A DNA stretch of 27,704 bases from a virus: positions 1 to 27,704 of IMG/VR virus record IMGVR_UViG_3300043420_002055. One strand, 5' to 3'. The first letter of the stretch is position 1. Every line of letters begins with the position of its first letter. Shown in pieces: positions 1 to 27,704 of the stretch. Position numbers and translations under genes: made by a program. Below the pieces are notes generated by a model. The model searched no databases, was not told where the DNA came from, and was given only the letters and a program-made list of their open reading frames with translations.

Positions 1-1592
1 TTGACATATTTTTTAATAGCAGTTCTTATATGATATATTTTTTCTATCTGATATTGATTTTTAACAAAGATTGAATTGCCATTTTGAGCTACTGAAGTTA
101 CTTCAAAGAGCTCTTCTCTTACTTCTTCTAGTTGAGAATCAAAAAATTCAATATAAATTAAATCAAAAATATTGATTAAATTTTTATCGTATGTGAAAAT
201 TTCAATTTGATCATCAGATACTGATTCAAATCTAGATACATTATAAGTATTCGGTACACTAACTAACCATTGTGTGTATTTTGGGGAATCATATACTTTA
301 CCCAAAGTATCAAAACTTATTGTGTCACCTGGCTCAATATATTTACTGTTATTTGGCAATTCTATGTCTTTTATCGCACCTAATATTCTTACTTTAATTT
401 CTTCCTCATTAAGAATAGAATATGCATAGACATTGAGATTCACATCTTCTGATAAACTTATATCTTCTATTATTCCAGTACAACCAGTAAATTGGTTTAA
501 ATTCTTAGATGTATACGATACTATTAAATCATTTCCAGAAATACTTTTGATAGTTAGCTCACCACTATCTGGGAAACCAATAGTAGAATCAACAATAATT
601 TGTGTTGCCCCAGATTCGACATAATCTAATGCTTTTGTTTTTGGATGAATAGCAAAGTCTCCAAATATAGAACCTCTTACACTAATATCTTTATCATAAT
701 CAAAATCTAAACTTAAAACATAATAAGTTTTTCCATTTCTTATGATTTCTTCTACATTAGTCACACTAGCAAAAGTTTCAGTTAATCCTTGTCCTTGATT
801 CTGGAACAAAGTACGATTGTACAAGTCTTCTGGATTTCCTGTGATGGATTCTACTACAATATCCTTAGTTATTTTATACTCAGAATCTGATGGACGAATT
901 AAAAAATCTCTCGGTTTTATTACGGTAGCAGGATCCCCATATAAAGATTTAAACAAAATTTCAAATGAACTATCAGTTCCTTTTGATGAATAAAAATCTT
1001 TTGATCTTATGATAAAATTTTCTTCATCTAGCTTAATATTTTGGTCTAAATCGGAATATAGTGATTGATCTTCAAATCCAGGTAATATTTGCTTCTTTAT
1101 CTTGGCAAAAAATTCTTTTAAAAATAAAACACTAAGATTTAATACCGTCGATCCAACTGCATGTGATTGGATAGATGAAGTAGAAAATGTTAATTCTTCT
1201 GGTTTATTCGTACTTTTATAATCTGTTATTCCACTAAAACCTCTAGTGCAATTTAAAAATTGCTCCTCATTTTTACTTTCATATAAAATGATTTCATCAT
1301 CAATCTGAATTATTCCATTATTATCTGGGAAACCATTAGTAGAATATACACTAATGTTTATTGATCCAAACTCTACTATCGTAGTAGTGGCAGTCGATTC
1401 AATTAAATTTGTTACACTATCTAATTTGACATATTGATCAATATTTTGAAGTATGTCATATGTTGAACCCTGTCCATCCAAGGATTTATAATATTGACTA
1501 AGAAATGTTGAGATTAGAGGATATTCTTCTCTAACAAATGAAGGAAGTTGATTCTCAACAATAGATGATATTTTAACTCTTTTCTTAATCAT
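1..1592 (-). CDS. Large baseplate/virion structural protein, partial at left edge
   Basis: The frame has no stop before position 1, so about 530 N-terminal codons are present and the rest lies outside. The start ATG (1592-1590) overlaps the gp6 stop by one base (TAATG), which suggests translational coupling. The protein opens MIKKRVKISSIVENQLPSFV. Two segments, near residues 85-130 and 335-375, share the pattern GFPD..G, an I/L-rich strand, then Y.SKN..QF..CT, so an internal repeat is visible. A stretch with KEFFAKIKKQILPGFE and DFYSSKGTDSSFEILF resembles, from memory, the big structural protein that follows gp6 in T4-like cyanophages. Its location in the baseplate wedge is inferred from gene order only. 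Confidence 0.75.
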   Translation of the reverse strand, partial: MIKKRVKISSIVENQLPSFVREEYPLISTFLSQYYKSLDGQGSTYDILQNIDQYVKLDSVTNLIESTATTTIVEFGSINISVYSTNGFPDNNGIIQIDDEIILYESKNEEQFLNCTRGFSGITDYKSTNKPEELTFSTSSIQSHAVGSTVLNLSVLFLKEFFAKIKKQILPGFEDQSLYSDLDQNIKLDEENFIIRSKDFYSSKGTDSSFEILFKSLYGDPATVIKPRDFLIRPSDSEYKITKDIVVESITGNPEDLYNRTLFQNQGQGLTETFASVTNVEEIIRNGKTYYVLSLDFDYDKDISVRGSIFGDFAIHPKTKALDYVESGATQIIVDSTIGFPDSGELTIKSISGNDLIVSYTSKNLNQFTGCTGIIEDISLSEDVNLNVYAYSILNEEEIKVRILGAIKDIELPNNSKYIEPGDTISFDTLGKVYDSPKYTQWLVSVPNTYNVSRFESVSDDQIEIFTYDKNLINIFDLIYIEFFDSQLEEVREELFEVTSVAQNGNSIFVKNQYQIEKIYHIRTAIKKYV

Positions 1593-3508
1593 TACTTTCT
1601 TACTATGTTATTTTCTTTGTAGCTTGATGATGATGTATAAGATGATCCAGAAATTGATTCACCAGAAGATATTGTATCTGAAACCATGTTTATGGTGATC
1701 GCATTATTATCTAGTTGCAAATATAAATCCTGTAAACCTATCACATCATTTGACCTTGGTGTCGCAGAAATTTCCACTATAGGATTTCCACCAAAAGTTT
1801 TTGTGGTTGAAGTAATATTGATTGCATTGATATTAATTTCACCTTTATCATAATCGATAGTTCCAATATTTCTTCGTATTATTTGTGGACTAACGCCCGA
1901 GACCAATTTAATTAAAACCAATTCTCCCTGTGTATTATTGGGTTCGATTGGTATATCTGAAATGTATACTGTATCGACAAAATCATTTATTTTAAATCCA
2001 GATGTCTGTATATTATATCCATCACAGTCTCTGACAAAAAATGCATTACCAAAACAAATCTCATATGTTGCTGGTTGGTTTAAAGAAACAAGAAGATCTC
2101 GTCTGATAGAAACTCTAGTTATATTAGATGTAATAGCTTCATTTGTCTCATCAATTAATTTTTGATATTTGCTATACTTAAATCTTGCTCCATATTGATT
2201 CAAATCTTTTGATCTTGAATAATCTTTTATATTTTGTAATATGGAGGTAGAAATATCATTAACATTCGAGGTTAGGTTTTTATCATAATATACATCAGAT
2301 TCAGTTTCAACATAAAGATATTTCAAATCTATAATTTCAGGTAAGATCCCAGCCACGCTATATTTTTTTAAATCATTTAAAATATTTCTTTTTATTGTAC
2401 TTGAAAGAAATGTTGCACCATATCTTGGCTTAATTGCAATAAAAACTTTACCATATTGTGGTGGATCCAATTCTTCTCCACCATATGCGGTCACTGACTC
2501 TGCTTCCGGATATATTTTAGTCACAATAGATTCATAATCTGAGTTAGTTACTGCTCTGTTATACGCAGAATATACTCTTGGGGCATATTTTTTTATTGAA
2601 CTTATTGACTCTTTTTCTTGTCCATAATCGGAAACTGAATTCACGGTAACTAATGAAAAATCTCCTTGTAAAATTCTATCCGAGTCATCTAGAATTTTTC
2701 CAACAAAGTTAAATGTCCCAATTCTATTTGCTTCAGATCCACTCGATATCAAGTAAGAGACCTCTATGTAATTTCCAACTTCCAATTTTCTCCCAAAAAC
2801 GCCATCACCAAATAAGATCTCATATCTTTCATCTTCTACTTCTTGTAAAAAGTAAACTCTTGAAGTAGATTTTGCCTCAGATAAGTTATCAGTGTGAACA
2901 AAAGGTCTTTTTGTTGAACTTTCTTGTGTATCTCTGACATCAACTTTAATAGTAGATGTGTCTATATTGGCATTATTTAAAATAAATCTTTGATTTGGAT
3001 CAAATGGATTTGCAGTGAAGCTAGTTGTAATGTAAGTTCCTTCATAAATGTCTATATTTTCAAATATAGCGATGTTATCAATAACAGGTACTGTGATATC
3101 ATCCAATACACAGAATGTAAATCCTTGACCTGATATTGTATTTGGCGAAGTGCAGACAATTCCTTTTTTTAAGGTCAAAAAATTAGAATTTACTGAAGAA
3201 TTTGATACATTTACGAAAAAAGTTATATTAGATTTCGCTGAAGTTCTAGATTTGGGTATATATCCAATGTTCTTTGCCAATGACACAACATTTTCTCTTA
3301 ATGTTGCAGAATCGATGAATACTTCGTTACTCACCATATTTGCATTATATGATGATATGTAAGTATTATATGCTAAAATGTCAATTATTGTGGATAAGTT
3401 CGATCCTTCAAAATCATAATCGGTAAAATTGGAATTTGACCTCAAATAATCCTTAATTGATATTTTAATTTGATCGAAATCTAAATTAGTAAAATTTACT
3501 AGAGACAT
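1592..3508 (-). CDS. gp6: Baseplate wedge protein gp6
   Basis: A 638-residue protein, close to the usual length for T4-type gp6. In T4, gp6 dimers form the backbone of the baseplate wedge. The N-terminus (MSLVNFTNLDFDQIKISIKD) and the following FEGSNLSTIIDILAYNTYI segment match my memory of cyanophage gp6. The central GDGVFGRKLEVGNYIEVSYL is typical of the gp6/gpJ-like baseplate fold, as is the region around SAYNRAVTNSDYESIV. The C-terminus is Ser/Thr-rich. The start directly follows the gp25 stop, with no gap, and the stop overlaps the next gene. The three therefore form a baseplate operon, gp25-gp6-structural protein, probably read from the late promoter before gp25. Confidence 0.9.
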   Translation of the reverse strand: MSLVNFTNLDFDQIKISIKDYLRSNSNFTDYDFEGSNLSTIIDILAYNTYISSYNANMVSNEVFIDSATLRENVVSLAKNIGYIPKSRTSAKSNITFFVNVSNSSVNSNFLTLKKGIVCTSPNTISGQGFTFCVLDDITVPVIDNIAIFENIDIYEGTYITTSFTANPFDPNQRFILNNANIDTSTIKVDVRDTQESSTKRPFVHTDNLSEAKSTSRVYFLQEVEDERYEILFGDGVFGRKLEVGNYIEVSYLISSGSEANRIGTFNFVGKILDDSDRILQGDFSLVTVNSVSDYGQEKESISSIKKYAPRVYSAYNRAVTNSDYESIVTKIYPEAESVTAYGGEELDPPQYGKVFIAIKPRYGATFLSSTIKRNILNDLKKYSVAGILPEIIDLKYLYVETESDVYYDKNLTSNVNDISTSILQNIKDYSRSKDLNQYGARFKYSKYQKLIDETNEAITSNITRVSIRRDLLVSLNQPATYEICFGNAFFVRDCDGYNIQTSGFKINDFVDTVYISDIPIEPNNTQGELVLIKLVSGVSPQIIRRNIGTIDYDKGEININAINITSTTKTFGGNPIVEISATPRSNDVIGLQDLYLQLDNNAITINMVSDTISSGESISGSSYTSSSSYKENNIVRK

Positions 3509-3910
3509 TTATCTTGTTGGCAATAGTGCGAATGATAATTGTTGTGGTGGTACATCAATACCTACGATTTGATATGTAATTTGTACTTCAAATTCATTAT
3601 CATCATAGTTTGGAGTGGCATCAACTGAAATTAAAGTCACTCTTGGTTCATAGTTGTCGATTGTAGTTCTAATTTCATCCTCAATTATTGAAGCAGTTAT
3701 TGAATTCATATCATCAAACAATAATTTATTGACCCTAGAACCAAGATTTTCATTAAAAAATCGTTCTCCATTTGATGTGAGTACCAAATTTCGAATAGAG
3801 CGAGAGATTGCAGTTTGATTTTTAAGGTCAATCAAATCATAATTGATTGGGTTGACCTTAAATGTCATACTAATATCTTTAAATCCTTTACTAACTCTTT
3901 CTAGTGGCAT
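3509..3910 (-). CDS. gp25: Baseplate wedge protein gp25 (lysozyme-like)
   Basis: 133 residues, matching T4 gp25 (about 132). gp25 joins gp6 and gp53 in the wedge and is related to the type VI secretion protein TssE. The motif RSIRNLVLTSNGERFF, then NYEPRVTLISVDATPNYDD, is the gp25 signature (T4 has a similar NYEPR). I chose the ATG at 3910 (MPLERVSKGFKDISMTF), which matches other cyanophage gp25 proteins as I recall them. An in-frame ATG 21 codons upstream lies inside the previous gene and before the late promoter, so it is unlikely to be used. No clear Shine-Dalgarno sequence is seen. Confidence 0.92.
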   Translation of the reverse strand: MPLERVSKGFKDISMTFKVNPINYDLIDLKNQTAISRSIRNLVLTSNGERFFNENLGSRVNKLLFDDMNSITASIIEDEIRTTIDNYEPRVTLISVDATPNYDDNEFEVQITYQIVGIDVPPQQLSFALLPTR

Positions 3911-3933
3911 TAAAAATATTAAAATATTATCTT

Positions 3934-3940
3934 TATTTAT
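3934..3940 (-). promoter_or_regulatory. T4-type late promoter ATAAATA before gp25
   Basis: ATAAATA on the minus strand ends 23 bases before the gp25 ATG and overlaps the stop of the preceding gene. The T4 late promoter is TATAAATA, recognised by gp55/gp33/gp45, and S-PM2-type cyanophages are reported to use NATAAATA. The same spacing recurs before several other structural genes in this window. Confidence 0.55.
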
Positions 3941-4182
3941 TACCCAAAAAGAGGTTCTGTACCATAATCCCAATCATCATAGTCATCATCATTACGAATA
4001 TTGGAATGAATTTCATTTTGAGTGTGAAAATCGTGCTTTTTTGGTGTTATATCGTCATGATTAATTTCACGAAGCATTTTTTGCGACTGTACTTTGTTTT
4101 CCCACCCATATTCATTAGCAAGATATGATGTTCCCCACATTTCTTTCATATAATTTTGATCTTTATCAATTTTTTTAGTCAT
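3940..4182 (-). CDS. Small acidic hypothetical protein upstream of gp25
   Basis: 80 residues, with a mixed N-terminal half (MTKKIDKDQNYMKEMWGTSY) and a C-terminus rich in Asp and Trp (NDDDYDDWDYGTEPLFG). A good Shine-Dalgarno sequence, AGGAG, sits 6 bases before the ATG. The position directly upstream of gp25 and the ending DWDYGTEPLFG recall a small conserved gene in cyanophages. I know no function. Its first bases overlap the 3' remnant of an eroded gene. Confidence 0.75.
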   Translation of the reverse strand: MTKKIDKDQNYMKEMWGTSYLANEYGWENKVQSQKMLREINHDDITPKKHDFHTQNEIHSNIRNDDDYDDWDYGTEPLFG

Positions 4183-4369
4183 TTTTTACTCCTGATCGTT
4201 TAGAATCAGAACTTTTAACGGGGTTTCTATCCCGATTAGACTAAATCATAAGTATCTATAATATCATAAAGGGCTTTTTTGACATAAGGACACATAGAAA
4301 CCCACCAATTTCGGGCCGTATCTCAGATACTTTCTTTATCCACTCTAAAACATAATCTCTTTTAGGCAT
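4175..4369 (-). pseudogene. Eroded cyanophage gene: N- and C-terminal remnants, frameshift and internal deletion
   Basis: Three reading-frame pieces follow each other. Piece 1 starts at the ATG at 4369: MPKRDYVLEWIKKVSEIRPE then IGGF. Piece 2, in another frame, reads CPYVKKALYDIIDTYDLV and stops at 4236. One extra T in the TTT run at the junction would give EIGGFSMCPYVKKA, the expected sequence. Piece 3, in a third frame, reads RDRNPVKSSDSKRSG and ends at 4175. From memory, full-length cyanophage relatives of about 160 residues begin with ...WIQTVSE.RPELG..CPYA and end with ...RDSNPVKSSDSK. The middle, roughly 80-90 codons, is missing. The remnant begins directly after a terminator. A sequencing error could explain the shift but not the missing centre. 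Confidence 0.6.
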
Positions 4370-4392
4370 AAAAAAAGAGCCATAAGGCTCTT
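4370..4392 (-). terminator. Intrinsic terminator
   Basis: On the minus strand AAGAGCC-TTAT-GGCTCTT forms a 7-bp hairpin followed by a run of T. It lies just after the stop of the 47-residue gene at 4408. Confidence 0.8.
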
Positions 4393-4407
4393 ATGTACTT
4401 AACTTAT

Positions 4408-4551
4408 TTAATTACCTTGACCTCGATAAGGCTTCCGTGCATTATTCCTGCTTGTTGCAGAATATTTTGTATGCTTCCCATCACCCTGGCGGGTAGACTT
4501 GGGTTTAGATTCAATTTTATCTGATCCATTCGAACTTTTCATTTTAGCCAT
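4408..4551 (-). CDS. Small basic conserved phage protein (KSTRQG...RGQG type)
   Basis: 47 residues, strongly basic, with KPKSTRQGDGKHTKYSATSR in the middle and ending ARKPYRGQGN. I recall similar short basic proteins with STRQG and RGQG motifs in many T4-like cyanophages; the function is unknown to me. A strong Shine-Dalgarno GGAGGAAATTTA precedes the ATG, inside the end of the upstream gene. Start and upstream stop overlap by one base (TAATG). A terminator follows, so this is the last gene of the unit that begins with the glycosyltransferase. Confidence 0.8.
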   Translation of the reverse strand: MAKMKSSNGSDKIESKPKSTRQGDGKHTKYSATSRNNARKPYRGQGN

Positions 4552-4691
4552 TAAATTTCCTCCAATTCAATTTCATTTGCATCAATTTCGCCATTATATG
4601 ACTGCTCTGCTAACTGAAGAAGAATATCCGTAGACTCTTCTTCAGTTAGATTTGTATAAATTTTTCTTCCTTTATACAGGATGTTAAACAT
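4551..4691 (-). CDS. Small acidic conserved cyanophage protein
   Basis: 46 residues: MFNILYKGRKIYTNLTEEES followed by an acidic, probably helical C-terminus (DILLQLAEQSYNGEIDANEI). From memory this pattern (short beta segment Y.GR..TNLTEEE, then a helix with LAE..Y.GE) recurs in cyanophages. The start ATG lies 6 bases after the glycosyltransferase stop, with no good Shine-Dalgarno; it has the context ATCTTATG. It is coupled to the next gene by the TAATG overlap. No function known to me. Confidence 0.8.
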   Translation of the reverse strand: MFNILYKGRKIYTNLTEEESTDILLQLAEQSYNGEIDANEIELEEI

Positions 4692-4697
4692 AAGATA

Positions 4698-5468
4698 TCA
4701 GATTACACGAATCTTTTCATGTCCAACACGAATGCGAGGATCACACCAAATCTCAAATCCTTGCTCTTTTGCATCGAGACAGAATGAAACATCTTCTCCA
4801 CACATATCTTGTACTGCACCAGATTCAAATACTTGCATCTTGGGTGCAAACCAAGGATATTCTAGATTTTCAAATACGCCATTCTTAATCATAACCCAAC
4901 CAAACCCAGTATAGTCTACTGTAAATGGTTTCCGACGCTTGCTGATACTCTCTACTGTCTCATGATTCATGACTCCACCATTCTGACGGAATTCTTCTTC
5001 TTCGAGCCAATGAGCAACTGATGTGGTGCGCCCATCTTCGGTTGCATACCAACCAGCAACAATTTCTCTATCATCTCCTTCTTCTGAAAGAGCTAGATCA
5101 CAAAGTTGCCAAAACTTTTCACTGTTGAAAACAATATCACTATCAATCCAGAGTTGATAATCATAATTTAGTTTTCCGTCCCAGGGAATTTGCTTTGGCC
5201 CACGAAGAACATTTGCCCCAAGACACTTACAACGAGCAAAGTTTACCATACTCGAATAGTCTTGTGAGATTTGAATGCTCATGCCATTTTGCACAAGATC
5301 AAAACATAACTGTACAAATGATTTGAGGAATGCAAAAGAACATCCTCGCCCTGGTAGACAGAACACAATGCTCTTGCCTCTCATTCTTTCTTTAATTTTT
5401 TCGTAGTCCCATTCTTCTTTATTTTCTACAATGGGAGCTTTTGCCTTTACTGTAAAACCTTTTGCCAT
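4698..5468 (-). CDS. Glycosyltransferase-like protein with DxD motif (GT-A fold)
   Basis: 256 residues. A hydrophobic strand leads to LWIDSDIVF (Asp109 and Asp111), a DxD metal/nucleotide-sugar site. Further on, CGEDVSFCLDAKEQG and then WCDPRIRVGHEK carry the GEDxxF acid and the final His typical of GT-A enzymes. A segment VDYTGFGWVMIKNGVFE fits the acceptor side. Cyanophages commonly carry such a gene near the baseplate cluster. It may glycosylate virion proteins or host surface sugars; the substrate cannot be read from sequence. A Shine-Dalgarno GGAG lies 12 bases before the ATG, and a CTAAATA late-type promoter lies 36 bases upstream. Confidence 0.8.
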   Translation of the reverse strand: MAKGFTVKAKAPIVENKEEWDYEKIKERMRGKSIVFCLPGRGCSFAFLKSFVQLCFDLVQNGMSIQISQDYSSMVNFARCKCLGANVLRGPKQIPWDGKLNYDYQLWIDSDIVFNSEKFWQLCDLALSEEGDDREIVAGWYATEDGRTTSVAHWLEEEEFRQNGGVMNHETVESISKRRKPFTVDYTGFGWVMIKNGVFENLEYPWFAPKMQVFESGAVQDMCGEDVSFCLDAKEQGFEIWCDPRIRVGHEKIRVI

Positions 5469-5503
5469 GGATTAAAATAAACTCCAATTCAATTTTAGCG
5501 TTC

Positions 5504-5510
5504 TATTTAG
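5504..5510 (-). promoter_or_regulatory. Late-type promoter CTAAATA before glycosyltransferase
   Basis: CTAAATA on the minus strand in the short gap between 5469 and 5516. The likely transcript start would leave room for the visible GGAG ribosome site before the ATG at 5468. Confidence 0.45.
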
Positions 5511-5516
5511 GATTTG

Positions 5517-5702
5517 TCAATGTGACGAATTCAGAGCCAATTCTCTGTTTAATATGACCTCTTCATATTGAATATCATTCTCGTTGATCTCAGTAAGCCA
5601 GGTCAGCTTTTGCACGAAATCCCATAATTTATCGAAATCTTCTTTTGGTAGTGAGTGGTATATACACTCATTTTTGACATAGATGTGATATAATTTAGTC
5701 AT
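5517..5702 (-). CDS. Small conserved cyanophage protein (KLYHIYVKNECIYHSL)
   Basis: 61 residues from the ATG at 5702. It opens MTKLYHIYVKNECIYHSL and ends with an acidic region NDIQYEEVILNRELAL. I recall a cyanophage family with LYHIY.K.ECLYHSL..E.F and a later YEEV. A longer start seven codons upstream overlaps the previous gene by 14 bases and is less likely. The ATG is in the context TTCTTATG without a clear ribosome site. Function unknown. Confidence 0.75.
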   Translation of the reverse strand: MTKLYHIYVKNECIYHSLPKEDFDKLWDFVQKLTWLTEINENDIQYEEVILNRELALNSSH

Positions 5703-5709
5703 AAGAACT

Positions 5710-5922
5710 TTATTTGACCGCATTATATATCATGACTAAGAGTATGCCAACTGGTATGCCAATAAGCTTTGCAAATGTTTTGGGATATCTGATTAGCCAC
5801 CCAGCAAATACAACTTTCCAAAAATTCCAATAAGGCGTGGGGGGTTTGGGGCGATTTTTTCTGGCGGCGATTTTTTTAGGTCTAATGGTTTTTCGATTTA
5901 ATTTTAGATTCGAACTATTCAT
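5710..5922 (-). CDS. Small basic single-span membrane protein, hypothetical
   Basis: 70 residues. The first 30 are Lys/Arg/Pro-rich (KTIRPKKIAARKNRPKPPTP). One hydrophobic span follows near residues 52-66 (LIGIPVGILLVMIY). The positive N-terminus suggests it stays cytoplasmic. The context AATCTTATG starts the gene. I do not recognise a family. The coding DNA contains GGCGGCGATTTTTTT, which is repeated just upstream (5935-5950), so part of the N-terminus may come from a local duplication. Confidence 0.55.
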   Translation of the reverse strand: MNSSNLKLNRKTIRPKKIAARKNRPKPPTPYWNFWKVVFAGWLIRYPKTFAKLIGIPVGILLVMIYNAVK

Positions 5923-6110
5923 AAGATTCTTATGGGCGGCGATTTTTTTGTGGGATGGGGTATTTTTTGTTTTTTTATGTATTTGATACTTATAAGGCGA
6001 GTGGATAGCTTTATAGCTTATGGGGACCCATTTTTTTTACGCATGGCCCAACCTTACCACGGCATGGGCGATCCGTCAACTGTCCCTGTGACACTTTTTC
6101 GACTGTCTTT

Positions 6111-6140
6111 TATACCTACTATACGCCACAGTTAGGTATA
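6111..6140. repeat. Inverted repeat TATACCTA / TAGGTATA
   Basis: Two perfect 8-base arms with a 14-base gap in a 261-base non-coding interval (5923-6183). The same interval holds several ACTGTC/GACAGT words like those of the promoter boxes elsewhere, and a minus-strand TATAGT that could be a -10. It looks regulatory, but no promoter can be assigned with certainty. Confidence 0.35.
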
Positions 6141-6183
6141 AACAGTGGGGCAACAGTTAGTTACACTGTCACCCCATGAGATC

Positions 6184-6510
6184 CTAGTGCCAGCTTACCT
6201 TTTGCCAGCCATTCTGACGACAGTAGTAGATACTGAAACCAACCTCTTTATGATCCCAGGTATACCAAACTGCCTCCAAATCGTCCCACTGTTGTTGTAG
6301 ATCAAAGCCCACTTCTACAGGTCCAATGCGATAGAAACCACGCCAATCTTGCCACTTCTCACAGAAACTAACTGCTCGTGCGGTTAGCATAAAGAATTCT
6401 TTCACGATTGCGACTGCAAAGCATACGATAATCTCACACATTTCGATATAAATTTTCACCAGATCTGCACTGTTGGGAGTGTAAACAATGGTGCCGCGAT
6501 TGCTGATCAT
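6184..6510 (-). CDS. Hypothetical protein
   Basis: 108 residues with many aromatic residues in the second half (DWRGFYRIGPVEVGF, WDDLEAVWYTWDHKEV). A hydrophobic stretch near residues 24-45 (MCEIIVCFAVAIVKEFFML) may be a buried helix or one membrane span. The ATG is in the context GATTCTCATG without a ribosome site. A 28-base sequence nearly identical to one before the gene at 8034 lies 27 bases upstream. I recognise no family; it is the first gene of the accessory region on this side. Confidence 0.6.
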   Translation of the reverse strand: MISNRGTIVYTPNSADLVKIYIEMCEIIVCFAVAIVKEFFMLTARAVSFCEKWQDWRGFYRIGPVEVGFDLQQQWDDLEAVWYTWDHKEVGFSIYYCRQNGWQKVSWH

Positions 6511-6536
6511 GAGAATCTAAAGCGATGGGATTGCGT

Positions 6537-6564
6537 GGGCAGTTTAACGACATACCCAGGTCGG
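6537..6564 (-). repeat. Upstream element shared with 8068-8096
   Basis: 28 bases match the copy at 8068-8096 with one substitution and one indel. On the minus strand it reads CCGACCTGGGTATGTCG then TTAAACTGCCC. Each copy lies about 30 bases before a start codon and just after the stop of the preceding gene, so it is probably a promoter or operator of a class different from the CTGGCACAAG promoters. Confidence 0.55.
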
Positions 6565-6574
6565 TTAACTATAC

Positions 6575-7255
6575 TCAGAGGCCGAACTTTTCACGGCAGA
6601 TAGGACCGATTCCCAGCTCGATTGACTGAGCGTTTGTGAGATCACGACCGCAACATGAGCAGCTGCCGGTTTCCTTACCGTAGCGAATTGCAGCGGTGAG
6701 AGGATCACTGGCGGCCTCTAAAAGCACCGCCTTAACATCATCGGCAAGACGCGAATCTAAACGGTTAGGTGTAATTTTACCGAGATATTTTGGCTGTGGG
6801 CCATAATTACCTTCCTCAGTTTCAGTCTGGGAAGTAACCCATAAGGTTGTAAGATCACGGTTTGGCTTAACATTCACACCGCTTAAACGCAGGGTGAGTC
6901 GCTTCAATCCGCGAGATTTTGCAGCCTGAAATACACTGAAGAGCCTATTAAACTGCGGCTCGCTGTTAGAATCCTCTGCAGATTCTGCCTGCAGCAGATC
7001 TGTGGAGAGCTTGTGAGCCCACGCCAGCTGTGCAGGCGACAGGCCACGATCGTAGGACTGCTGCCATAGGGAAGCGGCAAAGCGTCCGGAGCAATACTGC
7101 AGGAGATCTTGAGCGGCATCGTCGCTCAGCCGTGACTCAAAAGTCACAAGCTCCCCACGCGCGGTCACGGTGAGGGTCTGAGGGTCGCCCAGAGCGGCGT
7201 GACGCGCGGCGCGAGCGATGGCAGCTGCGCGATCGGTGGCGGTGGCGGTTTGCAT
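6575..7255 (-). CDS. GC-rich protein with C-terminal DUF6011-like zinc-binding domain
   Basis: 226 residues. The last 30 hold a CSCCGRDLTNAQSIELGIGP segment, then CREKFGL. This matches my memory of DUF6011, a small Cys-rich, probably zinc-binding module common in phage and actinobacterial or cyanobacterial proteins. The N-terminal two thirds are Ala-rich and helical (DRAAAIARAARHAAL) with no recognised domain. The gene is clearly more GC-rich than its neighbours, as is the gene at 8101, which suggests recent acquisition, perhaps from the host. The start MQTATATD resembles the start of the protein at 19807 (MQTAIVTP). The leader before the ATG carries the shared GGAG.C...GCAATCGAGCC pattern. 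Confidence 0.75.
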   Translation of the reverse strand: MQTATATDRAAAIARAARHAALGDPQTLTVTARGELVTFESRLSDDAAQDLLQYCSGRFAASLWQQSYDRGLSPAQLAWAHKLSTDLLQAESAEDSNSEPQFNRLFSVFQAAKSRGLKRLTLRLSGVNVKPNRDLTTLWVTSQTETEEGNYGPQPKYLGKITPNRLDSRLADDVKAVLLEAASDPLTAAIRYGKETGSCSCCGRDLTNAQSIELGIGPICREKFGL

Positions 7256-7352
7256 GGCTCGATTGCATTGGCTCCGCCAATCTAGAACCTAGGAAGGCGA
7301 CACCGTGCCTCAGATCGCCAAACCGTAACAAACCGTCACACTTTTATTTTAT

Positions 7353-7419
7353 GGCAGGGTTAGCGTGGCTCACTTATCGTCACTGGGCTTCGGACCCTCT
7401 GCCGGTTTCACCTATCCTA
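7353..7419 (-). repeat. Regulatory cassette copy 1 (inverted relative to the others)
   Basis: On the minus strand: a TAGGAT -10, a GCAGAGGG purine run, a small stem-loop region, and a mini-ORF at 7383-7360 (GTG start, predicted MTISEPR), then CCCTGCCA. The other seven copies are on the plus strand. This copy points towards the DUF6011 gene, so it would be a leader in the sense direction here. Confidence 0.7.
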
Positions 7420-7465
7420 CCATGCCAGGGGGGCCAGGCCAGCCGCCCCTGACATAAAACTTTAA

Positions 7466-7627
7466 CTATTCTTTTTCTGCGAAAGTTTCGACTCTTGCAT
7501 CATAAGATCCCAGAGAATTGTAGAATTCGATCATTTTTTTAGCCTCTGAAATTGACTTGAATTCTTGATGCTTTCTCTCGCCATTAAAGCGAGGGTAAGG
7601 TGCAAAGAAAGAGATGCGGATTGTCAT
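7466..7627 (-). CDS. Small conserved cyanophage protein (FFAPYPRFNG)
   Basis: 53 residues from the ATG at 7627: MTIRISFFAPYPRFNGERKH, then EFKSISEAKKMIEFY. I recall a cyanophage family with the same SFFAPYPRF and EFKSI..A.KMI motifs. A start 21 codons upstream runs through the likely promoter and is rejected. A TATTCT lies 6 bases before the ATG in the string CTATTCTTTCTCATG, shared exactly with the next gene at 8034. If that is a -10, the mRNA would be nearly leaderless. Confidence 0.7.
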   Translation of the reverse strand: MTIRISFFAPYPRFNGERKHQEFKSISEAKKMIEFYNSLGSYDARVETFAEKE

Positions 7628-7686
7628 GAGAAAGAATAGCGAATGAGTTGGTGGGGGCTTTATACTCTGCCCCCAAGAGTTTATGG

Positions 7687-8034
7687 TCAAGAGAGAATCA
7701 TTCCCTCCTCGAATTCTTTTTCTACAAACACTGGAACGGTGCCAGCTTGACCGACAAATTTATGAACAAACCACTCACCTTTGCGCTGAAAGACACACTC
7801 ACCAGCGATTCCATGCTCTGCCAGAATAGCATTCAGGCGGCTTTTCGTTGTGGTTGTTTTATAGCCACAGCTGTAAAGTTCGACATAATTATCACCAACC
7901 GTAGCGATGTGGTGGCCATAAAGGTGCACATAGGACGCCTTTCTTTCTGGCGAATAGATCACCTTTGTATTGTCTTTCTGCCAATTCTGACACTTCAGAA
8001 TTGCATCATTCATGGAAGCTTCAATCTTACGCAT
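7687..8034 (-). CDS. Conserved cyanophage protein (TTKSRLNAIL family)
   Basis: 115 residues from the ATG at 8034. It reads MRKIEASMNDAILKCQNWQ, a beta-rich middle (VHLYGHHIATVGDNYVELYS), then TTTTKSRLNAILAEHG and CVFQRKGEWFVHKF. This strongly resembles a protein I know from many T4-like cyanophages; the function is not known to me. The ATG follows CTATTCTTTCTC, the same as the gene at 7627. The ATG at 8013 (MNDAIL) is an alternative. The last bases lie 59 bp from the next start. Confidence 0.75.
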   Translation of the reverse strand: MRKIEASMNDAILKCQNWQKDNTKVIYSPERKASYVHLYGHHIATVGDNYVELYSCGYKTTTTKSRLNAILAEHGIAGECVFQRKGEWFVHKFVGQAGTVPVFVEKEFEEGMILS

Positions 8035-8067
8035 GAGAAAGAATAGCGGTGGGGTTGTTGACAATTA

Positions 8068-8096
8068 GGGCAGTTTAGCGACATACCCTAGGTCGG
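8068..8096 (-). repeat. Upstream element shared with 6537-6564
   Basis: Second copy of the 28-29 base element. It lies between the stop at 8101 and the start at 8034, ending 34 bases before that ATG. Confidence 0.55.
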
Positions 8097-8100
8097 AGAA

Positions 8101-8289
8101 TCAGCTGCCGTAAGCTGACTCGAATTCGCGGCGAACGCCACTCCAGTAGAGGGTATAAAGCGCGGTGAGCGTTTCACGCTCGCGCTGCTGGCGGTAGTGA
8201 GCCCAGCTGTAGTGCTCAACCGGACGCAGCTCGCGGATCCGCGCAGCGGCGCAGCGCATCGCGTTGTCAGCCCAGGTGTGGTTTGTCAT
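8101..8289 (-). CDS. GC-rich small hypothetical protein
   Basis: 62 residues, Arg/Ala/Trp/Tyr-rich: a helical N-terminus (WADNAMRCAAARIRELR) and a second helix (YRQQRERETLTALYTLYWSG). No family recognised. Base composition is much more GC-rich than average here, like the DUF6011 gene. The ATG lies 25 bases after a TAGGAT -10 that has the CTGGCACAAG box 29 bases further up, and the leader carries GGAGTA...GCAATC, so expression is well supported. Confidence 0.65.
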   Translation of the reverse strand: MTNHTWADNAMRCAAARIRELRPVEHYSWAHYRQQRERETLTALYTLYWSGVRREFESAYGS

Positions 8290-8313
8290 GACCGGATTGC
8301 GGTTTACTCCGCC

Positions 8314-8358
8314 ATCCTACAGCCCAGATCCACAGCCGCCATAGCCACCTTGTGCCAG
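8314..8358 (-). promoter_or_regulatory. Box promoter for the gene at 8289
   Basis: CTGGCACAAG at 8358-8349, 29 bases, then TAGGAT at 8319-8314. Confidence 0.7.
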
Positions 8359-8366
8359 TGGCTAAA

Positions 8367-8418
8367 CTGACCTAATTTGCCGGATCGGCTCGCGGATCGG
8401 CTGCCGGTCTGCTAGAAT
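8367..8418 (+). promoter_or_regulatory. Divergent plus-strand promoter of cassette 2
   Basis: TAGAAT at 8413-8418. The nearest box-like word, CTGACC at 8367, is 46 bases before the -10, about one helical turn further than usual. It abuts the minus-strand box. Confidence 0.5.
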
Positions 8419-8481
8419 TATGTCAACAAGCAGGGGAGGCTCCGAAGGCCGATGACGACAAGTGAGCCACGCTAACCCTGC
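8413..8481 (+). repeat. Regulatory cassette copy 2
   Basis: TAGAAT, an AGGGGAGG ribosome-site-like run, the stem-loop GGCT-CCGAA-GGCC, then a mini-ORF 8452-8475 (predicted MTTSEPR) and CCCTGC. A hairpin at 8512-8529 follows. Confidence 0.8.
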
Positions 8482-8506
8482 GAAAAAATAGTTAAGTATA
8501 AAGAAT

Positions 8507-8529
8507 AAAAAAAGGATCTTATGATCCTT
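8507..8529 (-). terminator. Intrinsic terminator after the gene at 8538
   Basis: AAGGATC-ATAA-GATCCTT followed by a T run on the minus strand. It also marks the natural end of the short plus-strand cassette transcript. Confidence 0.8.
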
Positions 8530-8537
8530 GTTATTTC

Positions 8538-8717
8538 TTATGCCCAAACTTTTGTAATAATTTTGAAATCTTTCCTATATTGTTCGTAGATATAAACAAC
8601 TCGACCGTTCAGTTCTACACTCCAATCAAGTGCAGCATTGTGAGCATCTGCCAGATCAATATACCATTGGGAATCTTCGCGGACGAATTCATCACCAAAG
8701 GGAAGAACAGCGAACAT
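8538..8717 (-). CDS. Small conserved cyanophage protein (LPFGDEF...DAHNAALDWSV)
   Basis: 59 residues: MFAVLPFGDEFVREDSQWYI, then LADAHNAALDWSVELNG and a short beta-rich C-terminus. I recall cyanophage proteins with the same LPFGDEF and LADAHNAALAWSV. The ATG is at 8717, after a leader with GGGAGTCG. There is no ribosome site close to the start. A terminator follows directly. Function unknown. Confidence 0.75.
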   Translation of the reverse strand: MFAVLPFGDEFVREDSQWYIDLADAHNAALDWSVELNGRVVYIYEQYRKDFKIITKVWA

Positions 8718-8742
8718 CGGATCAGTTCCGAACGACTCCCAT

Positions 8743-8787
8743 ACAGTAGCAGCCAGGATCAGTGCTGTCTATGAGGTCTTGTGCCAG
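8743..8787 (-). promoter_or_regulatory. Box promoter for the gene at 8717
   Basis: CTGGCACAAG at 8787-8778, 29 bases, then TACTGT at 8748-8743, followed by the shared leader ATGGGAGTCG. Confidence 0.65.
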
Positions 8788-8795
8788 ACAGTTAT

Positions 8796-8836
8796 CTGGC
8801 TGTCCACCGACCATTTGGCGCATGGCATGGTAGACT
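8796..8836 (+). promoter_or_regulatory. Divergent plus-strand promoter of cassette 3
   Basis: CTGGCTG at 8796 starts 35 bases before TAGACT (8831-8836). It forms an inverted repeat with the minus box (GCCAGACAGTTATCTGGC). Confidence 0.6.
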
Positions 8837-8900
8837 AATCTCACAAGCAAAGGAGGCCACGAAGGCTGTTGACGATAAGTAAGCCACGCTAACCCTGCCA
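8831..8900 (+). repeat. Regulatory cassette copy 3
   Basis: TAGACT, AGGAGG, the stem-loop GGCC-ACGAA-GGCT (one G-U pair), a mini-ORF 8869-8892 with TTG as start (predicted MTISKPR), then CCCTGCC. Confidence 0.75.
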
Positions 8901-8961
8901 AAAAATAATACGAAAAACGAAAAGAAAAAAACGAAATTTTACAAAAATATAAAGAATGTAG

Positions 8962-8992
8962 AGGAGCCTGTGATACTCTCACACAGGCTCCT
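8962..8992 (-). terminator. Hairpin terminator after the gene at 8999
   Basis: AGGAGCCTGTG and its complement form an 11-bp stem with a 9-base loop. The T-rich run on the minus strand starts only about 10 bases later, so it may work less well than the others. Confidence 0.55.
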
Positions 8993-8998
8993 GATACA

Positions 8999-9223
8999 TC
9001 AGAGGCTGAACATCTCCAGGAAAAGATCACCGAGATCAGGAACCTTAGGCTCCGGTAGTTTGATCGTTGAAGCGTAGCAGCAGCCACAGGCACGAGCGTG
9101 AGTGATGTACTCTACGGTACCCACACCTACGCAGGTTCCGTCGCTAGTGTACTCATCGCCTGCGGTGATGTATTCGGTGCCTTTGACCCACTTGCGGTTG
9201 GGATCAGGGATAATGGCAGCCAT
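8999..9223 (-). CDS. Small hypothetical protein with Cys cluster
   Basis: 74 residues. The middle is beta-rich (YITAGDEYTSDGTCVGVG) and carries HARACGCCYAST, a cluster of three cysteines that could bind metal. The C-terminus is acidic and hydrophobic (DLGDLFLEMFSL). No family recognised. The ATG at 9223 follows the leader GGAGTCAACGCAAGACACCCC, like its neighbours. A TACAAT -10 is visible at 9246-9251 on the minus strand, but I could not place a CTGGCACAAG box at the usual distance. Confidence 0.65.
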   Translation of the reverse strand: MAAIIPDPNRKWVKGTEYITAGDEYTSDGTCVGVGTVEYITHARACGCCYASTIKLPEPKVPDLGDLFLEMFSL

Positions 9224-9343
9224 GGGGTGTCTTGCGTTGACTCCGTAATTGTAGCGCCTTGTGGGGGCTTCTAGAGGCTTCTCATGAGATTCTGTACCGG
9301 TTCACCAGCTGGCACAAGAATACGAAAAAACAAAAAAAATACG

Positions 9344-9370
9344 AAAAAAAGAGGAGATTCTCATCTCCTC
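9344..9370 (-). terminator. Intrinsic terminator after the gene at 9394
   Basis: GAGGAGAT-GAGA-ATCTCCTC followed by seven T on the minus strand. Confidence 0.85.
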
Positions 9371-9393
9371 TCTGTGAGCCTATGATACCTGTG

Positions 9394-9531
9394 TCAGCGT
9401 AAGATACGATGCCTCACATCCATAAAGCTCTGTACTTCATGAGCCTTGAAATACCAAATGTGTTTGTTGGTATCTTGAAAGGTCCAATACAGTTCTTTAG
9501 TCCTGATGTCAAAAGTCTGTACGATTTCCAT
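9394..9531 (-). CDS. Small hypothetical protein
   Basis: 45 residues rich in aromatic residues: MEIVQTFDIRTKELYWTFQD, then NKHIWYFKAHEVQSFMD. It looks like a small beta domain (WTF.D....WYF) ending in a helix. Its ATG overlaps the stop of the previous gene by one base (TGATG). It is the last gene of the three-gene unit that starts at 10120, and a strong terminator follows. No family recognised. Confidence 0.65.
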   Translation of the reverse strand: MEIVQTFDIRTKELYWTFQDTNKHIWYFKAHEVQSFMDVRHRILR

Positions 9532-9659
9532 CAGCAAGACTCCGTAACTCTACAAATGAGTTCTGCTGCTTTTGCATCAGCAGATTTGGCTGCTTTGATG
9601 GATGCAACGACACTATTGCCAAAGATCACAATAGCGAAAACAAAGATAAAGATCTTCAT
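9531..9659 (-). CDS. Small secreted or membrane-anchored protein
   Basis: 42 residues. The N-terminus MKIFIFVFAIVIFGNSVVAS looks like a signal peptide with a possible cut after VVA; the rest is Ala/Lys-rich with two Cys (LICRVTESC). The mature piece would be only about 23 residues. Its ATG overlaps the stop of the upstream gene (ATGA). Small exported proteins with unknown targets are frequent in cyanophages. Function not known. Confidence 0.65.
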   Translation of the reverse strand: MKIFIFVFAIVIFGNSVVASIKAAKSADAKAAELICRVTESC

Positions 9660-10120
9660 CAGAACAGACCTTCTTTCACGAGACGATCATAAAGAGTAGC
9701 AGCGAGTTTGCCACAATGAGAACATGCTTTTGCGTATTTGATTGTAGACTGGAGGCTGTACTTTTGGGGGTGATTGTGACGCTTACTGTAGACGAATTTG
9801 TAACGATGAACAGCAGAAACAAGCTTCAGAAGTTGGCGCTTGTCTAGATCTTCGCCTGCGATTTCATACATGGGGATGAAATAGCGATAGTCTCCGCGTT
9901 GATTGCAGCGGTTCAGACTATCAACGATGTGCTTTGCCATTGCACCGCCGAAGTAAGGCGTAAGCTCAACCATCAGGAAAGCCGAGAAAGGCGCCAGAGG
10001 ATTGTTGTTTGCAGCGGCTGCCTGCTGCTCCTGAAGCGATGCCAAAGCCTCTTGCAGAGTGCTTAGCGATGCTGCTACAGTGGCGAGTTGAGCAGTGATG
10101 GCCTGGAGGTCGGTGTTCAT
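9659..10120 (-). CDS. Coiled-coil protein with CxxC motif, paralogue of 18984-19613
   Basis: 153 residues from the ATG at 10120. Residues 1-40 form a coiled coil (TAQLATVAASLSTLQEAL, LQEQQAAA). The C-terminal half reads CNQRGDYRYFIPMYEI, then LLKLVSAVHRYKFVY and STIKYAKACSHCGKLAATLY. The protein at 18984-19613 has the same order (CRRIENFSYMRSVYEL, LLLAVCAMYRLNV, SIVKYAMSCTECGELATEMV), so the two are diverged paralogues. A CxxCG pair may bind metal. An upstream GTG start is rejected because it lies in the -10 region. Confidence 0.75.
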   Translation of the reverse strand: MNTDLQAITAQLATVAASLSTLQEALASLQEQQAAAANNNPLAPFSAFLMVELTPYFGGAMAKHIVDSLNRCNQRGDYRYFIPMYEIAGEDLDKRQLLKLVSAVHRYKFVYSKRHNHPQKYSLQSTIKYAKACSHCGKLAATLYDRLVKEGLF

Positions 10121-10146
10121 TGGGCTTGATTGCCTCGACTCCCTAA

Positions 10147-10190
10147 AGATACCAGCCACCAAAGCCAGCGGTCTATGGGTCTTGTGCCAC
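10147..10190 (-). promoter_or_regulatory. Box promoter for the gene at 10120
   Basis: GTGGCACAAG at 10190-10181, 28 bases, then GTATCT(T) at 10152-10147, with leader TTTAGGGAGTCG. Confidence 0.7.
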
Positions 10191-10198
10191 TGCTCGAA

Positions 10199-10240
10199 CT
10201 GGCTGGCAGGTGGTCGGATCGGCTCATGAGGCTGTAGAAT
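10199..10240 (+). promoter_or_regulatory. Divergent plus-strand promoter of cassette 4
   Basis: CTGGCTGG at 10199 starts 36 bases before TAGAAT (10235-10240). With the minus box it forms the dyad TGCCAC...CTGGCT. Confidence 0.6.
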
Positions 10241-10304
10241 TAACTCACAAGCGAACCGAGGCTAAGAAGGCCGATGACGAAAAGTAAGCCACAGCCACCC
10301 TGCC
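10235..10304 (+). repeat. Regulatory cassette copy 4
   Basis: TAGAAT, ACCGAGG, the stem-loop GGCT-AAGAA-GGCC, and ATG at 10274 (MTKSKPQ...). The TAA after codon 7 is lost, so the frame runs 27 codons to 10357, through the terminator hairpin. Confidence 0.75.
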
Positions 10305-10327
10305 ATGAAATAATAATAAAAAATAAT

Positions 10328-10351
10328 AAAAAAAGGGAGATTGCTCTCCCT
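10328..10351 (-). terminator. Intrinsic terminator after the gene at 10358
   Basis: AGGGAGA-GCAA-TCTCCCT with a long T-rich tail on the minus strand. Confidence 0.85.
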
Positions 10352-10357
10352 AAGTGA

Positions 10358-10837
10358 TCACATGTTGTGGAAGAAGAAGTTATCTTCCTCCCAGTAATCG
10401 AAGCGCAACATGCTATCCCATGTTGCCTGATAATCTACAACAATCCAGCTAGGAAGTTGGCGCTCAGAGATGTTAGCGATAATTTCCTCGGTAAAGTGTG
10501 CCTCGCTGTCGTATTCTCCCATGTAAGCTTGCTCGAACTCATCGAAGTTGCCGATGTTTTCGTAGTAGACTTCCACAGCTTTCTGAGGATAATTGACACA
10601 AAGCTCCAGGAATTGCTCCTCTTGCTCCTCATCGTCGAACTCGATCTCTGTCTCGATCTCTTCCTCTTGCTTTTTCCATTGTGGCGTCTTAGCCTCGATC
10701 AGAGCCTCATAGAAGGCCACATAGGCAGCCTTGCCGTCAGGCTTGACATAGCCGCAGCCGATCACGATGTCGGTACGGCTAGCGTTCTTCTGCTGTAGCT
10801 CGGTGACCTTGGAGATGAGCTCGGAACCGGTGAGCAT
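10358..10837 (-). CDS. Fusion of a cyAbrB N-terminal domain and an ArdA-like antirestriction domain
   Basis: 159 residues. Residues 1-50 (LTGSELISKVTELQQ, then CGYVKPDG and VAFYEALIEAK) match my memory of the N-terminal domain of cyanobacterial cyAbrB regulators (LTG..LL.KVKELG...KS.LVR.CGYV...FTAFYEALLEAK). The AbrB DNA-binding half is absent. After an acidic linker (residues 56-76), residues 95-159 carry NFDEFEQAYMGEYDSEAHF, then LPSWIVVDYQATWDSML and FFFHNM. This is the C-terminal pattern of ArdA antirestriction proteins, acidic DNA mimics that block type I restriction. Early expression, suggested by its promoter, would fit. The functions of both parts are inferred from motifs. Confidence 0.7.
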   Translation of the reverse strand: MLTGSELISKVTELQQKNASRTDIVIGCGYVKPDGKAAYVAFYEALIEAKTPQWKKQEEEIETEIEFDDEEQEEQFLELCVNYPQKAVEVYYENIGNFDEFEQAYMGEYDSEAHFTEEIIANISERQLPSWIVVDYQATWDSMLRFDYWEEDNFFFHNM

Positions 10838-10862
10838 GGCTCGAATTGCTTGGGACTCACCT

Positions 10863-10906
10863 AGTATGGGGTCAGCTGCCGATCAGATCCAGCCACCTTG
10901 TGCCAG
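10863..10906 (-). promoter_or_regulatory. Box promoter for the cyAbrB/ArdA-like gene
   Basis: CTGGCACAAG at 10906-10897, 28 bases, then CATACT at 10868-10863. Confidence 0.75.
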
Positions 10907-10914
10907 TGGTCAAA

Positions 10915-10966
10915 CTGTCCCAATTTGGTCAGAATCGGTCGAAATGACCCCATGACCTGCTAGACT
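10915..10966 (+). promoter_or_regulatory. Divergent plus-strand promoter of cassette 5
   Basis: CTGTCC at 10915 starts 46 bases before TAGACT (10961-10966), the same long spacing as cassette 2. Confidence 0.5.
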
Positions 10967-11032
10967 ATTAGCAACAAGAGAAGAGGAGAGCACGAAGCTC
11001 GATGACGAACAGTAAGCCACGCTAACCCTGCC
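10961..11032 (+). repeat. Regulatory cassette copy 5
   Basis: TAGACT, AGAGGAGAG, the stem-loop GAGC-ACGAA-GCTC, a mini-ORF 11002-11025 (predicted MTNSKPR), and CCCTGCC. Confidence 0.8.
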
Positions 11033-11056
11033 ATGAAATAGTTAAGTATAAAGAAT

Positions 11057-11079
11057 AAAAAAAGGATCATAAGATCCTT
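11057..11079 (-). terminator. Intrinsic terminator after the gene at 11103
   Basis: AAGGATC-TTAT-GATCCTT with a T run on the minus strand, nearly the same sequence as the terminators at 8507 and 12889. Confidence 0.8.
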
Positions 11080-11102
11080 ATGTTAATTATTATTAAGAAT
11101 TA

Positions 11103-11270
11103 TCAAATGAAATCACATAAGAGGCGAATCTTTCTGCGAATAGTATCAGCATCGCCATGACTCCACACATCATCATCGTAGGCATTTTCGATCATCATGT
11201 AGATCATCAGCCACTGATCTTCAGTGAACAGCTGACGGTAGATGGTCTTGGAGAGCGAATCAACTGCCAT
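11103..11270 (-). CDS. Small hypothetical protein
   Basis: 55 residues, probably all helical: MAVDSLSKTIYRQLFTEDQW, LMIYMMIENAYDDDVW, then DTIRRKIRLLCDFI. The ATG at 11270 follows the leader AGAAGTCGAAAGGGATTCCACCC, which contains a plausible AAGGGA ribosome site, and a good terminator follows the stop. I recognise no family. It forms a single-gene unit between two copies of the regulatory module. Confidence 0.7.
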   Translation of the reverse strand: MAVDSLSKTIYRQLFTEDQWLMIYMMIENAYDDDVWSHGDADTIRRKIRLLCDFI

Positions 11271-11295
11271 GGGTGGAATCCCTTTCGACTTCTAT

Positions 11296-11339
11296 AGTCT
11301 CTCATCCCCCTGTGGAACTGGTCAAGCGTCTTGTGCCAG
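11296..11339 (-). promoter_or_regulatory. Box promoter for the gene at 11270
   Basis: CTGGCACAAG at 11339-11330 with a TTGACC -35 visible at 11324-11319. GAGACT at 11301-11296 lies at the expected distance; the overlapping TATAGA is an alternative -10. Confidence 0.6.
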
Positions 11340-11346
11340 AAAAAAA

Positions 11347-11391
11347 GTGGCACACCTTATGGTCGTTCTGGGTCTTATGGCATGGTAGACT
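11347..11391 (+). promoter_or_regulatory. Divergent plus-strand promoter of cassette 6
   Basis: GTGGCACACC at 11347 starts 39 bases before TAGACT (11386-11391). The two boxes form the perfect dyad GTGCCA-N9-TGGCAC. Confidence 0.65.
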
Positions 11392-11455
11392 GTATTCAAC
11401 AACCAAGGGAGAGCACGAAGCTCAATGACGATAAGTAAGCCACAGTCACCCTGCC
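11386..11455 (+). repeat. Regulatory cassette copy 6
   Basis: TAGACT, AAGGGAGAG, the stem-loop GAGC-ACGAA-GCTC, and ATG at 11425 (MTISKPQ...). As in copy 4, the CGCTAA is changed (CAGTCA) and the stop is lost, so the frame runs into A-rich DNA. Confidence 0.75.
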
Positions 11456-11513
11456 AAAAAATACGAAATACTAAATTAAAACGAAAAAATACGAAAAAAA
11501 TATAAAAATCTTG

Positions 11514-11542
11514 TGGGAGCCTGTGATACTGTCAGACTCCCA
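11514..11542 (-). terminator. Weak hairpin terminator after the gene at 11552
   Basis: TGGGAG...CTCCCA with a 17-base loop, followed after a few bases by a T-rich run on the minus strand. Confidence 0.5.
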
Positions 11543-11551
11543 GCAATACTA

Positions 11552-11917
11552 TCAACCTAGATAAAAGTCATCACGATGACCATACATTAAAGTGTACCAC
11601 TGTTCATCAGTCTCAACCTCAACTTCACGATGTTGTTCATTCAGATTCACTTCATAACGACCACCACCTTCACCTGAATCTACTGCCTCATGATAAGGTG
11701 CATTATGTTCACGATACACATGTTCCACTGCAATCTTGTAGGCTTTATCTACACTATCTGCCCACACATAAAACCTATCAGTTTCGATTGTATTCTCTTG
11801 AATGTTAAAGACTTTCCAGGTTTGGAAGCAATAACGAAATGCAGTGTTTTCTTTATACCTGAAGGTATCAGTTCCGATCAGTTCGATTCCACCGAGACCA
11901 TAATACTGTTCAGTCAT
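11552..11917 (-). CDS. Hypothetical protein
   Basis: 121 residues from the ATG at 11917: MTEQYYGLGGIELIGTDTFR, then a beta-rich region (YCFQTWKVFNIQENTIET, FYVWADSVDKAYKIAVEH), an acidic Gly-rich loop (VDSGEGGGRYEV) and a C-terminal EQWYTLMYGHRDDFY. No family recognised. A TTG start eight codons upstream would begin right at the transcript start and is rejected. The ATG stands in the context TTCTTCTCATG. Single-gene unit with its own box promoter and a weak terminator. Confidence 0.7.
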   Translation of the reverse strand: MTEQYYGLGGIELIGTDTFRYKENTAFRYCFQTWKVFNIQENTIETDRFYVWADSVDKAYKIAVEHVYREHNAPYHEAVDSGEGGGRYEVNLNEQHREVEVETDEQWYTLMYGHRDDFYLG

Positions 11918-11945
11918 GAGAAGAAAACGGTTTTTGAACAATTCA

Positions 11946-11987
11946 AATCTACAGGAGATTCCGCAAGAAATCCCCTGTAGTAGCCAG
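11946..11987 (-). promoter_or_regulatory. Box promoter for the gene at 11917
   Basis: CTGGCTAC from 11987, with TAGATT at 11951-11946, starting 36 bases from the box start. Confidence 0.6.
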
Positions 11988-12007
11988 TTAAACGAGTGTC
12001 ACACTTA

Positions 12008-12214
12008 TCAAGACAGAATGTGACGATAATCAATGGACTTGATGCACCAACCATAGGCACAGGTGATCTCTTCTACGAGATCATCTTCATCATCTGCTTC
12101 CCAGATAGAAGAGAGAACTTCATCGTATATTTCATCTTGAGATTCTGAATCCAGTGCTTCATCTTCAAGATCGTCAGTAAAATCAAACTCGATTCTGGTG
12201 ATTTGGAATTGCAT
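12008..12214 (-). CDS. Small acidic conserved cyanophage protein (TGWCIKSIDYRHIL type)
   Basis: 68 residues from the ATG at 12214 (MQFQITRIEFDFTDDLEDE). It has a very acidic centre and ends DDEDDLVEEITCAYGWCIKS, then IDYRHILS. I recall this as a well-conserved small cyanophage protein (EADDEDDLVEEI...GWC.KS.DYRH.L). The upstream TTG start overlaps the previous stop and is less likely. Last gene of a three-gene unit 12684-12399-12214. Function unknown. Confidence 0.8.
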   Translation of the reverse strand: MQFQITRIEFDFTDDLEDEALDSESQDEIYDEVLSSIWEADDEDDLVEEITCAYGWCIKSIDYRHILS

Positions 12215-12219
12215 TTGTA

Positions 12220-12399
12220 TCAACCCTCCAACAGCTCAGGGTCATATTCAGTAACCTCTGCAATCAATTCCTCATCAGAATACGATGCAAGATTGTCCTT
12301 CAGAGTATCATAAACGAAACACTCCATAGTTTTCATGTCCATCCCATCTAAGATTTGCTGAGCATAATCAGCGATGAGTTCTTCGCGGTTGAATGTCAT
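12220..12399 (-). CDS. Small conserved cyanophage protein
   Basis: 59 residues: MTFNREELIADYAQQILDGM, then DMKTMECFVYDTLKDNL and an acidic end (SDEELIAEVTEYDPELLEG). I recall cyanophage proteins with LI.DYA.QI.D.MD.KTL..F.YD.I.DNL and a final YDPELL. It is mostly helical. It starts 4 bases after the upstream stop, and its own end carries GTTGGAGGGTTGATACAA, the ribosome site (GGAGGG) of the next gene. Function unknown. Confidence 0.8.
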   Translation of the reverse strand: MTFNREELIADYAQQILDGMDMKTMECFVYDTLKDNLASYSDEELIAEVTEYDPELLEG

Positions 12400-12402
12400 A
12401 AT

Positions 12403-12684
12403 TCAGGAGGAAACTTTGTTACGAACGCGACGAATTTCATCGTCAATGATCTCAAAGACTTGTTCATAGATGTAATCACATCCACCAAGTTCAATCAGAA
12501 CATCATCAGTATCATCAACATTTAAATGCTCTTGAGTATCAAGATCCTCAATCCCATTTTCATCTTTGGGATAGAAGAATACATCCTCTTTGGTGAACAC
12601 AAAAGCAGCGCACGGTGCGTCTCCACCTTGAGCATCAATCAGATTGTTGATGCTATCACGAAGTTCAGAAAGTGTACGGTACAT
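12403..12684 (-). CDS. Hypothetical acidic protein
   Basis: 93 residues from the ATG at 12684: MYRTLSELRDSINNLIDAQG, then CAAFVFTKEDVFFYP, an acidic stretch (DENGIEDLDTQEHLNVDDTD) and a helical C-terminus ending EIRRVRNKVSS. No certain family. The longer reading upstream runs through the -10 and the box, so it is not used. First gene of a three-gene unit. The leader has GGGAGTCG right after the -10. Confidence 0.75.
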   Translation of the reverse strand: MYRTLSELRDSINNLIDAQGGDAPCAAFVFTKEDVFFYPKDENGIEDLDTQEHLNVDDTDDVLIELGGCDYIYEQVFEIIDDEIRRVRNKVSS

Positions 12685-12706
12685 GATGCACCAAATCGAC
12701 TCCCAT

Positions 12707-12750
12707 AAGATACCAGCATCATCAGCCACCATCAACCGCACTTGTGCCAC
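12707..12750 (-). promoter_or_regulatory. Box promoter for the gene at 12684
   Basis: GTGGCACAAG at 12750-12741, 28 bases, then TATCTT at 12712-12707, leader ATGGGAGTCG. Confidence 0.75.
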
Positions 12751-12758
12751 TGATCAAA

Positions 12759-12800
12759 CTGGCTCAGACAACCACAGCAGCCATCACCAGCTGCTAGAAT
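12759..12800 (+). promoter_or_regulatory. Divergent plus-strand promoter of cassette 7
   Basis: CTGGCTCA at 12759 starts 36 bases before TAGAAT (12795-12800). It forms the dyad TGTGCCA-N9-TGGCTCA with the minus box. Confidence 0.65.
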
Positions 12801-12864
12801 TATGTCAACAACCAAGAGAGAGCACGAAGCTCGATGACGAACAGTAAGCCACGCTAACCCTGTC
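12795..12864 (+). repeat. Regulatory cassette copy 7
   Basis: TAGAAT, AAGAGAGAG, the stem-loop GAGC-ACGAA-GCTC, a mini-ORF 12834-12857 (predicted MTNSKPR), and CCCTGTC. Confidence 0.8.
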
Positions 12865-12888
12865 ACAAAATAATAAGATATAAAGAAT

Positions 12889-12910
12889 AAAAAAGGATCT
12901 TTCGATCCTT
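12889..12910 (-). terminator. Intrinsic terminator after the gene at 12918
   Basis: AAGGATC-GAAA-GATCC, followed by a T run on the minus strand. Confidence 0.8.
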
Positions 12911-12917
12911 ATGATTA

Positions 12918-13307
12918 TTATTGTGCATAAAGATACCCACCGCTCCAGTTTGCCCTACGATAGCATTGCTCACGCGAAACTACATCTAACAAATTGTAAC
13001 GAATACCTTTGGCAGGTGATTTCCATGATGCAGACTTGTAAACATCACCAGTTTGTTTATCTACAAAACAATGTACACTTCGTGAACCATTTGCATTCAT
13101 AATCACCTTATAGTATTTCTTACCTTCTTCAATCACAAATTCATAACCAAAATCATAAGTACCATCTGCAATATCTTGCAGACAACGATTATGATAATCC
13201 ATGTTAATCTCTCGTCTTACAGACTCTCTATGGCTTCTCGTTGAATATAGACGAAAGTCAGTCTCCAGTGCTTCGCAGAGAGAACGAACATAACCAAGAA
13301 CTTGCAT
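12918..13307 (-). CDS. Conserved cyanophage protein (HCFVDKQTGDVYKSASW)
   Basis: 129 residues. The N-terminal half is helical with many Arg; the second half reads YEFVIEEGKKYYKVIM, then VHCFVDKQTGDVYKSASWKS, PAKGIRYNLLDVVSRE and WSGGYLYAQ. I recall the segment CFVDK.TGDVYKAASW.APAKGVRYNL from many cyanophages, where the function is unknown. The ATG is at 13307 in the context TTTCTCATG without a ribosome site. Single-gene unit with a box promoter and a terminator. Confidence 0.8.
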   Translation of the reverse strand: MQVLGYVRSLCEALETDFRLYSTRSHRESVRREINMDYHNRCLQDIADGTYDFGYEFVIEEGKKYYKVIMNANGSRSVHCFVDKQTGDVYKSASWKSPAKGIRYNLLDVVSREQCYRRANWSGGYLYAQ

Positions 13308-13336
13308 GAGAAAAAAAACGAAATCTCAACATGAAA

Positions 13337-13378
13337 AATATACAGGAAAAAATCCCAGAAAAATCACATATCAGCCAG
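13337..13378 (-). promoter_or_regulatory. Box promoter for the gene at 13307
   Basis: CTGGCTGA from 13378; TATATT at 13342-13337 starts 36 bases from the box start. Confidence 0.65.
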
Positions 13379-13386
13379 TTAAACAA

Positions 13387-13429
13387 GTGGCACACCATCC
13401 TGCCATACCGTCTCATGTCTTGCTATTCT
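13387..13429 (+). promoter_or_regulatory. Divergent plus-strand promoter of cassette 8
   Basis: GTGGCACACC at 13387 starts 37 bases before TATTCT (13424-13429). It forms a dyad with the minus box GCCAGTT across AAACAA. Confidence 0.6.
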
Positions 13430-13494
13430 TATGTCATAAGAGAAGAGACAGAGCAAGAAGCTCAATGACGAGAAGTAAGCCACGCTAACCCTGC
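13424..13494 (+). repeat. Regulatory cassette copy 8
   Basis: TATTCT, AAGAGAAGAGACA, the stem-loop GAGC-AAGAA-GCTC, a mini-ORF 13465-13488 (predicted MTRSKPR), and CCCTGC. No matching terminator hairpin lies directly downstream; an inverted repeat CATAAGAA/TTCTTATG follows about 30 bases later. Confidence 0.75.
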
Positions 13495-13650
13495 TCTGAA
13501 ATAATTGTTACAATGTGCGACTCATAAGAATCTGATATATTTGATGTTCTTATGATTGGGGGTGGGGGCGATTGGATTTTGTGATATTTGGGATCCTTAT
13601 GAGTCGGTCTGGGTCTTATGAGTCTTATGCGCCTTGTGCCAGTATTTTTT

Positions 13651-13693
13651 CTGTCCGCGCCCCCTTGACAAAATCGTGAGCGCGTGCTATAAT
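13651..13693 (+). promoter_or_regulatory. Perfect sigma70 consensus promoter with CTGTCC box
   Basis: TTGACA (13665-13670), exactly 17 bases, TATAAT (13688-13693). CTGTCC at 13651 starts 37 bases before the -10, as in the other box promoters. No gene follows on the plus strand; only a seven-codon frame (predicted MTRTHKD, 13706-13729) lies downstream. Confidence 0.85.
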
Positions 13694-13744
13694 TGGACGG
13701 CCAAAATGACTAGGACTCATAAGGATTAAATGGTATTAAATGAG

Positions 13745-13836
13745 ATTAAATGATCATAAGAAGAGAATAACATAAGGATTAAATGATCATAAGAAGAGAA
13801 TAACATAAGGATTAAATGATCATAAGAAGAGAATAA
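13745..13836 (+). repeat. Direct repeats (33-bp iterons, nearly three copies)
   Basis: Units at 13745-13777 and 13778-13810 are identical, and a third runs 26 bases to 13836. The unit starts ATTAAATGATCATAAG. Shorter ATTAAATG copies stand at 13725-13744 just before, so the array seems to have grown from this word. Confidence 0.9.
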
Positions 13837-13844
13837 AACAACAA

Positions 13845-13868
13845 TAATGATACGAATTCGTATCATTA
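13845..13868. repeat. Perfect 24-bp palindrome
   Basis: Twelve-base arms TAATGATACGAA and its exact complement, with no spacer, centred between 13856 and 13857 on an EcoRI site. It lies directly after the iterons. It could bind a dimeric protein or form a cruciform; without a loop or T run it is not a normal terminator. Confidence 0.9.
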
Positions 13869-14101
13869 AATCAAATAATAACAATAAGTATCAACAATAA
13901 CAAAACAACAAAAAACAATTAAAAATACATTTTTAATTAAAATTTAAACAAAAATACGATATTTTTAACAAAAAACATAAGATTTCAATCATTTTCTGTG
14001 AAAGCTCGTGATACTGTTATCCTGGATACTTAATCATACTATCAGACACTGAATGATCTGTATTCTTATTAAATCCATGTTTCTTTTTGATATATCTTCA
14101 T

Positions 14102-15583
14102 TTACTTTTCCTCTTGATTTACATTAACCATAGTAAGATGATTCATTGCTCTTGTTACTTGAACATAAACAAGATTAGTTTCCTGTTGTAATTCCCAATC
14201 TTGCTTTGCCCATTTAGATGGTGAATAAGCATCCATTCCCAATACAAATACTCTAGGAAATTCACGACCTTTTGACTTATGTATAGTAGAAAGAACAAGT
14301 ACTTGTTTATTCTGTGTATCATCAAAAATTTCTTGAATCTTATTTGTAAGTGTCGTAATAGAATCACTTGAGTAACACTGATCAATAAACACATAAAGAG
14401 AGTCTACCTGATCTTCAATCATCTGACATAATTGTAGATTATCCTTTTCCTTATGTTTTTTAATTTCATTCACCTTATACTCATTAAGTTTATGAGTAAG
14501 TTGTTGAACATTTCTACATTTCCACTTAGTTGCAAGTTTAACTAATCCTTCTCCAATACTACGACCTTCAACTTTACAAGGAATTTTCTTTCGAATTAAA
14601 TCATAAGCAACTTCAATTAGTGGCTTTGTATTCCTACAAATAATTACATCATTCTGCGTAACAAGATTTGGTAGTTCTTGAATTGTACATTCATCAACAA
14701 TACCATCTGGTGAATTTGGATGCGATTCAATATGATCAACATATTTCTTGGCAACTTTTACAACATTTTTTGGACAACGAAATGTTACAGATAATGGCAA
14801 TTCTTTGGCACTAAACTCTTTTTGAATTAAATTCAGAGCATTATGATCAGCACCAGTAAAACCATAGATAGCCTGATGTACATCACCAACAGCAACTAAC
14901 TGTCCATTTGACTTTAACATCATTCGAATAAGTTTGCGTCTTGTTGCATTTGTATCTTGTGCCTCGTCAAGAAAAACATAATCATATTGCCAAATCTTAA
15001 GATTGTGTAGAATTGGAATATAGATCATATCCGAAAAATCAATAACATTTGTTAATTCATTTGACTTTTTCAAAAGAAACTGAGATGCAACAACTGCATT
15101 ATGACCAGTAAATTCCTTTGGTATAAGATCCCAAAGATTATAACGATCAAACAGATCAAACCAATTTTTATGTGTATCTCCGACAACTGCACCAATACCA
15201 GTTTCTTTGGCCAAGCGAACAGAACTAATTACAAAATCTTTCAATAATACATGTTTACCACGAAACTTTTCATTTGCAATCATTCTCAATTTATGATCAT
15301 CAAGTTCTACATTTGGAAATGCTCGTCTAACTGCACCAAAACCAAAAGAATGTACAGTACCGACCCTAACATTTTTTTCAATTCCTCTTTGTTCAATTCG
15401 ATTCTGAATCTCATTGGCAACTGGTTTATTAAATGCACAAAATGCAACAGAACCATCAGTTGCATTTAACATCTCAATCAATGTACTCGTCTTTCCTGCA
15501 CCTGCAACAGCAGAAAGAATAATAGATTGCCGACCATTCTTAATTGCATCAATAGCAGCAAGTTGTTGTTTTGAAAGTTCCAT
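14102..15583 (-). CDS. UvrD/Rep-like superfamily 1 DNA helicase
   Basis: 493 residues. Motifs in order: Q-type LSKQQLAAIDAI (3-14), Walker A AVAGAGKT (25-32), motif II FLDEAQDT, motif III GDVHQAIYGFTGAD, motif IV TFRCPKNVV, motif V STIHKSKGREFPRVFVLG and motif VI YVQVTRAM with the arginine finger. This is a complete 3'-5' SF1A helicase set, shorter than bacterial UvrD (about 720), as usual for phage versions. It probably acts in phage DNA replication or recombination. I start at the ATG at 15583, 4 bases after the deaminase stop and 9 bases after GGGGA; 19 extra upstream codons overlap the deaminase gene. It ends beside the candidate origin. Confidence 0.92.
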   Translation of the reverse strand: MELSKQQLAAIDAIKNGRQSIILSAVAGAGKTSTLIEMLNATDGSVAFCAFNKPVANEIQNRIEQRGIEKNVRVGTVHSFGFGAVRRAFPNVELDDHKLRMIANEKFRGKHVLLKDFVISSVRLAKETGIGAVVGDTHKNWFDLFDRYNLWDLIPKEFTGHNAVVASQFLLKKSNELTNVIDFSDMIYIPILHNLKIWQYDYVFLDEAQDTNATRRKLIRMMLKSNGQLVAVGDVHQAIYGFTGADHNALNLIQKEFSAKELPLSVTFRCPKNVVKVAKKYVDHIESHPNSPDGIVDECTIQELPNLVTQNDVIICRNTKPLIEVAYDLIRKKIPCKVEGRSIGEGLVKLATKWKCRNVQQLTHKLNEYKVNEIKKHKEKDNLQLCQMIEDQVDSLYVFIDQCYSSDSITTLTNKIQEIFDDTQNKQVLVLSTIHKSKGREFPRVFVLGMDAYSPSKWAKQDWELQQETNLVYVQVTRAMNHLTMVNVNQEEK

Positions 15584-15587
15584 CAGT

Positions 15588-16022
15588 TTATTGTCCCCAG
15601 TATTCATATTGAAATCCATATGGTGTAGAATAATGCACATGTTGAATTGTCGAATGATTCAAAATATAATTTGAACAAATTCTACATGGACGAGCATCTC
15701 TTAATTCTCTTCCGCCATGTCCACCTACTCGACAAACAACAATCGTATGTGCATCTTCTTTTGCCTTAATTAAAACTGCAGTCTCTGAATGAACATAAAT
15801 CTTTTCCGATAATCCTTTGTCTCCCCAGATCTTTGCTGCATTTTGTGCTGCCCAGTATTGAACAGGATGTGTCTTGACATAAGAATTTGTTGCACTTGCA
15901 ATGATACGATTCTTCTTGTCAAGTAAAATAGCTCCCATTTTCTTGGGAGCATCAGATGCCAGAGCAACAGCAAATGCCTGCTCTAAAATAGACTTTTTTA
16001 AAGGCGATCGAGTTGCCATCAT
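15588..16022 (-). CDS. Cytidine/deoxycytidylate deaminase-like protein
   Basis: 144 residues. Zinc-deaminase motifs are present: HSE (78-80, zinc His and catalytic Glu) and PCRIC (112-116, the PCxxC zinc cysteines). The start of the fold reads KMGAILLDKKNRIIASATNS. T4-type phages carry a dCMP deaminase for nucleotide supply, but this protein lacks the long insert of T4 CD and may instead act on a free or nucleic-acid base. Two ATGs stand in tandem at the start; the second (MATRSPLKK) is equally good. It forms a two-gene unit with the helicase, with a box promoter and a full TATAAT upstream. Confidence 0.85.
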   Translation of the reverse strand: MMATRSPLKKSILEQAFAVALASDAPKKMGAILLDKKNRIIASATNSYVKTHPVQYWAAQNAAKIWGDKGLSEKIYVHSETAVLIKAKEDAHTIVVCRVGGHGGRELRDARPCRICSNYILNHSTIQHVHYSTPYGFQYEYWGQ

Positions 16023-16078
16023 TCACAATAAAGTAGGATTCTGAGATGGCATAACTTTTGTCATTTGTTTACTCAATC

Positions 16079-16121
16079 ATTATAGCACAAGAAACCTTGT
16101 GTGTAAGATTTGAATGGACAC
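16079..16121 (-). promoter_or_regulatory. Box promoter for the deaminase-helicase unit
   Basis: GTGTCC from 16121, with TATAAT at 16084-16079 starting 37 bases from the box start. The box belongs to the dyad TGGACA-N10-TGTCCA (16115-16136), which overlaps the end of the upstream gene. Confidence 0.75.
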
Positions 16122-16122
16122 T

Positions 16123-16488
16123 TTATTCACTGTCCACCATTACTCGAATTTGATTCTCATAATACTCAATATCATCATTGATCGAATCAATAATGTTTTG
16201 TTTTGTTTCTTGGTCGCGTTCTTGAATCAGATTTTGAATATGACTTCTAATTCGAATTTCATTTGATGATTCTTCATGAATGTAAGTAATGTTTATTGTA
16301 TCTGGAAAATGAGTAAGAATTTGTTTTTTAATTGACTGATGATTCTTATAGCCAACAACAGCTAATGGAATCTTATCACAATGCGTTTCTACGATCCAAT
16401 ATGAATACATGTAATCACCTCTTGGAATCTTATAGTATAGATCACTATGTGTCAGACTATAAGAACCATAAAACTTAGAGAGTGGCAT
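16123..16488 (-). CDS. Hypothetical protein
   Basis: 121 residues. N-terminal part aromatic and beta-rich (MPLSKFYGSYSLTHSDLYYK, YSYWIVETHCDKIPLAVVGY), C-terminal part helical and charged (LIQERDQETKQNIIDSINDD). No family recognised. The stop lies inside the next promoter's operator dyad. Single-gene unit with its own box promoter. An in-frame ATG at codon 27 (MYSYWIVE, the third T-rich beta region) is a possible shorter start. Confidence 0.7.
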   Translation of the reverse strand: MPLSKFYGSYSLTHSDLYYKIPRGDYMYSYWIVETHCDKIPLAVVGYKNHQSIKKQILTHFPDTINITYIHEESSNEIRIRSHIQNLIQERDQETKQNIIDSINDDIEYYENQIRVMVDSE

Positions 16489-16510
16489 GATCAGTTTGAT
16501 TTACCTACAC

Positions 16511-16553
16511 ATCATAAAGCCCCCAGTGGTGTTCTGGAGGCTGAAGTGGACAG
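16511..16553 (-). promoter_or_regulatory. Box promoter for the gene at 16488
   Basis: CTGTCCAC at 16553-16546, with TATGAT at 16516-16511 starting 37 bases from the box start. The box is part of the dyad GGACAG-N8-CTGTCT. Confidence 0.7.
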
Positions 16554-16568
16554 TTTTTTATCTGTCTA

Positions 16569-16919
16569 TCAATCTTCTTTTTTATGCTTCTTTTTCTTCA
16601 TGATCTCCTCTTTCCATTCTTCACTCATGTTTGCCATAATGGTGATTGCATTCTTTTCATTATCGGCAAAACCTTCATCGAGTAAATGTGAAAGAATTAC
16701 ATCATAAGTATCTACTTCTTCTGCCATACTTGGCATTACCTTTGGACCTTTGTATTTCGTTGCTTTCTTTACAGATTCGGTGGATGCTTCTAATTCTTTT
16801 TTCATTGCATGATTATCACCATGAGTTCCTGCTCTCTGATGTTCTACTGCATCTTTTGCTCGCTCTGCAACTTCACTTTCTTCATAAACTGACAAATAAG
16901 CTTCTTGTAAATGATCCAT
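16569..16919 (-). CDS. Probable late head-associated protein with EAYLSVY and LSHLLDEG motifs
   Basis: 116 residues. It opens MDHLQEAYLSVYEE, has a charged middle (KATKYKGPKVMPSMAEEVD), then YDVILSHLLDEGFADNEKNA and IMANMSEEWKEEI, and a Lys-rich tail. The plus-strand protein at 18169 shares both motifs in the same order, so they are paralogues. I recall the N-terminal .L.EAY.SVY and C-terminal VLSHLL.EGYA pattern from cyanophage structural-region proteins. An ATAAATA late promoter ends 22 bases before the ATG, which is in the context AATTCTTATG. Confidence 0.75.
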   Translation of the reverse strand: MDHLQEAYLSVYEESEVAERAKDAVEHQRAGTHGDNHAMKKELEASTESVKKATKYKGPKVMPSMAEEVDTYDVILSHLLDEGFADNEKNAITIMANMSEEWKEEIMKKKKHKKED

Positions 16920-16941
16920 AAGAATTAAATTGATTTTGGAT

Positions 16942-16948
16942 TATTTAT
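16942..16948 (-). promoter_or_regulatory. T4-type late promoter ATAAATA before the gene at 16919
   Basis: ATAAATA on the minus strand, 22 bases before the ATG; it overlaps the end of the upstream MKTFQQFL gene. Confidence 0.6.
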
Positions 16949-17208
16949 TTCTTAAACCGTTTTGCACCATGGCGTTCAATTTCTTTTGTTTGAATTCTTC
17001 TTTCTGGTGAATTTGGTTCCGTTGGAACTGGTCTTGGGCTATTACTCAAATTGTAAGTTTTTGTTCCATCTGAATCTATTTGCAAATCTCTTGGTTCGTT
17101 AACGACAATTCCTCTTGTCAGTTCTTTTTGTTGTTTTTTGCTGAATTTGGGTTCTTTGTCTTTTTTCTTTTCTTCAAGAAACTGTAAAAATTGTTGAAAT
17201 GTTTTCAT
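16945..17208 (-). CDS. Probable internal head protein with capsid-targeting N-terminus (MKTFQQFL)
   Basis: 87 residues, basic. The start MKTFQQFLQFLEEKKKDKEP resembles the T4 capsid-targeting sequence MKTYQEFIAE of internal proteins and Alt, which directs proteins into the prohead and is then removed by the gp21 protease. The rest is Lys/Pro/Arg-rich without a recognised domain (RGIVVNEPRDLQI, NSPRPVPTEPNSPERR). The ATG overlaps the upstream stop (ATGA). A role as an internal protein packed with the DNA is inferred from the motif, the charge and the neighbourhood. Confidence 0.7.
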   Translation of the reverse strand: MKTFQQFLQFLEEKKKDKEPKFSKKQQKELTRGIVVNEPRDLQIDSDGTKTYNLSNSPRPVPTEPNSPERRIQTKEIERHGAKRFKK

Positions 17209-17840
17209 GCTCGTTTAAATTGATAGTTTGTAGTTGAGTCCTGTTTAGTCATTCCTAGATCTTTTTGATATTTTCGTTCACGACTTGGAGATTTTCTACC
17301 TGTATTCATATCTGTTGGTACACCCATGAAAGATTTACCGCCAGCAGCTTTTACATTTTTTGGTACATTTTTCACTGCACGATCAAAATTCCTACCAGCA
17401 GTCATTTTCGAACTTGATTTTTCTGTACCATAAATGTCAACATCAGATACTGATTTATTTGGATTTTTGCCAAGATGTTTTACAATACTTTGAACAGTTC
17501 TGATCTGTCTTCCTTTTGGTACATCAAATGTTTGCATTGTGCGAAGTCTTTCATTTGCAAAATGTCCAGAATGTTTATGAGTCTGAATTTTAGTTTCTGT
17601 TCCATCTCCTTTAAATGTTTGTGTTTCAGGAGACTTCAAATTTACAGATCCTTTTGGTAATCCTGCTTTTTTAAGAATTGCTCTTCTTCTTGTTCTTTGC
17701 TGTATCGGTGGAGTATTACTATACTCGCCATAAGTTCGATTACGATTCATAAATCCACGAGTTGATGCTGGACCGCGTGGACTTAATGCTCTACCAATTC
17801 TTCTTTCTGATTCATAGAGAAATTGCTTAAATGTCTTCAT
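17205..17840 (-). CDS. Probable internal head protein, very basic (MKTFKQFL)
   Basis: 211 residues. It starts MKTFKQFLYESERRIGRAL, again like the T4 capsid-targeting sequence, then a long stretch rich in Arg, Lys, Ser, Gly and Thr with few hydrophobic residues (RTRRRAILKKAGLPKGS, KTPNKSVSDVDI-like segments) and a tail GRKSPSRERKYQKDL. Such composition suits a DNA-associated, largely unfolded protein carried in the capsid. Start and upstream stop overlap (ATGA), and the stop overlaps the next start, so it is the middle of a three-gene late unit. No enzymatic motif seen. Confidence 0.7.
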   Translation of the reverse strand: MKTFKQFLYESERRIGRALSPRGPASTRGFMNRNRTYGEYSNTPPIQQRTRRRAILKKAGLPKGSVNLKSPETQTFKGDGTETKIQTHKHSGHFANERLRTMQTFDVPKGRQIRTVQSIVKHLGKNPNKSVSDVDIYGTEKSSSKMTAGRNFDRAVKNVPKNVKAAGGKSFMGVPTDMNTGRKSPSRERKYQKDLGMTKQDSTTNYQFKRA

Positions 17841-18109
17841 TCTTGCTCTCCATTTATAATTTCTAAAATTTCATCAATGGGAACGCGAGCCATAATGTCC
17901 AATGCCTCTTTTGCAGTCAGATTCTCAGAAATAAGGAAATCATAAACAAAATCAAAAAGATTGTCCTCTGTTTGAGATTGTTTCAGTGCCTTTTCAGTTG
18001 GTGCACCTTCAGAACCTGGTTTTCTCATTCTTTCACCAGAACCTCTTTTGATTCTTTCTATTTTGGCATGGATATTGTCCCAAAGACCTTCGTTAATTGG
18101 AAAAGACAT
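17837..18109 (-). CDS. Small late protein with EGLWDNIHAK motif
   Basis: 90 residues. The N-terminus reads INEGLWDNIHAKIERIKRGS, then GERMRKPGSEGAPTEKALKQSQ; the C-terminal half is acidic and helical (FDFVYDFLISENLTAKEALD). I recall the GLWDNIHAKR.RI..GSGERMRKPGS.GAPT string from many cyanophage and other T4-like proteins, where it seems to be a movable module. Function unknown. It starts a late unit with the two MKTF proteins, with ATAAATA 20 bases upstream and ATCTTATG as start context. Confidence 0.8.
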   Translation of the reverse strand: MSFPINEGLWDNIHAKIERIKRGSGERMRKPGSEGAPTEKALKQSQTEDNLFDFVYDFLISENLTAKEALDIMARVPIDEILEIINGEQE

Positions 18110-18129
18110 AAGATATCAGCATTTATGTG

Positions 18130-18136
18130 TATTTAT
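18130..18136 (-). promoter_or_regulatory. T4-type late promoter ATAAATA before the gene at 18109
   Basis: Minus-strand ATAAATA, 20 bases before the ATG, back to back with the plus-strand late promoter at 18139. Confidence 0.65.
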
Positions 18137-18138
18137 TT

Positions 18139-18145
18139 CTAAATA
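18139..18145 (+). promoter_or_regulatory. Late-type promoter CTAAATA before the gene at 18169
   Basis: CTAAATA on the plus strand, 23 bases before the ATG at 18169. It is only 2 bases from the minus-strand ATAAATA, making a compact divergent late promoter pair. Confidence 0.6.
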
Positions 18146-18168
18146 CTTCTATTGCGCAATATAACCAA

Positions 18169-18912
18169 ATGCAAGATCTAATCGAAGCTTATATGTCAGT
18201 TTATGGTGATATCGAAGAAGCAAAACTTCCTTACACTCGTAGATCAATGGGTCTTGAATCACAATTTGTACCTGAAACTGGTGAAGAAAAGACAAACAAA
18301 AGAATAAAGCAACTAAGACAATCTCACAATACAGCTGACAATAAAAGAGCAAATACTCTTGATAAAAAAAGAGAACTAGTTGCAGATCGTGAAGCTGCGG
18401 AAGCAAAAGCTGCTGCAATGACCACACTTCGCAATAGAGAAAGAACCAGAGCACAAGCAGCCAGAGATATGAAAGAATCTCATAAGTTTCCACTCTCAGA
18501 TGAAGAGAAAGAATTGGCAATAAAAATCGGACAACATGCTGATACAAAAGCAAAAACAATGTCAGCAAAATCTCCAACCAAATCTGCAAAGAAAACAACA
18601 ACAAGAATGAGTGATGTTGATGTCAGAGAATCTCATGACTTTTTTGATGTTGTACTATCACACCTTCTCGATGAAGGATATTGCGATTCACAAGAATCTG
18701 CAGTTACCATGATGGCTTCAATGTCACAAGATTGGATCGATTCTATTGTTGAGGAATTTGTTGATCCAGAGCACGGTGAAACCCCTAGTGGTAGAACTCC
18801 CATGCAAAACATTGAAGATAAATCAAACAGAGTCAGAAAGAAGGCAATTCGTGGATTCCAAAAGCAAATGGGCAACGAATATGGTGGAAATTGGAAATAT
18901 GTCAAAAGATGA
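18169..18912 (+). CDS. Probable late head-associated protein, the only plus-strand gene
   Basis: 247 residues from the ATG at 18169 (MQDLIEAYMSVYGDIEEAKL). A long charged helical middle follows (ANTLDKKRELVADREAAEAK, MTTLRNRERTRAQAARDM), then FFDVVLSHLLDEGYCDSQES with MMASMSQDWIDSIVEEF, and a tail ending QMGNEYGGNWKYVKR. Both ends are shared with the minus-strand protein at 16919. An alternative start 14 codons upstream lies before the predicted late transcript start. The coiled middle and late promoter suggest a scaffold or internal head role. A bidirectional terminator follows. Confidence 0.8.
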   Translation: MQDLIEAYMSVYGDIEEAKLPYTRRSMGLESQFVPETGEEKTNKRIKQLRQSHNTADNKRANTLDKKRELVADREAAEAKAAAMTTLRNRERTRAQAARDMKESHKFPLSDEEKELAIKIGQHADTKAKTMSAKSPTKSAKKTTTRMSDVDVRESHDFFDVVLSHLLDEGYCDSQESAVTMMASMSQDWIDSIVEEFVDPEHGETPSGRTPMQNIEDKSNRVRKKAIRGFQKQMGNEYGGNWKYVKR

Positions 18913-18933
18913 TTGATAAATAAATCTAAAAAC

Positions 18934-18963
18934 AAAAAAAAGGAGCCGCAAGGCTCCTTTTTA
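18934..18963. terminator. Bidirectional intrinsic terminator
   Basis: AGGAGCC-GCAA-GGCTCCT with an A run on the left and a T run on the right. It serves the plus-strand gene ending at 18912 and the minus-strand gene ending at 18984. Confidence 0.9.
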
Positions 18964-18983
18964 TTATCTGTGTGAAATTAGAT

Positions 18984-19613
18984 TCACATCTTCATGTCTG
19001 CCGACAGGAATGAATGTACCATCTCGGTTGCAAGTTCACCACACTCAGTGCAGCTCATTGCATACTTAACGATCGAACGATCGCCAGAACTAGCAGAACG
19101 ATCCGCATAATCCTTCACATTCAGACGATACATGGCACATACAGCCAGTAGCAGTTCACGAAGAGAAGGAGAATCCTTATACAGTTCATAAACAGAACGC
19201 ATGTAGGAGAAGTTCTCAATGCGACGGCAGAAGTTCAGTTTCTCTACAATTAGATCGACTTCTTCATCTTGGAAGTAATCAGAAAGAATGATCTCAAAAG
19301 TAATGTTAATGCGCTCGATCGACATTACACGCAGACGATAATCTGCTGTCATACGATCAATTCGTGATTCAGTAACTTCAGAGATCAGACCAATTAGATC
19401 CGAATCAAGTTCAACACTAGATTCTTCTTGTTCCTGAACTTTTTCCTCAGTAGGTGCAAGTTCTGTGATTTTGGTTGCGATCTGAGAGATGCGCTGCTGA
19501 AGCTCATCGACTTCAGTTTGAATGTTGCCAAGAACGGTGTTGATTGCGGTCACGGTCGGAAGATAATCAGAAGATGAACAGTTTGGAGACTTTAGGGCAA
19601 CTACCATTCCCAT
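18984..19613 (-). CDS. Coiled-coil protein with CxxC motif, paralogue of 9659-10120
   Basis: 209 residues. N-terminal coiled coil (INTVLGNIQTEVDELQQRIS) and an acidic stretch (EEKVQEQEESSVELDSDLIG), then FEIILSDYFQDEEVDLIVEK, CRRIENFSYMRSVYEL, LLLAVCAMYRLNV and SIVKYAMSCTECGELATEMV. The last three blocks align with the protein at 9659-10120. The extra length lies in the N-terminal half. The CTECG pair may hold a metal. It follows the 62-residue gene by 5 bases and starts in the context GTTCTTATG. Function unknown. Confidence 0.75.
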   Translation of the reverse strand: MGMVVALKSPNCSSSDYLPTVTAINTVLGNIQTEVDELQQRISQIATKITELAPTEEKVQEQEESSVELDSDLIGLISEVTESRIDRMTADYRLRVMSIERINITFEIILSDYFQDEEVDLIVEKLNFCRRIENFSYMRSVYELYKDSPSLRELLLAVCAMYRLNVKDYADRSASSGDRSIVKYAMSCTECGELATEMVHSFLSADMKM

Positions 19614-19618
19614 AAGAA

Positions 19619-19807
19619 CTAGAGAGAAATGATCCAGTCAGGATCAGAATTTACATTCACCCAGAAAAAGTATTTTCTGTTGGTGGATGCCAGAAAGACC
19701 TTTTGATCCTTTTGTTGTTCGACGATACAGGTTGCATCGCCACCCATAAGATTTGCAAGGCGGTTCTTGGCTTTGCTCGATTTGGGAGTGACGATGGCGG
19801 TTTGCAT
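19619..19807 (-). CDS. Small protein, paralogue of 24504-24704
   Basis: 62 residues: MQTAIVTPKSSKAKNRLANL, then a beta-rich half with KVFLASTNRKYFFWV and SDPDWIISL. The 66-residue protein at 24504-24704 aligns over its whole length (SAQKRFDLLM; QFYLSSANQNYSFVV; NDPHWKILK). The pair looks like one small fold with a final DP.W.I motif. It is the first gene of a two-gene unit with the coiled-coil protein. Function unknown. Confidence 0.75.
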   Translation of the reverse strand: MQTAIVTPKSSKAKNRLANLMGGDATCIVEQQKDQKVFLASTNRKYFFWVNVNSDPDWIISL

Positions 19808-19828
19808 TGCCTTGTTGTCGATGAACTT

Positions 19829-19872
19829 AGTATAGGGCAGAGAGTTGGCTAGTGGTCTGAGTCTTGTGCCAC
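19829..19872 (-). promoter_or_regulatory. Box promoter for the gene at 19807
   Basis: TGGCACAAG at 19871-19863, 28 bases, then TATACT at 19834-19829. Confidence 0.8.
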
Positions 19873-20280
19873 TTAGTTGACTGGCTGCGGCTCTGGAATC
19901 TCAACGATTTCAGGCATACGATTGCCAAACTCATGACGATCATAGCAGATCCACTCATCATTCAGAGTGAAAAGATAGGCATAGGATTCACCATCTCCAA
20001 GATAATCATAGCGATTATCATCTAGAAGAGGAGGGCAATCTTCTCCACGCTGAGAATAGTATTGAGGACCATATTCTTCGTTGGTATCATCATTCCAACG
20101 ATTCTTAGTCCAACAGCAACTCATGTCGCCACCATCAATCAGCTTAGAAGCCAGTTCTCTGCTGTTGTAGTGTTCTTTGAGTTTGGTGCCAAGCCAGTCA
20201 GGATAGCCATCCAAATGGTGATACGATGAGAGCACGGCTCCACTGGGAAGCTCGATTCCGATGCGACTTCTGGTAGCGAT
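19873..20280 (-). CDS. Conserved phage protein (TRSRIGI...DGYPDWLG) with apparent ATC start
   Basis: I extend this gene to the ATC at 20280-20278, giving 135 residues. From there it reads (I/M)ATRSRIGIELPSGAVLSSY and then HHLDGYPDWLGTKLKEHY, followed by LIDGGDMS and RGEDCPPLL. This matches a common phage family that I recall as M.TRS.IGI...DG.V.SIY.HWDGYP...G..L...Y, so the normal start should be right here. A GAGGAA ribosome site lies 8 bases before the ATC. The first usual start codon is a GTG at 20235, which would remove the conserved TRSRIGI block. Either ATC is used, the start was lost, or the base call is wrong. Confidence 0.7.
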   Translation of the reverse strand: MATRSRIGIELPSGAVLSSYHHLDGYPDWLGTKLKEHYNSRELASKLIDGGDMSCCWTKNRWNDDTNEEYGPQYYSQRGEDCPPLLDDNRYDYLGDGESYAYLFTLNDEWICYDRHEFGNRMPEIVEIPEPQPVN

Positions 20281-20306
20281 GAGAGGTTCCTCAAATCAAC
20301 AAAGTT

Positions 20307-20350
20307 AGTATAAGACCTAGAGACGGATGGTAGTCTAGGTCTTGTGACAG
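20307..20350 (-). promoter_or_regulatory. Box promoter for the gene at 20280
   Basis: CTGTCACAAG at 20350-20341, 28 bases, then TATACT at 20312-20307. Confidence 0.8.
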
Positions 20351-20351
20351 T

Positions 20352-20540
20352 TCAAAGATCGAACACTTTGTATTCTAGATCTTCTTCTCTGTTCATGAGA
20401 TAGAAATAATCCTCAGGTGGATACCACTTTTCTTCAAATGACATTGAATTTGCAAAAAGTTGACGAATTGAAAGGCTGATGGATACAAGTGCATCAGAGC
20501 AGTCTGAGCCACGATAGATGTTGTTTTTGTCAAGAATCAT
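20352..20540 (-). CDS. Small hypothetical protein
   Basis: 62 residues: MILDKNNIYRGSDCSDALVS, a Ser/Leu-rich helix (ISLSIRQLFANSMSFEEKW), then YPPEDYFYLMNREEDLEYKV. Acidic and aromatic at the end. No family recognised. It starts 4 bases after the upstream stop, so it is co-transcribed with the gene at 20823. Its stop lies next to the promoter box of the following unit. Confidence 0.65.
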   Translation of the reverse strand: MILDKNNIYRGSDCSDALVSISLSIRQLFANSMSFEEKWYPPEDYFYLMNREEDLEYKVFDL

Positions 20541-20544
20541 TGTA

Positions 20545-20823
20545 TCAACCCCTATGAGCTTTGTTTTGGTAAGAAAAAGTATTTGTCTTCAAGTAATAGT
20601 TTCGGCTGACTTCTTTGCTTCCGTTAATTTCAAACTCAGGATCATTTGGATTGTAAGAATCCACATAATTGAACCCAGCATACTGATTTGAATCATGAAG
20701 AATACGATCTAGTACAATATACATGCCTCTCTTTTCTTCTGGCGTCCAGTGGTCTTGCCTTAGCTGTGTGTTGACGAAATTCAAGACTTGTTCGACTTGA
20801 ATGGTTTTGCGTGGGGTAGCCAT
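20545..20823 (-). CDS. Conserved cyanophage protein (RKTIQVEQVLNFVNTQL)
   Basis: 92 residues: MATPRKTIQVEQVLNFVNTQ, then RGMYIVLDRILHDSNQYAGF and an acidic end (SYNPNDPEFEINGSKEVSRN). I recall cyanophage proteins with RKTI.VE.V....N.QL...D......FK.G....LE..L..T..Y.GF. Mostly helical; function unknown. The ATG is in the context AGCTCTCATG. First gene of a two-gene unit. Confidence 0.75.
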   Translation of the reverse strand: MATPRKTIQVEQVLNFVNTQLRQDHWTPEEKRGMYIVLDRILHDSNQYAGFNYVDSYNPNDPEFEINGSKEVSRNYYLKTNTFSYQNKAHRG

Positions 20824-20847
20824 GAGAGCTGTCCGATCAACAAATGT

Positions 20848-20891
20848 AGTATGGCAGGAATTGGTGGTCCAATCAAGAGTACATGTGACAG
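20848..20891 (-). promoter_or_regulatory. Box promoter for the gene at 20823
   Basis: CTGTCACATG at 20891-20882, 28 bases, then CATACT at 20853-20848. A -35 TTGATT is visible at the right distance. The box is half of GACAGTT-N4-AACTGTC (20886-20903), which abuts the upstream stop codon. Confidence 0.75.
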
Positions 20892-20903
20892 TTCTACAAC
20901 TGT

Positions 20904-21035
20904 CTAGTCTTTGTAAAGATCTTTTTCAAGTTTGTCTAATCTTTCTTCAATTTTTTTATTTGGTTCATGTAGTGCATAATTGAATGCAACCGCCAGAACA
21001 ACTGCAATGAAATAAGAGATCAAAATTGTTGTCAT
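20904..21035 (-). CDS. Tiny single-span membrane protein with charged coiled tail
   Basis: 43 residues: MTTILISYFIAVVLAVAFNY is one membrane span, followed by HEPNKKIEERLDKLEKDLYK, a short charged helix. Its ATG overlaps the previous stop (ATGA). Last of three tiny membrane genes after the GP88 gene. The topology (span first, then charged heptads) suggests a small anchored helix that could pair with itself. No family name known to me. Confidence 0.7.
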   Translation of the reverse strand: MTTILISYFIAVVLAVAFNYALHEPNKKIEERLDKLEKDLYKD

Positions 21036-21160
21036 TTCTTTAATTTCCTGTGTCGATAGCTTGCAGAAGGATCAGGATCATAAAGTCCTCCACCATCACG
21101 ATCTTCCAGATAAAAAAGTAAAAGAAAGATCGAAATTAAAACTCCACCAAAAATAATCAT
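21032..21160 (-). CDS. Tiny single-span membrane protein
   Basis: 42 residues: MIIFGGVLISIFLLLFYLED then DRDGGGLYDPDPSASYRHR. One N-terminal membrane span and a short polar tail. Both ends overlap their neighbours by 4 bases (ATGA), which argues strongly for real translation although the gene is so short. Function unknown. Confidence 0.7.
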   Translation of the reverse strand: MIIFGGVLISIFLLLFYLEDRDGGGLYDPDPSASYRHRKLKK

Positions 21161-21303
21161 TTTTCGTAACACTCTCCAGGATAAGCAGAATAGTAAGATG
21201 CACTAAAACAGGAGTCTCGAAGTGTGGCGAATACCAATATACCAGAAACAACAGAAGAAACAAACATCAGTAGAATTACTGTAGTGGGAGAAAAGATTCT
21301 CAT
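21157..21303 (-). CDS. Tiny membrane or exported protein
   Basis: 48 residues: MRIFSPTTVILLMFVSSVVS then GILVFATLRDSCFSASYY and a Cys near the end (PGECYEK). One long hydrophobic region, a span or signal anchor, and two Cys that could pair outside the cytoplasm. It overlaps the GP88 stop and the next start by 4 bases each. Function unknown. Confidence 0.7.
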   Translation of the reverse strand: MRIFSPTTVILLMFVSSVVSGILVFATLRDSCFSASYYSAYPGECYEK

Positions 21304-22040
21304 CAGGCTGCCACCTTTTGCTTCACAGAGTAACCACTAAATTGTCCGCTATTACGACGATTGCGAATAGCTTTGCCCCACTCAGAACCTTTAGGTTGAG
21401 TATTGTGCACAAGAAGTGCAAATGGTTTATCACCAAGGCAATGTGAATCATCATGATCTACTTCAAGGCCAAGTGCTTGTGCATCCTCTTCGTACATCAC
21501 AACTTTAGCATAACGAGTAAAATGTCCCTCATCAATCAAATGATCCCATTTGCCACCATAAGATGCTGTCATATAAAAATTCTCTGGTAATTCATAATTC
21601 AAAAACAATTCCAGACTCTTAGAGTAACAATAGAAAATTAGATCAGGATTGCGCTTTGCAACATCAATCCAAGCATCAAGATATTTGCCAAGGAAAAAGT
21701 CACCTGATTCATGAATACGAACTTTCTTGGTATTACGAGTGCGATGATGTTGAATTGAATTATGAATAAGATCAACAACAGTGAGATCAGACATTGCATC
21801 AATAATCATCTCAAGATTATTGGCACGATTGTAAAATGCAGAATCATACTGAACTTCGCCAGATGCTGCAAAACAACGAAATTGAGTATATTTGCCATCT
21901 TGAATATGGCGCTTCCCATCTTCTCCAACAACTGCAAAAGATTTACACAACAATGCGCCAGGACAAGTCTTCCCAGCAGGAAGATTGAAGATCAGCGTAT
22001 CCTTAGAGAGCTTACCGTTGCCTTTAGTGAAGTTGAGCAT
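21303..22040 (-). CDS. GP88-family phage protein
   Basis: 245 residues from the ATG at 22040 (MLNFTKGNGKLSKDTLIFNL). Then LPAGKTCPGALLCKSFAVVG and, further on, CFAASGEVQYDSAFYNRAN, KVRIHESGDFFLGKYLDAW and FYCYSKSLELF. This is the pattern of the phage GP88 family as I recall it (LPAG.TCPGA..C...C.A, R.H.SGDF.S..Y..AW, FY.YTKS). Conserved Cys and the His/Asp block suggest metal or cofactor binding, but no activity is established to my knowledge. A GTG nine codons upstream overlaps the -10, so I use the ATG. It heads an operon with three tiny membrane genes. Confidence 0.8.
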   Translation of the reverse strand: MLNFTKGNGKLSKDTLIFNLPAGKTCPGALLCKSFAVVGEDGKRHIQDGKYTQFRCFAASGEVQYDSAFYNRANNLEMIIDAMSDLTVVDLIHNSIQHHRTRNTKKVRIHESGDFFLGKYLDAWIDVAKRNPDLIFYCYSKSLELFLNYELPENFYMTASYGGKWDHLIDEGHFTRYAKVVMYEEDAQALGLEVDHDDSHCLGDKPFALLVHNTQPKGSEWGKAIRNRRNSGQFSGYSVKQKVAA

Positions 22041-22065
22041 TGGAGTGGCTGTGTTCGACTTGCTC

Positions 22066-22109
22066 ACTATAAGGCCACCAGAAGCCCCAGGAAGCCCCCT
22101 CTAGGACAG
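22066..22109 (-). promoter_or_regulatory. Box promoter for the GP88 unit
   Basis: CTGTCC at 22109-22104, with TATAGT at 22071-22066 starting 38 bases from the box start. Confidence 0.65.
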
Positions 22110-22130
22110 TTTGGGTATCGTCACAGCTGG

Positions 22131-22511
22131 TTAGCCAAGTTTTTCTATTTTTGATAAGAATTGTCGAAATGTTATATTACCTTCCATGACATATCTTCTA
22201 GTTGTACTACCAGTGGATCTAATTGGCAGAGAAGAAGATGGCTTATATTGGGGCAAAACTTCTAGTCTATTTGTAGGTCCAGTCACACGAAATGGCTGAG
22301 AATAAGGTTTAGATGAAGATGTGCCGATTGCAGCAGCTCTATTTTCCGGTCCAGTTCTTCTAACCGTTGTTCCAGTAGAATATTTTTGTTTCTGACTAGT
22401 TTTGAATTCTTGTGTTCTTTTGTCTTTCTCTTGATTCTTTAACTTTTGTCTCTGAGTTGTTAGAAATGATAGAATTTTCCCTATTTCTATTTTTGATTTT
22501 TTCCTGCCCAT
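22131..22511 (-). CDS. Basic late protein with TFRQFL motif at the C-terminus
   Basis: 126 residues, rich in Lys, Arg, Ser, Thr and Gly. It opens MGRKKSKIEIGKILSFLTTQ, followed by repeated RRTGPENRA / RVTGPTNRL / RSTGSTTRR segments, about 30 residues apart, and ends ITFRQFLSKIEKLG. The final block resembles the MKTFxQFL start of the head proteins at 17208 and 17840, but here it is C-terminal. An ATAAATA late promoter lies 19 bases upstream. I infer an internal or head-associated protein; the repeats and charge would suit nucleic acid binding. Confidence 0.65.
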   Translation of the reverse strand: MGRKKSKIEIGKILSFLTTQRQKLKNQEKDKRTQEFKTSQKQKYSTGTTVRRTGPENRAAAIGTSSSKPYSQPFRVTGPTNRLEVLPQYKPSSSLPIRSTGSTTRRYVMEGNITFRQFLSKIEKLG

Positions 22512-22524
22512 CTTGAATGTGTTT

Positions 22525-22680
22525 TTAGATATTTATTAAAAAAGCGTCTCTTTGATTGAGACGCTTCTTCAAATGTTTCATTTTTTTGTTGGCTTGACGA
22601 ATAGCCTGTGGCTTTTTCTTACCTTTATCTGGTCTTTTATGTGGTTGACGACCAGATTCCCAGATTTTGTGGCGTGTCAT
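22525..22680 (-). CDS. Tiny basic protein whose frame runs through a terminator
   Basis: 51 residues, extremely basic: MTRHKIWESGRQPHKRPDKG then KKKPQAIRQANKKMKHLKKR. The last codons (RLNQRDAFLINI) are encoded by the terminator hairpin and its T run, and the stop lies about 10 bases after the T run. It may be real but rarely completed, or the last residues may not matter. A TTGTCA-16-TATTCT promoter stands upstream at 22704-22731. No family recognised. Confidence 0.55.
   Translation of the reverse strand: MTRHKIWESGRQPHKRPDKGKKKPQAIRQANKKMKHLKKRLNQRDAFLINI
22530..22536 (-). promoter_or_regulatory. T4-type late promoter ATAAATA before the gene at 22511
   Basis: ATAAATA on the minus strand, 18 bases before the ATG; it sits directly after the terminator T run. 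Confidence 0.65.
22536..22566 (-). terminator. Intrinsic terminator inside the end of the gene at 22525-22680
   Basis: AAGCGTCTC-N7-GAGACGCTT followed by TTTTTT on the minus strand. It separates the early-type unit from the late gene at 22511. Confidence 0.85.
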
Positions 22681-22752
22681 TGCATTTTAACGAACTACCA
22701 TAAGAATATAGCAAATTCAGATCTTTGACAAGTAGACACACCACAAACTGGA

Positions 22753-22899
22753 TCAATAATGCTCAATCACTTGATTTGTTCGTTCGTCTACGATATAGGC
22801 AGAACCAAATTCTTCTGCCATTGAAAATGCAACATCTCGTGCCACATCGAGATCATTAAAGCTTTCGTGTTCTGTATCAGAGTGAACGGAATAAGTCAT
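22753..22899 (-). CDS. Small conserved cyanophage protein
   Basis: 48 residues: MTYSVHSDTEHESFNDLDVA, then RDVAFSMAEEFGSAYIVDE and TNQVIEHY. I recall small cyanophage proteins with this layout: a helix A.D.A...AEE.G.A.V.D, then a closing strand. Function unknown. It starts 2 bases after the upstream stop and is the last of a run of genes beginning at 23492. Confidence 0.75.
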   Translation of the reverse strand: MTYSVHSDTEHESFNDLDVARDVAFSMAEEFGSAYIVDERTNQVIEHY

Positions 22900-22901
22900 G
22901 T

Positions 22902-23048
22902 TCAGATAAATTCGTAGATATAATAATCAACTGTAACTTCGAGTTCTGCTGCTTTTTTCTCTAAATCAGCCTCGAATGGATCAAAATCCTCTAATAGTTC
23001 ACTAAATGTGAGTTTTTCCATGAGATGGAATACAGTTTTTTCGTCCAT
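22902..23048 (-). CDS. Small conserved cyanophage protein (DEKTVFHLMEKLTFSELLEDFDP)
   Basis: 48 residues: MDEKTVFHLMEKLTFSELLE, DFDPFEADLEKKAAEL, then VTVDYYIYEFI. I recall almost this exact sequence type from many T4-like cyanophages (KTVFHL.EKLTF.ELLEDFDP...YY.YEF), without a known role. Probably helical. The ATG is 5 bases after the upstream stop. Confidence 0.85.
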   Translation of the reverse strand: MDEKTVFHLMEKLTFSELLEDFDPFEADLEKKAAELEVTVDYYIYEFI

Positions 23049-23053
23049 GGTTG

Positions 23054-23275
23054 TCAATTTTCGATTGTATTTTCGTTAGGAAAATTTGAATTCCTATCCT
23101 CAGTCAACATAGTTCCTTCTGCTACATCAACAAACTTTTGAGTTTTTACGGAAATGTTGTAAGGAGAGTTGAAAAAACGACGGAAAGAAGTGACAATGAT
23201 AATAGCCGTGGAAACCACACCAACAAGACCAAGGAAGGTGATAGCATCACCAGAAAAAGTAAGTTGTTCAGGCAT
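23054..23275 (-). CDS. Small single-span membrane protein
   Basis: 73 residues: a short polar N-terminus (MPEQLTFSGDA), one membrane span around residues 12-29 (ITFLGLVGVVSTAIIIVTSF), a basic stretch RRFFNSPYN, then a polar tail. By the positive-inside rule the tail would be in the cytoplasm. Its start overlaps the upstream stop by 8 bases. Function unknown. Confidence 0.7.
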   Translation of the reverse strand: MPEQLTFSGDAITFLGLVGVVSTAIIIVTSFRRFFNSPYNISVKTQKFVDVAEGTMLTEDRNSNFPNENTIEN

Positions 23276-23492
23276 TGATCTCAGTAAGGTATTCTTGGTA
23301 CATTTGAGCGACTAAATCTTCATTTTCAATGACAAGATCAGTAATCTCATCTTCATTCTCTGGGCATTGTGCAATACCATAGTCATCGCACAGAAGAGAG
23401 ATCACAGCAATTTGTCCATCATAATCTTGATCAAAAATATCATCAAGAATTAGATCAGCTTCTTCAGTTGGGGAGAGCGTAGGAAAGTTCAT
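23268..23492 (-). CDS. Small acidic hypothetical protein
   Basis: 74 residues from the ATG at 23492 (MNFPTLSPTEEADLILDDIF). It is acidic and helical (IAVISLLCDDYGIAQCPENE, DLVIENEDLVAQMYQEYL). A TTG two codons earlier is possible but unnecessary. Box promoter directly upstream, so it heads the unit 23492-22753. No family recognised with certainty. Confidence 0.7.
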   Translation of the reverse strand: MNFPTLSPTEEADLILDDIFDQDYDGQIAVISLLCDDYGIAQCPENEDEITDLVIENEDLVAQMYQEYLTEINA

Positions 23493-23520
23493 GTTCAAAG
23501 GATGTAAAACCCACGAATTA

Positions 23521-23562
23521 AGAATACATGAAATCTAGATTCGTGGGCAGAACTGTGGACAG
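23521..23562 (-). promoter_or_regulatory. Box promoter for the unit starting at 23492
   Basis: CTGTCCAC at 23562-23555, with TATTCT at 23526-23521 starting 36 bases from the box start. The box pairs with CTGTC at 23571 in a dyad. Confidence 0.7.
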
Positions 23563-23575
23563 TTTTTAAGCTGTC

Positions 23576-23713
23576 TTAAAAGTCAATTTGATCTAGAGTC
23601 GGTTCACTATATGTAGTGCTAGTTAGCTGAGTTGCCAGCTTATCTAGCATGTTCAGTAGATCATCTCCACTACCAGAATTGCGAAGTAGTTTAATTGCTT
23701 CTTGAATTGACAT
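23576..23713 (-). CDS. Small hypothetical protein
   Basis: 45 residues: MSIQEAIKLLRNSGSGDDLL, then NMLDKLATQLTSTTYSEP. Two short helices with a Gly/Ser turn. The ATG lies 3 bases after the upstream stop. Its stop is immediately followed by the operator dyad of the next unit. No family recognised. Confidence 0.65.
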   Translation of the reverse strand: MSIQEAIKLLRNSGSGDDLLNMLDKLATQLTSTTYSEPTLDQIDF

Positions 23714-23716
23714 AAT

Positions 23717-24046
23717 TCAGATGGAAGTAAGTTGGTTAGTCTTGACGAGTTGATTGAAGAATACTCCAACAGATGTAGGAGTAGACGAGTCGGTGATTAC
23801 ATCTGCAACACCAGACAGAACTGCCTTCACAACAACCAGAAGGTCATCTACTGCGGTTCCAGTTGTACCATATTCATAAGACTTAGATGTTTTACGGAAA
23901 GTAACAGTTAGAGTTTCACCATTCCATTGAATTTCAGAAATGGGAGTGGATGCCTCTTGTGTAAGAGTGCAGTTCCAAGTATTGTCACTGACATAAAGTT
24001 TACCAAGATCAGTAGAGATCATTGGCTGAAGTAGAGCTTGATTCAT
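23717..24046 (-). CDS. KTSC-domain-like protein
   Basis: 109 residues. The middle reads ISEIQWNGETLTVTFRKTSK then SYEYGTTGTAVDDLLVVVKA, and the end SVGVFFNQLVKTNQL. This resembles the KTSC domain (beta hairpin with ...L.V.F..G..Y.Y..V....y..l..A.S.G..FN), which is common in small phage proteins and at the end of some lysyl-tRNA synthetases. Function unknown. It starts 2 bases after the previous stop. Confidence 0.65.
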   Translation of the reverse strand: MNQALLQPMISTDLGKLYVSDNTWNCTLTQEASTPISEIQWNGETLTVTFRKTSKSYEYGTTGTAVDDLLVVVKAVLSGVADVITDSSTPTSVGVFFNQLVKTNQLTSI

Positions 24047-24048
24047 GA

Positions 24049-24162
24049 TTAAAAGTCCTCCAAGAGTTTAAGAGTTTCTGGGTCAATCGATTCTTTGATG
24101 TTACAATCAAAGAGATCGTCCTCAAAAAAATCGCCGATAAAATCGAGATCTTCGTCATCCAT
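24049..24162 (-). CDS. Small acidic hypothetical protein
   Basis: 37 residues from the ATG at 24162: MDDEDLDFIGDFFEDDLFDC then IKESIDPETLKLLEDF. The frame is open up to an ATG at 24195 (48 residues), but that ATG overlaps the predicted -10, so the mRNA would start after it. The end of the gene carries GGAGGAC, the ribosome site of the KTSC-like gene. Function unknown. Confidence 0.6.
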   Translation of the reverse strand: MDDEDLDFIGDFFEDDLFDCNIKESIDPETLKLLEDF

Positions 24163-24193
24163 AATTAGATGGTTCTTTTGTGTGAACATAGTC

Positions 24194-24236
24194 ATATTAA
24201 CACGAGCAACTGAGCTGACAAGGGGGAAGTGGACAG
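24194..24236 (-). promoter_or_regulatory. Box promoter for the unit starting at 24162
   Basis: CTGTCCAC at 24236-24229, with TAATAT at 24199-24194 starting 37 bases from the box start. Confidence 0.6.
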
Positions 24237-24240
24237 TTAG

Positions 24241-24507
24241 TCAATCGTCCCAGTCTGACGAATCTACTAATGTCCATTCTAGATAAAGATCTTCAAAAAA
24301 TAATTGAAGTTCAGTTTCATCTTCTGGAATTATGTCACCTTCTTCTAGTGTAAAAGTAGCTTCGGCTATAGCAGGACCATATTCTGCTGGTTGTTCATAT
24401 GTTGCAGGATAACGAATGACAAAATCGTCAATTAAAGCAGTAACTTTTCCCGTCGATTGTTTTTCGTCGTATTCAATTTTTTGAATTTCCATGATTGAGT
24501 AGCTCAT
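24241..24507 (-). CDS. Hypothetical acidic beta-rich protein
   Basis: 88 residues: MSYSIMEIQKIEYDEKQSTG, then KVTALIDDFVIRYPATYEQP and an acidic C-terminus ending LVDSSDWDD. The ATG at 24507 overlaps the upstream stop (ATGA); an internal ATG (MEIQKIEYD) five codons on is a second option. Mostly beta strands. Function unknown. Last gene of the unit that starts at 25080. Confidence 0.7.
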   Translation of the reverse strand: MSYSIMEIQKIEYDEKQSTGKVTALIDDFVIRYPATYEQPAEYGPAIAEATFTLEEGDIIPEDETELQLFFEDLYLEWTLVDSSDWDD

Positions 24508-24704
24508 TTCAAAATTTTCCAGTGTGGGTCATTTTTCTTTTGAACTACAAAAGAATAATTTTGATTGGCAGAAGACAAATAAAATTGATCAGTTGACTCA
24601 AGGTCAACTTTACAGATGTGAATTTTATGCATCAACAAATCAAATCTTTTTTGAGCTGATGGGGAAATTGGATCAACAAAAACTCTAGTCTTTTGCTTTG
24701 TCAT
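24504..24704 (-). CDS. Small protein, paralogue of 19619-19807
   Basis: 66 residues: MTKQKTRVFVDPISPSAQKR, FDLLMHKIHICKVDL, then DQFYLSSANQNYSFVVQK and NDPHWKILK. It aligns with the 62-residue protein at 19807 along most of its length, including the end DP.W.I. The start overlaps the upstream gene by 20 bases. Function unknown. Confidence 0.75.
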   Translation of the reverse strand: MTKQKTRVFVDPISPSAQKRFDLLMHKIHICKVDLESTDQFYLSSANQNYSFVVQKKNDPHWKILK

Positions 24705-24918
24705 TTACTAATGAAATGTTTTCTTGAATGGAACAGGAGATCTGAACTGCAAGATCTGAATCAATTTCAGTACCTAGCTTCTTATAAACATAAGAAAGTG
24801 AACATTCTGCCATAAATTGTATAAATTTATCTAGAATTTCTGGATCATCGTAGACATAATCCACAAAAGTTTCGGATAAAAGTTCGCCTAATTTTAAAAT
24901 TGCTTGATCAGATAACAT
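24685..24918 (-). CDS. Small helical hypothetical protein
   Basis: 77 residues: MLSDQAILKLGELLSETFVD, YVYDDPEILDKFIQFMAE, then a further helix to the end (VQISCSIQENISLVNDKAKD). Entirely helical by eye, acidic. Its 3' end overlaps the next gene. I recall cyanophage proteins with L.ELLSE.F..YV..D....FI.F, but cannot name a function. Confidence 0.75.
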   Translation of the reverse strand: MLSDQAILKLGELLSETFVDYVYDDPEILDKFIQFMAECSLSYVYKKLGTEIDSDLAVQISCSIQENISLVNDKAKD

Positions 24919-24924
24919 GGTAAT

Positions 24925-25080
24925 TTAGCGAGAATAGTCATCGAAGTCCACAGATTGATCTTCTAATTCTTCGTTAAGTTGATCTACGAAAAACTTAAGC
25001 AAATCATCCTCTTTGTCCGCAGCAAAATCTACTAGATCTGCAATGTTGTCTTGTAACATAATTTTAATCTCTGTGGACAT
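24925..25080 (-). CDS. Small acidic helical protein
   Basis: 51 residues: MSTEIKIMLQDNIADLVDFA, ADKEDDLLKFFVDQLNEE, then DQSVDFDDYSR. Very acidic. An internal ATG at codon 8 is another option, since the first ATG is only a few bases from the likely transcript start. First gene of the unit 25080-24241. Function unknown. Confidence 0.65.
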   Translation of the reverse strand: MSTEIKIMLQDNIADLVDFAADKEDDLLKFFVDQLNEELEDQSVDFDDYSR

Positions 25081-25084
25081 GTTA

Positions 25085-25126
25085 AGTTTACCATAATCAA
25101 CTTTGATTGGTAGTAGAAGTGGACAG
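25085..25126 (-). promoter_or_regulatory. Box promoter for the gene at 25080
   Basis: CTGTCCAC at 25126-25119, with TAAACT at 25090-25085 starting 36 bases from the box start. Confidence 0.65.
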
Positions 25127-25142
25127 TTTTATGTCTGTCCAC
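25119..25142. promoter_or_regulatory. Perfect operator dyad
   Basis: GTGGACAG-N8-CTGTCCAC, 24 bp, the cleanest inverted repeat of the box family. No T run follows on either strand, so a protein-binding site is more likely than a terminator. Confidence 0.7.
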
Positions 25143-25154
25143 TTAGTTCTAGTC

Positions 25155-25340
25155 CTACAGAGCTAGTGCTTGATGCTTGCTGTCATATGGTCCAAATGTA
25201 TCGTAGGATCCATCAGAATACTCAAGATCTACATAATAACCAACTTCATCATGAAAATCAGAGGTATCGTTTTTTGCAATGTAATACACTCTTTTTTCAG
25301 TGATCTTTACTTGACTTTGTGGATTTGCTAGTGAAATCAT
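25155..25340 (-). CDS. Small beta-rich hypothetical protein
   Basis: 61 residues: MISLANPQSQVKITEKRVYY, IAKNDTSDFHDEVGYY, then VDLEYSDGSYDTFGPYDSKH. Rich in Tyr and Asp. I recall cyanophage proteins with YY.DL.Y.DGS.D.FGP....A, which fits a small beta domain, but no function. The ATG is at 25340, and the stop is followed closely by the operator dyad. Confidence 0.7.
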   Translation of the reverse strand: MISLANPQSQVKITEKRVYYIAKNDTSDFHDEVGYYVDLEYSDGSYDTFGPYDSKHQALAL

Positions 25341-25396
25341 GGTACGAAAGCTCCGTTACGATATTTAGTGAGATTTGTGAAAAAAATGAGAGAAAG

Positions 25397-25543
25397 TCAG
25401 CAAACAACAATTTTTACATCGGTTGCTCCTTGCTTTAAAACATGCTTCTCCCACATGTTAGCATCCTCTACGCTAAAAAAGGTGGCCTTTTGCGTAGAAT
25501 TTCCAGTTTTCTTTGGTTTTTGGTAGGTGACGATGAATCTCAT
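25397..25543 (-). CDS. Small conserved hypothetical protein
   Basis: 48 residues from the ATG at 25543: MRFIVTYQKPKKTGNSTQKA, TFFSVEDANMWEKHVLKQGA, then VKIVVC. It has a beta-alpha-beta layout. The start overlaps the upstream stop (ATGA); a longer frame would lie inside the upstream gene. I recall similar cyanophage proteins with a F.S.EDA..WE....K.G pattern. Function unknown. Confidence 0.75.
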   Translation of the reverse strand: MRFIVTYQKPKKTGNSTQKATFFSVEDANMWEKHVLKQGATDVKIVVC

Positions 25544-25722
25544 TTGTCGGACTCCTTCAAAAGGCGAATGTGTTTGAAATCTTCTCGGTAAACAACAAGG
25601 CAAACATCTCTGCTTCTATCTTTATTTTTGGAAATACAGATAGTTGCACAAGAATCATCAACAAACCTCACATAACCAACAAAATTTTTATAGGTTACTT
25701 CAAGGCCAACTGTTGGTGTCAT
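25540..25722 (-). CDS. Small conserved cyanophage protein (VRFVDDSCATICI)
   Basis: 60 residues: MTPTVGLEVTYKNFVGYVRF, VDDSCATICISKNKDRSRDV, then CLVVYREDFKHIRLLKESDK. Probably an SH3-like beta barrel. I recall cyanophage proteins with P.VG..V.YK...G.IRFVDD.Y.T.CI and a final I.LLKES. Both ends overlap neighbours by 4 bases. Function unknown. Confidence 0.8.
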   Translation of the reverse strand: MTPTVGLEVTYKNFVGYVRFVDDSCATICISKNKDRSRDVCLVVYREDFKHIRLLKESDK

Positions 25723-25871
25723 AGATTCTCTTGATGTTCTTTTACTTTTTGGATTAGATCTTCAAGTTTTTCGGCTGCCACATTTTCATATCCAAAATCA
25801 TACCGTACATCATCCAGAATAATTTCAAGATCGTTGATCAGGTCGAAAATAAATTGTTCTTGGTCGTTCAT
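25719..25871 (-). CDS. Small acidic helical protein
   Basis: 50 residues: MNDQEQFIFDLINDLEIILD, DVRYDFGYENVAAEKLEDL, then IQKVKEHQENL. Helical and amphipathic. First gene of an overlapping three-gene run (25871-25722-25543). I see no box promoter before it; an AATAGGTGTTC region upstream has no clear -10. Function unknown. Confidence 0.7.
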   Translation of the reverse strand: MNDQEQFIFDLINDLEIILDDVRYDFGYENVAAEKLEDLIQKVKEHQENL

Positions 25872-25963
25872 TAGTCCTCAATAGGTGTTCTTAATTTTAC
25901 CATGAAGTTAGAAATGCGTCAAGTAGTTTTTACATCTCTGATTTTCTCATTGTGACATCTACA

Positions 25964-26179
25964 TTAGTTGGAAGAAGAGCGTGAACTACCAAAAAGCATT
26001 CCAATTAAAAAGACAATCAAGAAATTTTGCCAAAATCCAAGTGTGACATTAAACCAAGAAAGCACAATTCCTAATAACCATGCCTGCAATGAAATAATGC
26101 CAAATCCAACTCCTATTAAAAGAATTGTAGCAAGACAAAGTTGGGGACCAGTTAAATCATTCCAGTATTTGCGCGACAT
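25964..26179 (-). CDS. Small membrane protein with two spans
   Basis: 71 residues: MSRKYWNDLTGPQLCLATIL, first span about residues 13-37 (LATILLIGVGFGIISLQAWLL), second about 47-64 (LGFWQNFLIVFLIGMLFG), then a Ser tail. I recall similar small cyanophage proteins starting MSRK.WNDLT.PQL..AT. The length and two spans would allow a holin-like role, but nothing proves it. A GGAG ribosome site lies 9 bases before the ATG. Confidence 0.75.
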   Translation of the reverse strand: MSRKYWNDLTGPQLCLATILLIGVGFGIISLQAWLLGIVLSWFNVTLGFWQNFLIVFLIGMLFGSSRSSSN

Positions 26180-26201
26180 TTAAATCTCCATTTACATTCA
26201 A

Positions 26202-26245
26202 ATTTTATCATGATTTTAAATTTGATTCAACCAGTTGTGTGACAG
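26202..26245 (-). promoter_or_regulatory. Box promoter for the gene at 26179
   Basis: CTGTCACA from 26245, TTGAAT at 26230-26225, 17 bases, then TAAAAT at 26207-26202. Here the box, a -35 and a -10 are all clear. Confidence 0.75.
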
Positions 26246-26258
26246 TGCAAAAACTGGT

Positions 26259-26945
26259 CTATTTAAATTTTTTAAGAAGTTTTCTATCTACATCATATAA
26301 GCACAGACAATTATCAGTTTCAGGTCCACCACATCCACCATCAATTACGATAGAATGGGAGCTAACATATACTTTATGATAATGACCAGAAACTAAAATA
26401 TAATCTCGATGTCGAGGATTTTCCCACCAGTGAATTCGTTCTCCACGATTTTCGTGACTAATTGGACCATATATCATCAGATTTTTAATGGTTCGATTGA
26501 CCTGATTTTGTTTTACTTTATATAAATTTCTATATTCTGGAACTTCAACTCTTGATGTAAAGTATGCATGTGCACATCTATGTTCCATTCCATGTTTATC
26601 ACGAAATACCACTCCATAAGGAAAAGAAATTAACCAATCTAGTAATTCTTTATTAGAAATTCCAGCATTTTTAAACTCATCTACTGTAATATCTAATCCA
26701 TTATTCAAAACAACATTATTTCCTTGCAAATAACGAATTAACTTATCTTGGTGATTTGACTGTAAGATTATTGCATTAGAATTTTTAAGTAAATTATATA
26801 CGCCAATACTGTCAGAAAAATCGCATCTAGAATCAAAAAGATCGCCCAATAGAATAACTTTTAATTCATGCTCTTGTGCATACTCAAGAGCAGATTCGAG
26901 TTTAACTGAATCTGAATGCACATCACCGATAATTGCATAGCCCAT
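26259..26945 (-). CDS. Calcineurin-like metallophosphoesterase
   Basis: 228 residues. Motifs in order: GDVH (7-10), GDLFDS (34-39), SNHQ (63-66) in place of the usual GNHE/GNHD, CAHAYF (near 124-129) and GHYH (187-190). This is the two-metal phosphoesterase fold; phage relatives act as Ser/Thr protein phosphatases or nucleotide phosphatases (T4-like and lambda PPase types). The third motif keeps Asn and His, the residues that bind metal and transition state, so activity is plausible. A GGAAAG ribosome site precedes the ATG. Substrate unknown. Confidence 0.85.
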   Translation of the reverse strand: MGYAIIGDVHSDSVKLESALEYAQEHELKVILLGDLFDSRCDFSDSIGVYNLLKNSNAIILQSNHQDKLIRYLQGNNVVLNNGLDITVDEFKNAGISNKELLDWLISFPYGVVFRDKHGMEHRCAHAYFTSRVEVPEYRNLYKVKQNQVNRTIKNLMIYGPISHENRGERIHWWENPRHRDYILVSGHYHKVYVSSHSIVIDGGCGGPETDNCLCLYDVDRKLLKKFK

Positions 26946-26996
26946 TTAACTTTCCATTAACTCTAGTAGTCTATCACATAAAACTCAGACAAACAC

Positions 26997-27023
26997 AAAA
27001 AAAGGTCACTTTTTAAAGTGACC
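26997..27023 (-). terminator. Intrinsic terminator after the gene at 27048
   Basis: GGTCACTTT-AA-AAAGTGACC followed by a T run on the minus strand. Confidence 0.85.
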
Positions 27024-27047
27024 ACCCAGAAACCAATTTAGGATAAA

Positions 27048-27278
27048 TCAATAATTACATGGAACCTTTACTATTTCAGTCCAACGCTTCACATAACCAG
27101 ACCTCCAATAGTTGCCAGGAACATATTGTTCCCTATAGACCTTTTTGTTGCACATTGGAACATAAGATCGTTCATAACGAACATGATTATGAGTAAAAGG
27201 TTGCCAGAATTCATTCCAAGTAATTGATTGGACAGGTGTTGGAATAAATGCCAAGAATAATAGTGGGAAAAATTTCAT
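27048..27278 (-). CDS. Small secreted conserved cyanophage protein
   Basis: 76 residues. A signal peptide MKFFPLLFLAFIPTPVQS is followed by ITWNEFWQPFTHNH, then CNKKVYREQYVPGNYWRSGY and VKRWTEIVKVPCNY. Two Cys remain in the mature part and could pair. I recall cyanophage proteins with the same TW.EFW.PF and YREE.VPG..W..GYVR.W.E.V.VPC. It would act in the periplasm or envelope; the role is not known. A terminator follows, so it ends its unit. Confidence 0.85.
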   Translation of the reverse strand: MKFFPLLFLAFIPTPVQSITWNEFWQPFTHNHVRYERSYVPMCNKKVYREQYVPGNYWRSGYVKRWTEIVKVPCNY

Positions 27279-27280
27279 AT

Positions 27281-27442
27281 TTAATTTTTTTTAATAGTGA
27301 ATGGACAGAGTGGAATAACTTTACGAATTTCTTTAATTACTTCGATTTTTTGCATTTCAGTTAGTCCAACAACTGTTTGAATCCTATGTATAAGACTCCA
27401 AGCTTGTGAGCAGCTAATTATGGTTGAAGCAAGAACAACCAT
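27281..27442 (-). CDS. Small conserved cyanophage protein (CSQAWSLIHRI)
   Basis: 53 residues: MVVLASTIISCSQAWSLIHR, then LTEMQKIEVIKEIRKVIPLC and FTIKKN. Hydrophobic N-terminus, perhaps a lipoprotein-like or anchor segment with Cys11, then a helix. I recall the cyanophage pattern CSQA.SLI.RI...LT..QK.EIVKE....P.CP.TI. It is co-transcribed with the secreted protein at 27278 (2-base gap). Function unknown. Confidence 0.75.
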   Translation of the reverse strand: MVVLASTIISCSQAWSLIHRIQTVVGLTEMQKIEVIKEIRKVIPLCPFTIKKN

Positions 27443-27475
27443 GTGCCTCTTTAATTCTACTTCTATTTAATATGA

Positions 27476-27704
27476 CTAATCCCAGCTAATATTTTCAACC
27501 AATAGACCAGGCATCACATAAGTCCACCCAGAACCAGCTGCCTTATAATCCCATTTATACTCAAATTTGTTATGACTATCCCAAGTCATGTATCCTTTTT
27601 GACTGTCAAATCGTCCTTTAATCGTCAATCCCAACCTATTAGAAAAGATATTACGAGTTCTAAGTGCTCCAGTCTTTTCACGAGTTTCAATCACCACACA
27701 AGTA
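27476..27704 (-). CDS. Small hypothetical protein, probably partial at right edge
   Basis: The frame stays open to the window edge (TCVVIETREKTGALRTRN at the visible start), so the N-terminus probably lies outside; a GTG at 27697 is the only internal start near it. The rest is beta-rich: FSNRLGLTIKGRFDSQKGY, FEYKWDYKAAGSGWTY, then MPGLLVENISWD. The TTTCVVTETREKTGAL start recalls secreted cyanophage proteins with a signal peptide just before it. It belongs to the same run as the two genes downstream. Confidence 0.65.
   Translation of the reverse strand, partial: TCVVIETREKTGALRTRNIFSNRLGLTIKGRFDSQKGYMTWDSHNKFEYKWDYKAAGSGWTYVMPGLLVENISWD

Follow-up and report, generated by a model that had tools for sequence, protein, structure and literature searches.

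The primary origin of phage T7 consists of phage RNA polymerase promoters that fire into an AT-rich, gene-free stretch, and in iteron plasmid origins, such as R6K gamma, direct repeats lie beside an AT-rich block and a dyad. The T4 origins oriF and oriG combine a promoter, an AT-rich unwinding element and an R-loop, while oriE hosts 12-nt repeats of ill-defined role and apparently depends on an early promoter (PMC3016281). A review of T4 asks if R-loops serve origins besides oriF and oriG (PMC3016281), and a note in the T4 record describes the oriE primer RNA as complementary to the gene 5 transcript. In the literature that we searched, we found no replication origin mapped in a T4-like cyanophage.

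Here we describe a gene-free locus from such a phage, with a promoter, direct repeats, dyads and an AT-rich block. The best single explanation for this arrangement would be a transcription-primed replication origin of the general T4/T7 type, a reading to which we give a probability of about 50%. Its basis is the conserved layout and the physics of the DNA rather than replication data.

Materials and methods

The window, i.e. the whole stretch of DNA that was analysed (27,704 nucleotides), is a 27.7-kb virus record that we read as T4-like cyanophage DNA from its left-end genes, its DNA matches and its helicase gene. The left-end genes read as T4-type baseplate gp25 and gp6 in comparison with Synechococcus phage B23, the DNA matches are nearly all to cyanophages, and the nearest relatives of the helicase gene are in B23 and two long viral contigs. 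The minus strand holds almost all credible genes. A region of small genes at 6000-11000 has a GC content of 41-59%, compared with about 30-37% in its flanks, which suggests recent import or adaptation to a different host.

Related contigs were gathered by searches with the sequence of a structured-RNA module (described below), the repeats, the helicase and the left-flanking gene; G004 is near-identical to G003, and G006 is paired with G005. The lengths scanned were 240 of 244 kb for B23, 161 kb for G011, 100.6 kb for G001 and 132.8 kb for G002. Duplex stability was calculated from nearest-neighbour energies over 120-bp stretches, and RNA:DNA hybrid stability was corrected for GC content, as hybrid energy is uninformative without this correction.

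Results

A consensus promoter facing gene-free DNA

The sole exact TTGACA-N17-TATAAT in the window lies at 13665-13693 on the plus strand (TTGACA-17-TGCTATAAT; shuffled sequences give 0.07), as had been predicted. It is a sigma-70 promoter of the extended -10 kind, with TGC directly 5' of the -10, and transcription probably starts near 13700. The promoter points rightwards, against the genes on both sides, and the claim that it is aimed at some 400 gene-free bases is confirmed: 408 such bases follow, and there is no credible gene between 13308 and 14101. A 52-aa minus-strand ORF at 13726-13884 was rejected as a gene since it is merely the repeats read backwards. The original prediction also regarded an exact consensus promoter as rare in a phage, which is contradicted by the 100.6-kb G001 sequence, where there are 4 exact and 16 one-mismatch sites, nearly all in one orientation (a reversed control gives 3). 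Consensus promoters are common in this phage group. A MotA-type middle promoter was not found at the locus, which has a full sigma-70 consensus with a -35 instead.

Upstream of the -35, at 13633-13656 (+), is a CTTGTGCCAG...CTGTCC box that is common to the promoters of the RNA module. CTGTCC had been proposed to link this promoter to a regulon of early genes. It is indeed twofold enriched in the window (16 occurrences versus 7.9 expected), but as a mark of the regulon we have dropped it in favour of the CTTGTGCCA box, which is the element truly common to the promoter-like sites and lies about 54-68 nt upstream of the -10. Here this candidate operator is found at 13633-13642, about 55 nt upstream of the -10. 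It also occurs at six other plus-strand promoter-like sites in the window, the seven copies being at 8350, 8779, 10182, 10898, 11331, 12742 and 13634 (+). The CTTGTGCCA box has a partial inverted repeat between divergent promoter-like sites, and a similar box is present in L002/L003.

A conserved layout

The original prediction had suggested a search for the same layout in relatives, and it is found there. Upstream CATAAG boxes or repeats, a strong promoter, purine-rich repeats and an AT-rich stretch follow each other in this order in G001, G003/G004, G005/G006, G007 and G008. The promoter in the same place matches the consensus in G001, G003/G004 and G007, with one mismatch in G008 and two in G005/G006. 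The proposed extent of the element, 13651-13980, is too small; the conserved unit runs from about 13421 to 13980.

The repeats of the window form a CATAAG-rich, purine-rich array at 13716-13842 (+). As predicted, it includes 33-bp direct repeats downstream of the promoter, here in three copies (13744-13776, 13777-13809 and 13810-13842; 100/100/91%). No other tandem array was found in the window. The length of the repeat unit varies widely, from 33 bp in the window to about 65 bp in G003, 38 bp in G005, 21 bp within 72 in G007 and 10 bp in G008. No conserved iteron sequence was found across the relatives, as the units differ and only the short CATAAG motif recurs. Promoter, array and AT stretch are kept while the repeat unit differs, so position and composition are conserved, not sequence. 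The arrays of the window and G001 are related, so the arrays amount to five distinct ones. Positions 13505-14010 have no BLAST match among 50,697 phage records.

Two further lineages, B23 and G011/G012, have a matching array no more than about 1.7 kb from a homologous helicase. We saw no consensus -35 at these arrays and oriented them by the HNH gene. An AT-rich, purine-skewed noncoding tandem array is found in one place in B23 and in one place in G011, and is absent from a 171-kb phage of another clade.

Between the array and the AT block lies dyad 1, the 24-bp palindrome of the original prediction, which is perfect in the window (13845-13868, 12-bp arms; equalled in 0/200 simulations). A dyad occupies this position in G001, with one mismatch, and in G003 and G005, where its sequence is unrelated. 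The adjoining AT block at 13869-13980, a candidate unwinding element, had been called almost pure A/T; it is AT-rich, but the wording was slightly strong because the block is 87% A/T. Inside it dyad 2 (13917-13938) and dyad 3 (13950-13966) are about 12 bp apart, and this order is the same in the window, G001, G003 and G005. Only dyad 1 of the window is far beyond chance alone; the conserved order of the dyads is the stronger argument.

Could this be ordinary intergenic DNA, i.e. a convergent gene junction where the palindrome is a leftward terminator and the tandem repeats come from slipped strands? Such repeats arise easily in AT-rich DNA, and the palindrome, with TTGTTGTTTT after it, gets a weak score as a terminator on the minus strand. 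However, the dyads in the same place in G003 and G005 are without a T-run (by eye), which makes a canonical terminator a weak proposal. Furthermore, the layout recurs in distinct relatives, in several of which the near-consensus promoter serves no gene. We therefore consider this explanation very improbable.

Duplex and hybrid stability

The least stable 120-bp duplex in the window is 13861-13980, and the array is the window's best GC-corrected hybrid-forming stretch. For duplex instability and hybrid stability the locus ranks first in the window, in G005 and in the stretches from G001, G006 and G008; in G007 it ranks third and first, respectively. The array and AT block of B23 contain the least stable 120 bp in 240 kb and the second-best GC-corrected hybrid (z -3.94); in G011 the same elements give the least stable duplex of the 161-kb sequence and the best hybrid (z -4.31). 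It should be kept in mind that AT-rich, A-rich repeats score on both measures partly from composition alone.

T4 origins served as a control under the same scoring. The signature is clear for oriF (2.2% and 0.5%), partial for oriA (0.7% and 5%) and absent from oriE and oriG; therefore, it supports an origin but neither defines nor proves one. What supports an origin at our locus is the very low duplex stability together with the high GC-corrected hybrid stability on the transcribed strand, both recurring in relatives. Further support comes from a locus that is gene-free, opposes the neighbouring genes and has no conserved product. GC skew, a check suggested by the original prediction, shows no switch at the locus; across 132.8 kb of G002 and almost the whole of B23 its sign stays the same.

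Repeated boxes and the array RNA

In the stretch upstream of the promoter (13519-13629), CTCATAAG/CTTATGAG boxes point in either direction, and there is also a run rich in G. CATAAG is found here at 13523 (+) and at 13549, 13596, 13615 and 13624 (-), i.e. 5 boxes versus 0.12 in simulations, with similar counts in G001, G003 and G005. In G007 and G008, 46-47-bp tandem repeats take the place of these boxes. Four relatives have CATAAG on both sides of the promoter, downstream in forward orientation only and upstream mostly reversed.

These clusters on both sides, together with the common CTTGTGCCA box, would fit a regulatory hub in which CATAAG serves as operator for a regulator, from phage or host, that sets the timing of early transcription, and a nucleoid-type protein binds the AT tract. 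Against this, there is no same-strand gene directly downstream in the window, G001 or G003. The motif is also nearly missing from the G008 array, has no upstream copy in G007, and is enriched throughout the window (55 versus 16.6 expected). A hub of this kind is unlikely in our view.

A second, weaker CATAAG stretch adjoins a promoter-like site at 5920-6080 (-) of the window, at about 3718 (+) in L011 and at about 2507 (-) in L012, and three-copy versions of it occur in G005 and G009.

A different use of the same promoter would be the strong early expression of a noncoding RNA, whose repeats act in trans as a sponge for protein, ribosomes or other RNA. In the window the repeats read AAGGATTAAATG and then a 6-codon frame (ATG ATC ATA AGA AGA GAA TAA), a possible trap for ribosomes or for the tRNAs of rare codons. 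However, the arrays of G003, G007 and G008 lack the AAGGATTAAATG frame, and conservation does not extend to the sequence of the repeats; tiny ORFs of the array, absent from the same three relatives, were likewise rejected as a conserved peptide. This explanation does account for the window's best promoter, the lack of a protein product and the repeated short motif, and a covarying structured RNA is found on the same strand in the region. Against this, the RNA of the array is no more structured than shuffles (z -0.11), and the conserved dyads are in and beside the AT block, not in the array. On this evidence we find a trans-acting RNA doubtful.

Neighbouring genes

The gene to the left (12918-13307, -) belongs to DUF7717/phrog_818 (Pfam PF24835, E 1.8e-42; PHROG 818), and its relatives are encoded at 72 viral loci. 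To the right, and convergent with the promoter, is a UvrD-like SF1 helicase gene (14102-15640, -; Pfam PF00580, E 4.8e-26). The helicase at 14102 is thus where the original prediction put it, but it cannot be used as evidence for an origin because relatives keep the promoter, array and AT stretch in records where no helicase homologue was found. Helicase homologues are optional, being present in only 4 of the 15 records searched (the window, G011, G012 and B23), always near the array. No initiator gene was identified, and no Rep gene adjoins the locus, where the neighbours are DUF7717, helicase, GNAT or HNH genes. In favour of an origin, a UvsW homologue is present in G001, G002, G011, G012 and B23; UvsW is the T4 helicase that removes origin R-loops.

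A GNAT acetyltransferase gene has left its 3' end at 14010-14085 (-), with conservation up to 14085 in G001 and G003. The gene is complete in G001 (L015:2752-3105, with GNAT Pfam hits), in the same place as the window helicase, and the remnant suggests that genes beside the array have been replaced. G007, G008, B23 and G011/G012 have a NUMOD4/HNH-type gene downstream on the strand of the promoter. Proteins of this type are encoded just downstream of the array at L014:13739-14272, L001:4515-5030, L002:8421-8999 (-) and G008:1103-1630 (-), and two pairwise comparisons show similarity over nearly the full length, including the C-terminal region. Do the repeats then merely mark a hotspot for homing endonucleases or recombination, a point at which HNH, GNAT and helicase genes are exchanged, with no role in starting replication? 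The HNH genes adjoining the array in these relatives and the remnant adjoining the window helicase would fit such a hotspot, but the promoter and AT block are also kept in the window, G001 and G003, where no such gene is downstream. We judge a pure hotspot to be quite improbable.

A structured RNA upstream

The conserved unit begins with a copy of a multi-copy structured RNA module, of which there are 8 copies in the window and 55 distinct copies in total over the related contigs. Common to them are a -10-like box, a hairpin of 4 bp and the conserved core GAYGANNAGTRAGCCACNNNNAYCCTG. In the window, plus-strand copies lie at 8399-8529, 8816-8946, 10221-10351, 10949-11079, 11372-11502, 12781-12911 and 13412-13542 (cores at 8454, 8871, 10276, 11004, 11427, 12836 and 13467), with a minus-strand copy at 7306-7436 (core at 7381). 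The copy nearest the promoter (13421-13505, +) has TATTCT at 13424-13429, the hairpin at 13451-13463 and the core at 13467-13493. A copy is found about 0.2-0.35 kb upstream of the promoter in the window, G001, G003, G005, G007 and G008.

In an alignment of 35 copies every cell of the hairpin is paired, 33 cells change on both sides, and the covariation score is reached by no shuffle. The 14 cells with G-U pairs would read as A-C mismatches on the opposite strand, so the modelled strand, which opposes the genes in 7 of the 8 window copies, is likely the RNA. No Rfam covariance model matches the module copies with an E of 1 or less, the exact core is absent from 84,980 prokaryote genomes, and BLAST gives no match to the module among 50,697 phage records. 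As to its function, we would first think of a divergent small RNA or of a signal in a 5' leader. The RNA beside the origin candidate is abundant in these phages and matches no family searched.

Discussion

The proposal that this locus is a replication origin is partly supported. Layout and physics speak for it, while the arguments from promoter rarity, the helicase and a CTGTCC regulon have failed or lost weight. With even odds, the origin reading stands ahead of a noncoding RNA and of a regulatory hub.

If the locus is an origin, we envisage the following. Early in infection host RNA polymerase would start near 13700 and make a short, antisense, purine-rich and poorly structured RNA from the repeat array. 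This RNA would remain annealed to its template over about 13700-13850, forming an R-loop, and the AT block (13869-13980) would open. The 3' end of the RNA could then prime leading-strand synthesis, while the phage helicase and primase would load on the exposed strand. A putative regulator or initiator may bind the CATAAG boxes, and through the box at 13633 the promoter would be linked to the other promoter-like sites that have its orientation.

More tentatively, the conserved unit may join a structured-RNA copy to an origin-like promoter/array/AT block, both firing against the genes from promoters with one common upstream box. If true, these cyanophages would have a system of antisense early transcription that regulates structured RNAs and origin priming together. 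To our knowledge, such an RNA family and such a block have not been described together in any phage.

Compared with the T7 primary origin, the promoter likewise fires into an AT-rich, gene-free stretch, but here it is of the host type and is followed by tandem repeats. Iteron origins of the R6K gamma type share the repeats, the AT block and the dyad; in contrast, our locus has no Rep gene nearby and its repeat unit is not conserved.

The likeness to oriF and oriG lies in a promoter followed by an AT-rich unwinding element, with the transcript placed for an R-loop. The primer RNA of oriG runs opposite to gene 34, which is similar to the antisense direction here. In T4, however, these are MotA-dependent middle promoters, whereas here the promoter is an early-type sigma-70 consensus, and a repeat array precedes the AT block. 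With oriE the locus would share direct repeats, an early promoter and an antisense primer RNA, although the transcript is deduced here from promoter direction only. The position may also be compared: oriE is upstream of gene 6 with a homing-endonuclease gene close by, and the window array is upstream of gp25-gp6, at a distance of about 10 kb. Unlike our locus, oriE is within coding DNA (gene 5, with repEA/repEB), has 12-nt repeats and is not AT-extreme.

We have filed the element under neither T4 type because MotA dependence was not found and its activity is a prediction. By analogy, the candidate resembles a mixture of oriF/oriG and oriE. As it is compact, conserved and gene-free, with a counterpart in the sequenced isolate B23, both the role of oriE-like repeats and the use of R-loops beyond oriF and oriG would become testable.
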